Source: Phaeodactylum tricornutum CCAP 1055/1 (Eukaryota > Bacillariophyta > Bacillariophyceae > Surirellales > Neidiaceae). Taken from it: a stretch of DNA of 64,000 nt. Numbering within the stretch: the first letter of the stretch is position 1; each line of letters starts with the position of its first letter. Under the pieces are notes generated by a model, which was not told the origin of the DNA, did no database searches, and saw only the letters and a list, made by a program, of their open reading frames with translations. The translations under genes and the position numbers were made by a program. The stretch spans positions 62,001-126,000 of the forward strand of contig NC_011684.1 in NCBI RefSeq assembly GCF_000150955.2, read 5' to 3'. This document shows, in pieces, positions 1-64,000 of this stretch.

Positions 1-1375
1 ACGGCTCGGATGCGCTTGAGTCGACGTGCCGTTCCGAGATCGTGGTTGTTGTTATCGTGATGGTTGTTGTCGTGATTGTCAACGTTGAGGGCGGCAGCAG
101 TGGGCCAGCACCACAACGACGACGTCGCGACAGTCGAGACCAAGAGCGACCAGACGGATGGATTAGTGAGCTTCATTGCGGGCGGAATGAAACAGAAAAG
201 AGACGAATGACTATTATGAAGAATAAAGGAACGAACGAACCAACGAACGAACGAACGACAACGAACTGTGGTCTGATTCGATACAAAAGAAACAAAGAGT
301 AAGGAGAATCCAACGTTGACCAGTGTTGGGGAACGTCGACTTGGGTTACTGTGTGCCGTGCCGGAGGCAATTCGAACACGAGACGAACCTTTCCGTGGGT
401 TACTCACACAACAAACACGTGGTGTCGACCACACAGAAATCCGGGACGGCGCTCGAAGAATCCGATCCGATGGTATAGTATGGTATGGACGAGTGACAAA
501 AGTCCGTCCACTTACGATTGCTTTGGTGGCCTACATACAGTTACTATGGCGCTCCCGCCACGTTCGCGGATGCTGGAATGGGTCGGGTTTGGTGAAGGTA
601 CGAACACACACATACAAAACACGCCGCATCAGGGCTGACCAAAACTGTCGAGCCAACCATTTCAAACCGTAAATTCGGCAACGAACGGAATACACATGTA
701 TGTAGATTTAGGAATCGTGGTTCCGTTGCTACTTTTTTGCAACGAACGGGTCAATCCCACTGGCGGCTGTTCGTCCGGGCCGCGCGCACACAAACCGTTC
801 TCCGAAAATTGGGGCCGAGGTTTTTACACCCTCTCAGGATCGTCGATATCGGAACTGGTGATTCCCGGAACCGCGTCGTGATCTCGGGCGAATCAGGCCC
901 GACACAGTTTAGAATCGTAAATACATAGAATAGACATGACGACACACTGATGTGGATCGATTCGGATTACGGTTAGTATGGTAGGTGCGTGTGCCTCTCC
1001 CATGATGCCGCCACTAGGGGGTGGGTGCGTGTCGGTATAGAGTTGGCGCCACGACAGAGTTATCGTGTGTGTATCGGTGTGTTTTTTTTGTCTGTCTGTT
1101 GTGGAATAGGTGCATGTGCCTCTCTAGCTAGAGGCAGGCAGGTAGGCAAGGCACACACACCTTGGAACAACACTGGCAAAAACCAGGAACGGCACTATAT
1201 ACCAAGAGACGCTCGGAACCACGACCCCACCCTTGTGTCCGGCACCGTCCCAACCCGATGGTGTGGGGTATTCGCCGTAGTGACGGTGAGGGTCCACGCG
1301 TGTAGACCGACTCGAGACCCTTTCCGCAGTCGAGCACGACGCCGACGATTCCACGGATCGCTCGGCGTAGAGAAA
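1..1375. other. Intergenic region, no convincing gene
   Basis: No reading frame here has recognisable protein character. Low-complexity tracts are visible: GTT/GTC-rich DNA near 40-85 and an array of GAAC repeats near 228-265. Several short frames overlap on both strands with incompatible composition, as expected of non-coding DNA. The region presumably holds the promoter of the SET-domain gene that starts near 1376, but no specific site is evident. Confidence 0.5.
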
Positions 1376-2473
1376 ATGGCGGTAGAATCGACGGGGCTCG
1401 TGACCGACACCGCGACCAAAACAACACGGAACTGTAGTCCCGATCTTCTCCTCTTTGGCGTTGACTTTGACGTCTTGCAAGGAGTCGTTGATTTTGACGA
1501 CACCGAAACACTACCAACGTCGTCGGGTACGAGTACTCCAAGTTTGATTCCTCGTATAGATCGGGATCCGAACGACGCACACCACACGAACGTATCGGTT
1601 CCGACGGACCCGGAACATCTCCCACCTCTACAACACTTACAACATCTCCTGTCCCTCCCCAGTCCGTTCGACGCCACGTCTCCCGCCACGGACAACGACT
1701 TTACCGCACTCTTTGCCTGGGCGACCTCCCGTGGTGCTCTCTTGGACGCCGTCCGACACGGACGCGATGCCTACGGTGGACACGGACTCTTCACGACCCG
1801 ACCCGTGCGCAAGGGAGACGTGGTAGCCACGCTGCCACGAGAGCTGCGCGTCGGGCAACGGTTGGCCTGCCAAACTCTACCGCGACTGCCTCCCAATACT
1901 CCACACTTGTCCGCACTCAGTCTACTCTTGTTACACTTTTCGAGAGCAGTGGAAACCGACTGGAATATATACATTCGGACACTGCCGAGAAGGGGACAAT
2001 TTCACAACGCAATACTCGTGAACGATGCGGAACAAACGAGGTCGGCCCCGGACAAAGACGCGTACGCCCAGGTCTGTGCCGATACACGACGCTTGGCCCG
2101 TAATTGTGAAGCCTTCATCCGTGATTGTCTCCTGGACTCCGTCCACGACACGTCCAGGCCGCCGTTCACGGCGACGACCGTCCACGAGAGCAGTCCCGCT
2201 TTGGAATGGGCCGTCGCCATGGTTCTGAGTCGCAGTCACGGCTTTGGATCCACGGATGGGGGACGCTGGATGACACCGGTGCTCGATTTGGCCAATCATC
2301 AAACTTGCAAACATGGTGGGGGTAAACTGGAAAGCGACGACCAAGGCAGACTCATCTTTCGAGCGGGGAAAGACCTGGCGTGCGGAGACGAAGTTACCTT
2401 GGATTACCAGTTGGAACACGACTCGGACGCGAGAATTCTTGCCACCTACGGATTTTCGCTACCTGTTTCGTAA
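1376..2473 (+). CDS. SET-domain protein (putative lysine methyltransferase, SETD3/LSMT-like)
   Basis: A single-exon protein of about 365 aa. The C-terminal two thirds resemble the split SET domain of Rubisco LSMT/SETD3-type methyltransferases, which transfer methyl from S-adenosylmethionine to lysine or histidine of non-histone proteins. The SET start is seen as GGHGLFTTRPVRKGD. The SAM-binding NH motif is DLANHQTC, and the terminal GDEVTLDYQ is followed by LATYGF. The open frame runs upstream to 989, but that part is low-complexity; the ATG at 1376 starts a more protein-like stretch and is preferred. The C-terminal Rubisco-LSMT substrate-binding domain seems absent, because the protein ends a few residues after LATYGF. 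The gene is convergent with the sulfotransferase gene, with about 126 bp between stop codons. Substrate unknown. Confidence 0.8.
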   Translation: MAVESTGLVTDTATKTTRNCSPDLLLFGVDFDVLQGVVDFDDTETLPTSSGTSTPSLIPRIDRDPNDAHHTNVSVPTDPEHLPPLQHLQHLLSLPSPFDATSPATDNDFTALFAWATSRGALLDAVRHGRDAYGGHGLFTTRPVRKGDVVATLPRELRVGQRLACQTLPRLPPNTPHLSALSLLLLHFSRAVETDWNIYIRTLPRRGQFHNAILVNDAEQTRSAPDKDAYAQVCADTRRLARNCEAFIRDCLLDSVHDTSRPPFTATTVHESSPALEWAVAMVLSRSHGFGSTDGGRWMTPVLDLANHQTCKHGGGKLESDDQGRLIFRAGKDLACGDEVTLDYQLEHDSDARILATYGFSLPVS

Positions 2474-2599
2474 AGGATCTTTCTACATAGAGGCTTGTAA
2501 GTCAAAAGTAGCGTTACAAAAACACTCGGAGCGTTCGATACCGCATTGTTCGCAACGACGCGTCTCGACCAAAAACAACATTCGTTAGCTTCGGTCCAG

Positions 2600-4000
2600 T
2601 CATCTCCTTTCGTGGTCATCCATGTGACAAACGACTCGCTCCAAAAAGATTCTTTGGGCGGCGTCCGTTAGCAGTTCGTCCAGAGCCAAATTTTCACTCA
2701 TTACTAGGTACTGTTGCGGCGATAGGTAGTCTTCAGGAAGCCAGCTAGCTTTGGCAATACCGCGGGCGCCAGAATTGTGATCCTGCCCATCCTGTCGCGC
2801 GTGTTGGGAAATGAGCGGACGCACGCGGCGAGTCAAGACCGACGTGTCCCGAAATCCCAAGACGGATTGAACCAGCTTTCCAGCATAGGCCAACCACTCC
2901 ATATTTAAAACCAGGTGATACCGAAGAAGCGTATCGAGCGCATTCCCCAAGGCTTGAGCACCTTGTTCCATATCCTTGGAAGATTGCGACAATGCCAGAC
3001 GGCCCATCCGTGGCGTGTCCGAAAAAGTGGCGGTATACACATTGTACAAATCGCGACGATGCTCCCACCAGGCTGTAATGTTTTTGTACTTGCAGCCCCG
3101 GTCTTCCACACACTCAAACCGAAATTGCGAGAGTGCACGATGCAACGGTCGACGAAACGAGGTTACAAATACCGCCGGTAATTCGAAATAGCGTGTGGCG
3201 TCGAACCGATCCCACTCATTCCCCGCAATCCAATGACTTCTTCCGCGCATATTGCTGAGGATTTCCTCATTCGACCACTGTTGCAAGCATCCCGCACATG
3301 CTTGAGGGCGATGGCTACCTTTACTATCCTTTCGTTTCCAATAGTAGTCAGGCATACAGTAGTAGGAAGGTACGTGTGCCGTGGGCAAGTTGGCCTGGGC
3401 CAAGGTGCAGAAATTTGTACCGCCTGCCTTGCGCAAGTGTTGAAAAAAGATGAAGGCCATGCTGCTGTTATCAGTCGGTATTGTCTGGGCGTCGGCCAGC
3501 TGCCGCCGCAGCTGGGCCGCCAGTGTATGGTTCCGTTGGTCTGGCAGCGTAATGCGGTCAGTTGGACACGAAAAAAGACCTTCTAAAAGTCGCGGATTAT
3601 TCAGCGCGTTTCCACCAGACGCGTCCAGATTTTCTTCCGCTTGAAGAATTTTCTGTTCCATTTCTCGCACTCCAAAGGGATCTTCCGTTTGCAAGGTCTG
3701 CAGCAGGCTCGCGGGAGGCAACCGAGCCAGATTAACAACAAGCTGGCGCCAACCAGCATAGTCACTGACATTTTGTTCACCTTCGTCGATTTTTCCAGCC
3801 ATTTTCAAGGACGGCAAGGAACTGTCGTTGGGAACTGGGTAGGAAAACAAAACCACAGTCAACGCAAAGTAATAAAAGGCTATCAGTGAGCTGCACACAG
3901 CCACTATGACAGTGATAAAGAAAGCCTTGGATTTTGACTGGGACCGTTGTTGCTGCCGAAGCAAAGGACGACCTCGCCTTCGGGTGACATGCATTATCAT
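2600..4000 (-). CDS. Type II membrane sulfotransferase-like protein
   Basis: About 466 aa from the ATG at 4000; an in-frame ATG at 4120 would add 40 residues of unconvincing sequence. A basic N-terminus (RRRGRPLLRQQQR) is followed by one hydrophobic anchor (FFITVIVAVCSSLIAFYYF), the layout of a Golgi type II enzyme. The luminal part carries FFQHLRKAGGTNFC, which resembles the 5'-phosphosulfate (PAPS) loop HIPKTGGT of carbohydrate sulfotransferases, and later VFVTSFRRPLHRALSQFRF, which resembles the 3'-phosphate motif (RxPxxRxxSxF). Both motifs are conserved in spacing, so PAPS-dependent sulfation of a secreted glycan or protein is a reasonable inference. Acceptor unknown. A TTCACAGTC motif lies about 160 bp upstream of the start. 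Confidence 0.75.
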   Translation of the reverse strand: MIMHVTRRRGRPLLRQQQRSQSKSKAFFITVIVAVCSSLIAFYYFALTVVLFSYPVPNDSSLPSLKMAGKIDEGEQNVSDYAGWRQLVVNLARLPPASLLQTLQTEDPFGVREMEQKILQAEENLDASGGNALNNPRLLEGLFSCPTDRITLPDQRNHTLAAQLRRQLADAQTIPTDNSSMAFIFFQHLRKAGGTNFCTLAQANLPTAHVPSYYCMPDYYWKRKDSKGSHRPQACAGCLQQWSNEEILSNMRGRSHWIAGNEWDRFDATRYFELPAVFVTSFRRPLHRALSQFRFECVEDRGCKYKNITAWWEHRRDLYNVYTATFSDTPRMGRLALSQSSKDMEQGAQALGNALDTLLRYHLVLNMEWLAYAGKLVQSVLGFRDTSVLTRRVRPLISQHARQDGQDHNSGARGIAKASWLPEDYLSPQQYLVMSENLALDELLTDAAQRIFLERVVCHMDDHERR

Positions 4001-4405
4001 GCAGCGGAGAACAGCTAAAAACTCGTCGCAAGCATCCCTTGGAAAAGAAAAACCACAGCCGGGTAAGAATCCTGTGCAATACCGATTCTGAAAAAGGGAC
4101 TCTTTGTGGATCACAGACAACCCCAGAAATCAGGAGTTACCGTAGCAGTTACATCCCCAGCTGACTGTGAATTGAGAAGATCATTTCTCTCGAAATTGTG
4201 TATCGGACAAAAAGTCCGGGAACAGCTTTACCAGTAGCTAGCCTTTCCAGTTAGTGCTTTTCATTTGCGTCCGAAGTAGCCCTATGTGGCCTTTAAGAAC
4301 GTAGGGTGAGTTCCGTCAGGAATTACAGCTACTGCACCAACTGGCCTATTTACAGCCAATTTCCAAGTAGAAATAAATTAGATAATATTTATGAAAGAGG
4401 ATAAT
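4001..4405. other. Intergenic: sulfotransferase promoter and CRTISO 3' end
   Basis: This holds the upstream region of the minus-strand sulfotransferase gene and the 3' flank of the minus-strand CRTISO gene. The sequence near 4162-4172 reads ATTCACAGTCAGC on the minus strand, matching the motif recorded as a finding. No other structure was seen. Confidence 0.4.
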
Positions 4406-6344
4406 TTATTTCCTCTTCTGCAAGGTTTTAAGAAGATCTTGCTGGGGTCCAATTGAATCCCAAGATACAGAGTGCGCGGCCAAAAGGCCGGATCCTGCCA
4501 CAGCTGGTACGCCAATACCAGGAAAGCAAGAATCCCCGCAGGTTAGTAATTGTCGAATCGGAGTACCCGCGAATGGAAACGATCCTACGCCGGCCTGGAT
4601 GGCGGGTCCATATGATCCTTTGTACCGACGCAGAAACCGTTGGTGAGTCAGAGGAGTACCTACACGAACAATCCGGGCCCTCTCGCGAATGTCTGGGACA
4701 ATCCGAGTCAGTACCTTCCATAGATACTGACTGCGTTCCTCCTTCAGTTTTTCGTATGCTTCTTTACTTTGAACATTTTCCCAGCGTGTAAAGTCTTCGG
4801 TGGCACTGAAAACTCGCAAAAGAAAAGCACAATGAGATAGTGTGTTCATGCGGCAAGACACGGAATGTAACGGCATGAGGGCAGACCCCTTTCCCTCATA
4901 CTCACGGTGTGTATATGTGCAAAACTGCGTATCCTTCCGGTGCTAATGTATCATCGTGAACAGAAGGAATGGAGACCAGGACTGCATTGTCTTCATCTTG
5001 GACGCCTCGACCCCAGTCTTCCATATGCATATAGTGTGCTTGCAAGGTTTGTAGCTCCCCTTTGGACATGCGGAATCCTACATGCAAATGCATGAAAGAT
5101 TTACCCAATGGAGTGGACAACTTCTGCTGGACAAGAGAATTTGGCAAAAGGGTGGTATCCAAAATGCCACTGCCAAACAAGTCCCAAACCGACAAATTGC
5201 TTATCACTGCCTTGGAAGCGGCAACTCTTTGTTTGCCTTGCTTGATTACAACACCAACAGCCTTTTCGTTTTCCACCACAATTTCCTGCACGTGCGTATT
5301 GCAAACAACTTCACCACCATACTTTTCAATTCCTCGAACTAAGGCTTTTACAATGGATTGGGCTCCGCCTTTGGGGCAATCCATGACGGCGCCAGGGGCG
5401 TAGAACTCTCCCATCATCATGGCCATTTCAGCCGTAATTGTACCCTTTGCTGGTAACCCAGAAAGACAAAAGCACAGCAAGTCTAGCCAATTTCGCGTGA
5501 ACACGTTCGACACAGATGGATTTACGATGGCACTAAATGGCTGGGTGAGTTTGAGATTTTCAAGAGGATTGAGCGTAGTAAAGTTCGGCAAAAACGGAGC
5601 GGCGGTCAACAGCAGGCCAATGTCACCACGTAAGGCGGCTGTCGGCAAGGCCGCTACGGCTTTTTCTAAGGGGCCCATGCTTTGCATGAGGGCTTGCCAT
5701 TCTTTTTGCGCGGTGGTTCCCTGGAGCTGTTCTAGAAGGCCACCCTGTGCTCCAAAGAAACAAGAGTGCTCAAAATTACCTTCGGGGAATTGCAAACCAA
5801 ACGTAGTGTATGGAACACATTCAACCCTTTCATCAATCGCGTCCAAGACTGTTCTCAACGGATTCGAAGCTTTGGCTGGTGTATCCGAATTTATTCCGGA
5901 AAAGAAGGATGGCCCGGTATCGAAACGAAACTCGCCTTCAATTTTTGGATCACGCGCGGTAAATCCATGCGCAGCGCCGCCTGGGACATTATGCGACTCG
6001 AGTACGGCCACTGTGTACCCATACTTTGCCAGCATGGCGGCCGCACATAGCCCGCCGATACCGCTACCGACAACAACTACATCGTAGAAAGCACTTTTCA
6101 ACTTGCTTCTGCTTTTTGGCGGCGTACCTGGAGTAGGAGAGGTCGTACCAGGAGTTGCTGACTGTGAAGCTAGGAGGAAGCATCCATGTCGACCAACTCT
6201 ATTTTTGCTGCGTCGGCAATTGGAAAACGTTGTCCGTTGAGAAGCCGGGACGAAAGCCGAGCAGATCGCACTGTTTTCCATCATATGCAGGAGTATCAAG
6301 TGACCTACTAGCGTCAGCGTCAACTGACTAGAAATCGCAAACAT
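4406..6344 (-). CDS. Carotenoid isomerase-like (CRTISO family) oxidoreductase, plastid targeted
   Basis: Two exons: 4906-6344 and 4406-4805, joined across a 100-nt intron with GTGAGT donor and TTTTCAG acceptor. The spliced product is about 612 aa and reads continuously through HIYTP/ATEDF, a conserved spot in the family. The N-terminus has a signal peptide and an ICSAFVP site, the diatom ASAF-type plastid presequence; the ATG at 6344 is chosen because it starts that signal peptide. An FAD dinucleotide-binding motif follows (VVVGSGIGGLCAAAMLAKYG, then PGGAAHGF). The C-terminal FAD segment is GDSCFPGIGVPAVAGSG. CRTISO and phytoene desaturase-like flavoproteins isomerise, desaturate or hydrate carotenoids; diatoms have several paralogues, at least one reported to act late in fucoxanthin synthesis. 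Which paralogue this is cannot be told from sequence reading alone. Confidence 0.85.
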
Positions 6345-7597
6345 TTTGTTGAAGTGAATCAGTTGGCAATACACCCGAGCACTGTGTCGCTCAAGCGCGA
6401 ATATTGACCGGTGATTTTTTAAAATATATGACACTCATTGAACCAAATAATTGCAATATCGTTGTCTGGACTTCGCCGTCGATTCTGACTGTGAGAAGTG
6501 AGAGGCGATTTTCGCTGGCCTCTTACGATGACTGTGAGTTTTTCATACGAATGCATGCGTTCGGGATTCTTTGTTCCCCAGGCGTGTCCAGATGACACCA
6601 GATTCTGTCGCATCCGAAATATCTGAACACGTCAAGGAAAATCCTACGGCTGGGGGCTCGGACCTGACTGTTGTGTCAAAGCCAGTGGAATCCATATGCT
6701 GAACCTGAAGCTTCACGTAAGAGAAAAGCTGCGTTTTGTAAAAGGGTGTCAACGATCCAATCCCTCGGCACCATACAAACTATATAGTTGTTAAATTTGG
6801 CGCTTTCAAAACGGAAAAGAGGAGTTTGCGCTGGGCATGCCCTGACTGACGAAACGCAAAATACAAACTATATAGTTGTTAAATTTGGCGCTTTCAAAAC
6901 GGAAAAGAGGAGTTTGCGCTGGGCATGCCCTGACTGACGAAACGCAAAAGGCTTAACCAGACAAATTTTTGAGTTTACATCATTTTCTCCTAGGGGAGGA
7001 GCCCGTCACTTCCTGGCATGGCTCCACCGTCAGCAAACGTCTCCGATCGGGGATAGGTGGAGACTATCTAACCCTTTTCGCTTATATCTCGTATTTTCAA
7101 ACTCGAAGCCCATCGACTGAACTTTAATGGAATGCAATATCAAAGATTGTAAGTGTTTTATGCGGGCAATTTCCGGTAAATCCATCCGTGATTTTCACAT
7201 AGACGAGGGCCAATGCTCTTATGCCGCTTGGAAGAACCATTTCCGTGATTCTCTACATAGTTGGTAAACACGAAAAAATATCGAAAAGGGAATAGTAGAA
7301 TTCTTTCAATTATTAGAGACATATAAAGAGTCAACAGATCGCTTTGAGCCCGTGACCGGTTGCATAAATCTAGATAAGCAATCCTTTTTGGAACGTGTCA
7401 CGGTCTCAGGTGCATAGTCAAGCCTCTCGACAAGAGCGGGAATCATCTCTTCTGACTTATCGTCCATGGTAAACATTCACTATGCTTTTCACTTTCTCAA
7501 ACATTCCATTTTCGAGATGTGGTGAAGTTGTAACAACGAAGCTAACAAATTCGTTATAAACAAAGCAGGCGCAAATTCTACAGTGCTTTTCACAACA
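6345..7597. other. Intergenic region with CRTISO promoter and a tandem duplication
   Basis: No supported gene. It contains a TCTCACAGTCAG motif (minus strand, near 6484-6498) upstream of CRTISO and a perfect 88-bp tandem duplication listed separately. The remainder is AT-rich with scattered stops. Confidence 0.5.
6773..6948. repeat. Perfect 88-bp tandem duplication
   Basis: Two head-to-tail copies, 6773-6860 and 6861-6948, are identical over all 88 bases by eye. Each begins ATACAAACTATATAG and ends GACGAAACGCAAA. Perfect identity in a non-coding region implies a recent duplication event. No larger array is present. Confidence 0.95.
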
Positions 7598-8407
7598 ATG
7601 ATGGAGGAGCCTCTTTTTGTACTGGACAGTAGCCGTCAGCATCATGCCTGTTTGAAAATTGGTGCACCTATTGGGAAAATCCCTTTGTCGTTGTGCTCTG
7701 CGGAGATTGAAGACGAGCCACTTCTTTCTTTCCGACATCTATCTCGCCAACAATTCTGCGTTCCTAATAGGATCCAACGAAATGAGCCCCAATTGTTTCG
7801 CAAAGCTCCAAAGTGTCGCAAGCAATTGGTTCACTTTGGATCAGTATCGTCCGACGGACCTCTTACCATTCCCAAAGATTGCAGCACCGTCAAAGTCTCG
7901 CATACGCCTGATCCTTGCAAAGGCGACTCATCCAGACACGACCTGTGGCTAAATGACAACGATATTCGACGCTTTCAGCGGTGCGCACGGGCCAGGGCTA
8001 GCGTTTACGTCGCTTTGAAGCCACATTACGCTAGGTCCATTCTCGCCCTAACGTCAAATCCCTTTTGTACCAGTTTTTCACACGGCGAAGCGTCTACAAG
8101 TTATCATATCGAAACTATTGCCTTTGGCCACGCCCGTGGTTTGGAACAACGAATTGTCCCTCAGATGCGGACTGCGCGGAAGCGTGCAGTATCTCATGTG
8201 CTGCTTATGCAAGAGAAGCTCAAGCAAGACAATTTTGTTGATCGAAGAATGATGGAGCTGCTGATCCAGCAAAAAGCTCAGGAGTCATCTCGACGCTCAC
8301 GACAGCTCGCATTACAATTGGCAAAAGCAGATGCACTAGCTGCCCGTCGAATTCACCAAATGCCGTGTCACAGCCAAAATAGCATTGTAATAACGCCATC
8401 AAGCTGA
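7598..8407 (+). CDS. Diatom hypothetical protein
   Basis: A protein of about 269 aa from the first ATG of the frame. I do not recognise a named domain. The pattern resembles a family expanded in diatoms: a central DLWLNDNDIRRF segment, then ARGLEQRIVPQM, then a basic helical stretch with RKRAVSHVLLMQEKLKQ and a terminal QLALQLAKADALAARRI helix. No signal peptide or membrane segment is visible, so a soluble intracellular protein is likely. The final 60 residues look like a coiled coil or regulatory helix. Function unknown. Confidence 0.65.
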   Translation: MMEEPLFVLDSSRQHHACLKIGAPIGKIPLSLCSAEIEDEPLLSFRHLSRQQFCVPNRIQRNEPQLFRKAPKCRKQLVHFGSVSSDGPLTIPKDCSTVKVSHTPDPCKGDSSRHDLWLNDNDIRRFQRCARARASVYVALKPHYARSILALTSNPFCTSFSHGEASTSYHIETIAFGHARGLEQRIVPQMRTARKRAVSHVLLMQEKLKQDNFVDRRMMELLIQQKAQESSRRSRQLALQLAKADALAARRIHQMPCHSQNSIVITPSS

Positions 8408-8825
8408 ATTTTCAAAACGCATAGAAATATATTTAGCTAAAAAGCCTAAGCACTTTACGGACTTGCAAGGCACGGTGAATATACTTTCATATTACTGATC
8501 GGATGAGGCTCTGCTTACAGATTTCAGCATCCTGGAGCATATGAATGCGTCTCTGCGGACAGGTGTTGGAGAGAACATCTGCGCTGGTACTCGAGTTCTG
8601 CCCTTTGAAATCGCTGCCTAGAATTGTGTACGGAGAGGTCTTTGGGCTCCGTCTCTAAAAGTCGACACGAAGAATCTCCGCTCGTAGTGACATTTACGTT
8701 GGTAAAAAAGCGAAAGTGCGCAGTATCAGTATTGTAAATGTAAGCAAGATGACACAATGATTTTAATAGGCTCTTTGTCTCCACTCTTTGTTAGCATATA
8801 AACTGCTAAAAGTATCGTTTTTAGG
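8408..8825. other. Intergenic / possible 5' UTR intron
   Basis: No gene seen. A pyrimidine-rich stretch ending in TTTTTAG lies directly before the ATG at 8826, so the oxygenase gene may have an untranslated or short coding exon upstream; a GTAAAA donor near 8701 is possible. This is a guess from splice-like sequence. Confidence 0.3.
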
Positions 8826-9701
8826 ATGCCGGTAGTGCAAAAAAATGCTGCTGCCTTCTGGTTGCTTTTGACCTCCGGTGTCTGGAGTCTGCAAAGTGTT
8901 CCAGCTGTAGAAAAATGGGCCGTTCCTATGAGACGAGAGCCACCAAAATACACTCAGCCCCAATGGTGTTTCAATTCTGATCCAATTTATCAAGCTTTTA
9001 AGAGAGGAGAGGTACCCTTGGTTTGCTTTAAAAACGTGCTTTCAAAAGTTCTGTTGGAGTCACTACGATCTGATGCTACAGCGTTACGATCCGCAGGGTT
9101 TGGAGCAACTGCTGGAATCGCTCAAGCTGCCGACGGTATTTCAGATGAGGTACGACGCAACGTGCATCAAGTTTGGTTGCAGTCGCCCGGGCAGCGTCCT
9201 CAAGAAGCCTTTTGTGGAGATATTGATGCACGAAAAAAACTTTTGTCTTTTGTTTCTGAGCTTAGGCTTGACTTGGCAGCCTTGCCGAAATACGAGAGTT
9301 TGGTGCCGGGGGGGATCGAACTCAGCTACCTTCTCTATGAGCCGGGCTCCTTTTACAAACGACACATTGATTCGCCAAAAGTTAGAGATAGAGAGGGAAA
9401 TGTAATGGTAGACAAACGAGCTGTTAGCATGATTTTATACCTTGGCGACGCTCACGAGAACCGAGATTGGGACATCTCAATAGATGGTGGTGCCTTACGA
9501 ATCTACGGTAACGAAAATGTTAAATGCAGACAAGCACAAGAGAAAGGTGAGGGACGTTTACAGTTAGACGACTATCTCGACATTGTGCCGGAGCGTGGAA
9601 CGATGGTGTTGTTCGAGTCAGAGCAAGTCGCACACGAGGTACGACCTACGGAACGCGACCGTATATGTGTTGCAGGATGGTTTCGCCACCGATCATGTTA
9701 G
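8826..9701 (+). CDS. 2-oxoglutarate/Fe(II)-dependent oxygenase (prolyl 4-hydroxylase-like)
   Basis: A protein of 291 aa. The N-terminus has a hydrophobic stretch (FWLLLTSGVWSLQSVPA) that could be a signal peptide. The C-terminal half is the double-stranded beta-helix fold of the P4H/EGLN group. The iron triad is visible as H180 and D182 in YKRHIDSP and H270 in QVAHEV, with R279 placed to bind 2-oxoglutarate. Between them, SMILYLGD and GGALRIYG match conserved strands. The segment YEPGSFYKRHID is close to that of small P4H-like enzymes. Likely reaction: hydroxylation of a prolyl or other side chain with release of succinate and CO2. Substrate and compartment are uncertain. Confidence 0.8.
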   Translation: MPVVQKNAAAFWLLLTSGVWSLQSVPAVEKWAVPMRREPPKYTQPQWCFNSDPIYQAFKRGEVPLVCFKNVLSKVLLESLRSDATALRSAGFGATAGIAQAADGISDEVRRNVHQVWLQSPGQRPQEAFCGDIDARKKLLSFVSELRLDLAALPKYESLVPGGIELSYLLYEPGSFYKRHIDSPKVRDREGNVMVDKRAVSMILYLGDAHENRDWDISIDGGALRIYGNENVKCRQAQEKGEGRLQLDDYLDIVPERGTMVLFESEQVAHEVRPTERDRICVAGWFRHRSC

Positions 9702-10422
9702 AGATAGAAGCACATGCAGGCAGACAGGTGAATCACAATTTGTGGCAATTGAGAGAAATGGAATACGCCGGTCGCTACAACAATAATTCCGGCATTGTAG
9801 CAATTCGACTTCCATTGTTGGAAACTCTCGCGTAAATTGGGTATGAATTCTTTGTGCGAGCATGAATTCGAAATTTAATCATAAGAAATGGAAGAGAATT
9901 AGTCAGTTTTCATAAATCAAAATTAACAGTAAACTGTAATGGTCTATTCCGGTTGTTCGGAGCAATCTAAGCCAGAATTGGGCGGAACCACCAATTCTAC
10001 TTTCATTTTCACTTTGATTATATGATTCACACGGCAAGACACTAAACTATGAAGTTCCGTGTAGCCATAACGACCCCAAACCCATGGAAGAATTAAGCGG
10101 GTCCTTAATGTAATTAAACTTAAAGAGCTAGCCAGCTCATCCGTGATTTGTTTTTTCCCTAAATTTTTTTGAATCGCAACTACCTTTAATGCATTCTTTT
10201 TTTTGCTATGACCCTTTCCATTCGAGTGTAAATATGAAAATTGTGGACTTATTTAAGGTAGATAAATTTAAATATGAAAAATTTGCCATGTAGTTGGTAA
10301 GGGAGACGAAGCACCAAAGGAAATCATATTTTGTCAAATGACGGTCAGCTCTTCGAGATTGATAGGATATCTTCATTTACTATTTTAAATGTGTTTTGTA
10401 GGCAAAATGTTCTTTCTTCGAT

Positions 10423-10448
10423 AGGTATTAATGACAACATTAATACCT
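10423..10448. repeat. Perfect 11-bp inverted repeat (hairpin)
   Basis: AGGTATTAATG and its exact reverse complement CATTAATACCT are separated by ACAA. It sits in AT-rich non-coding DNA with no T-run after it and no adjacent gene, so a terminator role is not supported. Confidence 0.6.
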
Positions 10449-11340
10449 AGGAAAATAAGTAATTTGAAATGTTGCAAATGGTAATTCTGTTTACAAGAAG
10501 AAAGCCTTCCTATTTGTCTTAATTTGGAAAGGTGGCTTGTACGATTTATTCTGAGCAGGGAAATGAGATAAAGATGCTTTTTCAAAACTTGCCTCAAAAC
10601 ATAAGCTCAACTCGTTGAAATTTTTTGTATGAAAGTTGTCACTAGCTTGTGATCGAATAAACTATTTGGTGACGTAGTTTGCGTCATGCTGTTCCACAAA
10701 CAGAAAGCAATTTCTTTTTAGTCTGTTAGAAAAGATTCCTAAATTTGGTGAAATCAATGACTCACTATCAGTCCGATGTCTTGCAGAACGGAAAAAGTCT
10801 TTTTGAGAAGAATTGGCATTTAATTCTACTCCTCTGCCACGTCTTGAAAACACAAGAAAGGTCAGCGATTTTGCTTTACTACAGAGATCGATGCAAGCGC
10901 TAAAAAATGAATTGAGCAGATTTTGTAATGTTGCAGATCAATCAAATATGTTGCCGCGAAGACTGACGTATGGTGTGTGTTCAAAACCATGTTTCAATTT
11001 TATGAAGAATTTTTATCGTCGCGTAATTTGATATTTCATTTTCAATTTAACCGCTCCGAATAGTCAACAATTTAATTTCAACATAACTGACTAATGGTAT
11101 GTCTCCAACTCTACAATTACTCTTTTCATAGCGTAATCACTTAGAATATATTGTTTTAATTTAGCCATTCCAATTAGTCAACGGTTCAATGTGAGATCAG
11201 TATTCCTCATATTCCAGGATATCAGTCTTATCTCCTTTTTGATAATGTCTGACAAGTATAAACAAGTGTTTTGTAGAAGCGGCTGAACAAATTAAAAGGT
11301 AGCATGTGAGCCTCAAAATTTGGCATTTTAATATCTTTTT

Positions 11341-12132
11341 TATCTCCTTTCTTCCCTAAGCTTTAATCAATTTTCTCTGAATAATTGAAATGCGGAAAAT
11401 TGGACCTTTTCCCTGCTGTAACTGTGATCAGTCGGTGCTTGCTTCATATCTCGAATTATGAGGTCGCCTGATACACCCACATAGGACATGTGAAATGATC
11501 CTAGAGATATTGAGTGCAAATATCGTTCATATCTCCTTTCTTCCCTAACCTTTAAATCAATATTTCTCTGAATAATAGAAATGCGGAAAATTGGACCTTT
11601 TCCCTGCTGTAGCTGTGATCAGTCGGTGCTTGCTTCATATCTCGAATAATGAGGTCGCCTGATACACCCACATAGGACATGTGATAATGATCCTAGAGAT
11701 ATTGAGTGCAAAATAGTGTTTGAGGAAAAAACCGAAGTATAACCGAAGATATACTATCCAAAAATCTAGAATTTATGGAGGCAAATTCCTCTGCCTCTTA
11801 GATGTAAAGGAATCGCCGGCTACTGTTACTGGTACTGTACCAATGAATGCACTCACGAGGTCACTCGCCTTCTCTAGCTTATTAAAAAAGTATAGAATGG
11901 GTACTCGAATAATGAGGTCGCCTGATATACCCATATACGACATATGATAATGATCCTAGAGATAAGGAGTGCAAATATGTGTCTGAGCAAAAAGCCGAGT
12001 ATAACAGAAGATGAGGCAAATTCCTCTGCTTCTTAGATGTAAAGCGGCTACTATTACCGGTGCTGTACTGTACCTACAAATGCACTCGCGAGGTAACTCG
12101 TCTTCTCTGGATTAAAAATATTATAGAAGGGG
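11341..12132. repeat. Nested degenerate tandem repeat
   Basis: Two copies of a roughly 189-bp unit start at 11341 and 11530 (TATCTCCTTTCTTCCC, then GCGGAAAATTGGACC, then TGATCAGTCGGTGCTTGC). The second copy grows into a larger unit starting at 11641 (CTCGAATAATGAGGTCGCC) that recurs at 11904 and runs to about 12132. The 11641 and 11904 copies share the segment around GGCAAATTCCTCTGC. Copies differ by many substitutions and small indels, so the array is not recent. Confidence 0.8.
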
Positions 12133-12459
12133 TTGATTTGATGATTTTTGTGAGAGGGCCTCGCTCGATTATCAATCAGCCTTAAAGAGAGGGGAGAGTT
12201 GTTTACTATGTCTGTTCATGTGTGGTCGACAGTTTAGTAGCTCCGCTTCTTGGTTTCAATAACATTGTTCAGCATCGTAGGTGGCGTCATGCGGTAAGGT
12301 TTTGCCACCTTTCTCCCACCTTTTGAATGATCACATGGAATGTGACAGTGAAGTTCATTTTCTCGAAAAGTCTCTTCCTTCAACCTCTATCACACCAAAT
12401 CTGCTTTACAGAATGCTGCGTTATGGACGACACAAAATTCTCATTTACAGTGCGTTAGT

Positions 12460-13209
12460 CTAGTCTTCTTTGTACTGCGCCCCTTGTGAACTGAGCTGAG
12501 CCGCCGCAAATGCCCCCAAAGATATAGAAAATCCTAGAAGTACTAGCAAGCCTGTAGTAAAGTTCGGTTCCACAACATTCACGATAAAATTGTCAATGTT
12601 TTCTGGTAGAGGCTCTCCACTCGTTTTGCTCCAAGCTTCTACGGTAATTCCTAATCCAGCCCCAACAAAGAGAAGACTTGAAAGTGCCAGACCAACTTTA
12701 AGGAATCGATCAACAGCAATCAGAATAGGCCCGGGTATCATTGCCATTATGTCCAAATCTTCGTCTAATTCAATTTGCTTCTTCCATTCAGTCATCTTTT
12801 TCCGGCGCTCTTGTAACATTTCTAACTGCTTTGCATCAAGCTGTTGCTCTTCTAAGGACTTGAGACCGTATTTTTCGCGAAGAATTTTCTTAGTGCGCTC
12901 TTCTGGTGGTACGTCGTCCATACTAGGTGTACGGCTGGACCCTCCCTTCTCTACCGACTGCAAGAATGGTTCCGACAGCGTAGATTCTGGTGTGCTGGGC
13001 GGGGAAGAAGCAGGATCTTTTCCCACAAGTTTCGACGCTGTGCTCGGACTGTTTGATGCTCTTCCAAACCCTCGGGCATTGCTCCCCTTCTGTTGCTTGG
13101 CAGCGAGTTTGAGCTTCAACACACCACGAGACTGTATGGTTCTGTCGAAGACAAATGAATTACTGGCCGAAGCCAAAAAGACGATGGCGATAAAGAAGAA
13201 AGTCATCAT
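12460..13209 (-). CDS. Conserved plastid membrane protein, function unknown
   Basis: About 249 aa from the tandem ATGs at 13209/13206. The frame continues upstream to 13512 but only from the chosen start does the protein begin with a signal peptide (MMTFFFIAIVFLASASNSFVF), followed by a basic Ser-rich transit-like stretch; SNSFVF is a plausible plastid cleavage site. A charged helical middle (EEQQLDAKQLEMLQERRKK) precedes two membrane helices: ILIAVDRFLKVGLALSSLLFVGAG and the segment around FTTGLLVLLGFSISLGAFAAA. The paired-helix end with a PENIDNFIVNVVEPNFTTG loop resembles an uncharacterised family shared by plants and algae in plastids. I cannot name it. A TTTCACAGTCC motif is about 175 bp upstream. 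Confidence 0.7.
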   Translation of the reverse strand: MMTFFFIAIVFLASASNSFVFDRTIQSRGVLKLKLAAKQQKGSNARGFGRASNSPSTASKLVGKDPASSPPSTPESTLSEPFLQSVEKGGSSRTPSMDDVPPEERTKKILREKYGLKSLEEQQLDAKQLEMLQERRKKMTEWKKQIELDEDLDIMAMIPGPILIAVDRFLKVGLALSSLLFVGAGLGITVEAWSKTSGEPLPENIDNFIVNVVEPNFTTGLLVLLGFSISLGAFAAAQLSSQGAQYKED

Positions 13210-14814
13210 TTCAATTACACGAAATCGGATTCGCTCTGTCCTTTCATTTACGAGTTGAAGGGATGAATTGTACTTGCGTGTTCGTTTACTTCGCATTATG
13301 GTGGTACGTAATGATTTTTTGGCTCGACTTGATGCGTTGGCGCCTGGCGACGTTGTCACCATCATGCGAACGTACGAAGTACGGACTGTGAAATTAAGTT
13401 GACTCGATCGATTTTTGGTTGCTGAAAGGTGCCATTTTGCTGACTGTGTGAAGTGCAGTAGTATCTGATTCGCACTACGTGTCCACAACGATATTTTAGA
13501 GGTAATCCACAATTTGGTGAATATTACACTATTTGGGAAAACTTGAAAGAATTCTAAGTATCTTCATTTCATGCGATCATCGTCATGCTTTTCTTAGAGG
13601 ATGCCTAAATGTATCAGACCATTATTGTGTTGGCGCTTTGCGATTTAAGCAGAAGGAGTAGCTTAGGGGAGAATTGATTTTCTAAATTGCAAATGCTATA
13701 AACGATCACCATGATTAACCACAGCATATGGAATAACAGCTAAATTAAAGAGTACTTAAAAAGGTATTTCCCGCGAAAACTAAATAATTAGAACCAGTGT
13801 ATCTTTCCCAAATAGTGTATTTTTTACCCCGGTTCATCCCGAATAGGGGATTTTCTCATATTTTTATGTATCTCGAGCACTCTCTCTCGTCCACGGAATA
13901 TGGTCACTTTCTATTGAAAGTTTTTTACATTCCATGAATGTGACAATGCTCTTACATAAAGATGTGTCGCAGCAATCATCTTGACGTGCATTGATGAAGA
14001 AACGAACTGTTGGGGCGAGAAGAGTGCGAGGATGTGAGAAGACGTAGACCTCGAGTTCATGTAAAAAATCTAGAGATTTCTGTACACCGTAGCGAGTCCT
14101 TCCGCATGGAAGGGTGATATCTCTTGAAGTATGCTAGAAACTGCATCTTGCTGTTCACTGTCAATTCATCTATTTACAGTTAGAGACCTTTGCGTGTACA
14201 AGTATAGGAGAAGCCGATTCTGCGTGTTGATGGGCTGGAACTTACAACAATTTTTCCTTAATGCGGGACTCACCAAGCAATTTACAGTTAACTGTAAAAC
14301 ACTTCAACATCGTTTCGCCTACTTTGAAACTCCAAGCAGGACAGGAATAATCCGAAAGTTGCCTGTCTATTTGTCACAGGTAGAGGAGCATTTGTCTATC
14401 TTACAATCAGTGCTTTTTAATTGGTGCACGTCCCAGATGTCACAAAAATTCGCGAAACGGCAAGCAGGAGCCGCCAATATTGGAACTCCAAGCAGGACAG
14501 GAATAGTCCGGAAGTTACCTGTCTATTTGTGACCGGTAGAGGAGCTCTTTTGTTTTTCTTACAATCAATGCTTTCTGATCGGTACACATCCCAAGAGGTC
14601 ACAAAAGTTCGCGAAACAGCAAGCAGGAGCAGCCGTATGGAGCAGATTAACTTTTTTATCGCATTCACAACTCTGTGTGGGATTGGGAGCCACGATTCAG
14701 TTGATGGAACCATTTTGTTCTCATTATTCACAGTCGGCATTTGACAGTGAGTATTTTCTATTTATTTTTTTCTATTCGGTAAATTGCGTCGACGTCTACT
14801 GGTTTTTCCAGATA
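13210..14814. other. Intergenic region
   Basis: AT-rich DNA between a divergently oriented pair of genes. It holds the minus-strand promoter region near 13380-13450, unstructured sequence to about 14130, a 156-bp tandem repeat (listed separately), and a likely 5' UTR intron of the downstream gene: GTGAGTATTT donor near 14748 and TTTTTCCAG acceptor ending near 14811. No independent gene is supported. Confidence 0.5.
14328..14640. repeat. 156-bp tandem repeat, two copies
   Basis: Copies begin AACTCCAAGCAGGACAGG at 14328 and 14484. Each continues through ACCTGTCTATTTGT, a GAGG segment, TTACAATCA(G/A)TGCTTT, and ends near GCAAGCAGGAGC. The copies differ by scattered substitutions and one- or two-base indels, so duplication is older than the 88-bp repeat. 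It lies about 175 bp before the start of the small membrane protein gene. Confidence 0.85.
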
Positions 14815-15327
14815 ATGTCCATGTTGTCCCTGCTACATGCCTCAGCTATCTGGTCCGTTGACGGTCGGGTACCCCAGAATCTGCGAGTGCGCAAACCTGC
14901 TCTAGAAGGAATACCTATGGTAATCGATACCAAATCCTTAAACGACAGTGTACCTGCTGGCACAGACGACCACAATGACTGCACTCGCCGAGCCTTGGCC
15001 CAACTCGGCAAGATTAATGCTGATTTAGAGGACACCTATGGCGGCTTCCAGCTCAAATACTGGATTATTTTTGGGGCCTCTCTCCTCTTTTTGGTATGCT
15101 GCTGTACTGGCTGCGTTTTTTGGCGTTGCCGCCGACGTCGTGGAAAAGAAACGAATGCGGTCAAGCAGAATAGTGGCAAGTCAGACGGTGATGGTGAAAA
15201 GAGTAGCACCATGGTTACTAGAAACAATTCAGGTCACACGTCCACTACCCAAGATACTCCGGATACGGACCGCCCCAATGCCTGGGCTAATGCCCATAGC
15301 AACCATAGTATGAGCGTCATCTACTAA
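14815..15327 (+). CDS. Small single-pass membrane protein, unknown
   Basis: About 170 aa from the ATG at 14815, which follows a good intron acceptor (TTTTTCCAG), so the upstream in-frame extension to 14677 is probably not translated. A weak N-terminal hydrophobic segment (MSMLSLLHASAIWSVDG) may be a signal peptide. The ectodomain of about 70 residues contains DNHNDCTRR-like acidic sequence, then a strong membrane helix (YWIIFGASLLFLVCCCTGCVFW) with four cysteines at the cytosolic face, then an RCRRRR stop-transfer signal and a Ser/Thr/Asn-rich tail. The cysteines next to the helix are likely palmitoylation sites. A receptor or surface protein topology is plausible; no family recognised. An ATTCACAGTCGG motif precedes the putative 5' intron. 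Confidence 0.6.
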   Translation: MSMLSLLHASAIWSVDGRVPQNLRVRKPALEGIPMVIDTKSLNDSVPAGTDDHNDCTRRALAQLGKINADLEDTYGGFQLKYWIIFGASLLFLVCCCTGCVFWRCRRRRGKETNAVKQNSGKSDGDGEKSSTMVTRNNSGHTSTTQDTPDTDRPNAWANAHSNHSMSVIY

Positions 15328-15413
15328 AATAAATTGGCGACATCCCCGAGACGTTTTCATTGTCAACATATTTATAAGTAGTTCATCGTCACTTCCTGCC
15401 TACTCACATGCAA

Positions 15414-16880
15414 TCATCTTTGTTGAAAACTTTGAAAGATTGGCCCCAACAAGACACCATTCTGAATGGTCGCCATGTGCTTGCGCAAATCAATGGGAGT
15501 TACGTGGGGAGCATTTCCTGTTTTGTCACCCAATTCAGACCCTTCCGCTATTCCTGCAGGGTTCTCTGTAGTGTGTCCCGTGCCATTTGCGTCTTCTTTC
15601 GGATTAAAGAATATCTTGGTTAGTTTGCGCAGAGCCTTGACGTCAGACTGTGCATCTTCCATCTGGTCACGAAGGATGGGCCGCTCCTGCAACGCTTTTT
15701 CGGCACGCAACAACGGATCCGTTGAAACAAGCAGATCTAATTCCGCTTTGGATAGTAAAGGCTTCGGCTTAGTTGCTGTGGGTAGCGTGGAGGGGATGAC
15801 TATACGTCGCGGCCAGAGAAGTTCGTCAGCAATGCCCTTTTGAATTGCGTTCATAAGTTCCGACCGGAGCCACGGAATGCGCGTGATATCACCACCGGCT
15901 ATCCGAACATCTAGACCAATTTTAGGCACCGACGGTAGGGACACCAAGATGGCACCAAATCCGGGCGGTGCTTTGGTCAACGGAGCCAAGATCACCCGAA
16001 CAACTCCGTCGAAGCGAATGTTTTTGATTTCCACCGGTAGTCTTGCGAGACCTCCAGCGGTATACAGGTTAATAACCGCACTCACTTGACTATTCCATTC
16101 CATATCACAATCAAAAGCCATACCCTTGTCTCCCAAGTCATAGACACGCGCGGCTTCCAGTTTGGGTGTTTTCTTGCCAATTCCGAAACTCACGAGTGTT
16201 AGCTTTTTGACGTTCCGATTCTTGACTGTCTGCAAAGTGTCCTGCAGTGACTCTTCCATTGCGGCTGCAAGACTAAGCGGAAACAACCGATCCACTACAT
16301 ATTGCAGTACAATTAGTCCGGGAGCTCCCACGGCAGCAGCATACAAGCTCGCTTCCTGGCGAATCGCTTGTACTCCTTCCGCCGCCTTTTGCCTAGTCTC
16401 TGCTAAGCGGGCCTTGAGTACCTGCCAGGCTTCTTTCCACTTCCAGGATCCGTCTTGACGCAACGCTATTTTGGCTGCCGACAGAGCCAGTGTAAAACTG
16501 ATCCAAACCGACCGTAGGACGAGCTTGACAATGTCCCAGACGCGCTTGACGTTGTCCAAGCCAATGGCGTAGCAGGCCGTAACGGCCGCAATGGCCGTCG
16601 AAAAGAAGAGTCCCCCCGACACAAAGGCAAGTAGCAGCTTCAAAAATCCTACCCCGGGCGATGCGGATGTCAGCATGGCAGTGGCAGTCGTGGATGGAAG
16701 GATACGCGCCATCGGCCAAGATGTGTGTGCCGACATGCAAAGTGCCGTTGCCGAAGAACCGCTGGTAGTCCAAGGAGACGAGCCGTCATTACCTAAGCCG
16801 CGAGAAGGATCTAGAGGTAGCTTTGTCCCTCCGACAAAAAGAGCAGATTGACGAGCCCGGTGAGATGTGGATAATCTCAT
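15414..16880 (-). CDS. SMP-domain lipid-transfer protein (E-Syt-like, no C2 domain)
   Basis: About 488 aa from the ATG at 16880; an upstream ATG at 17006 adds weak sequence. Order: Ser/Thr-rich N-terminus, a hydrophobic hairpin (VGFLKLLLAFVSGGLFF and VWISFTLALSAA), then a helical linker, then an SMP domain. SMP hallmarks are visible: VSFGIGKKTPKLEAARVYD, the acidic strand MAFDCDMEW, GVVRVILAPL, PKIGLDVRIAGGDITRIPWL, and the closing ADELLWPRRIVIPS. Family members form tubular lipid conduits at membrane contact sites. Extended synaptotagmins carry C2 domains after SMP; here the tail is a 130-residue charged helical region instead. Membrane location is unknown; a hairpin-anchored ER protein acting at ER contacts is the simplest inference. 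Confidence 0.8.
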   Translation of the reverse strand: MRLSTSHRARQSALFVGGTKLPLDPSRGLGNDGSSPWTTSGSSATALCMSAHTSWPMARILPSTTATAMLTSASPGVGFLKLLLAFVSGGLFFSTAIAAVTACYAIGLDNVKRVWDIVKLVLRSVWISFTLALSAAKIALRQDGSWKWKEAWQVLKARLAETRQKAAEGVQAIRQEASLYAAAVGAPGLIVLQYVVDRLFPLSLAAAMEESLQDTLQTVKNRNVKKLTLVSFGIGKKTPKLEAARVYDLGDKGMAFDCDMEWNSQVSAVINLYTAGGLARLPVEIKNIRFDGVVRVILAPLTKAPPGFGAILVSLPSVPKIGLDVRIAGGDITRIPWLRSELMNAIQKGIADELLWPRRIVIPSTLPTATKPKPLLSKAELDLLVSTDPLLRAEKALQERPILRDQMEDAQSDVKALRKLTKIFFNPKEDANGTGHTTENPAGIAEGSELGDKTGNAPHVTPIDLRKHMATIQNGVLLGPIFQSFQQR

Positions 16881-17346
16881 CTTCAGGCAGCAGGAAAAGC
16901 TCGGCTGCAATGAATGTCCAAGCTTGACGGGTCGGAGGAGGGTTTTTTGTGTTGGCGATTTTGATCTTTCATCGACTGTGAATGGAACGTAGCGGCAGCA
17001 AAACATGATGGCTTCAGCCGTTTGAATGTTTGGAATTCGAACATCTTCGACGAACTTTGACAGGAATCGGATATGTTTATATAGGGTCGGAAATGTCCTA
17101 AGATTTCAGGGTGCATTGTGGCACAGACAACGACGTTTTGGTCACGAGAATGCTCTCGCAGTCCAACACAATTTTACTCTCCCTCTACTAGATCTACTAG
17201 CTAGCTCTACTACAAGAAAAATCAATTTTCTCATGATTGATGGAAGCGTCCGGGCGGGCCCACTTCATACATACCTACCACAAATAATTAGAGCATAGCA
17301 ACATATCCAAGTTATCAGTACTCTAGCATCGAAGAGTTTATTCTGT
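16881..17346. other. Divergent promoter region
   Basis: About 465 bp between the SMP gene (minus) and the flavoprotein gene (plus). A TTCACAGTC motif is on the minus strand near 16972-16983. A CTAGATCTACTAGCTAGCTCTAC low-complexity stretch lies near 17188-17212. No other feature recognised. Confidence 0.4.
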
Positions 17347-18597
17347 ATGACTGTTCCGTTGGCCTTCCATCATCACGTTGCAGTAGTAGGTGGCGGAATC
17401 ACCGGAGCATGCGCGGCATCCACTTTTGCCAGTCGGAATATTAAAGTCGACGTGTTCGACCAAGGTCGCAGTGGCCCAGGCGGTCGCGCCAGTCACCGTG
17501 TCACGGAAGAAGCAAAATTGGAATGGGACCACGGCTGTCAGTTCTTCCGGGCCGATACAGAACGATTCCGACAAAAAGTCGAGGGATGGATTGAAGGGGG
17601 CATGTGCCAAGAATGGTTCGGAAAATTCGGGCAAGATTCCAGCTCGGCAGACTTTTTTGGTCTCCCCGGCAAGCCGCCGTTTTTTGTTGGTATGAAGGGT
17701 CTAATCGATTCTTTACTCAATGAAGAAGGAATTCATGTGTATAGCGATCAGCGTGTAAGTAGCTTAGAAAGAGAAGGAAAGGTATGGAAACTGCTTGGAG
17801 TGCACGGTGAAGCTGCGTTTCATGACACTTCCGTGGAAGCGAAACCACAGCCAATTGGCTCAACAAACGGCTACGATGCTGTAGTTTTGACCGATGTCAG
17901 CTCATCTTTTGATTCTTGGCACCGTGCGTCAGCCGGTGTACCCGCTGCCTTTGCGGCTCGAGTGAGAGAACGTGCAGGATCTCGCGTTCCCCTTTTTTCC
18001 GCCATGGTGGCTTTCGAACAGCCCTCTCAAATCCCTTTCGATGCAACTGCTTTTGACCAGAACGAGTCGATCTGGTTTGCAGCTAAGACAAACAGCAAGC
18101 CAGGAATGGGAGCACTTGAGCAGGAATGCTGGACGATTATTTCTACTCCCGAGTATGCCATGCGCCAAATTTCGGAGATTCAAATGCAAGACAAAGAAAC
18201 AGGAGCATTTCAACCGCAAACACGGGAATATCTGACGTCTGTACCTGGTCCTGATTTAGAAAGATCTTTTCGTAGCTCACTTAAATCACAATGGAAGGTT
18301 GATCTACCCAAGGTTAGCTTTTTGAGTGCTCAACGATGGGGTTCGGCACTGCCGGCGCATCGTCTTGTGAACACTTCTTCCGACACAAGACAAATCATTG
18401 CCGGAGTAGCTTACGACTCAAAACGAGGCTGCCTCGCGCCAACTGAGGCAGAAGCTGGTACACAATCTTTCTTGGCTGATGATGGCTTGATGCTCTTTCA
18501 AGCTGGCGATATGGTGTCTTCCTACTCACCAGGATTTGAAGGGGCAGCAATCTCTGGTATGGATGCTGCAGAACATATATGTAAGCTTTTATCTTAG
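17347..18597 (+). CDS. Renalase-like FAD/NAD(P)-dependent oxidoreductase
   Basis: A protein of 416 aa. The N-terminus has the FAD-binding Rossmann motif VAVVGGGITGACAAS followed by VDVFDQGRSGPGGRAS. The next block, LEWDHGCQFFRADTERF, matches the renalase/amine oxidase-like segment (a D-G-A-QY/FF pattern). The C-terminus has the second FAD motif, LFQAGDMVSSYSPGFEGAAISGMDAA. This family oxidises reduced nicotinamide isomers or amines with FAD; several plastid relatives are known in plants and cyanobacteria. No signal peptide or clear transit peptide is seen, so cytosol is possible. Substrate unknown. Confidence 0.8.
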   Translation: MTVPLAFHHHVAVVGGGITGACAASTFASRNIKVDVFDQGRSGPGGRASHRVTEEAKLEWDHGCQFFRADTERFRQKVEGWIEGGMCQEWFGKFGQDSSSADFFGLPGKPPFFVGMKGLIDSLLNEEGIHVYSDQRVSSLEREGKVWKLLGVHGEAAFHDTSVEAKPQPIGSTNGYDAVVLTDVSSSFDSWHRASAGVPAAFAARVRERAGSRVPLFSAMVAFEQPSQIPFDATAFDQNESIWFAAKTNSKPGMGALEQECWTIISTPEYAMRQISEIQMQDKETGAFQPQTREYLTSVPGPDLERSFRSSLKSQWKVDLPKVSFLSAQRWGSALPAHRLVNTSSDTRQIIAGVAYDSKRGCLAPTEAEAGTQSFLADDGLMLFQAGDMVSSYSPGFEGAAISGMDAAEHICKLLS

Positions 18598-19238
18598 CTT
18601 CTGCGGCTGAGCTAAAATAGGAAAAGTTTTGCTCCAGGGTCTTGTTCTCCTGAAATAGTTGGGGTCTATATTTCTTCGATCATCGCTGGCACAACTCCTG
18701 CGAATCTCTCCTTCGAGGAAGAATATTTCGCAAACAAATTTTTTTTGAGAGCACTATTTCACTCGAATCGCCCCGCAATGCTACTTAATCATAGTCGATC
18801 CATGAAGGACTCTGCATCGCAAATGAAGATATCTTTTCGATCATGCTGGGGAATACATGACAAGTGTATTGACACACACCTGAACAATGATAGCTGTTCC
18901 GGTGCTCAATCTTTGTCCGTCGCTGGCCGTATCCTCTCCTCTACGGGCCATTGCTTGCATGGAGCTGAAGGCATCAAAAACATGCAGAGAAACTAATGTT
19001 GTGTGCGACTGAGAACACTTTTTTGGCTTCCAATGGGCCTCCTAGGGGCAAGTCATGCAATATTGAATATACAGTCACTTAGAGATTGCAAATCACTATT
19101 TTTGCGCGAGAGAGAAAATTTCTCCCTACTTTGGCTCCGGAGTGGGTGAAAGATGTATATTGAAAAAAGGTAATTAGCACTTTGTTCGCAGCATCTTTCT
19201 CTCTTTTGAGATTGTTTGATAAAAATAGCGCTTTTTTG
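18598..19238. other. Intergenic region between convergent genes
   Basis: The 3' flanks of the flavoprotein gene (plus) and the following minus-strand gene. A short open frame of 83 codons (18745-18996) has no recognisable character and is not called. No repeats noticed. Confidence 0.5.
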
Positions 19239-21236
19239 TTAGAGTACGTTTGCGATGAGCCGAATGCATTCCTTAAGTCCTTCTCGCTCGTGTGAACTTT
19301 CTGCCTGGATCAAAGAAGACTCATCCAGCCACCGGACATAGCGAATCAAGCCAGACAGCAGGCCCACCTGTTTTGCCAAACAGCGACGATGGCAAGGATT
19401 GCTAGATATTGCCAAGACCAACGAGATTGCAGCTTGTCGGCCTCCCGTATTTGTTTGAGAATTAGTCAATATGACGAGAGATTCGAGCACTCGCGGTTGC
19501 CGTACCAGAAGGGATTGGATCTCTCCGTCTGCCGATGACAAATCCTGAAAGATGTCCATGATCGAGATAGTCAGATCGGATACTGTGGACCACCTTATAC
19601 TTGTCGTTGCCAACGAAGTCAGGATTGTCGGGGAATCTGTAAGAATCTTTTTGGGGTCGTCGCCAAGTATAAATGCAATCATACTAACGGTCTGCTTCAC
19701 AATCTCTCTACTATCATCACCCAAGAGAGCTTGACAAACTTTTACCAAATCCGAACAGGGGATACCTTCACAGATCTGATGCGGTCTCGTGGTCAACCAT
19801 GCCATCATGTCCAGTAATATAGTGGCGGCGTCTCGCTGAATTTGATGATTGGGCCTCTGCTTTTGTTCAGGCACCAAAAGTACAATCTTCGTTAAGTTGG
19901 CAATTATTCGCTCTAGCTTTGAGCAATGCTTTTCAGTCAATATAACACACTCTACGCGTTTGTCTCGGAAACACAATCGCAGCCCAGAAACACTCTCCAG
20001 CTTGGCATCCCAGTCAGCGTCTATTAGAATCCGTATCAGAGCATCTGCAATAAAGTCTGGGGAGGTCGTGACATCCGGGCCTAAGGAAGCTAGGGCAGAC
20101 AAAGTCGCAGCAGCCATAACAGCAAACTCGGGATTCTTAGACACAGCAGTATCTTCTAGAAGCCGCAACACCTGTGATGTTTCTCGCTTTTTCCAGAGAA
20201 GTGCGATGCCGTTCGATGAGCACGAAAGACACCTCCAATAAAATAGCTGTTGATCGTAGTTGCTAGTGCCTTCGTGTTGTTCTCGGAGTTTGAAGGGCAG
20301 GTTAACGGCATGAAGTTGATTGTTTGTCGTCGTATCAACTTCTAAACTGGCAATGGAAAGCTTGGTGAATTCAACGATTTCGACAGAATTCTGCCAATGG
20401 AAAGAAGAAACGTGCTGTAAAAGGTACCGAATTCTAGGACGCAAATCGCTGGTGGCTGAATGGTACCAACGGACAAGAATGAGCAGATTCCGACGAGCTC
20501 GGGTATGAGCAGCAAGAAAGATGGTGTCAACGAGATCCCCACTCAAATAAACACTCCTTTCATCGTAGGCTGACAGTGTTGCCCTTGTCAATTGTTCCAG
20601 CACGAATAAGCACACTTCCGGTGTCGAAGTATTTGAGGGATATGAACTGTCTCTATACCTATCCATACAGTCCAGCAAAAATTCGAGCGTTTCTGTACGG
20701 TCTTCCTGCGTCAATGATTGAGAGTTGGAGCGTGACCGATAAAACTGCCTTAACAGTTGCCAGGACTGCGAAACACTGTCCGCCTTTTGATCTATGGTGT
20801 CACGAGCGTCGCGCGTAGTAGAATTTGAGAGTTCCGGTACATCAATTATCTCCTGGTTTCTTTGTTGACAAAGGAGAACGGCGTGGTGCAGTTCCAATAT
20901 CAAACACGCGTGTTCATGTCGGACATCGTCTGTATCCATAACGGGAATTTCGTCGCCGCCGGAGCAGTTGGGTCGGAGATATCTGCTGCGGTCGAAGCTA
21001 TCGTCGTCCTGTCGATTCGGGCGGTGACAATGTTCTCTTACGTGTCGAACCAATCGTACCGATGTTGCGGATTTGGAAAGGTCTTTTTGCCATTGGCACT
21101 TGGGATCTTGACGAACCAAGCTAGTGTTTCTGGACGCAGCCTTCGGAAAAGAAGGCTGACTTGAAGCATTTGCATCAGTATAGATGACACGGGATTGTCC
21201 ATAGTTCCACCGTGGTTGTTTCGTAGGCTTTTTCAT
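19239..21236 (-). CDS. Large helical hypothetical protein (ARM/HEAT-like?)
   Basis: About 665 aa from the ATG at 21236; the longer frame to 21353 is also open but adds a weak N-terminus. The first 200 residues are basic and Ser/Asn-rich (KKPTKQPRWNYGQSR). From about residue 200 onward the protein is a string of amphipathic helices: LEFLLDCMDRY, CLFVLEQLTRATLSA, AHTRARRNLLILVRWYH, VMAAATLSALASLG, and ending LSGLIRYVRWLDE. The periodicity suggests an alpha-solenoid (ARM/HEAT), but no canonical repeat can be assigned by eye. A scaffold or adaptor role would fit. Probably stramenopile-specific. Confidence 0.65.
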   Translation of the reverse strand: MKKPTKQPRWNYGQSRVIYTDANASSQPSFPKAASRNTSLVRQDPKCQWQKDLSKSATSVRLVRHVREHCHRPNRQDDDSFDRSRYLRPNCSGGDEIPVMDTDDVRHEHACLILELHHAVLLCQQRNQEIIDVPELSNSTTRDARDTIDQKADSVSQSWQLLRQFYRSRSNSQSLTQEDRTETLEFLLDCMDRYRDSSYPSNTSTPEVCLFVLEQLTRATLSAYDERSVYLSGDLVDTIFLAAHTRARRNLLILVRWYHSATSDLRPRIRYLLQHVSSFHWQNSVEIVEFTKLSIASLEVDTTTNNQLHAVNLPFKLREQHEGTSNYDQQLFYWRCLSCSSNGIALLWKKRETSQVLRLLEDTAVSKNPEFAVMAAATLSALASLGPDVTTSPDFIADALIRILIDADWDAKLESVSGLRLCFRDKRVECVILTEKHCSKLERIIANLTKIVLLVPEQKQRPNHQIQRDAATILLDMMAWLTTRPHQICEGIPCSDLVKVCQALLGDDSREIVKQTVSMIAFILGDDPKKILTDSPTILTSLATTSIRWSTVSDLTISIMDIFQDLSSADGEIQSLLVRQPRVLESLVILTNSQTNTGGRQAAISLVLAISSNPCHRRCLAKQVGLLSGLIRYVRWLDESSLIQAESSHEREGLKECIRLIANVL

Positions 21237-21769
21237 AGTGGATTCGGTTTGAATGAATCTCCAATGGCCATGCACGCCTATCGTCGTACACTCCAAGGCT
21301 TGAAAGTCGATGGATTTTTGACGCTCTCGATTTTGGTGGGAAAGCTCAATCACCGTAATTTCAGAGTGTACGAGAGGTACTGTCTAGCTCTAGACGGGTC
21401 CGGTCCACCATAACGTCGGTCGGAACCACGAGCAAACGAGGATTCGACACGGACCTATGTGTTACGTGTGTTCAACGGACGTCGTTTGGCGAAGCGGTGA
21501 CGGGAATATAGACTCCCCCGGCGATCATCTCTATTTTGATTGGTGGAATAAAAACTGTACTAGCAAGAAATCTCGTGTAAAGTTCAGGGTAAGATCGCAC
21601 CTGTATCGTGGTAGCCAAAAAGACCTTCCAGACCGAGCTGACAGTGAATTCACAGGCACTCTGTCAAAGGCCCAAATGGGTGTGACTGGCGAATGCTTGA
21701 AGCTTTCCCTAGTATTAGACAGCTCCGTAGATATTGTTCCTTTTCCCTATTTCCATTCCAACGTTACCA
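21237..21769. other. Divergent intergenic region
   Basis: Separates the minus-strand solenoid gene from the plus-strand SNAP-like gene. A TGACAGTGAATTCACAGG palindrome-like element lies near 21640-21657. A 107-codon frame (21457-21780) overlaps the start of the SNAP gene and is considered chance. Confidence 0.4.
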
Positions 21770-23368
21770 ATGAGCTATAAAAAGACAGCTTCGGCAGATC
21801 GGGATGCCTTGTTTGGTGGAGTGCCAGCCGCAACGGAAGGAGGGCGCGACAAGAAGAAAACCACGAATCGTACCGCGCGTCTTTCCTCGTCGACTACCGA
21901 GACTGCACGGCCAAAACCTACCGCTGTTCCAACCAATCAAGGTTATAGACCCCAGCGCGGCACCGCCGGAGGGACTGGGAAAAAGTCGCAGCCCTCGCTG
22001 TCGGCGGAAACGCAGGCACAAAAACGAGCGGAAGCGGAGGACTACAAAGCAAAGGCCAACAAGTGCATGCAGCGTTCGTTTTTCGGCAAACCCGATCCGG
22101 TCGCCGCCAGCACCTTCTTCAAACGCGCGGCGGATTGTTACCAAATCTTACAGGAAACGCGGTTGGAGCAATTGTACCGCGTCGAATCGGCTGAGTGCAA
22201 TCGTATCGTGCAGGCCTGGGCTTCGTGTGCTTCGGATTACACGCGGGCTGCCGAGCTCATGCTCGAACTCATCGACACCACCGACAACGGTACGGATGCT
22301 TCCCAAAAACGCCGAGATGCGTCCAAATTTCACAAGCAAGCTGCTGGGGCCTGGACAGAAATGGGCGAGAAATCCAAAGCTGCCGCTTCGCAAGTCCAAG
22401 CCGCCATTGCTTTGAATTTCGGAGAAGAGTCCACGGTTTTGTCCAAACAAGCTCTCCAGGGTATGGAGGAAGCAATTGAAGCGCACGTACCCGACGTTTT
22501 GAACCCGTACGGACGGTACCGCCAAACCGGCGTTTCTGCATTTCTGGATCCGGAGAATGCGGACGAAACCGTTGAACAGGCCAGTGCAGAAACCTTACAA
22601 TTGGCCTCGTCACACATGGTGACCCGCTCGTACGCCCACGAACCGTTGAACCAGCTCGTAGCCGTACTCGTCAATGCCGGTGAGTACGCTTCGGCCCTGT
22701 ACGCGGCTGGTGCCGTGACAGCGATTTTGGAAAAGGATGGCATTAGCACGTTGAGTTTGAGTCGTGCGTACGCCGTCGAAACAGTCTTGACACTAGCCTT
22801 GGGCGATCCCGTCATGGCGGAACAATCCTTCTTGTCCCGTCACGTTCAGTCCACGCCGTACTTGGCCTCACGTGAATGCAAGCTGGCCGAAGACTTGTTC
22901 CGGGCCGTCAAAACACGCGATCTGGATGCCTTGGAGGAGGCCCGCGCGGTTACCGGTAGCAATCGGGCCGCCCTGGCCAATCTGGATCCGGCCGTTAGGG
23001 AATTGGTGCCCCTTCTGCGCTTGACCGGTGTCGCGCGAAAGAATGTGGCTAGCAATGCCATCCCCGTGGCATCGACCTCTGCGAACAGCCGGCGTGGCGG
23101 GAAGAATGAACCGGATCGGTTGCAGAAAAATGAGATACCGGAGGCGACGACGGAACCGGCAACCTTACAAGAACTGAGTAAAATGAAGACTGGATACGAA
23201 AAGGAGGTCGCCGAAGGAGCACATTTGGATGGGAATGCGTTGGCTAACGAATTGGATGATTTGGATTTTGGTGCTTTGGATAGTGATCACGAGGATGACG
23301 GTGATGGCTTGGGAGGGGTGGGCGATGATTCCGACTTGGAGGATGACGATGACGTTGACTTGCGATAG
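21770..23368 (+). CDS. SNAP-family (gamma-SNAP-like) protein
   Basis: About 532 aa from the ATG at 21770. After a disordered N-terminus (SADRDALFGG, Arg/Thr/Pro-rich), the AEDYKAKANKCMQRSFFGKP segment and VAASTFFKRAADCYQ follow the TPR-like helix pattern of SNAP adaptors, especially gamma-SNAP. More helical pairs follow (DYTRAAELMLELID, NQLVAVLVNAGEYASALYAAGA, LEEARAVTGSNR). The C-terminus is strongly acidic (ELDDLDFGALDSD and DDDDVD). SNAPs bind SNARE complexes and recruit the NSF ATPase. The protein is much longer than the usual 300 or so residues of gamma-SNAP because of both extensions, so the assignment is moderate; a generic TPR protein is the alternative. Convergent with PTOX. Confidence 0.6.
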   Translation: MSYKKTASADRDALFGGVPAATEGGRDKKKTTNRTARLSSSTTETARPKPTAVPTNQGYRPQRGTAGGTGKKSQPSLSAETQAQKRAEAEDYKAKANKCMQRSFFGKPDPVAASTFFKRAADCYQILQETRLEQLYRVESAECNRIVQAWASCASDYTRAAELMLELIDTTDNGTDASQKRRDASKFHKQAAGAWTEMGEKSKAAASQVQAAIALNFGEESTVLSKQALQGMEEAIEAHVPDVLNPYGRYRQTGVSAFLDPENADETVEQASAETLQLASSHMVTRSYAHEPLNQLVAVLVNAGEYASALYAAGAVTAILEKDGISTLSLSRAYAVETVLTLALGDPVMAEQSFLSRHVQSTPYLASRECKLAEDLFRAVKTRDLDALEEARAVTGSNRAALANLDPAVRELVPLLRLTGVARKNVASNAIPVASTSANSRRGGKNEPDRLQKNEIPEATTEPATLQELSKMKTGYEKEVAEGAHLDGNALANELDDLDFGALDSDHEDDGDGLGGVGDDSDLEDDDDVDLR

Positions 23369-23517
23369 AGCACGCGAAAGACATGAGCGCTTGAGCCTTA
23401 CAACAAAGATTTGCAAAGAATCCACAGGTGTTGACTGCTTAGCGAGTAGCGATAGTAGTAACAGTAGTAATTGAGACGGAACAGCTATTTTAGCAAGTCT
23501 TCCCATGTTCCTTTTTG

Positions 23518-24462
23518 CTAGACACTCTCGTCTTGCAGGCAAGCCATGGTCTTGACGTGTTCCAGCTCGTCGTCCCGAATGTTGCGGATTGTATCGTACA
23601 GTGTCTCACAAGTGGGCCGTCGCTGCTCCACTGGCGATTCCGGTTCCTTTGGCTGTCGCGTATCCCAGTGCATAGCGTGAAACAGGTACAAGTCGTCACC
23701 GGTGTAGTACCTTATCGCCGCTTGTGGTGCCGGTTGCGACTGCAAATACTCTGCGTGAGTTTGCAGGAACCCATCGTAGGTCTCGTAAGCTTCTTCTTCG
23801 ACAGCTTGATTCAGATTGTACGCCATGGTGGGATTGACCGCGTACAGGGTGACGACGATCCAGTAGTAAAAAAAGGCAATATGCTGAGCGACGAATCGAT
23901 CGCCCCAACGTCCGTTGCCGCCCAATTCTTCCATAATGAGCAAGTGGTGCAGTTCGTTCCAGGATTCGGCAAAGTGTACCTGGAGATACTCGGCCCGTCG
24001 CCACATGCCCAGTGTTTCCCAGAGATGCAACACGCTGAGGTAGGAAAAGTAGGGCATGCGGGCGATGGTTTCGAGCGCGTAAAAGCGGGCAAAGGCGCGG
24101 TCCATGGTGTCGCCGCGGTAAACTTGATCGAACAAGACACTCTTGAGCTGATGCACCAGTTGACGATTGCGCTGCTTGGTGGACTCGTCCAAGGGTCGTC
24201 CGAATACACTGGAGGGGGAAGAGGGCTTGGTTTCGGGCAAAGTCGAGACTGTGTTGGCGGAAACCACCGGTTGCGTGCGTTCCGTTCGCAACGGATTGGA
24301 TACACCGAGTGACGTGGGGGGACGTGTACGCGTGGAGCGAACGAACGGGGTCGATGCGAGAGACAGCCTTACCGTGGGAGTAAACCCTCGTACCGTCGAG
24401 AGGACAGTCACGAACGCAATCGACCCGAGTGCCAATGGTGAGAGAGAGCCAGGTAACTTCAT
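23518..24462 (-). CDS. PTOX: Plastid terminal oxidase (PTOX/IMMUTANS-like)
   Basis: A protein of 314 aa. The N-terminus is a signal peptide (SPLALGSIAFVTVLSTVRG) with F at the junction (RGFTP), then a basic Ser/Thr/Pro transit stretch, so plastid targeting of diatom type is likely. The di-iron ligands of the alternative oxidase family are visible: E131 in ALETIARMPYFSYLSVLHLWE, E170xxH173 in ESWNELHH, E222 in AVEEEAYETY, and E299xxH302 in DDELEHV. The block HFAESWNELHHLLIMEELGG is characteristic of PTOX rather than mitochondrial AOX. It oxidises plastoquinol with O2, serving carotenoid desaturation and chlororespiration. It shares the window with a CRTISO-type gene but is not adjacent to it. 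Confidence 0.93.
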   Translation of the reverse strand: MKLPGSLSPLALGSIAFVTVLSTVRGFTPTVRLSLASTPFVRSTRTRPPTSLGVSNPLRTERTQPVVSANTVSTLPETKPSSPSSVFGRPLDESTKQRNRQLVHQLKSVLFDQVYRGDTMDRAFARFYALETIARMPYFSYLSVLHLWETLGMWRRAEYLQVHFAESWNELHHLLIMEELGGNGRWGDRFVAQHIAFFYYWIVVTLYAVNPTMAYNLNQAVEEEAYETYDGFLQTHAEYLQSQPAPQAAIRYYTGDDLYLFHAMHWDTRQPKEPESPVEQRRPTCETLYDTIRNIRDDELEHVKTMACLQDESV

Positions 24463-25050
24463 GGTACCAGTGCGTGGAATGTCGATACGAGAGGACTTGA
24501 CCTAATTAATTGTCAAATGGATCCTCCTTCTTTGCAACGACGAGAGAAAGGATTCTTCGGTAGTTGTGACGCTGATGGATGGAGTGCCGTTGGCCGATCA
24601 ATCCCACAGAATCTCTCGGGTGCAGGATGGGCTTGTTCGTGTACTCACGGTTGGTGGAACGTTCACTGGCGATGGACCCCGCGTTTCCACACCGAGGAAT
24701 TCGCTTTTGTCGATTGGATCTTTCCTTGGGTCTTTCACGAACGAACAGGTGGAGTTGCTCCTGTTGATGATGAAATCGTCACCTCCTTTCCATTTACGTT
24801 AATTACAAATGTCTCCGAAACATCCATTGTTCTCTACGGAATCCAAACGACGAATTCTACTGTTACTTGTCATCTAACATCTTGCCCTGCATTTCGGCAT
24901 ACACGTGAATGAGTTAATTCACACGATTCACAGACCAAAAAGCCTTGGTCCGACTGCATCGCTCGAAAAAGACCCACAATGTCTGCGTTCCTTTTCCTTT
25001 GGTTTCGTTCCGTCAATCACACCAACATGTAAAAGCAAGATGCACGAACC
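24463..25050. other. Divergent intergenic region
   Basis: Separates PTOX from the propeller-enzyme gene. A 131-codon frame (24517-24912) and an overlapping 78-codon frame (24566-24802) both look partly protein-like, but neither has a recognisable motif, so no gene is called. The promoter of PTOX must lie here. Confidence 0.4.
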
Positions 25051-26909
25051 ATGATGGTGCGAGTCCTTCCGACTCGCGAACGACGAGGCCGTACTTGGTG
25101 TCGCTGTCTAGTCTTTAGAGTATTCCTCGTCTTGACGCTCTTGTACGGAGTATTGCAACGCAATGCGACGCCCTCAACGGAAACATCCTCGAGCCGGACG
25201 GACGTGCCGCACCAACGAGCCATGCCCGGCATCGTCCTCACGTCAGTGGTTTCCAGTCTCGACGCTTTCCAACCAACGCAATCCCAGAAGTTGCCCACAA
25301 CAAACACCACAATCTGCAATGCCAAAGGATGTTGGCGCAACACGCAGTTGCCCACGACTCGGGGTAGCCAAAGTCCGCCGGTGGCCGCTCCGGTGTGGTA
25401 CTGGAACTACCATGCGGTCCTTGCCGCGCACACGGGGCGACAATCCAGTCGCATCCTGGAGTTGCGTTCCATCGATTCTCGGCATCGGTTACCGCCTATC
25501 GCGTACGAGAACGTGACGGCCTTTCTCGACGCGGCGGTCCCTCCGCTCGACGACGAGCGCTGGTGGCGATCCGAGGGCACCAAGGAACTCTTGTTTACCT
25601 ACAACCCTTCCATTGTCATTCTTCCGGAATGCCAACAACAGCAGCTTGGGAATGTATGCAATAGCTCCACGACAGCCGTTTCTTGGCGTCGTTTCGTGTT
25701 TCGAACCAAAATTATTGCTTCCATCCCTACGATCGACAACGACTGCAACCGACCGGGACCGGAAGCAAACGGATGACCGGCACTAATCATTTGGGTCTCG
25801 CCTTGTTGGACGCCAACTTGCGGGTGCTTTCGGACCAAGTGGTGGACGTATCGCATATATTCCACACCGTCGAAGACTTTCGTTTGGTCCGCATCGCCGA
25901 CGACCTCTACCTTTCCAGTTTTGATGAGATTGTGCCCTTTTGGCTCTGGTCGTCTACGTCGATCAGGGACGGTAGCAGTACTACACCCACGGTACTCCCA
26001 ACTACTGTGTTTCCACCATTGCACTGTAAAGACAACGGTGACAAGGCACGTTTGTTCGCATCCACGCCGCCGTGGTCCATTGCAATTCGCGACTACACAT
26101 CCTGTGCTCCCTGCGGGAAAGTAAAGACGACGAGTCGACGAGTCGCATCGTGTGGTAAGAATTTCAATTACTTTGCGGATCCTCGCAGTGGCGACAAGAA
26201 TCCGTCAACCTCCGTGCGCGTGGAAATTTGGCCGTCGGCACCGCACATTGTGCGGACGGTTCAACTCGAGAAATCCTGTGATCGAAGGCCAGAGCCCGTC
26301 AGTATTGTGACCGACTTCGACCCGCCACCGTCGTTCGCCACGCTTGAAGCCCTGTACGGACCACCGCATGGTGAGCAGATTTTGACCCGGGGTCGGGGTG
26401 GTGCCTGCTGTATTGACCTGAACCGCACGCTGGCAACGACCAGAGGCTTGACAACACAGAGGCTCTTGGTCGGTATTCAACACAGCAAATCACGTCCGCA
26501 AACGAGACGACACGCCAATTCCACTCCTCGCGTCACACCGAACCATTACCTCTCGCGTTGGTACGCCTTTGAAGCGACGGAACCGTACCGTATTGTGGCC
26601 CAATCGGGATACTTTTGTTTCGGGTTCCCCGACGCGACCGACAATGCCCACGCAAATAGCGGGAGTATGCTTGCCGTTACCACATGGCGTTATCTGAAGC
26701 TAGGCGACCAAATTCCCATACCAGAGTGTCCCCGTATTCATTTTGTGAGTGGACTGACGCTCGACGTTCGTGACCCTACAAAAGTCGTTGTTGCGTACGG
26801 AATCAATGATTGCGTTTCGGGATTTGTGGCGCTTACCATTGCGGGAGTGGAGCAGCTCTTGTTTAGGAACGTGTCGGCATCGGTCAAAGCTGCACGAACC
26901 AAACGATAA
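25051..26909 (+). CDS. Type II membrane beta-propeller glycan enzyme-like protein (frame break)
   Basis: Two overlapping frames, 25051-25776 and 25683-26909, look like one gene. The first starts with a basic head and an anchor (LVFRVFLVLTLLYGVL) and ends coherent sequence at KELLFTYNPSIVILPE. The second resumes with FRVSNQNYCFHP, then GLALLDANLRVLSDQVVD, EDFRLVRIADDLYLS, and near the end FVSGLTLDVRD and VVVAYGINDC. The order (YNPSI, then yRVSN, then EDfRL, SGL, YGxxDC) resembles five-bladed propeller proteins of the GH130 type. The frame must change between about 25640 and 25683; no good GT-AG intron is visible there. A sequencing or assembly slip, a very small intron, or a recent inactivation are the alternatives. 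Glycan role is inferred. Confidence 0.55.
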
Positions 26910-26969
26910 GAAATGCGGGTAGTGTACAAAAAGCTATAGTGTAAAGGTTTAGTGTCGATAAGCAACATG

Positions 26970-28304
26970 CTATCTTTTCGGTGACGGAATGTCGAATTCC
27001 TTCTGCAGCTCTGCGAGGGGCGGCGTCAGGAATAGAAAGTTATCGGCACCGTGCGGGCGCGTTTCCACAATTCCCTTGTATGCCGTCCGTGGTACATTGG
27101 CCTTTTCGTCGGCCATGAGTTTCAGTTTATGAGCGAGGTACTTGAACTGCTCAATGGTGGTGTACTGTAATCTCGCGTTACTTTTTTTGGCCTGCTCGAG
27201 TGCGTCTGGGATGGTGTACGTCAATGTGGAGGCTTGCACCATGGCCCAGTAGGCCGGGTCGTACACTTCGGGTCGCAGTTGGGCTTCCAGATCCACTGCC
27301 TTGCTCCAATCCACTGTTTCACGGTTGAGCAGTATTTTCGATAAATGGGACCCAAACTGATTACTACTCGTGCCACCCTCGGTGCCAAAGTGGTAGGTGC
27401 GGGAGATTTCGGGTCTTAGAATTGCGCGATCTTGCCGTTGTGCCGGTTCCCGCAACCAGTCGTCCCAGTATCCGCCGGGCCATTTTGACTGGAGCTCATC
27501 CACCCATAACCGTCGGTTCATCATCCATCCGAGACCGGGGAAAAAGTCGGACCGCAATATTCTGGATGCGTTCCGAACGTTGTGTGCAAAGCCGTTGTCG
27601 TGAAAGGCCGAAACGGCCAGGAGGGACGAATCGTGGTCCAAAAGGGGCGCGGTGGCGGCAAAGTAGTCGAAAAAGTCCGGTGCCACGTGCAAATCTTCTT
27701 CGAGGATAATGACCCGTTTTGGCGTCCCGTGCTTCGCACCGTGAACGCTCCCGGACAGCGTTTGTCCGTCAAAGACTCTTCGCAAGGCCCAACCGTAGTG
27801 AATGGCCAAGGCTTGGTAGCCGTTCGTGCCGCCGCGCAAGGCACTCGTATGCGTCCAGTGGACCACGGGGACGTTCTTGGTGGCGAATTCGTCGGTAAAC
27901 TCGCGTACCACACGTTGGACGGCGGGGTCGTTGCCGTCTTGTGAAATTACCAAGGGACAACCTACCGAACAATCCGTCGGAATGTAGTTCCAAATATCCC
28001 GCAATGTTTCGCGCAAATATTGATCTCGTCGACAGGTAAAGACGAGTAAGGGCGATTCGTACGCCCCGGGTGCGTCCGAGACGACGAAGGCGGCGGACGG
28101 TCGTGAATCGGTCGGTACCGTGGGAAACGTCGGGACGGATTTGGTGGGGGACGCGACGAGGGCCACGAGGGTACCGACGAGTACCGTACCCCACACGACG
28201 GCCAGCGTGAGCAGTAGTCCTATCGCTAGACGCTCCTCCCGTCCACCACGGCGTCTACGGCGTGGTGGTGGCACACCCGACGTCGTACGTTTCCACAACC
28301 GCAT
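26970..28304 (-). CDS. MGAT1: N-acetylglucosaminyltransferase I (GnT I, GT13)
   Basis: About 444 aa from the ATG at 28304; a longer open frame begins at 28460 but this ATG gives the type II layout: a basic head (PPPRRRRRGGREER), then LAIGLLLTLAVVWGTVLVG as anchor. The catalytic region starts LLVFTCRRDQYLRETL. The metal-binding motif is IILEEDLHVAPDFFDYF (the EDD-like triad is EED here). Downstream GLGWMMNRRLWVDEL, YWDDWLREP and RPEISRTYHFG are hallmarks of GT13. GnT I adds the first GlcNAc to Man5GlcNAc2 in the Golgi and opens the route to complex N-glycans; a functional GnT I has been reported in Phaeodactylum. Length matches animal and plant GnT I (about 445 aa). Confidence 0.95.
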   Translation of the reverse strand: MRLWKRTTSGVPPPRRRRRGGREERLAIGLLLTLAVVWGTVLVGTLVALVASPTKSVPTFPTVPTDSRPSAAFVVSDAPGAYESPLLVFTCRRDQYLRETLRDIWNYIPTDCSVGCPLVISQDGNDPAVQRVVREFTDEFATKNVPVVHWTHTSALRGGTNGYQALAIHYGWALRRVFDGQTLSGSVHGAKHGTPKRVIILEEDLHVAPDFFDYFAATAPLLDHDSSLLAVSAFHDNGFAHNVRNASRILRSDFFPGLGWMMNRRLWVDELQSKWPGGYWDDWLREPAQRQDRAILRPEISRTYHFGTEGGTSSNQFGSHLSKILLNRETVDWSKAVDLEAQLRPEVYDPAYWAMVQASTLTYTIPDALEQAKKSNARLQYTTIEQFKYLAHKLKLMADEKANVPRTAYKGIVETRPHGADNFLFLTPPLAELQKEFDIPSPKR

Positions 28305-28819
28305 GGCGAAGGTCCGGAAGATTCGTTGCCGTAGGGCTGTGGATTGTGGAGCTTGTTGTGTGGTGTTAAGGTGTGCTGTTGTGCTTGGAACGATGCGAAT
28401 GTTGCTTCCCCAGACGGGCGTATCCTCAGAAGAAAGCACGAACGTGTTTACGTTGGACACTCCAACGAACCAAATGTGCCCCTCGGTACCCGACCGACCA
28501 ATGCGCCATGGTGAAGTGCCCCAAGGACGAGACCGAGATTCGCGCTAGCTACAGTAGAGCTAACATTACGTTAGTGCACTGCAGTGGTCGACGGCACGAA
28601 AAATCTCGTGATACCCTAAACAGTGGTAGGGTTGGGTCAAAGGGCAACGAGACCGCCTCTCGAAAACCTAGTCCCCGAGACGATGCCGACAAGTCGCTCT
28701 TGTTGGGTTGAGGTGTACAGTTTATGTTAGTTACACACACCGATAAGGTACGAACGCGAGTCGACAATCCTTACAGTAGGAACGGTGGGGCGGTTAACAA
28801 TTTACAGTATTACTGTCCA
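28305..28819. other. Intergenic region
   Basis: Upstream of GnT I (minus) and downstream of the next minus-strand gene. It contains in-frame extension of the GnT I frame to 28460 and otherwise nothing recognisable. A TTTACAGTATTACTGTCC element is near 28801-28818. Confidence 0.4.
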
Positions 28820-29725
28820 TTAATCCACCATGGCCATGGCGTTTTGGATATCCTGTTGCTGTTTCATCTGCATCATACCGAGTGCTCGTCCCACCACGGG
28901 ATTGTTCTGATGCGCGGCGACGGATTTTTCGAAACACTTCATGGAGACGTCTTCCATCTCGAGCGCGGCTTCTCCGGCATCCTGTTGGCTCATGGCGGCG
29001 CCAAAGTCCCGTTGCAGTGCTTGTTGCGTCGCGGCTTCGGTCGTATCCCTACCGTCCGCTTGGTACTGTTGGACCAGTTCGGCAAAGGCCTGAGCGTGCG
29101 CGTCAAAGTACCGTGCCGCCACTTCGAGGACCCGTTCGGCCGTGAGCAAGGCTTCTTCCTCTTGGGCGGCTTGTCCGGGCCGCCATCCCGTCACGGGCTC
29201 ATCCGTAGCGTGCTCCCAGAACTTCTGCAACTGCGTCACGGCCTGGAGGACCCCGGGGTGCGCGTCGTCCTGCAGAAACTCCCAAGTCGCTTCCTCCCAA
29301 CAGTCGTAATCGATATCGAATTCGTCACAGACGGCGGTTTGCTTCAACACGAGGACCCGCGACATTTCTTGACGAAACAAAGCCTTGAGTTGGGAAGGCG
29401 GGACGGCCTGTCCCATACGCTGCAACTGCTGGACCTGCTGCAGGAGCTGCGCGTAGACGTTCTGGACTTCCAAATACAAGCGTTCGAAGATTTGGACCAC
29501 TTCGTCGGCCGTAATGCAGTCGCCGGGTGCTTCGTTATTGTGCGGGTTGTCGTCGTCGTCAATGTCGGTCAGCGTGCCGCTTCCAGAGGACGATGTGGCG
29601 GGTTTGTTGCGTTCGTATTTACTGCTCGTCCGGGAAACGAGTTTGTAACCGAGGCCGGCAACGAGCAACGATCCCGCCGCCAACAAGACGGCCGCAGACG
29701 AGGATGATGATCCAGTGATTGCCAT
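28820..29725 (-). CDS. N-terminally anchored hypothetical protein
   Basis: About 301 aa from the ATG at 29725. A Ser-rich start is followed by one hydrophobic helix (AAVLLAAGSLLVAGLGYKL), then a Ser/Asp-rich linker (TLTDIDDDDN). The remaining 220 residues are helical and acidic, with Gln-rich coiled-coil stretches (YAQLLQQVQQLQRMGQ) and a regular run EVLEVAARYFDAHAQAFAELV-type. C-terminus is Met/Gln-rich. The layout is that of a tail- or signal-anchored cytosolic protein. No domain recognised; probably diatom-specific. The frame extends to 29971 but the N-terminal addition lacks coding character. Confidence 0.65.
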   Translation of the reverse strand: MAITGSSSSSAAVLLAAGSLLVAGLGYKLVSRTSSKYERNKPATSSSGSGTLTDIDDDDNPHNNEAPGDCITADEVVQIFERLYLEVQNVYAQLLQQVQQLQRMGQAVPPSQLKALFRQEMSRVLVLKQTAVCDEFDIDYDCWEEATWEFLQDDAHPGVLQAVTQLQKFWEHATDEPVTGWRPGQAAQEEEALLTAERVLEVAARYFDAHAQAFAELVQQYQADGRDTTEAATQQALQRDFGAAMSQQDAGEAALEMEDVSMKCFEKSVAAHQNNPVVGRALGMMQMKQQQDIQNAMAMVD

Positions 29726-30436
29726 GGTACACAAAGCGTACCCGAGAAAGCGGGCTGGTTTCTGTAAGAGTGTGTACGAGAGAGTCTGTAACGGCACCGG
29801 AATACGACCAAGGAAGAAAAGTCTCGGGAGAAAGAGAGATGCACGGTTGAGGTTGGAGCTGTAGTGTGCGAGCTTCCGGTCGCGTCGACATCGCGTACTG
29901 GTTGGTGGCAACGAGTGTGAATTCGGGAGAAGATTCCGGAGGGGGCTGGACGACCCACCAACTCGGACCAACCGCTCACTTGTACCCGTATATATATATA
30001 CGGGCGGACAACCTGTCGGACACGTGGTTTAAGTACCAGACTCCCACATACTGTCGATGGACGGACGTGTACAAAAAAGGGGTAGGGTGTATGGCTTCGT
30101 TTCCATCGTTCGTAGCGTAGTGACGTGTCTACTACTACCTTACTCACTGTCACGCAGCCGACGGCAACACAACGACACCATTCGCAAACATACGATAGGA
30201 GTCTCTTTCATAGTCAGTGTCAGTCAATCCACAGCCCACAAACGCAGTTAGGACGACGCCCTTCCGAGGTTTTTGGACAGGATATTCCAACACCTTTCCA
30301 AAGCACACATCCTACAAAGCATCGAATCGGCATCCAAACACATTTGAGGAAATTCTACAGTCTTGTTGGCATTTTCCGACTCACACACAGAGACCCAACG
30401 ACCGCCCTGTATTGGCACCGTTCCATACAATCCGTC
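29726..30436. other. Divergent intergenic region
   Basis: Separates the anchored hypothetical protein (minus) from the fibrillin gene (plus). It contains a TATATATATA tract near 29991-30001 and a TTCATAGTCAGTGTCAGTCAATCC stretch near 30207, weakly similar to the TTCACAGTC motif. Several short frames (30125-30562 and others) overlap and are not called. Confidence 0.4.
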
Positions 30437-31597
30437 ATGATGCGGGAACAGCGTATGCTTGCGATCCTCTGGGGCGCGGGTCTGTGGTTCGGTGGTAGTG
30501 GTGTCCACGCGTGGCAATTTCCCAATCTCTTTACGGTTCCGATCCAACCGGTACGTAGATAGCACCTTCTCGCGAGAGCCATACGTATCGCCGACACGGG
30601 TAGCACCCACCCAGTTTACCTCCCTAGAGTGACTGTACGGACGCTTGTTCGAATTTGTTCGATCAACAGCTCTCTCTCACTCCTTTATCCCGACAAACTC
30701 ACTCACTATTTCATTCGCTCAACACTACCACCACCCTGGGCATTCCTGTCTGATGTATATCTTGTCCAGTCCCAGAAGTTTTCTCAAGGTTCGACTGCCA
30801 AGGTAAGTAGGTAGTCAAGGCTCCCACGTGCTGACGTTGCGGTCCAAACTCCTTTTCTCTAGTCCGGTGGATACTCACACACCCACACCTTGCCGGGGTC
30901 TTTGCAGAAACAAGCCGTCCTGGACGCCGTCAGTGGCACCAACAACGGCAAAACCGCCACACCGAATCAACAACAAACCGTCTTGCGACGCGTCCGCGAG
31001 CTGGAGCAATCCTTTCCCCCCTTTCGACTCGCGGATGCCTCCCAAGCCGCCCGTTTGGACGGAATCTGGTATTTGCAGTACACCTCTCCCAGCACCGTGG
31101 GTGACAACAACAACAACAACAACAACAATAGCGAGGACGCCTGGCAACCCTCCTACGCCACCGAAGGCGACTCCCGGATTGAAACCCGGCCCTTTCAAGC
31201 ACGAGGGACTGTCTCGGCGGCCGGCATTCGCGTCGACACGGCCAACAAGGTCGTCCAACAAATACTCGACGTCTCCAACGCCCGGGTAGCCAACGACGTG
31301 GTGTTGGAATGGGGACGTGTCTACGTGGCCGGATCCTTTCGACCCTCCGACATGGTCCCCAACCGTGCCGTCGTGTCCTTTGATACCGCCGAAATTACCG
31401 TCGCCCAACAGGGCGGTACCGAAAAAGGGTGGAAAATTCAATTGGGCTGGTTCTTTTGGATTCTGTCCAAAATTCGTGGAACCACGGAAAACGGTTGGTT
31501 GGAAACCACTTTTGTCGATGACACGCTCCGGATTGGGCGTGGCAACAAGGGAACTCTCTTTGTTCTCACACGGGATGTCGATGCCGTCCAACCCTAA
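30437..31597 (+). CDS. Plastid lipid-associated protein (fibrillin/PAP), three exons
   Basis: Exons 30437-30550, 30770-30802 and 30863-31597, all phase 0, give about 293 aa. Introns of 219 and 60 nt have GTACGT and GTAAGT donors and TTGTCCAG and TTCTCTAG acceptors; the middle exon is only 33 nt. The N-terminus is a signal peptide ending GGSGVHA, with W as the aromatic residue after cleavage: a diatom plastid presequence. The mature part matches PAP/fibrillin: RLDGIWYLQYTSP near the start, then NKVVQQILDVSN, and the closing WLETTFVDDTLRIGRGNKGTLFVLTRD, which corresponds to the conserved C-terminal YLD..LRIxRG..G..FVL motif. Fibrillins bind thylakoid or plastoglobule lipids and carotenoids. A NNNNNNNN run interrupts the domain. 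Confidence 0.88.
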
Positions 31598-32010
31598 AAC
31601 CGGTTGCCATACGCCAAGTGCAAACCAGGCGCACGCCGCGGTATTCGCACGCTAGTACGGAAACAGCAACGCAGACACACCGTGAACGTCAAACCCTGTC
31701 CGCGCCTTGTCGCCGGACCCACCGAGACGCGACGCCACCCAGGATGACACGACAATCTCAACCACAACTGTCATTCCCCCTCTCTCACAACACGGCATCG
31801 GAAATAGCGGGCTTTCGTTCATACAAGTCCACAGGAAATAGGTAATCAGTCAAACAATACCAAGGTAAGCAATCTCGCTAGGTAGACTTGCTACTATCGC
31901 AATCACACGATTTAACTACATAGGACAGCTTACAGGTACGCCAATTGATTACTCGTGATTTCACGAGATGGCAATCGTGATAGGTCTGTTGACGGTACTC
32001 ACGCGTTTCC
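31598..32010. other. Intergenic region between convergent genes
   Basis: 3' flank of fibrillin and of the next minus-strand gene. Nothing recognisable. Confidence 0.4.
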
Positions 32011-33609
32011 TTAAAATTTCGGGGTCGAAACAGGCTTGGCTTGGTGGTCCATAGCGAAGGGATCGTCCACTTCGAAACTCCACACGTGGGGTTCGATATC
32101 GCTGGCCGAATCCATCGACCCCGAGGGTGGAGCCAAACGACTGAACTTCTCCGTCTGGCCACCAGGCTGGCAATTATTGGGGTCGCCATGGGAAGCAACT
32201 ACTGTAAATATTGGCGGAGAAAATGACTCTCGAACGGGAAGCGACGAACGCTTGGAAGGCACGTCGAAGTCGGCAAAAGGGTCGGGAGTCGAGCTGAAAA
32301 AATTGTTTCCGCCGCCAAAGTCTACTGCCGGTTCGGACGTCGTTTCTTCCCAAAAAGGGTCGAATGTCGAGGGCTCGCGGTCGTAGTGTTGTGCACGAGA
32401 CACTTCTAAGGCTGCCACCGCGTCGATACTGAAAGGATCTAGTTCCGGTGGTTTCGTTTCGTTGCGCAAAGGACTTTCGCGAACAGACAGACTTTTTATC
32501 GGGGGATTTACAGAGAAGGGATCCATTGATTCTGCATCGCCGTCTTTGTCTATCCCGGATTTTGTCTCCTCCTCCTCTTCAGTGCTTGTGGAAGACCAAA
32601 ACTTGAGGACAGCCGAAGCCCCGGCTCGGGGACGTTCGTTGTATTCCGATTTGGGTTTCAAGACGGCGAACGCATCATCGAGTGGTTTTGTTTGTGGTTG
32701 GTCTTTCAAAAAGTTTGTCAATCGTGTTAGGGAAGATTTCCTCACGAAAGATTCTGTACTGGCCCCATCCAACAGCGAGTCTTTTGAAGAAACAGGGTCT
32801 CCGTCAAGGAGCGTTTCAGCGGCAGATACAGTGGAATCATCCAAGAGAGACTCCTTTGGGGATAGTGCAGGAGTGCCGTTGTCCAGTATAGAGTCTTCCG
32901 AAGAACATGCTACTATACCTGAGTCGCCGTCAGTGGCCAACGTAGGCAAGCCACCTGATGGGGTCGGGGCCAGATTGTCGATGGCGGGTTTCGGATCAGT
33001 GACCAAGTCGTGAAATGGCACTAACGACTGTGCTACTTTATCGACCAACTTGCATTTTTCGTCAGTATTTTCTAAAGCCTGACCAATGGGTTTTGCTTTC
33101 GCCTCAATTTTTTCGCAAGAAAGTCTATCGGCATCGCGTTTTTGTAGGCGGCTCGGAGACTCGTCGCAGCAGTGTAACATGGCTTCCACTTGTCTCCTCC
33201 ATCCCACAGGAGACAATGCAATGACGTCTTTCTTCCAGGGATGGTCTCGATTGCGAAAAGACGGTGATTGAGAATTTCTGTTGGAAGTTCGCAAAGGATG
33301 TGGTGATGAAGCTGTTGCCACAGCCAGGAAACTTCGACTACTAGCTTCGCGAGGGCTGTGTAATGTTGCTTCGTGAGAGTTGATTGATGTCTTCAGTGCT
33401 TCGCTATCGCGTTGCGCCGTTTCCACATTGCGATCTTCTGCTTTCTCCTGTTTCTCAATCATACTGACAGTGGTTTGTGTGGTAGAATGTCGTATTTTTT
33501 CCTCAAGTTGATCATGGTACGAAAGCTCTTTGAGTTGGCTTTCCAAGTCGTTGTTACTCATGGGCTCGAAGACGGGGGTCAACTTATCCTCTGGGATCTT
33601 TTCTTGCAT
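32011..33609 (-). CDS. Ser-rich low-complexity protein (possibly C-terminal part of upstream gene)
   Basis: 532 aa from the ATG at 33609. Ser/Pro/Asp-rich and mostly disordered. There is an imperfect internal repeat of KDSLLDG / KESLLDD / AETLLDG type around residues 240-275. The C-terminus has PFADFDVPSKR and FEVDDPFAMD segments, acidic-aromatic DPF-type short motifs that in other proteins bind endocytic adaptors; here DPF occurs at least five times (MDPFSV, LDPFSI, FDPFWE, PDPFAD, DDPFAM). The frame is open well upstream of the ATG, into the 3' end of the neighbouring gene in another phase, so it may be the rest of that gene. No globular domain. Confidence 0.55.
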   Translation of the reverse strand: MQEKIPEDKLTPVFEPMSNNDLESQLKELSYHDQLEEKIRHSTTQTTVSMIEKQEKAEDRNVETAQRDSEALKTSINSHEATLHSPREASSRSFLAVATASSPHPLRTSNRNSQSPSFRNRDHPWKKDVIALSPVGWRRQVEAMLHCCDESPSRLQKRDADRLSCEKIEAKAKPIGQALENTDEKCKLVDKVAQSLVPFHDLVTDPKPAIDNLAPTPSGGLPTLATDGDSGIVACSSEDSILDNGTPALSPKESLLDDSTVSAAETLLDGDPVSSKDSLLDGASTESFVRKSSLTRLTNFLKDQPQTKPLDDAFAVLKPKSEYNERPRAGASAVLKFWSSTSTEEEEETKSGIDKDGDAESMDPFSVNPPIKSLSVRESPLRNETKPPELDPFSIDAVAALEVSRAQHYDREPSTFDPFWEETTSEPAVDFGGGNNFFSSTPDPFADFDVPSKRSSLPVRESFSPPIFTVVASHGDPNNCQPGGQTEKFSRLAPPSGSMDSASDIEPHVWSFEVDDPFAMDHQAKPVSTPKF

Positions 33610-33637
33610 TGTGACCGTGGTGAAGAGGAGACCACTC

Positions 33638-36181
33638 TCAGCATGTGGTTTTAGCGGACTCGAAAGCTTTCCCTTCTCCTCCTCCCGTCACTTCACAGGC
33701 TGTGGAATGCCGAACACAAGGAGAGCCAAAAAATCCCTTCTGTCTGAAGCGTTCGATTTGGGACGGAGATCTAGGGGCGTTGGGCGCCGGGCTCGCCATT
33801 TGCGAGAAGCTGGGAGATTTCTTTGAAGCCAACCGTTGTAAGTACTGCCGGAAACCGGTCTCCCCTTCAGACGACGCCTTTTCTGGACGTTTCTCCCGCT
33901 CTTTGCTTTTTTCGATTGGCGATGTACTGTCACGGCCATTTGAAGGACCAGTCAAACACAGACTGGTATTTGAAACAATTGTTAAAGGAGAGGGAGCAGG
34001 CTTCGGACTCGCAGGAGCACGAGGTTTGGACTCCGGTAAACGTGCTTTCACGGAGACGAAACTCTCTGCCTTTAAACCTATTCGTGCCTTAGAATTTGGT
34101 GTAGGGCTTTGGCTTTGTCTTGTAATGCTAGCAATGGCAAATCGTTCCGCCATACTCGCGACATTGACCTTTACAGACGTTTCACGGACACGTCGCACTT
34201 GAACTGGCTTGATCGACGGCGAAGTAGGTGATTTTTCAAAAACTTTGACTTCATCTTCCATTTTTGTCTTACATACTTTGCCGGATTTTGTTTTGTGACT
34301 GCTGTGTGTAGAGCTGAATCGAGCTTTCATACTCGACACTGAAACTTTGTCAGGTCTTTCAATGTTTAGGCCAGAAATTGGAGTTTGCGTTGTGTCCGTT
34401 ATGCTTTGATCAATGGAGTCCGATCTACTGTCGTGCTTTCCAGTCAATTCGGCTTGACTTGAGGGTTTGCGAGTCAAGCATGTGGAATGTGCCGGAGGAC
34501 TGAGCATGTCTTTTATTTCATCTCGGCGAAAAAATTGTGCTTTGGCGCGAGCCGGTTCGCCTGTAGTGTTGTTGATGTACGACCTCTTTACCTTTGAGGA
34601 TTCTGCAAGATACCTATCTGATGTTCGAATTGGCATTGGCGGACTATAAAATGTCTTTTGATCGTGATGAAAAGGCGATATGTCCGGTTCGTGAGATGCT
34701 TCGTTCGAACCCTCTGTGGAAGCAGCTTTCGATGTCTTTGGCGACGAGGTCCTGTCTGGCTTGCTGGTTGCGGAACTAACTTCCGATGAAGCCATCAGAC
34801 CATCTGTATTTTTCTCCTTTAGTTTCATCCATTGCTGTGACGACGTAGCGGGCGACGATGAAGACGACATGAAGTAGAGATTTCTACTGTCAATTTTGGG
34901 TGTCGGTGCCCAGCGCTTCAAGGGAACCGTTGACACGACACGTTCCACTGTATCCGATATGGAGGCAAATCGCTTATGCTCGTCTTGAGGCACTATAGGT
35001 CGTGAGAAAATCTGACATGTATCAGCCGTCTCGAGGATTGGTGATACCACTTCATACCTGTTGTCTGGTCTAGTTTTCGTGGGTGATGGACGAAAAGAAC
35101 TGGCGCCGCAATTATGGTCGTCATGCGCGGTTTTGGCAGGTAGCACCGGGGCACGACAAGATTCAGACAAATTGGGGGACTGATGAGGCCGTGTTTGCGG
35201 CGAAAGTGTTTTGTTCGTGCCGACGGATGGAGTTGACCTCGGAGACGTACTCCTGCTTTGGATTGTCCATCGTTTCGCAATTTGGTGGCACGAAGATGGC
35301 GTTAGTGTAGTTGTTGGGCTTCGATGCGATTGCGGAGAACTTTGCTGAGGCTTCCAGGTACGTTTATGTATGCTGCTAGGAGTAAGATTCCCCAATGGAA
35401 GCTGATGCCCTGTCTGCATATTTGTCGGAGCCCATTGGTCTCGAGAAATCTCCGCGGGAGGAGGTGGACTTTTCTGATGTTCCTTGGCCGGGCCAGCACC
35501 CTCAGCAAGCCTTTCCTGCTGCTTTTTGGCGGCCTTTGCGAGACGAGCACGCTTTTCGGTAAGCGCTCTTTGTCGAGAGGGAGACGTGGCCAGATGGATG
35601 GTGGAACGAAATTTTCCGTCGTCAGGCCACTTTTTATTCTTAGAACCTGGCTCAGTGTACATCCCCAAGTCTTTCGGAATATCCACAAAAGCTTCAGGTT
35701 CGGCTGGTTGATCTCTCTCATTCGTAATACATGCCGTACTCAAACTCGTTTTTTGGGATCCAGTGTTGATAGCATGGCATCGCACACGTGCCATCGCACG
35801 TTTGCGACGATCCTGCAACGACACGACCTTGATGGACTCTTGAGGGGATCGGGGCGAAGCCAAATTTTCCTGTGGGCGCTTGCCACCGCTAGTTCCGCTG
35901 CTACTAGTTTTATTATTACAATCTGATCTGTCACAATCATCGTTCCGAGATTCTTGTCTTTCTTCATTTGGCGATTCGCCACTTTCCTTGACGGGAAGTA
36001 CTTGGACGGAAGCCTGAGCTTGGTTCTCTACGGATACTTTCCGCTTCACGCTGTCCACGAGACGCTGGGCCTTACGGGGGGACATAGTTGGCACCATGTG
36101 CACCGTGCTCTTTTCCGGATATACTACACGAGCCGCTGCAGGCATTTGCTTGCGAACGGCGTTTTGGTCGTAGACGCGCAT
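33638..36181 (-). CDS. Large disordered Ser/Pro-rich protein
   Basis: 847 aa, mostly low-complexity (Ser, Pro, Lys, Arg). A basic helix KRARLAKAAKKQQERLAEG lies near residue 210. Toward the C-terminus a short motif is repeated: SVSSMKARFSS, VNVASMAERFAIA, FVSVKARLPE, then FRQYLQRLASKKSPSFS and QIERFRQKGFFGSP. No catalytic domain recognised. The repeated V-x-x-M-x-x-RF motif suggests a binding site for a partner or cytoskeleton. The reading ends 28 bp before the next minus-strand ATG, and the region between is open in a shifted phase, so the two frames may belong to one gene split by a one-base shift near a GGA/AGG run (about 33660-33690) or by a missed intron. Confidence 0.55.
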   Translation of the reverse strand: MRVYDQNAVRKQMPAAARVVYPEKSTVHMVPTMSPRKAQRLVDSVKRKVSVENQAQASVQVLPVKESGESPNEERQESRNDDCDRSDCNNKTSSSGTSGGKRPQENLASPRSPQESIKVVSLQDRRKRAMARVRCHAINTGSQKTSLSTACITNERDQPAEPEAFVDIPKDLGMYTEPGSKNKKWPDDGKFRSTIHLATSPSRQRALTEKRARLAKAAKKQQERLAEGAGPAKEHQKSPPPPAEISRDQWAPTNMQTGHQLPLGNLTPSSIHKRTWKPQQSSPQSHRSPTTTLTPSSCHQIAKRWTIQSRSTSPRSTPSVGTNKTLSPQTRPHQSPNLSESCRAPVLPAKTAHDDHNCGASSFRPSPTKTRPDNRYEVVSPILETADTCQIFSRPIVPQDEHKRFASISDTVERVVSTVPLKRWAPTPKIDSRNLYFMSSSSSPATSSQQWMKLKEKNTDGLMASSEVSSATSKPDRTSSPKTSKAASTEGSNEASHEPDISPFHHDQKTFYSPPMPIRTSDRYLAESSKVKRSYINNTTGEPARAKAQFFRRDEIKDMLSPPAHSTCLTRKPSSQAELTGKHDSRSDSIDQSITDTTQTPISGLNIERPDKVSVSSMKARFSSTHSSHKTKSGKVCKTKMEDEVKVFEKSPTSPSIKPVQVRRVRETSVKVNVASMAERFAIASITRQSQSPTPNSKARIGLKAESFVSVKARLPESKPRAPASPKPAPSPLTIVSNTSLCLTGPSNGRDSTSPIEKSKEREKRPEKASSEGETGFRQYLQRLASKKSPSFSQMASPAPNAPRSPSQIERFRQKGFFGSPCVRHSTACEVTGGGEGKAFESAKTTC

Positions 36182-36834
36182 TTTATCGATTGAAGGACGG
36201 AACAGCTAGTTCGGAAAGCGACGCAAATTGATCGGCTTTCTTCCACTCTTTTCTTCCTTTTATGAAGAAGATCTTAAGAGAAGTTTACTACACAGAGAGA
36301 ATGAATTTCATGCTATCGTATTGACCGCGCTCTGTGCATTCCAGTGGATGGGGGAGCCTTCTGAAAGGTTGATCCCCGTCACACCGAGTTTTATGCTATT
36401 TATCCGTTTTTATTAGCGATATAGGTTCCGTTAGCACCTCTGCCGGCGTGATGTTCGTGTCTATACGTTCTCAGATAAAAAGTATATGAAGGACAAGAAA
36501 ACTGTTCGGCAAATCTAATTATTTCGATTTTGCAGAGACCGGTATAGGACGTTTTGGGTTGAAAATAAGATATTTATGGCGATGTCTGGGAACAACGTAT
36601 TTATAAATGAAATTTGATGGCCAGGGCCTTTATTGAGAAACACGTAGCTCCAACAAAATTTGTTGCTTTCAAAGTAGTCACAATCCTTACGATGGAAAAA
36701 TATCACACTCTTTGTAAGCAGTATGACAATGAGAACGTCAGATACAGACAGATATGCTGAATCGTGAAGATGGGAGCATTCGACACAATAGCCTTTCTCG
36801 TGGATGGTTGTCCTTTGCCTAAAGTTACGCAATG
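36182..36834. other. Intergenic, AT-rich
   Basis: Upstream flank of the large disordered-protein gene. Short frames on both strands, none convincing. Confidence 0.4.
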
Positions 36835-37486
36835 TAATCCATGTGGATTACTTTTGAATGAATTGCAGTCATTGGTCCAATCACTTTGCCATCGACAAAA
36901 ACACCAAATCCTCGTCGACGCGGTAGACTTATTGGGTGGAAACTTCCAGGTCCGACTAGGGACGACACCAGGGTCGTCGTTCACTACCGAAAGGCGGTCC
37001 TCGCCCCGCTGTTGGTTGATTTTTCCCTGTAGGAATGCTTCGAATTGACGGTTTCCTTAATTTTTTGCGCGCAGGCGAGATCACACGCTATTTACGAGAC
37101 AGAACCAGAAGCAGGCGACATGCGAATTGGACTGGTAATTGGCACCATCCATTTCCCCAGTCTCGCGGCGCGCTTCGTTGTACGTTGATTCGGCCTTTTC
37201 TTTTAGAAATAAGACCGTACCCGCATTCTTCATAGGAAACATTGTGCTGATAACATGGAGCCATCGGGATCGCATATACATTCGTTCGTTTACGTCGACC
37301 CTGTAGTAAAGCCGAGCCATCGGCTGAAAGCTGGCTGGCAGTGGTTCTACTAGAGCTAGATCTGCTCCATCATTCCACATATTGGCATTCCTTAGATTTT
37401 TTGGTTGCGGGTACTGGCACGTAGTCGATCCCCTGACAACGAGTGGGTGCATAGGGATTCTTGCCGCTTTCCTCGAGACGGGTCAT
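36835..37486 (-). CDS. Doubtful multi-exon or decayed gene
   Basis: Several protein-like stretches follow each other on the minus strand in different phases. From an ATG at 37486: LEESGKNPYAPTRCQGIDYV. Then, in another frame, MARLYYRVDVNERMYMRS and LHVISTMFPMKNAG. Then FEAFLQGKINQQRGEDRLS and GVVPSRTWKFPP. Finally GFGVFVDGKVIGPM ending near 36835. A 55-nt intron (GTGGAA to TTTCAG, about 37320-37376) would join the first two in phase, but the donor is weak and the later junctions are unclear. The product is not recognised. Either a gene with small introns that I cannot place, or a pseudogene. A plus-strand frame (36764-37048) overlaps and is less convincing. Confidence 0.3.
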
Positions 37487-38169
37487 GATTGGGTATTATA
37501 TGGACTATGGCCTCTTCCAAAGCGGCTACGTGAGCTGGTGATGCCATCTACTTGCGAACGGCCTGTTGGCACAATACCCGCTCGAAAGCCCGCCAGACAT
37601 TGGGGTTTCTGTTCACTACAAACTCGAATTGTTGGTCTTTCTCTGTCGCTCGCTACTACAAATCCCCTGACAAAAGAGTAAAGAATCATGTCCGTTAATC
37701 AATCGTTACGCTCGCTGACTCGTCTACGTTCGTGGGCCTTTGATAAGATATGTCACTTTTTGAAAGCGTTGATGGGCCACTTCGGAGCTCGCCTGAGTAT
37801 TCAACCTTTCATAAAAAATTTAAAAGCAAGTTTGATGTTGATTGGTCAAAAATAACAAATGAAAGCCGTCGATAGCCAACAGGTCAGTGTACTCGAAGAA
37901 CAGGGCTGACTGGCTTGACAGTACTAGCAATCAGACGAAATTAAAAATGTTCCAACGCAGGCAGAAATTGCATCGCAATATCTACATCCGGGTTAAGGAT
38001 ACCTGGACTGCGGTTTGCCGCTTCCTTGCGTCATTCATTGTCTCAGTCAGGCAACAAAATCGGCGCACTGTGGAGCGCAACAACACACGAATACAATAGT
38101 ATTGACCGTCGAGTCGTTTAAAGCCGCACCCCTGAAACGTTTCCAGCATTAGAGCGACGCCATATCGCC
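37487..38169. other. Intergenic: upstream of FKBP-MsrA
   Basis: Promoter region of the FKBP-MsrA gene. It includes a TCTCAGTCAGGCA stretch near 38040. No other feature. Confidence 0.4.
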
Positions 38170-39369
38170 ATGATAATCCGCGCATTTTCTTGTTTGCTGC
38201 TGGTCACCTTCGGTTGTCAGAATGCGCTGGCTTGGACTGCAGCCGGTAGCGTCCGTCTTCCTGCAGCGACCATAGCGTCGAGGACGTCTCGATCTTCTAG
38301 ATCTGTTCCCCTTACTCGGTTATCGTCGACATCGTCATCTCCCTCGACGGACGAACTAGCCGCAACGAGCGTTTCCCCGCCCCGTAAGGGCTGTGTCGTC
38401 ACGGTCGACTGTCGGCTCCTTCCCGAAGGTGATTTTGTACCGGAACCGCTTATTGATGGCGTTGTCTTGAACGCGGACGATCCTCCGGCTCGCCTATCCT
38501 TTGTCCTCGGCCAGGGAAACTTTTTGCCCGGCCTGCACGATCTGTTGCTGGCTGAATCGGGTGAGGCAAAACTCAGCTCCATCGGGGACAAGGTGGACCA
38601 GATCAGTTTGGATGCCGGGTGGGGCGCACGTCGAGACGATCTAGTTGCGACTACCTCATTCGAAGACTCCGGTGTCGATCCCAGCCAAATTAGCGTTGGC
38701 TCACAGCTATACCTCAGCAACGGTGTTCCTTGTTTCGTCACAGAAGTTACGGAAGCGACCTTCACGATCGACGCGAATCCTCCGCTAGCGGGAGCCTCGT
38801 ACGCTGCCACGGTAGAACTCGTCGCGTCTGAAGAAGGCCCACGCGTTGTCCCTTACGAAGAAACTCTATCCTTCAACAGCCGCTTTCAGGTAGCTACCTT
38901 TGCCTTGGGCTGCTTTTGGGGAGGCGAATTGGCCTACATGCGGGAACCCGGCGTCGTGGGCACCGGCGTGGGCTACACGCAGGGCCAGATTGAACAGCCA
39001 ACGTACGAGCAAGTGTGCAGCGGCACGACGGGACACACCGAGGCAATCGTCGTCACATACGATCCGGCGTTAGTCACGTACGAACGGCTTGGACAGCTCG
39101 CCATGGAAAGACTAGGTGAAAATAGATATTTGCGGAATCAAGTCGGCAACGACAAGGGCACGCAGTACCGCCACGGGATATACTACCACACACAGGAGCA
39201 AAAGAAGATCGCGGAAGGGATTATCTCGAGTTACGGTGAAGACTGCCAGACGGAATGTCTACCCGCGCAGAAGTTTCATTTTGCCGAAGACTATCATCAA
39301 CAATATTTGCTCAAGGGCGGACAAAGCGCGCGCAAACGAGATTCGTCAGTCATTCGGTGTTACGGTTAA
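38170..39369 (+). CDS. SlyD/FKBP-like domain fused to methionine sulfoxide reductase A, plastid targeted
   Basis: 399 aa. The N-terminus is a signal peptide (AFSCLLLVTFGCQNALA) followed by W22, an aromatic cleavage residue of diatom plastid type, then a Ser/Arg-rich transit stretch to about residue 60. Residues 75-220 look like a SlyD-type FKBP: FVLGQGNFLPGLHDLLL matches the GxG-xxGLE strand, and ANPPLAGASYAATVELV matches the closing DxNHPLAGxxLxFxVEL. Residues 240-399 are MsrA: catalytic C248 in ALGCFWGGE, GVGYTQG, SGTTGHTEAIVVTYDP, NDKGTQYRHGIYY, FAEDYHQQY, and a candidate resolving C397 in VIRCYG. MsrA reduces methionine-S-sulfoxide in oxidised proteins with thioredoxin. Joining a chaperone-like domain to a repair enzyme would help it reach unfolded oxidised substrates (inference). 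Confidence 0.88.
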   Translation: MIIRAFSCLLLVTFGCQNALAWTAAGSVRLPAATIASRTSRSSRSVPLTRLSSTSSSPSTDELAATSVSPPRKGCVVTVDCRLLPEGDFVPEPLIDGVVLNADDPPARLSFVLGQGNFLPGLHDLLLAESGEAKLSSIGDKVDQISLDAGWGARRDDLVATTSFEDSGVDPSQISVGSQLYLSNGVPCFVTEVTEATFTIDANPPLAGASYAATVELVASEEGPRVVPYEETLSFNSRFQVATFALGCFWGGELAYMREPGVVGTGVGYTQGQIEQPTYEQVCSGTTGHTEAIVVTYDPALVTYERLGQLAMERLGENRYLRNQVGNDKGTQYRHGIYYHTQEQKKIAEGIISSYGEDCQTECLPAQKFHFAEDYHQQYLLKGGQSARKRDSSVIRCYG

Positions 39370-40455
39370 TGCTACATGAGGAAGCCATGCTTTAAGCAAT
39401 AGAAAAACTGCTTTTTGAACGTGTGATAAACATTCATGTTTGCGAGTCAGCAATCAATTGATCAACCACATTTCTGGGACTCGAACAGAGAGTAATCTGT
39501 CACTAGAAATGTCGCGGTAATTTGTGCGACTTCCGGACAACCTAATAAAGCATCGCCGATTGTCGACCGATGGTTCATCGGTGGTCGTTCCTCATCCGAG
39601 ACGGCTAAAGAGAACGACGATAGCGGAATGCCGCAAACGAAGAAATCGTTTTTTGCATACAATTTGCACAGGACAAAGTAACGGGATTCACTAATTGCCT
39701 TTCGTTAAATATCATCGTTTATGTTATGCGCGACAGAAATCTGCTTATGCTTGTTTCTCCGGGAGCTCTTCACGCCCCGACCCGTTTCTCCAAAAGAACA
39801 CCGAGACCATGTTCCCGTTTAAAACGCGACCGTGGACCTCTCAAAGTCGTCTGTGTTCCACAGAAGAAGGGCCTTCGGGGCGCACCCACAATATTGCTCT
39901 ACTGCTATGCACGACTTTCAGCCTTTTCCTGCTATTTGTCCAACATATTGAGAAACAACTGGGTGTAAGATCATCATATCACTCAGTGTCAGAAATATTC
40001 TTCACTTTCTTCAGTCGTATTCATTCTGTTTCTCCATCCTAATTGAAAAATACCGATATATATTTCTGCTCGGGTTATATTCGCGAAAACATTAGCCGGA
40101 TACTTCCGGCACTTTTCGGTCTGATACGTATAAGCCGGACTTTTTGTCGGATTACCTATAATTATAAGAAGGGTTATTGATGTTCGATTGTTCTGTGGCT
40201 TTCGCCGTCGGAAATGCGGTGCCAAGAACAATTGCTCCGAAATCTCTGAAGCTAAACTTCGCACGCATTAACTGTAAAAATGTACGAAAAAACTTGCGGT
40301 TCGCAATTTTTACAATTAATTCATCTCTAGTTAGCATTACTGTCAGTAAAATATAGTAAACAGGCGCGAAACAATCCACAATCTCAATTCGCCTCCAAAG
40401 CGCAAACATTGCAATCTCGTTGTCACTGTATATTGCGACGCTTCAAAAGGCTGCG
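39370..40455. other. Intergenic region
   Basis: About 1.1 kb without a supported gene. Short frames of 80-115 codons around 39695-40042 have no family character. Imperfect CTTCCGGxxTTxTCGG-like repeats occur near 40090-40150 (AGCCGGATACTTCCGG and AAGCCGGACTTTTTGTCGG). Confidence 0.45.
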
Positions 40456-41307
40456 ATGAAGCAATCCCAGCGCACCTGCTTCGAAAACAATTACAGAACC
40501 GCTGTCGCCCTGAACAATATGGGTGTTGAACTGCTCGTGAAAGGGTGCTTTCGCCAAGCCTACGACACTCTGAAAGATGCCATCGCAGCGATGAAAGAGA
40601 CGCACATAGTGTCAGATACTATCGAGCGCAAACGTCCTTCCTCTGGATTCATTGACGGGTCAAATTCTGTTTCGATGGAAAGCTTTCTCAGTGAAGCTGT
40701 AAAGCGCGTTTGTGCGCCTTGCATAATCCAAACTAACTGTAACATTCACTTTGATGCGATCAGCGACAAGAATCACGCACAAGCGATAGCCAAAATCAGC
40801 GATGTTTTTATTTCAGGTAAAACACGATGTGACCACGACAAAAATTTCCTGTACAGACCAGTCAAAATTGACGTTAACGAGAGTATAGCAGATCTTCGTT
40901 CCGATCTCCATCTCGACTTTGAAAGTGGCGTTGTGCTTTTCAACTTCGCTATGGTCCATCTCTGCCTTGCCAGAACAGGGAGGGAGTTTAAGCGAGCACA
41001 CTTCTTTGCACGGAACGCTCTACAGCTTCTCTGCTGCGCAAACGATGTCGTTGCGAAGGAATGCATGGATGCAGCAGTATCAACAACCTTAATTTTCTCT
41101 GATCCGATTCATCAATACTGCCAAGTGCTTCTGACCGCTATGATACTGGACAACGTGGTTCAACTGTGTTGGACCTTGGGGATGACTAAACATGCGGAGG
41201 AGGCTGCGCAGCGACTTGCTGCTTTGGAAGCCGCTGCGTCCGAACAAGAAGAACACATGCAATTTATCATGATGTCTGTTGATTTTGCTGCAGCAGCTGC
41301 CGCATAG
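40456..41307 (+). CDS. Diatom TPR-like hypothetical protein, paralogue 1
   Basis: About 283 aa from the ATG at 40456. The N-terminal helix pair YRTAVALNNMGVELLVKG and FRQAYDTLKDAIAAM has the AVxLNNxGVxLLxxGxxxxAxxxxxDA pattern of a single TPR-like unit, typical of a family expanded in diatoms. Later FNFAMVHLCLARTG and AHFFARNALQLLCCAN form further helix pairs. The C-terminus is an Ala-rich tail (FAAAAAA). It shares order and spacing with the protein at 44205-45059: same start pattern, SDKNxAQ in the middle, FNFAxxHLCLA, and the EEAAQRxxxLE block. Function unknown; a protein-interaction role is inferred. Confidence 0.7.
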   Translation: MKQSQRTCFENNYRTAVALNNMGVELLVKGCFRQAYDTLKDAIAAMKETHIVSDTIERKRPSSGFIDGSNSVSMESFLSEAVKRVCAPCIIQTNCNIHFDAISDKNHAQAIAKISDVFISGKTRCDHDKNFLYRPVKIDVNESIADLRSDLHLDFESGVVLFNFAMVHLCLARTGREFKRAHFFARNALQLLCCANDVVAKECMDAAVSTTLIFSDPIHQYCQVLLTAMILDNVVQLCWTLGMTKHAEEAAQRLAALEAAASEQEEHMQFIMMSVDFAAAAAA

Positions 41308-41796
41308 CCATCGATCATTGGTAGTTGCCGCTTTTTGGGGGCAATTGTGATAGAGGCAAGCCAATTGCTATAAATATTCTTATAGATTTACGTCCATTGC
41401 AAGGTGAAGGTAGTACTTTTTCCAAATGGTGGTCAGCTTTCAATCCCTGTTGAGTTGTTTTTCACAATCAGAAGTATACTAGACGCGCACTATATTCAAA
41501 ATTGGCTAACAGCTGCGCAATCCCAAATCCCCGAGAAGTGACATTTTGTTGATTCTTTATAGTCATCGAAAGTGCGGTGATACGGATCGTCAATGGAATC
41601 AGCTTTGTCGCATCGAAAAGCTTCGCAATCCCAGTCAAACCAAACTTCGACAACATTCGTTCTTGGGGATTGGTTTTTATGCAGCTGTTAGCCAACAAAT
41701 AGCCTTTTTGTTTGACTCAATGGGTCTTGGCAGTTTCAATGCTGCTCAATTGACTACGCATCTGAAACTCCGAATAAATCTTCCCGAGAATTCACT
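41308..41796. other. Intergenic region
   Basis: 3' flanks of a plus-strand TPR-like gene and the minus-strand aldo-keto reductase. A 203-codon plus-strand frame (41546-42157) runs antisense into the reductase and is rejected. Confidence 0.4.
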
Positions 41797-43125
41797 TCAT
41801 TTGAAGTCCAGCAATCGCAAAGGATCGCTTCGCCAACACAGCCGCGTCAGCGATTCCAAACTATCAATACGTGGATTGTTGATTTCCACCACTCGCGCCA
41901 AGTCTTGTTGCAGCTGTTCTACCTCGGAAATAGAAAGTGCAAATCGAAGGGCGCCTGCATTCTCCCGGAGACGCGTTACTTTCGTAGTTTTTGGAATCAT
42001 TGCGCATTGCTTTTCCAAACCCCAACGGAGCAAGACTTGGGCTGGTGTCACGGAATGTATTTTGGCCAAGAGAAGGACGGGTTCCGCGTGCAGCAGATCC
42101 GATGTCGCGATACTCTTTGGGATTGCCTTGTTTCGATTCCCATCGCCCAAAAGCTGATTCCAAGCCGACTTTCCAGTGTCCTGTCCGCCTAAACTAGCGT
42201 AGGCTTGAACGACAATGCCTTCGCGCTGACAGTATTCCAAAAGATCCGTTTGTGGGTATAACGGGTGAACTTCCACTTGATTGCAAGCCGGTGGCCAAAT
42301 GCTGGCCGACTCTTTGAGCTTACGCAAGTGCTGCACAGTCATGTTGCTGACGCCAATGGCGCGGACCAATCCTTGACGATACGCATCTTCCATGGCACGC
42401 CAGGTCTCGGCGCGCTTTGCAGCCATCGATTCAGCATCGGTTGATGCGTAGACCCAAGGATCCTTTTCGACCTCGTCCTTGTTTCGGCACATTGTAGTCC
42501 AAGCCGGTCCCGGCCAATGCATCAAGTAGAGATCCAGATAGGACGTGTCTAGTCGATTGAGTGAGAGTCTCAGACATTCCATAGTCAAATCGTATCCGTG
42601 GTATTTGCGCCAGTGTTTTGTAGTGAGAAAGATTTCTTCTCGACTATGAACAATACCTTTCTGGAAAGCTTGATTGAGCGCTTGCCCGACCAAACGCTCT
42701 GTTGTTTCCCCGCCGTAGATAAAAGCCGTATCGATCCCTCGATATCCTTGCTGTAGGGCCTGTAAAGTTGCGCTCATGGCTTGCGTTTTGCCCAGTTTGT
42801 ATGTTCCGAATCCCACCCACGGCAAAATAACCGGAGGACGGGACCCTGGTTTCATTTTTGATGCAGTCGTGCTGACCTTCTTGCCATTTAATGGTAGGGG
42901 ATCAGATAGTCGAACACCGTCGGTCAAATGTTGAGCTTTGGCCACCGTAGTTTCTCGAAAATGGGAGGACGATGCGATGTAAATTGTCGGTAGCGCCATT
43001 TTGTGATAAACACCAGGAATACGGGAAGATCTGCGTCGAGAGGTTTCTTTAATTGGCAATGATTTCGACGTGACCATCAGGAAAAAGAACGGTGGAAGGG
43101 ACAGCCGCATAAGCCTCTTTGGCAT
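41797..43125 (-). CDS. Aldo-keto reductase
   Basis: 442 aa. The (alpha/beta)8 AKR core begins near residue 100 with LPWVGFGTYKLG. The catalytic tetrad is visible: D132 and Y137 in GYRGIDTAFIYGG, K170 in FLTTKHW, and H203 in LDLYLMHWPG. Further signatures are GLVRAIGVSNMTVQHL, NQVEVHPLYPQTDLLEYC and, for NADPH binding, AMIPKTTKVTRLREN. AKRs reduce aldehydes and ketones. The N-terminal 95 residues precede the domain: a hydrophobic LPPFFFLMVTSKS stretch and basic RRRSSR may be a signal or targeting sequence, but the start could also lie at the internal Met at residue 43. The gene sits between the two TPR-like paralogues. Confidence 0.88.
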   Translation of the reverse strand: MPKRLMRLSLPPFFFLMVTSKSLPIKETSRRRSSRIPGVYHKMALPTIYIASSSHFRETTVAKAQHLTDGVRLSDPLPLNGKKVSTTASKMKPGSRPPVILPWVGFGTYKLGKTQAMSATLQALQQGYRGIDTAFIYGGETTERLVGQALNQAFQKGIVHSREEIFLTTKHWRKYHGYDLTMECLRLSLNRLDTSYLDLYLMHWPGPAWTTMCRNKDEVEKDPWVYASTDAESMAAKRAETWRAMEDAYRQGLVRAIGVSNMTVQHLRKLKESASIWPPACNQVEVHPLYPQTDLLEYCQREGIVVQAYASLGGQDTGKSAWNQLLGDGNRNKAIPKSIATSDLLHAEPVLLLAKIHSVTPAQVLLRWGLEKQCAMIPKTTKVTRLRENAGALRFALSISEVEQLQQDLARVVEINNPRIDSLESLTRLCWRSDPLRLLDFK

Positions 43126-44204
43126 CGATTTATACGCCAGCTGCCTAACTTGGAAACGGCTTTTACTGTTGGCTGATTCCTTGCGATCGTAGGCTTCCAG
43201 GACCTACGCACCATCCGTTTAATGCTAACGAAAAGGAGATAATGCTCTCTCTTACGTTAGTAGCTACCATCTTGGAACTTCCTACTCTCGGTCACACCAT
43301 CCCGTTCGCACAACCGACCCAACGACCGACCGCACGTACGATCCTTGGGTTGACTGTGACGATGGATTTCACTCCGTCAACAAGCTCCAGGCGATTTCAG
43401 ACCCGGAGATGACGTAGTGCTAGCTACCTTACAAAAAACAGTAAGTGTTTTCACTTATAGCCGGTATCAAACGCAACTTTTGCCCGATCAAACCTCGGCT
43501 TCTCCAAGGACCAACACCGATACAAAGAATGGCTCAAGATTCGCTGGGTATACTTTCCAAGATTAACTTCAAGCTTTCTTCCGGCATCAGTCACACACTC
43601 TCCATGTCAGTGTATCCTGTTGGCGACTCTTTCTTTGAGCTATCGTGACTTGGCCAAAGTGACCACGATTTTTCTGTCTATCATGATTCTGAAAAATGAA
43701 TAGTATCAGAAAAGAACTCTCACCAGTGAAAGCAAAATATAGTAGTAGACCTCGCCCTGACTAGCACGCTGTGTATGGAAAGACCTGGAATCTGATGGAA
43801 GGAAGTTCTATCTAGTAAAAAACGCTGACCAATCATATTCAAGTTTCTTCGGATGTATATGAGCGTTCGAATTGGAATCTATTTTTTTCATTGGAATCAC
43901 GTAAGTACGAGGGATTCTCTGTATCCGAAAGAGCAAGATTATATCTATGGTCCGGTCTTGTTGGGACCATGCTTTGGATCTTAGTTAATGAGCGATGTAT
44001 GTAAGCATTAGCCGAAAATGCATCTCACCTCATACTATATTCACTTTCATCTAATTGAACTTGAGAAGAAATTTATTGATCTTTTGCGCTCCATTAAAAC
44101 AACCGGACCGCTGGTCTTAGTTATACATCCAATTGACTGTGGAACAAAGCAATTTCTTCCTTTCCTCACCGAACTTGTCTTATGTTATAAAAGCCGGAAG
44201 AACC
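43126..44204. other. Intergenic region
   Basis: About 1.1 kb, AT-rich toward the right. No convincing gene; a 67-codon frame (43445-43648) is not called. Upstream of the AKR (minus) and the second TPR-like gene (plus). Confidence 0.45.
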
Positions 44205-45059
44205 ATGCCGGAAGCCACGATGAATAAAACCGACTACAATGGCACGCAAACCACTTACAGAGTCGCCATTGCTCTCAACAACATAGGAGTCGACCTCCTT
44301 GAGAAAGGTTGCTTCTCCCAAGCCTGTGATACACACAAAGATGCCGTTGGAGTGATAATGGAGGCTCACAAGGTCGCAGAACATGTCCATCCCATGATCA
44401 TTGCTTTCCACCGCAACGATTTGTCAAACTTGGTCCTGATCAAAGACTGTCTTCATGCAGCTCTCACTCGTGTTTGCATCTCGCGCGACCCTTCTCGCGA
44501 GACTCATCCCAACAGTCGGATTAATGCAATAAGTGACAAGAATGTCGCGCAAACGCTGGAGAAGATGGGTCAGGTCTTCAATCGGAGTGCAAGCCAACCG
44601 AGTACGACATTTACCTACTCGCCGGTCAAGATCGACTCAGGAAAAAGTATCTCTGATGGCCTTTTACAGTTCAGTCTCGATTTTGAAACAAGTGTTATCC
44701 TTTTCAATTTTGCGATTGCCCACCTTTGTCTGGCCGAGACTGTCGAAGATTCAAAATCCGCCGAAACTCATATGCAGATTGCTCTGCAGCTTCTTTGCTA
44801 TGCAAACGATATAGCTGCTGTAAAGTGCTACGGAGGCGAACATCTTGAGGCACTGAATCTCACTGATCCTTTCCATCTCTATCGCCTGCTGCTTTTGATG
44901 GCTATGATTCTGCAAAATACAGTACGTTTGTTTTGTGTTTTGGGGATGGATGACCGTGCTGGCGAAGCAGCTCAGCGCTTCTTCGATTTGGAAAGTGTTG
45001 CATTACAGCATCGAGAGGTCTTAAGGCTTTATATAACATCAGCTTCCGCGGCAGCTTGA
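44205..45059 (+). CDS. Diatom TPR-like hypothetical protein, paralogue 2
   Basis: About 284 aa from the ATG at 44205 (a second ATG is at 44220). The pattern YRVAIALNNIGVDLLEKG and FSQACDTHKDAVGVIM parallels the protein at 40456-41307, as do SDKNVAQTLEKMGQVF, FNFAIAHLCLAE, ALQLLCYANDIAA and the terminal GEAAQRFFDLESVALQHRE. The two genes are in the same orientation about 2.9 kb apart, with an aldo-keto reductase on the opposite strand between them. They have clearly diverged, so the duplication is not recent. No signal peptide. Function unknown. Confidence 0.7.
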   Translation: MPEATMNKTDYNGTQTTYRVAIALNNIGVDLLEKGCFSQACDTHKDAVGVIMEAHKVAEHVHPMIIAFHRNDLSNLVLIKDCLHAALTRVCISRDPSRETHPNSRINAISDKNVAQTLEKMGQVFNRSASQPSTTFTYSPVKIDSGKSISDGLLQFSLDFETSVILFNFAIAHLCLAETVEDSKSAETHMQIALQLLCYANDIAAVKCYGGEHLEALNLTDPFHLYRLLLLMAMILQNTVRLFCVLGMDDRAGEAAQRFFDLESVALQHREVLRLYITSASAAA

Positions 45060-45634
45060 GGTCAGGCTCTTTAAATTCCATGTACAATAAACATTTTGCA
45101 CCCTCGGCACAATCAGCATAGCAATCGCTGGTTGACATAATGAACGCAGAGCATAGCGGTGGTCTTTAAATAGGCTGCAGAATACACGCATGCGTGAAAA
45201 TTCTCATTTGTTGAAAGAATTTTGGGCTCCACTTACTGTTAGTGTTTTTGAGTACATGGACTCATTGCAGATCAACACTCTGATTTTTTAAAAGGACAGA
45301 GTGGAAGAATTCCTAACCGCAAACTAGTATTAAAGGTGTAAAGTAACGCACAGAAAAGCAATGGTTACTTGGCTTTTAATGCCACTCAAAAATAAAGTTG
45401 AGCGAAGTACACTTCTGTACTGTAATACTCTTCACCAAATTTCAAGCTCCGAGATCCTTTTCTCGTTTCAAAAGAAGCCTATTGGACTCGGAGTCAAGGG
45501 ATAGTGCCTGTGTTTGATCGTATGAACTGCGTTGGAATGTAGTCTCGGGAACGGAAGACAATAAAGCAAGCAGCCATTTTACAAAAGGTGCACATGAATG
45601 AGACGGATCGAGATACGCTATGCTCCACTTCTAT
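45060..45634. other. Intergenic region between convergent genes
   Basis: Nothing recognisable beyond 3' flanks of the TPR-like gene and the SDR gene. Confidence 0.4.
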
Positions 45635-46516
45635 TTACATTTCATCACGGTAGAAGCTGTCATAGAAACCGTTTCTTGTGAATCCACCGTCGACGGATAT
45701 AACTTGACCAGTAATGTATCCAGCCGCTGGAAGACACAAAAAGGCTACCAGAGCCGCCACTTCAACAGGTTCGCCAATTCGGCTCATTGGTGTCCGCTCA
45801 ATCACTGTTCGACGATAGTCATGATTCTTCAAAACCTGCTCCGCCAGTTCAGTTCGAATGTACCATGGTGTAACGCAATTCACGCGAATCCCATCCAAGC
45901 CCCATTCGCAGGCCCAGTTTCCTGTAATTTGATTCATGGCAGCCTTTGTACTTGCGTAGGGTGTACCCGATTTCATGCAGGTAACTCCGGCGACGCTACC
46001 AATATTCACCACACTGCTAGTGCGCGTCCCTGCACTACGTTTCAGTAAAGGGTGGCAAGCCGTTGTTAAGGCGAACATAGATTCAAAATTGGTGCGCCAG
46101 ACAAGTTGTAGATCCTCCATTGTGTATTCGATCGAAGCTTTGCGTATATTGGTGCCAACATTATTGACCAGAATATCCAATGGCCGACCCTGCAGCCAAA
46201 TTCGGATCGATTCCAATAGCTCATGTCTGCCTTCGACGGTCGCTACATCGGCGACAACGCCGGTACAGTCGAAACCGCATTCCTTCCATTTCTTTAAACA
46301 AATATCCAGGTCTTTTTCGTTCCTGGCACAGGTCAAAACTTGGCAACCAAGTTGACCAGCTAGCTCCTCGACGACCGCCAGACCAATTCCTTTGGTACCT
46401 CCGGTAACAACTGCCGTTGATTTTGCCGGTAAATTCCACATTGACGCCGCCACTGCTGAAATGGAGCACCAAAGAGCAATGTAAACCAGAAAGCGATTGT
46501 GGGGAATAAAGCTCAT
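45635..46516 (-). CDS. Short-chain dehydrogenase/reductase (tropinone reductase-like)
   Basis: About 293 aa from the ATG at 46516. A hydrophobic start ([17 protein letters not shown]) suggests a signal peptide or anchor. The NAD(P)-binding motif is [18 protein letters not shown], with CARNEKD after it, the type seen in tropinone reductase-like SDRs. Further hallmarks: NNVGTNIRK (NNAG-like), the catalytic Ser in VNIGSVAGV, and the YxxxK in [12 protein letters not shown], then [14 protein letters not shown] and the closing [16 protein letters not shown]. It would reduce a carbonyl with NADPH. Substrate unknown; many plant relatives of this group have unknown roles too. Confidence 0.88.
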
Positions 46517-47007
46517 CTCGATCAATCAGAGAGCGGTGGATACGGGAGATAGCAGAAATATCAACTGCGACGACGTCCTTGAAAATCAGTAGTCAAGTGG
46601 ATTTTGTGAGCGGGGCCGCCCACTCTCGTAGAAAACCCCTACGGCAAGCCTTATATGTGGGGTTCATATCCCTTACAGTTAGTCTATTGGATAAATCTTT
46701 AGAGTTAATTTTAAATTCTTACACCTTTGATCACCTACGAAAGCATGCAGGATCCTTCGGGCCCTAAGACACGATTCCAGCCCGTTATCCTTGCAGTTTT
46801 CTACTAAGCAAAGGACCCGTGATTCACTTGAGTTTACCGAGTGTGAAATCCAAAAGTTGCAAGTAGTCTTTTCAACTAGCTAGAAAAGTACGCAAGCCAG
46901 TCAAAATATATGTTTCAAAAGTCTTCCGGCATGCGCAACACAGTGCATATGGATGTATAAAAGGGATGGGCATATATGCTATTATTCAAAATACGAATGT
47001 ATACACG
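46517..47007. other. Intergenic region
   Basis: Upstream of the SDR and downstream of the cyclin, both minus strand. No gene or repeat recognised. Confidence 0.4.
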
Positions 47008-48111
47008 TTAGAATGTGGACGCTTGCACGCTGCGGGGCGAAATAGAGCGAGATCCATGGCCGGGAAACTGTTCCTCGTAATGGTTCCATACATGCTGGAA
47101 AATAGGGGAAATATCCGACTCCGAATAGCCTGTAAGCCGGACAAGTTCCGCTTTCCAACGGGGTTCTAGTTGCAGCGCAACGCGTGAGGCGAGAATAATC
47201 GCGGCTCCCAGCTTGGTTGGCAAGTACTGCTGGAAAGAGTGCTCCTGCAAAGTCAGATTGCAGAAGAACTCAGCGTACTTTTTGACGTACTTGGGTATCT
47301 TTTCTACAAGACCACGCTCCTGCCAACTATCATCCTCGAAGCATACACCCTTGGCCAAAAAATAGCCTACGACGTGAATAGGAGGAATGGCACGAAGCCG
47401 CCATCCCAAATGACGCAGAACTCTCAGCTCACCCTCTCGAAAAGACAGTGATGTGTGCCCGACGTCGGCAAGTTTCGTAAGTTGCAACAAATCCGGAATA
47501 GGAGGACAGTGTTCTTCTGCTTCTTCATACTTGGCAGCCACAGAAATACAAGCGGTTGCCAGAAGCTGCCACTGACTGCGAGGGATACTCCCTGATCGAA
47601 ATATTTTGTCCAAGTAAAGGACACTCACATGAATAGTGCTGTGATGTAGGCGGCAGTGCTCGCCAACATCACTCATCCAGTCCACAAGATAGCGGCGATA
47701 AGGCAGATAAGACGCGCTGGGATTGTACAGTCCGGGAGCAACATAGTCTACCTGACGTTCCTGAAAATCCCGATAGAGGTCTGCCGTGCAGATATTTAAA
47801 GTGATATCAATATCTTCCTATGTTCGTAGCACCGCCGCAGGCCAACGGACAGAAACAGAGTCGAAAGATCGACCAGCAAGATCGGAGCGTGCGTTAGGTC
47901 GTAGAAGAAAGGCGCGTACGGGAATTGAACAACCCGGGATTGGATATTGACATGACGAAAGACAAATGCGTTGATATTTAACCATATATACAAAACAATA
48001 ACATATACATGTATGATGAGTATATATGATCCTGATCATTTTCGGGACAAGGAGGTGGAAATGCCACGGCGATGGTGAACGTACCTGGATTCCGTAGGGC
48101 TTGGACTCCAT
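47008..48111 (-). CDS. Cyclin (diatom-type), two exons
   Basis: Exon 1 is 48085-48111 (9 codons, MESKPYGIQ) and exon 2 is 47008-47817, separated by a 267-nt intron with a GTACGT donor and ACATAG acceptor. The join is phase 0 and gives about 278 aa. Exon 2 alone has an in-frame stop directly upstream, which supports an upstream exon. The cyclin box begins YRRYLVDWMSDVGEHCRL, with LLATACISVAAKYEEAEEHCPP next, and a second fold from RAIPPIHVVGYFLAKG to YLPTKLGAAIILASRVAL. The motif order is that of CDK-binding cyclins, possibly one of the diatom-specific cyclins. A partner CDK is needed; class cannot be set by eye. Confidence 0.82.
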
Positions 48112-50413
48112 CACTTCTTCCGTTCCTTCTCCACTAAGATTGCAGATCGTAAAAGGTGCTTGCACCCCGTGGCCGATCTGCTGGGAGATGTAGAATTTTT
48201 GGTGAGATTTCAATGATTTTCGAGGCTCAAACTCAACCCAGGACAAAGCGATATTGGCGGAACGGCTCCTCGTTCTTTACGTCATTCCTGTACCACTGAG
48301 CGTGAATGTAGATAAGCCAGGACAATCGGGCGTTGTCAAGTCGACTCGGACATGGTTGAACGATAGATTTGAAAAACAACGTGCAACATTGGAATACGGT
48401 GCGGGATGAATCTGAGATGAAATGTCCTGCTGCACTCATCCAACGAGTATTTCCCTCTCGTACATACCTCAGTCGATTTTAAGAGGTTTTTCTCCGTTAC
48501 GAATGCATCTGAATGGAAGGAGCAAGCAAAGGACATGGTCGCGTTCCGGCTCTCGGCCACTCGGGTGTTGCGGTCCTAGCCGTTTATGCGTTAGTGAAAG
48601 TGACGCCCACCCAAAATTTTGTGAGATCGCTCCCAAGTAGACGCCGGGTCGAACTGAAATCGCACCCGGAGACGTATGCTAGAGTGTCTCTACCAAGGCT
48701 GTTTGTGGACCATGGACAGACTACGAAATTTCCTTGGCGCTCTTTTTCGCGTTTTGCCTCCGACTATTGTTTGAACCAAGCCAACCAGACCGATACTTGG
48801 AAAAGAATTCAACGACCGATTGTCATGCTCGATCGTTGTTTGAATTCGTTAATTGTGAGGAATTTTTTTAAATACCACTTAGATATCTGAATTTAAATAT
48901 ACATATTTTGGTAGGCCTTTTTTATTTGATTGCCTATCAAATTGCGCGAGCGGATGACTTTACGTGTCCTATTTGCCAATTCATTGGCAGTCACGCATGA
49001 ACGCGTTGGGACGGTCCCAGCGAATACTAGTAGTAGTGATCGGCCTTTTCAACGTACTGTTGAAAATCTAGCGACTTCTCTCATTTACGTCTTCGGAACG
49101 GTCCGAGACTACCTATATGTACCTAAATCAAAGAAGCAGGCGATTCTAAAAAAATTCATAAGCCGCTCTAACGGTTACCAAACGAGCCCAACAAAAAGCC
49201 TGCCTTTTCCATGTTTGGACGCGGCTACTAGCTTCTCGAATTAGCTGCGATACCTACTTGGCAGGGTTCTAGGAGGATTGCAACTTCAGATTATTTTCCG
49301 CAATTTTCGTCATCAGCAACATCACGGTGCTCCGAACACTGATGTCTTCATTTGAAAAGAACTCTTCATAGCAGAGATGCTGCGCTCCCTGTTTTAGAGC
49401 AAACATGTTCTGCTCTGCTGCAGAACTTCAAATTTCGGCCCGGGATTGTATGACTGTAGGAGTTGTCCACCTACATTTGTGAATGAACCGATATGTTCTT
49501 TGCGGCGCACAGACCCAGCCTTGGGTCGAGACAATCCTTATGGCTAGAATCATCACCTATGTTATTGAACGTTCGACTGCCGGAAAAGAAACGAATCTGA
49601 ATCAGTATTTCAAGATAGTATCGACAGGGGTCGGCTGTTGCTTTGTCCTGATACTCTTGCGGCAAGAGCTGCATCGTAAGCGATGGTTTTGGCAGCTCCG
49701 AGACTTGTACGCCCGAACTACTCAACATCACGCATGCGATCTTGTTTCCTCTCGTACGATTCGTAATTTCAATCGAATGCGAATATACTATTCCATATTG
49801 TCAGATTGTCTCTTTACAGCATTGCGGCATCTACATGAACTGCTCCATAGATTAAGGAGAGCGACACTCTGTCGGAGAACTGCTTCAAATTTCGATACAG
49901 CCGGAGAACTGCAGCCGCTTGCTCATGCGCCCCGTTCGCTATCCATGGATCGAACGCTTGGAGCAGATCCTGATTTGAGCACGTGGAGGACAGTAGCAGT
50001 TGAAAGGAGGTCGGAATAAAACCTCCTACAATGTGACCCCTTCTTTCGAGCATTATCGTGAAAGCCATCTTCTCAGTACTTGGATCTGAAGCCAAGAGAA
50101 TGGAAAGCTAAGCCTATGAGGAAAGTCATGTTTGCAAATGGTTCGTTGAACATAGTGAAAAGTGCAGCTTCACTCCCGTGTGGCCGTGACACAATTTTCT
50201 TTGCAAAATCCACGCATGATTTCCTATACAATACGTGCGGTCAAAAATACTTTTGGGTAGCACCAAAGTTTGGCCATGGTGGAATGGGTGAACTCACGGT
50301 CAATTTTGTACTATCTCTAAATAACCGTAATTGTCCGGTTTCGAGTGGAACAGAAATTTTATAGAATACTGAGAGCAGAACATTTGTTAATATTAACTGT
50401 GAAACGGACATAA
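48112..50413. other. Long intergenic region
   Basis: About 2.3 kb with no supported gene, between divergently oriented cyclin and PHD genes. The largest frame (49483-50019, 178 codons, plus) has no recognisable motif and unusual composition. Possible 5' UTR of the cyclin in 48112-48250. An AACTGTGAA stretch sits just before the PHD gene start near 50396. Confidence 0.45.
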
Positions 50414-52911
50414 ATGAACCCTCGTAGCGGCCGCCGTTCCACCTCCAGGTCGCGCCTGAGCAGGGAACACCACTTCGGCAGCAAAGTCGATAGGAATGAA
50501 TCGGGCCCAGGAATTGCGCAAGATTGTCGAATAGATGTAGCGGACAATCATTTGCCGTCCGCTCCTTCTAAAGTTGAAAACCAAACTTTTTCTCGTTTTG
50601 GCCATAAACCACCGGTAACAACAGGTTTTGCCAGAGCCGAAGACCATCTGGCATCCTTCGAATCCAACTGTACCGAGCCATTGCTTGAAGCACCGCATTT
50701 CACACGCTCAAGAAACGGCAGTAATAAATCTGGAACGATGGTACGTAATCTAAAGTGCAATTATTGAACGGAGAGAAGCTGAATTACTGGGCCACTGAGC
50801 GTTTACGTGTATCAAAAGCCTTACTGACTGTGAGAACCTTTCCACTGCAAAAGTCCAACGATAACGACACTCAAGATCATGAAGATATCTTTAAGGACAT
50901 GGAAATTTGCGGTGCTTTGTTGGCTTCAATCGACCAACGTGCTTATCATCGGGACCTGTTGCAGGACGCAAACGCGATTCTTGAAGAAATTGTGTTCCCT
51001 CAGTGTTTTCCGTGGACCCACCCAGAGGAGCCCGTTGTTAAGACAATTCCACATGACATCGACGAAATGAGCGCTGTCAAAAAAGCTGGAGACGATCCAA
51101 CCGAGAATCATGGAGCTGTGGAGAGACCTGGGAAGCGGAACAGACTTGCGGGCAACATCAGATCCATGGCTTTCCGCGCTGAGGATCCCGGAGTGGTTCA
51201 AGTAACAAGCCTTAGTATACCTTCTCGATGCCAACGAGAGAGTCTTGCTCTGGGCAGAAGGAAATTTTACGTCGAGTCCATTGATGGAGCGCGTGGTGAA
51301 CTATCGTTACTTGCATTTGAAGAAACACGAGACCGTAAACGCCAACGCAGAGAAATTGAAGTCGCACGCAAAAAAGCGACGTCGATGTCAGTTCGCTTCG
51401 GTTCTACAAGCAGTCGTTCCACCATTTTTGGACGAGGTTCTACCGTTAAGGGTCAAGCCCCGCTTCTTTTACCTGCTGTGCTACCGGTGGAGATACACGA
51501 CGGTAAACGTGTCTCTGCTGCACAAGCCCGCCTTGCCTCCAGTGCGTTGGGCGTCTACGATAGCAGACATGGACTTTTACCCTCTAATGCACCCCGCGTC
51601 GTCACCGGGCGAAATCGCTTATTCTGGAGTGTAAAGGAAGGCCCCACTAGTCGTTCTACTTTTCGGTCACTACTTACCGGACTGAAATACGAGAATGGCA
51701 CACAGAAACGACCGCGGCGAGTCAAAGTTGGGATTCGCGTCAATAGTTCTTTGCTGTCTCTCACAAATGGTGAGATAGACTCATGTACCGAAAAGCTCTC
51801 ACAGTGGACTGCAGGATCAGAAAGTCTACCCGTCAAATATCGAACCCCAAAACCAAACCAAGCCGTTGATACAGTACTTACGGATTCTAAACCAAATATG
51901 GACCACTCGATGTGCTCAATTGATTTCGAATATCTTGTGGCCGAGCTGGCAAAGAATCTCAGACCAAGGACATCGCCAATTTCTATCAACAAAAGATCCA
52001 TGCTACAGCCAAGGCGCCATAGTTTGGGTATCTCGGTCCCCCCTGTTATCGAATGCGTGCCAACCGAGGATGGTCTCTTACGAACTATCTGTATCATGCC
52101 AGGGAAGCTTACTTCCACAAAAGACGAAGTCCCTCCTACTCTTGAGTTGGAGGAAGCAGCCAAAGCCATCGAATCAAATCTTCTTTGTCGCGTTTGCTGG
52201 ATTGACGGTATCGATGGACAAATGCAGTCGTGTGCACGTTGCCAAATGTGCATTCATCGGACTTGCTGCAGAACTCCCGAAGATCCGACACGTCCGCAAT
52301 CCTGGACTTGTGATTCGTGTAGGCACCTTTCGGAAAATACAGATGATGCGGATTTGTTGGAAACAAAGGACTTTCAAAGCTTCGCCTCCCAACGTACCTG
52401 CCACCGATGTTCCCAAAAAGGCGGATCCTTTGCCTATCAAGATGGATACTGGGTGCACGATACATGTCTTGTCTGGGGTGGGGCCTGGAAAGGCGCCAAC
52501 ACGGTCGGAGTCCATCGCTCCGGAGTCTGTGCATTGTGCTCGCACTCATCGTCGTACCTCGTCAAGTGCGCCGCGAAAGGTTGTCTGGTCCAATTCCATC
52601 CCAGTTGCGCCGCGGTGACTTCGGCCGTTTCCCGACGGCACTACGAAGCGTCCACGGCGCGGGCGAAACCCGACCCATTAGAACGGGATACATTTTTGTG
52701 TACCCAATACCACCTCGACATGCTCTGCGTAGTACTCGGCAGCGGATACACGGACCGTATCCTACCCGTGGCGTTTTGCGGATACCATCACCCGCAACGA
52801 CGCGTGGATTGGAAGGGCTTGCCCCCCGGTGCCATGCGGGTGAACGCTGCCATTCGGGTACCTCCGCATAGGAGCTACAATGTGTCCGTGGCCGCTGTGA
52901 ACGAAAAGTAG
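50414..52911 (+). CDS. PHD / extended-PHD chromatin protein (JADE/BRPF-like zinc fingers), two exons
   Basis: Exon 1 50414-50740 and exon 2 50854-52911 join in phase 0 across a 113-nt intron (GTACGTAAT donor, a TTACTGAC branch-like site, CTGCAAAAG acceptor), giving about 794 aa. The first 550 residues are basic and low-complexity. A canonical PHD finger begins CRVCWIDGIDGQMQSCARC and ends SWTCDSCRH. It is followed by TCHRCSQKGGSFAY..HDTCLVWGG (zinc knuckle) and an extended PHD ending with VCALCSHSSSYLVKCAAKGC and FHPSCAA. This PHD-knuckle-ePHD order is that of JADE/BRPF/AF10 proteins, which read histone H3 and recruit acetyltransferases or methyltransferases. No EPL1 domain is visible, so partner class is open. 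Confidence 0.85.
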
Positions 52912-53153
52912 CGAACTACACTAAAAAGACCATGACCGTTGGTTCTGGTGTTGACCTGTTGGTATCGTCGTGGCAAAATAGTCTTAGCGTATTACTATCT
53001 TCATCCTGTATTCAGGCCTACTTTTGTCTCGCCGGGACGACGTACCCTGAGAGACTGTTGTGAATTGACGGTGACCAACAAAAATTCCGATACCCAAGCA
53101 AAGCGTTGCCCGTAAGCGTCCTGCACATCCGCGTGGTCGCTTTTTCCAAAGGG

Positions 53154-54487
53154 CTACAACAAAAAGAGCACCAGAGAGAGCGCCATAATGCACATACCAG
53201 AAATAAAGGCGTACGTCACGACGCAATCTTCTGGATCGTAACGATGCGCCGTTGGCAATAGTTCGCGTGTGGAAATAACAACCATCATGCCGGCTACCAT
53301 ACCAAAGAGCAACCCGTACAGGGTATCGGAAAAAGAACTAGCCAGGACAGCCCATCCCAAAAGCGCCGCCACTGGTTCGGACATGCCCGATAGCATGGCC
53401 CAGCCAAAGGCCTTCCAGCGGTTGCCCGTAGCGTAGTATACGGGCATGGCGACACAGAGACCTTCGGGAATATTGTGAATGGCAATAGCGACGGCCAGGA
53501 CGGCTCCCACTTTGGGATCCCCGAGCGCGGCGACGAACGTCGCGAGGCCTTCGGGGAAATTGTGAATTCCAATAGCCAGCGCAGTGTTCAAACTCATGCG
53601 TAAGAGTTTTTTGGACTCGTCCGTGGGTTCCGCCAAGGCATCGTGTGAACTGTCGTCGCCGTAATCTGATGCGTGATGCGTCGTGGCTGAAAAAGGAGTA
53701 GCGTGCGGTGACGAGTCCGCAGAATCCGGACGAGCCCGAGAATCCGGTTCGTGTATTCCGTCCCAAACTTTGTGATCTTTTTCCACGGCTTCGATTTCGC
53801 TGGCCATATCTTGGACGGCTTGCCAATCCCCGGCCGGATCGTCCGAGCAACAGGGACAGGCCAAGGGCGCGTTGTCGTCCGCCGGGTGCGGCGCCGAAGG
53901 ATCGTCCACGTTGGTTATCTCTTGCGTCTTTGCCGCGTGGGTAATGTGGTCTTTGGGGAAATCGTGGTGGTGGTGGTGATGATGATGCCCACCCAACAAC
54001 CAGGTCACCATATAATTGAGTGCCTGAAAGAAAAGAACGTCACAACAATGTCTCGTCAGCCCCCGACTCATGATAACACACACACACAAAAACGAGACGT
54101 AGTCGACACATACACACAAAGTGGATGCCAATCGTTCCAACTCCACTGGCGAAACTACGTACGTACCACCATGAGAACGACGCCACCAAAGAAGCAGAGT
54201 GTCGCGTAAATGTAGGCCCGATCTTCTTCGTATCCGGCATCGACAAAGGCCGTACGGGCTTTTCCCAAAATCTCCACGAAGGAGACGTACGTCATGACTC
54301 CGGCCGAAAGACCCAAGGCGGCTGCTAGAGTTTTCCGTGACGCCAAACGTACCAAGGCTGGTACGAAGACTACCGCTGCGCCGAGCCCCGTCGCCGCCCC
54401 CGCACCAATCACCAACCCAAAGGCCACGGCGACGTTGTCGCCGTCGTCGTTGGTAGACGACGGGTCCATTATTGTTTGTTCGGACAT
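53154..54487 (-). CDS. ZIP family metal transporter 1
   Basis: Exons 54167-54487 and 53154-54023, with a 143-nt intron (GTACGTAC donor, CTTTCAG acceptor), phase 0; about 396 aa. Exon 1 has the first membrane helices (VAFGLVIGAGAATGLGAAVV, LAAALGLSAGVMTYVSFVEI, ATLCFFGGVVLMV). Exon 2 begins ALNYMVTWLLGG, then a run of eight His, a cytosolic loop with ACPCCSDDPAGDWQAVQDMA, and the ZIP metal-binding helices IGIHNFPEGLATFV and IAIHNIPEGLCVAMP. ZIP proteins move Zn2+, Fe2+ or Mn2+ into the cytosol; this pattern is the GufA/ZupT subfamily. It is the first of three tandem paralogues on the same strand. Confidence 0.9.
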
Positions 54488-55261
54488 GTGTATGTGTGTG
54501 TCAATCTATCGGTTCGATTGGAAAGGGTGCGTTTGAGAGATGCACGCACACACGCAACGGAGCCCGATCCGATACGGTTGACCGTGATTTCCGACTCGGG
54601 AACGTACCGTTCGTTCCGCCACGAGTCGGGTCGGAAAAACCAACCAGGCTCGAATCCGAACGACACCTTGTACGGAGGGGAGTGTCCGTGTCACTAGTAC
54701 TACTAGCTAGATAGCGAGAGAGACACAAGTGCGGACGAATGGGTAGAAACGGCGCATGCGGTGCGCGAGCGTTACGACTAGTACGATCGTTGGGTGTGCC
54801 TTTGGAACCCGGAGGATCAGAAAGACTCCGGTAAGGGTGACACATCGCGATCCGAACACCGATCGTGACTGATTGTGATGGACTGGTGGGGGGGGGGGGG
54901 ATGCAAACGAAAGTTCCGCTGAATTTGTTGGCCCATCCAATGTAGGTATACCGGTGACTGTTAGTACGGCACGTACCTTTTTCGTAGATCTGGAGCGGAA
55001 TACGAAGCGGAACCTAGTTCTTGACGGAAAGCTACCCAAGCGTCGGATTTTGGGACACGGAAAAGTGTGGCCTGGCCCACCAGTCGAACATTAGCCTGGC
55101 TCCAGAGAAGTCACATCAACGAACGACATACGTTTCACTACACGAATGCTATTCGCTGTCACAGTGAAATGACAGCAAGACACGCTTTACGGTTAACTTG
55201 TGCATATTTCGCCGACGCTCGTTTGGAGAAAGAGCTTTGGGGGTGCCGGTTTGCAGTAGTT
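54488..55261. other. Intergenic region between ZIP 1 and ZIP 2
   Basis: Upstream of ZIP 1 and downstream of ZIP 2. A 14-base poly-G run lies near 54886-54900. No gene recognised. Several antisense frames are rejected. Confidence 0.5.
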
Positions 55262-56431
55262 TTACACCAAAAAGAGCACTAGCGAGACCGCCATGACCAA
55301 CATTCCCGCCATGAACGAGTAAGTCACCACGACATCGTCTGGATCGTACCGATGTGCCGTTGGCAGCAATTCACGGACGGATACAATTACCATCATGCCC
55401 GATACTACACCAAACAGCGCACCAAACATTGTTTGCGTGAAACAACTCGCCAGAACGGCCCAACCCAAAAGTGCCGCCAGTGGTTCGGACATGCCCGATA
55501 CCATGGCCCAACCAAAAGCCCTCCAGCGGTTGCCCGTTGCGTAGTAAATCGGCATGGCAATGCACAAACCTTCGGGAATATTATGAATGGCAATGGCGAC
55601 GGCTAAAATGGCGCCGACCCGCGGATTGTCGAGCGTCGCCACGAACGTGGCGAGGCCTTCAGGAAAATTGTGAATGCCAATCGCCAACGCTGTATTGATA
55701 CTCATCCGGAGCAGCTTTTTCTGATCTTTGCCCTGCACCACACATTCGTCTTTCTGCGCCGGGAAATCCTCGTGGTCCGATACACTGCACCCGGCTTCGG
55801 GTTCGTGCTCCCTTTTTCCCAGTTCCAACGCCATTTCCTGCAGACACTCCAACTCTTTGGCGGGATCTTCAGAGCAACACGGACACGCTGTTACAGTAGT
55901 ACCGCATTCCTCTGCAGCAGCCTGGACGGCGCTTTCCGCGTTGGAGAACTCCTGCGTTTCCTTATCCTCTAGATATGGCGGGAATTCGTGTTCGTCATGT
56001 CCCCCCAGCAACCAAGAAACTAAAAAGTTGAGCGGCTACCGTAAATAAATCAACAAGAGTGTTAGCAATTGTGAAGAGATCTTCTTTTCGCGCATCCCAT
56101 GATGGATATTTTTCGTGAGATCCATACAACGTACCACCATCACAATGACTCCACTAAAAAAACTGATTGTCGCGTATAGGTAGGCTTCATCAGTGGGAAA
56201 ACCCGCTTCTTCGAAATGCCGATTGGCCTCGTTGAAAATTTCAACGAGAGATACATAGACCATGACACCGGCGGACAGTCCTAACGCAGCCGCCAACGTC
56301 CGTCTCGACGCCAGTTTGACAAGCGCGGGTACAAATACGACCCCCGCCCCGAGACTTGTGGCAGCGCCGGCGCCAATCACCAAGCCGAAGGCGACCCCCA
56401 CATTTTCGCTGTTTACCGAGCCTTCCGACAT
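55262..56431 (-). CDS. ZIP family metal transporter 2
   Basis: Exons 56135-56431 and 55262-56035 with a 99-nt intron (GTACGTTG donor, CGGTAG acceptor), same position and phase as in ZIP 1 and 3; about 356 aa. The ATG at 56431 aligns with paralogue starts (others at 56446 and 56470 remain possible). Exon 1: VAFGLVIGAGAATSLGAGVV, GLSAGVMVYVSLVEIF. Exon 2 begins PLNFLVSWLLGGHDEHEF, so the His run is reduced to HDEH. The loop has ACPCCSEDPAKELECLQEMA. Metal sites IGIHNFPEGLATFV and IAIHNIPEGLCIAMP are intact. It is the most divergent of the three. The short His loop suggests a different metal affinity or regulation. Confidence 0.9.
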
Positions 56432-57381
56432 TCTTACGCTACTCATTTCGAATCTGAAAACAGTGGCCAATCCGCGATCGATCAGTGGTTGATCGGACGA
56501 TGTGGCTTTCGTGAAGTGTAAGCCGATATGTTACAAAGAAAAGCGCACGTAATTTGTTGTGGGCGTCTCTGTTCGAATGGACTGTCCGAATTAGAAACGT
56601 GAACGCGTGGCGATGACGTCGAAGAACGGATGCTTCAAACGCTTGATCGCGATGATACTGTCAGGGAACGATATGTAACGATTCTTTATTTAAATGTAAA
56701 GGATTATTTGTTCACCAAAATGACTTACCGTTAGAGGACAAGTTTTCTACATATAGCAGAAAGTTCCGCTAACGTCGTCATTCTTGCACTGGCAGAAAAG
56801 AACCTAAGAAAGCTCCTGTAAGTATAATGCTTTCCGAAAATGATTTCTCACAGAGATGATTGTATGACGTACTATTGACGCTTTTGTGATGTACATATGA
56901 CGTAGGATGGACTTGAATCCGAACTGACACGAGTCCAGCTCGTGGCGCTTCTTTGGCGAAGTCCCACAAGGTATGGTAGTATCTCCTGACTGTGAATTGG
57001 CCATTTGCGAAATGCATCGTTGTAGAGCTATTTTGCCTTGAGACAGATTGCGTATGAGTTCGTGGACGGATTGTTTCTCTCTCTGCGCTGCTCACTCCCA
57101 CCGAAATCCGGCATTTTGGGATTCCCCTCTTTCTCCAGCGACAGCCAGCAGTATCATTTACTAGGAGACACATTTGTTGCACTCGATCTTGTCAGACAAG
57201 TATTTGTGCCCAATGAGGTTTGAAAGAAATTAGTACAGCAGCTCCGGCGAAGCTGAGTTGGTATACACACTCCGTTTGGAATCGCTTGTATCGTTACAAC
57301 CTTAAAATATAATTAGCAAAAGTAGGTTCTGCAGCAAACAGTAGTACCATCCACTCGAAACCATTTTTGTTTCGCTTGGAG
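56432..57381. other. Intergenic region between ZIP 2 and ZIP 3
   Basis: Nearly 950 bp with no supported gene. A 134-codon minus-strand frame (56778-57182) is not protein-like; it includes an ATTCACAGTCAGG element (minus strand, near 56987-56999). Probable promoter of ZIP 2 near 56440-56600. Confidence 0.5.
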
Positions 57382-58566
57382 TTACAGTAAGAAGAGAACA
57401 AGAGAGAGCGCCATTATGCACATACCAGCAATGAAGGAGTAAGTAACAACGGAATCTTCGGGATCGTAGCGATGCGCCGTCGGCAATAGTTCGCGAGTGG
57501 AAATAACTACCATCATACCCGAAACTATGCCGAACAGTATCCCGTATAGCTTATCCGAAAAGGAATTGGCCAAGATGGCCCATCCCAAAAGCGCTGCAAA
57601 AGGTTCGGACATGCCCGACAGCATAGCCCAGCCAAAGGCCTTCCAGCGGTTGCCCGTGGCGTAGTAGACGGGCATGGCGACACAGAGACCTTCGGGAATA
57701 TTGTGTATGGCAATAGCGACGGCCAGTACACCTCCCACTTTGGGATCTCCAAGCGTGGCGACAAAAGTCGCCAAGCCTTCGGGGAAATTGTGAATTCCAA
57801 TTGCCAGCGCAGTGTTCAAACTCATGCGCATGAGCTTCTTGGAATCCTTGGTTTCCGGCGTGTCCTCCTCGTCCGGAGATCCTGGAGAATCGCTCTCTTC
57901 GGCGACGAAAGTACCTTCCCACGTCTTGTTCTGATTCTCGGTGGTTTCAATTTCGGCCGCCATATTGTGAAGGGTTTCAAGGTCGGCGGCCGGGTCGTCC
58001 GAGCAGCACGGGAGGTTGGCGTGATCTTCGTTGCTCATGCGCCGTGGCAGAACTTCTTGGTCGACGTTGCTGATTTCTTGAGTACCAGTAGGACCTTTAT
58101 TGGATGACTGGTCGGGGCTGTGGTGGTGATGTCCTCCAAGGAGACAGGACACCATGGAATTGAGTATCTGCAGAGAAGAGGCAACAAGTATCGAACGTTT
58201 AGTAAGGTTCTAGCTTCTGCCATACTGGTAAATAGAAATCGATTGAAAGGTCATATCAATACGTACCACCATGAGAACAACACCACCGAAGAAGCACAGA
58301 GTGGCATAGATGTAGGCAGTATCCTCTTCGATACCCGAATCTTCAAAAGCTGAAGAGGCCTTGCCAAATATCTCGACGAATGAGACGTAGACCATGACAC
58401 CAGCTGACAGACCCAAAGCGCCGGCCAGAGTTCGGCGCGAGGCTAATCGAACCAGAGCCGGAAAAAAGACTACGGCAGCCCCAAGACCCGTAGCCGCCCC
58501 GGCGCCGATAACAAGCCCGAAGGCCATGCCCACATTGTCCTTGTCTTCACTGTTGATACCAGACAT
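57382..58566 (-). CDS. ZIP family metal transporter 3
   Basis: Exons 58267-58566 and 57382-58167 with a 99-nt intron (GTACGTAT donor, CTCTGCAG acceptor), same phase and place as its neighbours; about 361 aa. Exon 1: MSGINSEDKDNVGMAFG, then GLVIGAGAATGLGAAVVFFP. Exon 2 begins ILNSMVSCLLGGHHHHSP, with LPCCSDDPAADLETLHNMAAE in the loop and IGIHNFPEGLATFV plus IAIHNIPEGLCVAMP in the helices. It is closest to ZIP 1 by eye. The three genes lie head to tail within 5.4 kb on the minus strand. Presumed plasma-membrane or organelle importers of divalent metal. Confidence 0.9.
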
Positions 58567-58824
58567 GATTGAGTATGCGTTCTTTATCCGCTGATCAGAT
58601 AGATCGCTCACGAGGTAAATGTACCTGAGATTTATGGGCAATTCTGTTGGCGTTTGTGGATACGCAAGCTTGACGTCTGCGGTTGTACCCTGAAGATTTT
58701 TTACATGTACAATTTAAAAAATCTTCTACTATTACAAATTAGTTGGCATCTTCTACGGCAAGCGTCAAGAATTCTGATTTTCAAGTCGTGATGAGTGACA
58801 TATGGAACTTGGACAGTGCTATAA
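58567..58824. other. ZIP 3 upstream region
   Basis: Presumed promoter of ZIP 3 (minus) and short leader of the interrupted plus-strand frame. A TTTTTTAC...AAAAAATC pair of weak inverted sequences is near 58695-58728. No other feature. Confidence 0.4.
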
Positions 58825-58956
58825 ATGAAAAGATCCAACAATGAGACACGTGCTAGGACCGTGTTGGTTGAAATCTTCCGTAGGTATGAGAATCACGTTC
58901 ATTTTAAAATCTGTTCGCTATCAGATGTGAAGTTTTTGGCAGTGACTGTACAACGG

Positions 58957-58965
58957 TTTATTTTC
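58957..58965. repeat. Target site duplication, left copy
   Basis: TTTATTTTC, directly before the left TIR, identical to the copy at 60542-60550. Confidence 0.85.
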
Positions 58966-59163
58966 GAGGAAATTCACTAAAGGGGATGGAAAAAGGTAAA
59001 AACTCCCTTAAAGGGGACAGAACGTGTTCACTCTAAGTAGCATCATTTGACACTCAAACATTGTTATGTATTCAAACTATTTAAACTAAACAACAAAATT
59101 TTAACCTTGATGCCGACGTTTCCCGCCACGATGTTTATTGCATGGTGTCCGATGAGAGTGAGA
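58966..59163 (+). repeat. Left terminal inverted repeat of the Mutator-like element
   Basis: 198 bp, reverse-complementary to 60344-60541 with four substitutions and no gaps (positions around 58997, 59050, 59052 and 59146). Homology stops at GATGAGAGTGAGA. Confidence 0.9.
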
Positions 59164-59610
59164 TATGCGATCGTACTCGTCTTCGTCGTTGGTAAAAAGT
59201 GCCACCCACCGCTTGGGATGCTGAACAATCAACGTACCTCGCATTCGGACGACGACGCGATTGCTGGAGATCGAACGACGTTGTGGCGGTCGTCGAAGAC
59301 TCGGAGGGGTCGACGATCCCTTCCAAAATTCGATGGGGATCGTACAAATAAAACGTAACCTCGGCATTGACGTGTGCCCGTGAATGCTTGTCATGTTGGG
59401 GCTGCTTTCTCATCCAACACGCAGACTGTCTGCGGAGCAAAGTGCATCTGACCAGTGCCGTCAACGTCAACGTTGGGGGGATGAGGGGTGGCGGGAGGTG
59501 GACGAAGCCCGACGTAACGGGTCATCGGTGATTTATAGTCTACCGCAACGTGTGGAGGGTGGGGTGCCACCCTGGGATGCCCATAACCCTACCATTCCCC
59601 GACGACGATG

Positions 59611-60092
59611 ATCTTGGTGTGGATCAGTCGATGGCGTTTGAAACCGTGACCAAATTGGAACCAGTAGATGCTTCCGTTATTGAAGCCGGCAAGAAATTAG
59701 CGACAGGTATTTTCTTGACCAAGGATATTGTCAACGCCCCGCACAACGTCTTGAACTCGCTTTCGCTTGCCGAGACAGCTAAGCGCATTGCCGAGCAGAA
59801 CGGTGGACGGATCATTTGTGAAATCCTCGACAAAGAGGCCTGTGACGCCCGCTGTATGGGTGGCTTCCTTGGAGTAGCGCGCGGCAGCGAAACGCCTCCT
59901 CAGTTCATCCATTTAACCTACACTCCACCCTCGGGAAAAATTTCCAAGAAGGTCGGAGTCATTGGGAAAGGCCTCCTCTTCGACACGGGCGGCTACAATA
60001 TTAAGACCGCCATGATGGAACTCATGAAGTCTGCACTGAAACACCGCGTTGGTCGATTTTCCAAGGTCCTGTACTTTTTACTGAGCACATGA
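59611..60092 (+). pseudogene. Captured leucine aminopeptidase (M17) fragment
   Basis: Within the element the plus-strand frame (open from 59550) encodes about 145 residues from the middle of a leucyl aminopeptidase: GKKLATGIFLTKDIVNAPHN, then LNSLSLAETAKRIAEQNG, CDARCMGGFLGVARGSETPP, and VGVIGKGLLFDTGGYNIKT, the conserved catalytic-site KGxxFDxGG region. The match stops near MMELMK (about 60027), before the second metal-ligand segments, and the frame then runs into unrelated sequence and a stop at 60092. The N-terminal domain and the C-terminal catalytic half are missing, so it cannot be an active peptidase. It is most likely a copy of part of a host gene elsewhere. Confidence 0.75.
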
Positions 60093-60343
60093 TTCAGGCT
60101 GAACCATGCAGCTTGGAGAGCTTTAAAGGAAGGAAACGTATCTCCGACGGCTATCATCATGCTCAGAGTGCATTGTTTGGAAAGCCCTACAATGAAAACG
60201 TTTCCGTTACGAGACTCCTTCGACGGTCCAGGACCAACTAATCCAGAGACTCGCTGCCGTTGCAGCCTTCCAGATTGTCGCCCGAAGTCCCCAACGAGGT
60301 TTGCTACCGTAACAAACGTGAATTTGCGAGTGGGTTGCCCTGT

Positions 60344-60541
60344 TCTCACTCTCATCGGAGACCATGCAATAAACATCGTGGCGGGAAACGTCGGCATCAA
60401 GGTTAAAATTTTGTTGTTTAGTTTAAATAGTTTGAATACATAACAATGTTTGAGCGCCAAATGATGCTACTTAGAGTGAACACGTTCTGTCCCCTTTAAG
60501 GGAGTTTTCACCTTTTTCCATCCCCTTTAGTGAATTTCCTC
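60344..60541 (-). repeat. Right terminal inverted repeat of the Mutator-like element
   Basis: 198 bp, the inverted partner of 58966-59163; begins TCTCACTCTCATCGG on the plus strand and ends GTGAATTTCCTC. Confidence 0.9.
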
Positions 60542-60550
60542 TTTATTTTC
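60542..60550. repeat. Target site duplication, right copy
   Basis: TTTATTTTC, directly after the right TIR, identical to the copy at 58957-58965. Confidence 0.85.
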
Positions 60551-60706
60551 CTTAGAATATGCGAACTGCACACGAGAACTGCGAGAGCTCCGCTTACAAC
60601 AACCAACCTTGGTAATTATGATGCCGAGACAGTGGTATATGACGCGGTTCCAGCCAACGTTGCACACCTGCTGGAAGGGAAAGCTCCTGCAATTCACGAT
60701 CGATGA

Positions 60707-61454
60707 CCGGCGATTTTCTATCTCCGCCCATACTCGTAACCTATTCGTACGATACCGCGAATATTGGATACTGGCGACTTTCATGATTGGGACGACAAAG
60801 CCTGCAATGCTGCCCGTTGAAGAGCGGAAGCAGGCCCTCGTGGGACTTTGGCTGCAAGCTTTTGATCGTTCGCCGCTTCTAGATGGTGAATTAACATAAA
60901 TAGCATCACGGCGGAGAAAATTGTAGAAATAGCCAAGACAATCTGTCAATGGTTGTTTTGCACATATAATATCAGGCGCCGCTGCGTTCGTGTCCAGATC
61001 TCGCGACTTCCCGTCTTGGCGATTATCGAGTGGAGTGACGACTCGAAGGAGGTACTTTGAGTGAAGAATGTGTGTGCCAACGGTCGTGCAACGACGAGAG
61101 TCCACAAATCTATCGAGGTCGAAGGAAACCAGCGTATCCCCTCCCCTCACTTAGTCTACTGATTGGCGTAGTAGTTGTCGTGTGTGTTTCCGAGGAAGCA
61201 AGCTTACTCAAGCTTAACTGATCCAAAATGTTATCGTGTTTGTAAAATATCCCCGTCGAGCAATGAGATAGTTACCGTGGTCCATGGAAAGGTCTTGGAC
61301 TTTCCTCGTCGTCCAGTAGGATTGGCTGCGTGGATGTAAAGGCGCCAAGCAGTCTGACTGTATCTCCTTACGTCGTTTGTCGAGAGGCACAATTGTTCTT
61401 GACTAGCTTGGAACCAATTCTTGCGTTCCGTGCCTATCACGGTTAGGAACAACG
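60707..61454. other. Intergenic region
   Basis: Downstream of the split frame and of the minus-strand GT92-like gene. A 207-codon minus-strand frame (60527-61150) and a 96-codon plus-strand frame (60609-60899) are present but lack recognisable features. Nothing else seen. Confidence 0.4.
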
Positions 61455-62861
61455 CTACGCCAACGTGTCGTAGTACCGTGACGCATTTGTGACAGAGTTT
61501 CCGGGGTAGCGGAAATAGTCGCGCAACAAATAGCGCGCCGTCTCGATCCCGACGTCGTGTACCCAGCCATCGAACCAGTCCTCCATGGAATCTTCGGGTC
61601 GTCCACCGGCACCGGCGGCGGCCTTGGCGTCGTAGACACGTCGGGAGCGGCGCGTATCGTTACGCGCAACGTAGCGTTCCCAGGTTCCGAGGTAGTGAAA
61701 GACGGCGAGGGGGTAACGGTTCGGTGTGCGCAGATTGAGTTGCTCGATGCGTCGACACAATACTTTGGATGGTCGATGTATGGAAAATGCCTGTTGCCAG
61801 AGTTCGTCGGGGGCGGGTACCCGGGAGACGTCCACTAGTGTTTTGGGTTGGGCGTTGTAGACGGTATCGTTGTAGGCAGCGTGGTAGCGCCAGCGGAGGG
61901 TTTCGAAGCGTTGGGGATTCGCGGCGGCTGTGCCAGCAGTGGTTGTCGTCGTGACGACCGAACGATTGGTTTCCATCGCACCAAACAAGAGTCGCGGCAT
62001 GGACACGCAAGAATGGTGAGCGTTGGCGGCGCGGGCTTGGACGTTATCCCGGAGCAGTGCGTTCCAGAACCGGAACAAACAGCCGGGCTGGACGAGCTTG
62101 ACCGGTACAACGGGCGACCCTGCCGTCGTGTGTGGCCGACGCCGGATTGGATTGAGGGTCAAATATTCATCGGTATCGACGTGGAGTACCCAGGTTGCGT
62201 TCCGCTCCCGCCAGTGGCGGTAACAGTGTGTGAGGAGTGTGACTTGACGGTAGCGGTGATTGTTGATACGGGTGCGATCGGCGACGACTTGCGCGGCCGA
62301 TTCGTGACCCACGTGCCACTGGGAGCGTTGGGCGTCGCCCGAGACGTAGCGGGGTGGAATGTGGTAACCGAGCGTCCGGAAGGATTCCGGCAGATAATCG
62401 ACGTCGTCCCAGACTCGCACATCCAGATCGGTCACTTCCGTCCAACGCGTGAGAGTCGCGCGGGGCGAAGTACGACTGCTGGGGTCGACGGCGACGAGCA
62501 AATGACGGAGATTCCAAACGTGATAATGGTAGGCAATCCATTCGTCGAGAATGTCGTTGTCGTCTTTGATCAAAAGACAGGCCGCGAGCGAGTCGGACGT
62601 GGATCGTTGGCTTTGTTGTCGGGACCGCGAGGAAGGACCGTGCCAGGCCATGGGACGGGATGGAATCAGCGTATCCGTAGCGGACGGTGTGTCGGAACGC
62701 CACACTCTGTCGTTCCGCCACCACCACCAGCCCGAGACGAGGAGGGCGCAGACGCCCCGGCACGGAATGTTCCCGGTCCGACGGCGCATTCCGATCGGTC
62801 GTTTCCGTGACGCTCGACACCACGGACTGGTGGTGACCCCCCGTGTACCGATTCCTACCAT
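61455..62861 (-). CDS. GT92-like glycosyltransferase, type II membrane protein
   Basis: 468 aa (an internal Met gives about 444 aa from 62789). The N-terminus is basic, followed by a short hydrophobic/Trp-rich segment (GVCALLVSGWWWW) that could be the anchor. The domain starts AACLLIKDDNDILDEWIAYH, with HVWNLRHLLVAVDPSS after it, the opening of GT92/DUF23-type transferases (a K-N-E-x-x-x-x-EWxxYHxxxG pattern). The metal-binding DxD is WVLHVDTDEYLT. The close includes NRYPLAVFHYLGTWERY and GRPEDSMEDWFDGWV. Members of this group add galactose or related sugars to glycans in the Golgi. Donor and acceptor cannot be stated. Confidence 0.75.
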   Translation of the reverse strand: MVGIGTRGVTTSPWCRASRKRPIGMRRRTGNIPCRGVCALLVSGWWWWRNDRVWRSDTPSATDTLIPSRPMAWHGPSSRSRQQSQRSTSDSLAACLLIKDDNDILDEWIAYHYHVWNLRHLLVAVDPSSRTSPRATLTRWTEVTDLDVRVWDDVDYLPESFRTLGYHIPPRYVSGDAQRSQWHVGHESAAQVVADRTRINNHRYRQVTLLTHCYRHWRERNATWVLHVDTDEYLTLNPIRRRPHTTAGSPVVPVKLVQPGCLFRFWNALLRDNVQARAANAHHSCVSMPRLLFGAMETNRSVVTTTTTAGTAAANPQRFETLRWRYHAAYNDTVYNAQPKTLVDVSRVPAPDELWQQAFSIHRPSKVLCRRIEQLNLRTPNRYPLAVFHYLGTWERYVARNDTRRSRRVYDAKAAAGAGGRPEDSMEDWFDGWVHDVGIETARYLLRDYFRYPGNSVTNASRYYDTLA

Positions 62862-63618
62862 GATGTCGAGACGACGAGAAATGTCGAACGAACGAATGGG
62901 GAAGAGGTCGAAACCGGATCGAACCCCGTCGTTACCTTACAGGTAAACGTACCAGGACCGGAGTTTCGTGACGAGGTTTCGCGTTTCCATTCGTTCGCAC
63001 GCGGGACTACCATCGTTCCAGGCACAAGTCCGATTCCGATGGACGCTGACAGTGAGAATGAGACTCTAGTAGGAATGTCCACCTTTTTCATTCGGGTGGC
63101 TGTACTACTTGCCAACGGTCAGTGGAAGTATAGCGACACAGTCCGAGTCGTCACTGGTCCGACGACACGGCGCATCATCATCTCTACACCTCTTGAGAGA
63201 CACTCGATTCTCTTGTTGGCACCCCCCCCCCCCCCCCTTCACTCTCCCAACGAGTATCCCAAGTCCATCACTGGGGCAGAGGCACACACAGTCCACACTC
63301 TCTCACACACACACACACGATCTTCTGCGCACCAAAGCAACGCAAACGACACCGAGACACTCGTTTACATTCCTTGATTGATACCGATTCCAGACAACAC
63401 TTCAACAACACTCCAGCAACAATACTCAAGAAAGTCTCGGCGCTCGCATTGTCAACAATTGGTACGTGCCTGGTCGTCGCGGACGACGTTGGAATAGTCT
63501 GACGCGCTAGCGCTAGCTCTACAGTCACTCGCTCACATACTCACATATTCCCCTTCCATCTCGCTACCTGTTTTCCATTCGGCGTTTGCCCGGCACACAC
63601 TTTCGTCTCTCGAACAGT
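62862..63618. other. Divergent promoter region with homopolymer and CA repeats
   Basis: Separates the GT92-like gene (minus) from the carnitine acyltransferase gene (plus). It holds a poly-C run near 63223-63238 and a (CA)n stretch near 63302-63319. A CTACAGTCACTC element lies near 63519. Frames across it are artefacts of the simple sequence. Confidence 0.5.
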
Positions 63619-64000
63619 ATGTGGCGACGCGGCCGCATGAGTAGTATCACCAGTACCGTCACGACGATGGCAACGACGACACGTCGTCGCGCGAACGCCC
63701 GTCGCATTCTCTCCACGTCTGTACCCTTGCGTCCCTGGAAGACGTCCGTGGTGGAAAGTCACGGCGACTACCGCGCCGAAGCCTGGTTGGAAGACCACGT
63801 CGGGGGTGATCTCTACCGGTACCAGGCCGACTTGCCAATGTTGCCCGTGCCTACGTTGGCCCACACGCTCGAACGATTACTCCCCACCGTACTCCCCGTG
63901 TGTCGTCACGACGAAGAAATGGAATCCCTCCGACAAGCCGTCGACCGATTTCCCGAACAGGCAAGTACGCTTCAGGAACGGTTGCTCCATCGACAACAAC
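63619..64000 (+). CDS. Carnitine O-acyltransferase, N-terminal part (runs off the window)
   Basis: The ATG at 63619 opens a frame to the window edge (127 codons visible). The start is Arg/Thr/Ser-rich with no acidic residue for about 45 codons (TTTRRRANARRILST), typical of a mitochondrial presequence. It is followed by YRYQADLPMLPVPTLAHTLE, which matches the conserved LPxLPVPxLxxTLxxYL start of carnitine and choline acyltransferases, and the expected Glu-Phe spacing after it (DEEMESLRQAVDRF). These enzymes exchange acyl groups between CoA and carnitine. The catalytic His and the rest are outside the window. Confidence 0.82.
   Translation, partial: MWRRGRMSSITSTVTTMATTTRRRANARRILSTSVPLRPWKTSVVESHGDYRAEAWLEDHVGGDLYRYQADLPMLPVPTLAHTLERLLPTVLPVCRHDEEMESLRQAVDRFPEQASTLQERLLHRQQ

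Follow-up and report, generated by a model that had tools for sequence, protein, structure and literature searches.

In a single plant Pack-MULE, fragments of two or more genes may occur together. In rice and other plants, these elements are described as combining the ends of Mutator-like elements (MULEs) and target-site duplications of 8-11 bp with the loss of the transposase and the presence of host-gene fragments between the ends (PMC6446971), and the literature covered treats gene capture of the Pack-MULE type as a topic of plant research. MULEs as such have already been reported from diatoms: in the work of Dupeyron et al. 2019 (PMC6446971), group 37 (MULE-Diatoms) comprises diatom MULEs with a SWIM finger, and its row in the table gives terminal inverted repeats (TIRs) of 123-124 bp and duplications that are either none or unstated. 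The same source presents the red-algal MULE-Cc, from the Jittery sub-group, as a MULE with 'various inserts, potentially host derived', in a description that names no donor genes. The Phatr3 annotation, for its part, counts 152 MuDR copies (PMC5859163), and includes classes of MITE and putative non-autonomous class II repeats into which the 607-bp copies described below would fit, captured genes not being named in that part of the annotation paper.

The element considered here lies in a stretch of 64,000 nucleotides of Phaeodactylum tricornutum CCAP 1055/1 (the window, on contig 16 in the numbering used below), and is very probably a non-autonomous Mutator-like DNA transposon with the identity of a Pack-MULE: there are host-gene fragments inside MULE ends, there is no functional transposase, and the cargo is found at two sites with different duplications. 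It is like the plant Pack-MULEs in its general organization, and unlike them in its diatom host, in the two copies found with this cargo and in the retention of an N-terminal remnant of the transposase. The resemblance to the MULE-Diatoms is found in a 635-aa transposase of the same genome, which has both a MULE and a SWIM domain, although the TIRs are here of 198 bp (193 bp in an intact relative) and accompanied by 9-bp duplications, when compared with the table row of that group. MULE-Cc is likewise an algal MULE with inserts, but from a red alga. A sequence-only reading of the window had suggested that a diatom example might be undescribed, and indeed no described diatom Pack-MULE was found in the open-licence literature, which is weak evidence of absence. 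This is, in short, a serial-capture Pack-MULE, a known kind of element in a host group for which no earlier report was found. As a donor-resolved diatom case in which capture was serial, relatives have empty sites and the genome also contains an intact MULE, it provides a compact non-plant model for the pick-up of genes by transposons.

Structure of the element

The element comprises 1,576 bp (58966-60541), and its parts are listed in Table 1. The 198-bp inverted repeats with four mismatches that had been noticed at first sight were borne out by the comparison of the arms, which are complementary at 194 of 198 positions (mismatches at arm positions 33, 85, 87 and 182), and so was the perfect 9-bp direct repeat, which stands directly outside both ends. 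Apart from this target duplication, the flanks of the arms, both inner and outer, are dissimilar between the two ends. A chance origin of the TIRs and the duplication is excluded, because the TIR recurs genome-wide and all of the 11 close copies whose ends were placed have perfect 9- or 10-bp duplications of differing sequence.

Table 1. Features of the element and their positions in the window
Feature	Position	Strand	Remarks
Left target-site duplication, TTTATTTTC	58957-58965		Directly outside the left end
Left TIR, 198 bp, starting GAGGAAATTCAC	58966-59163	+	Arm comparison; multi-copy in the genome
Left internal sequence (element 199-619)	59164-59584	+	Whole or part common to other close copies; part in older relatives (74-82%)
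Contig 6 host-gene piece	59586-59657	+	Donor contig 6, 63381-63578, minus strand, with 126 bp absent in between
Captured M17 aminopeptidase gene piece	59658-60030	+	Donor contig 5, 485178-485557, minus strand; 5 mismatches in the window copy
Predicted 171-codon open frame from ATG	59577-60092	+	Joins the contig 6 and aminopeptidase pieces; ends in the transposase remnant
MULE transposase gene N-terminal coding remnant, ~45 codons	60039-60163	-	Shares 26 of 49 aligned residues with the intact 635-aa protein
Right internal sequence	60164-60343	+	Common to the 1,037-bp copies, and mostly to the 1,419-bp copy
Right TIR, 198 bp	60344-60541	-	Arm comparison
Right target-site duplication, TTTATTTTC	60542-60550		Directly outside the right end

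Regarding the surroundings, the neighbouring frame at 58210-58641 (minus strand) has a match to ZIP transporters that stays below Pfam's cut-off, its near edge being about 0.3 kb from the insertion, and the one at 61455-62861 (minus strand) matches glycosyl transferase family 2 with a score slightly over that cut-off.

Family copies and their insertion sites

The search for family copies covered 27,450,724 bases in 88 contigs (the longest contig seen being of 2,535,400) and returned at least 121 pieces matching the whole element (40 of 77 candidates scored) and at least 41 matching the TIR (40 of 87 candidates scored), both copy numbers being lower bounds. Both ends could be placed in 11 close copies, i.e., those of 1,576 bp on contigs 16 (the window) and 12, 1,419 bp on contig 1, 1,037 bp on contigs 25 and 8, 618 bp on contig 21, 607 bp on contigs 7, 30, 9 and 2, and 430 bp on contig 5. 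Each of them has its own perfect target duplication, of 9 bp in ten cases and of 10 bp in one. Pooled, these duplications are 86% A+T, compared with 57% in the flanks. Left out of the 11 are a solitary 180-bp TIR fragment with neither a second end nor a duplication (contig 2, 1037266-1037445; L028) and the divergent relatives L020-L027, because their ends could not be resolved. Two of the latter showed imperfect duplications (9/10 in L020 and 8/10 in L026), and none was seen in the other rows tried of that set.

Family members frequently show internal deletions. The copies on contigs 25 and 8 have their break at the same left position, element 619, and are joined there straight to position 1183; this fits the filling of an already existing break without proving it. 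In the four 607-bp copies, around 8 extra bases resembling the terminal TTTCCTC are present at the internal deletion (element ~460-468; sequence seen for the contig 7 copy), which might point to a rearrangement in which an end of the element took part.

Empty sites were searched with the joined flanks of the 11 insertions, scoring 19 of 19 candidates for contigs 16, 12, 1 and 25, and 40 of 47 for the remaining seven sites. Uninterrupted counterparts with a single target copy exist for three of the sites. For that on contig 25, all five counterparts aligned are uninterrupted, their right side reaching about 30 aligned bases past the junction; the contig 7 site has one, aligned over 260 bp at 98%; and the contig 5 site has one aligned over 229 bp at 99.6%, apart from which more than 20 further listed matches span the junction. 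The contig 12 site has a partial counterpart (contig 18, 645719-645851), in which some 110 bp of the left flank are followed by a single diverged target copy (7/9) and by 10 bp of the right flank. For the window site, no uninterrupted counterpart was found in this assembly with 19 of 19 candidates scored. The same was the result for six other sites, including those on contigs 8, 30, 9, 2 and 21, where, with 40 of 47 candidates scored, absence is unproven. These empty counterparts are repeats or paralogous places, and not proven alleles.

Captured gene pieces and their possible acquisition

The larger piece of host DNA (element 693-1065) consists of 373 bp of an M17 aminopeptidase gene from contig 5, the 654-codon frame of which is unbroken in the donor; in BLAST, the alignment runs on to 60038 at the cost of a further mismatch and a gap. 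What had been read as a whole captured peptidase segment is a real peptidase cargo (Peptidase_M17, E 2.3e-27), but a partial one, with about 124 of the 654 codons and positions 2-106 of the 310-position catalytic-domain profile, and it comes with a piece of a second host gene. This 72-bp piece (element 621-692) derives from a gene on contig 6 with a 438-codon frame and a weak match to PIG-X/PBN1 (E 2.5e-4; 21.5 bits, compared with a Pfam cut-off of 23). The two pieces are joined in frame, each of them keeping the frame of its own donor. The contig 6 piece lacks 126 bp of its donor, which leaves the frame intact; deletion would be preferred over splicing as the cause, since ATC is present at both edges of the gap and GT...AG ends are absent. 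A retrocopy origin of the cargo was rejected on the same gap, the unbroken donor frame of the aminopeptidase being uninformative in this respect.

Two copies with this cargo were found (40 of 77 candidates scored). The second one (contig 12, 434556-436131) is 99.2% identical to that of the window and has the same cargo but another duplication, ATTAATTTA, which indicates that the element moved after the capture. Together with the empty sites of the relatives and the transposase remnant, this copy supports the Pack-MULE nature that had been proposed for the element. The contig 1 element, in turn, contains a longer piece of the contig 6 gene, which is ~84% identical and has this internal gap as well, and lacks the aminopeptidase.

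Based on this last element, capture would have taken place at least twice and in a defined order, with the contig 6 gene first and the aminopeptidase gene second, the latter taking the place of what remained of the contig 6 piece. In the simplest succession, the element would have lost most of the transposase, captured the contig 6 DNA, exchanged part of this for the aminopeptidase piece and, finally, transposed. Regarding the way in which the cargo was taken up, excision of the element could leave a gap that is incompletely repaired, and the repair synthesis could switch into host genes and rejoin with little or no homology; we would give this gap-repair route an even chance. There is an alternative that overlaps with this explanation and differs from it only in the entry of the cargo, namely, that the element is a deletion derivative of a MULE whose host DNA arrived through an unrelated event of end-joining repair, the family having no tendency to capture genes. 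The commonness of internal deletions in the family is in line with it, and so is the fact that no host-gene piece was identified in eight of the 11 placed copies (those of 607, 618, 430 and 1,037 bp); however, the pieces of two unlinked genes were gained in one element lineage, where the later piece took over part of the earlier one, and we regard such accidental entry as rather unlikely.

Age and fate of the captured DNA

Between the two cargo copies, 12 of the 1,576 positions are different (0.76%), and the aminopeptidase piece has diverged from its donor at 5 or 6 of 373. Combining these divergences with the mutation rate of 4.77e-10 per site per generation given for P. tricornutum (PMC6604790), the common source of both copies might date from roughly 8 million generations ago, and the capture from roughly 14 to 18 million generations ago (computed 14.1 and 16.9), few changes lying behind either estimate. 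The element, initially described as young, can be called moderately young, and only in a relative sense, given the differences between its cargo copies. When nine copies were compared at the four TIR mismatch positions, the left-arm states at 85 and 87 appeared also in the contig 12 copy and that at 33 also in the contig 1 copy. Since only the mismatch at 182 is private to the window copy, the TIR divergence may overstate the age of the window insertion. The mismatch counts between the TIRs of the contig 1 copy itself are inflated by indels and were not used.

The published figures for P. tricornutum (4 x Ne x mutation rate) imply a neutral diversity of about 1.7% (PMC6604790), and the 0.76% that separates the cargo copies is lower, so that differences in presence or absence among strains are plausible. 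A broader view, according to which this would be a still-mobile diatom MULE system that repeatedly captures unlinked host genes and fuses them in frame, with insertions varying between strains, is put forward tentatively and is, on balance, doubtful; if true, transposons would be shuffling genes in a stramenopile alga much as they do in plants.

As for the cargo itself, it looks like a decaying fragment. Among the window copy, the contig 12 copy and the donor, eight sites differ along element 693-1066, seven of them changing the amino acid and one silent, the last of the eight (position 1066) sitting at the match edge; on these few sites, this is the substitution pattern to be expected of a fragment under free drift. 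Most likely, the captured piece is carried along as a passenger and undergoes neutral decay. Could the chimeric 171-codon frame instead be a new gene, or a source of antisense or small RNA, kept by selection? A single open frame accommodates both host pieces, each in its own reading frame, and the 126-bp loss preserves it, but the catalytic-domain profile is covered only in its first third or so (positions 2-106), and the predominance of amino-acid-changing differences, few as the sites are, gives no sign of purifying selection, which makes such a role very improbable.

Related transposases and movement of the element

The remnant on the minus strand beside the cargo is 53% identical to the start of the 635-aa transposase (E 2e-16). 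Within the window element, only residues 2-49 of the transposase were matched, the last few of the 49 aligned residues running into the cargo, probably by chance, and a Pfam search with the remnant-bearing frame gave no match. A functional transposase is absent from the element, while the N-terminal remnant is still there. The 635-aa protein (MULE, PF10551, 2.6e-9; SWIM, PF04434, 2.9e-4) is encoded identically on contigs 9, 18 and 29. On contig 29 there is an intact MULE of 3,698 bp (95032-98729), with 193-bp TIRs that have a single mismatch and with the 9-bp duplication TAACATAAA on both sides. Its ends, GAGGAAATTCCC, agree with those of the window family in 11 of 12 bases. When both TIRs were compared over their first 60 bases, an equally good score was reached by 9 of 2,000 shuffles, whereas over bases 13-70 as many as 1,120 of 2,000 were equal or better, i.e., there is no likeness above that of shuffled sequences. 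The intact MULE of contigs 29, 18 and 9 was rejected as direct parent of the window element, as the TIR similarity stops after ~12 bp.

Other relatives, on contigs 32 (L026), 4 (L025) and 3 (L027), have TIRs that are 73-83% window-like at both ends, placed around decayed C-terminal pieces of the transposase, and such pieces also adjoin a related TIR at two further loci, on contigs 3 (L021) and 20 (L023). At a MULE-domain place on contig 8, a broken transposase lies beside a window-like end. An intact transposase between window-type TIRs was not found in the 12 of 19 MULE-domain places read (about 1.5 kb per side, and wider on contigs 18, 8, 29 and 9). The contig 8 locus (L046, 979800-985000) has a contig 29-type end on the left (position 555) and a window-like one on the right (3819-3933; 83% like the window TIR), with no shared duplication, and may consist of two abutting elements.

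The window family has target duplications within 8-11 bp, long TIRs and a relation to a MULE-domain transposase, and its membership in the MULEs rests on protein evidence besides duplication length. The remnant, the intact related MULE and the TIR relatives enclosing decayed MULE transposase all support the Mutator-superfamily assignment made beforehand. An origin from another superfamily with 8-9 bp duplications could be argued because duplication length alone does not separate transposon superfamilies, but it is all but refuted, and exceedingly improbable, given the MULE transposase remnant in the element and the decayed MULE transposase in elements with related TIRs. For the Mutator-like element, a MULE transposase acting in trans from another locus would recognise the ends, the source being either the intact 635-aa protein of contigs 9, 18 and 29 or a closer relative not found; that the 635-aa protein itself moved it is quite possible, although we lean slightly against it.

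A recent capture of host DNA within the intact MULE was also considered, and rejected, since L045 from 3000 to ~4226 matched only contigs 18, 9 and 29 (40 of 82 candidates scored). The copies on contigs 18 and 9 share an inserted repeat with an LTR layout, identical as far as fetched, the contig 29 copy being without it. This repeat starts at ~266825 on contig 18 (L045 from 4226) and at ~98348, running downward, on contig 9, and has an end repeat of ~468 bp, with its second copy at 272916-273384 and 91789-92257, respectively. Given that the two contigs have the insert in common but not the outer left flank, the MULE may have been mobilised with the LTR-layout element inside.
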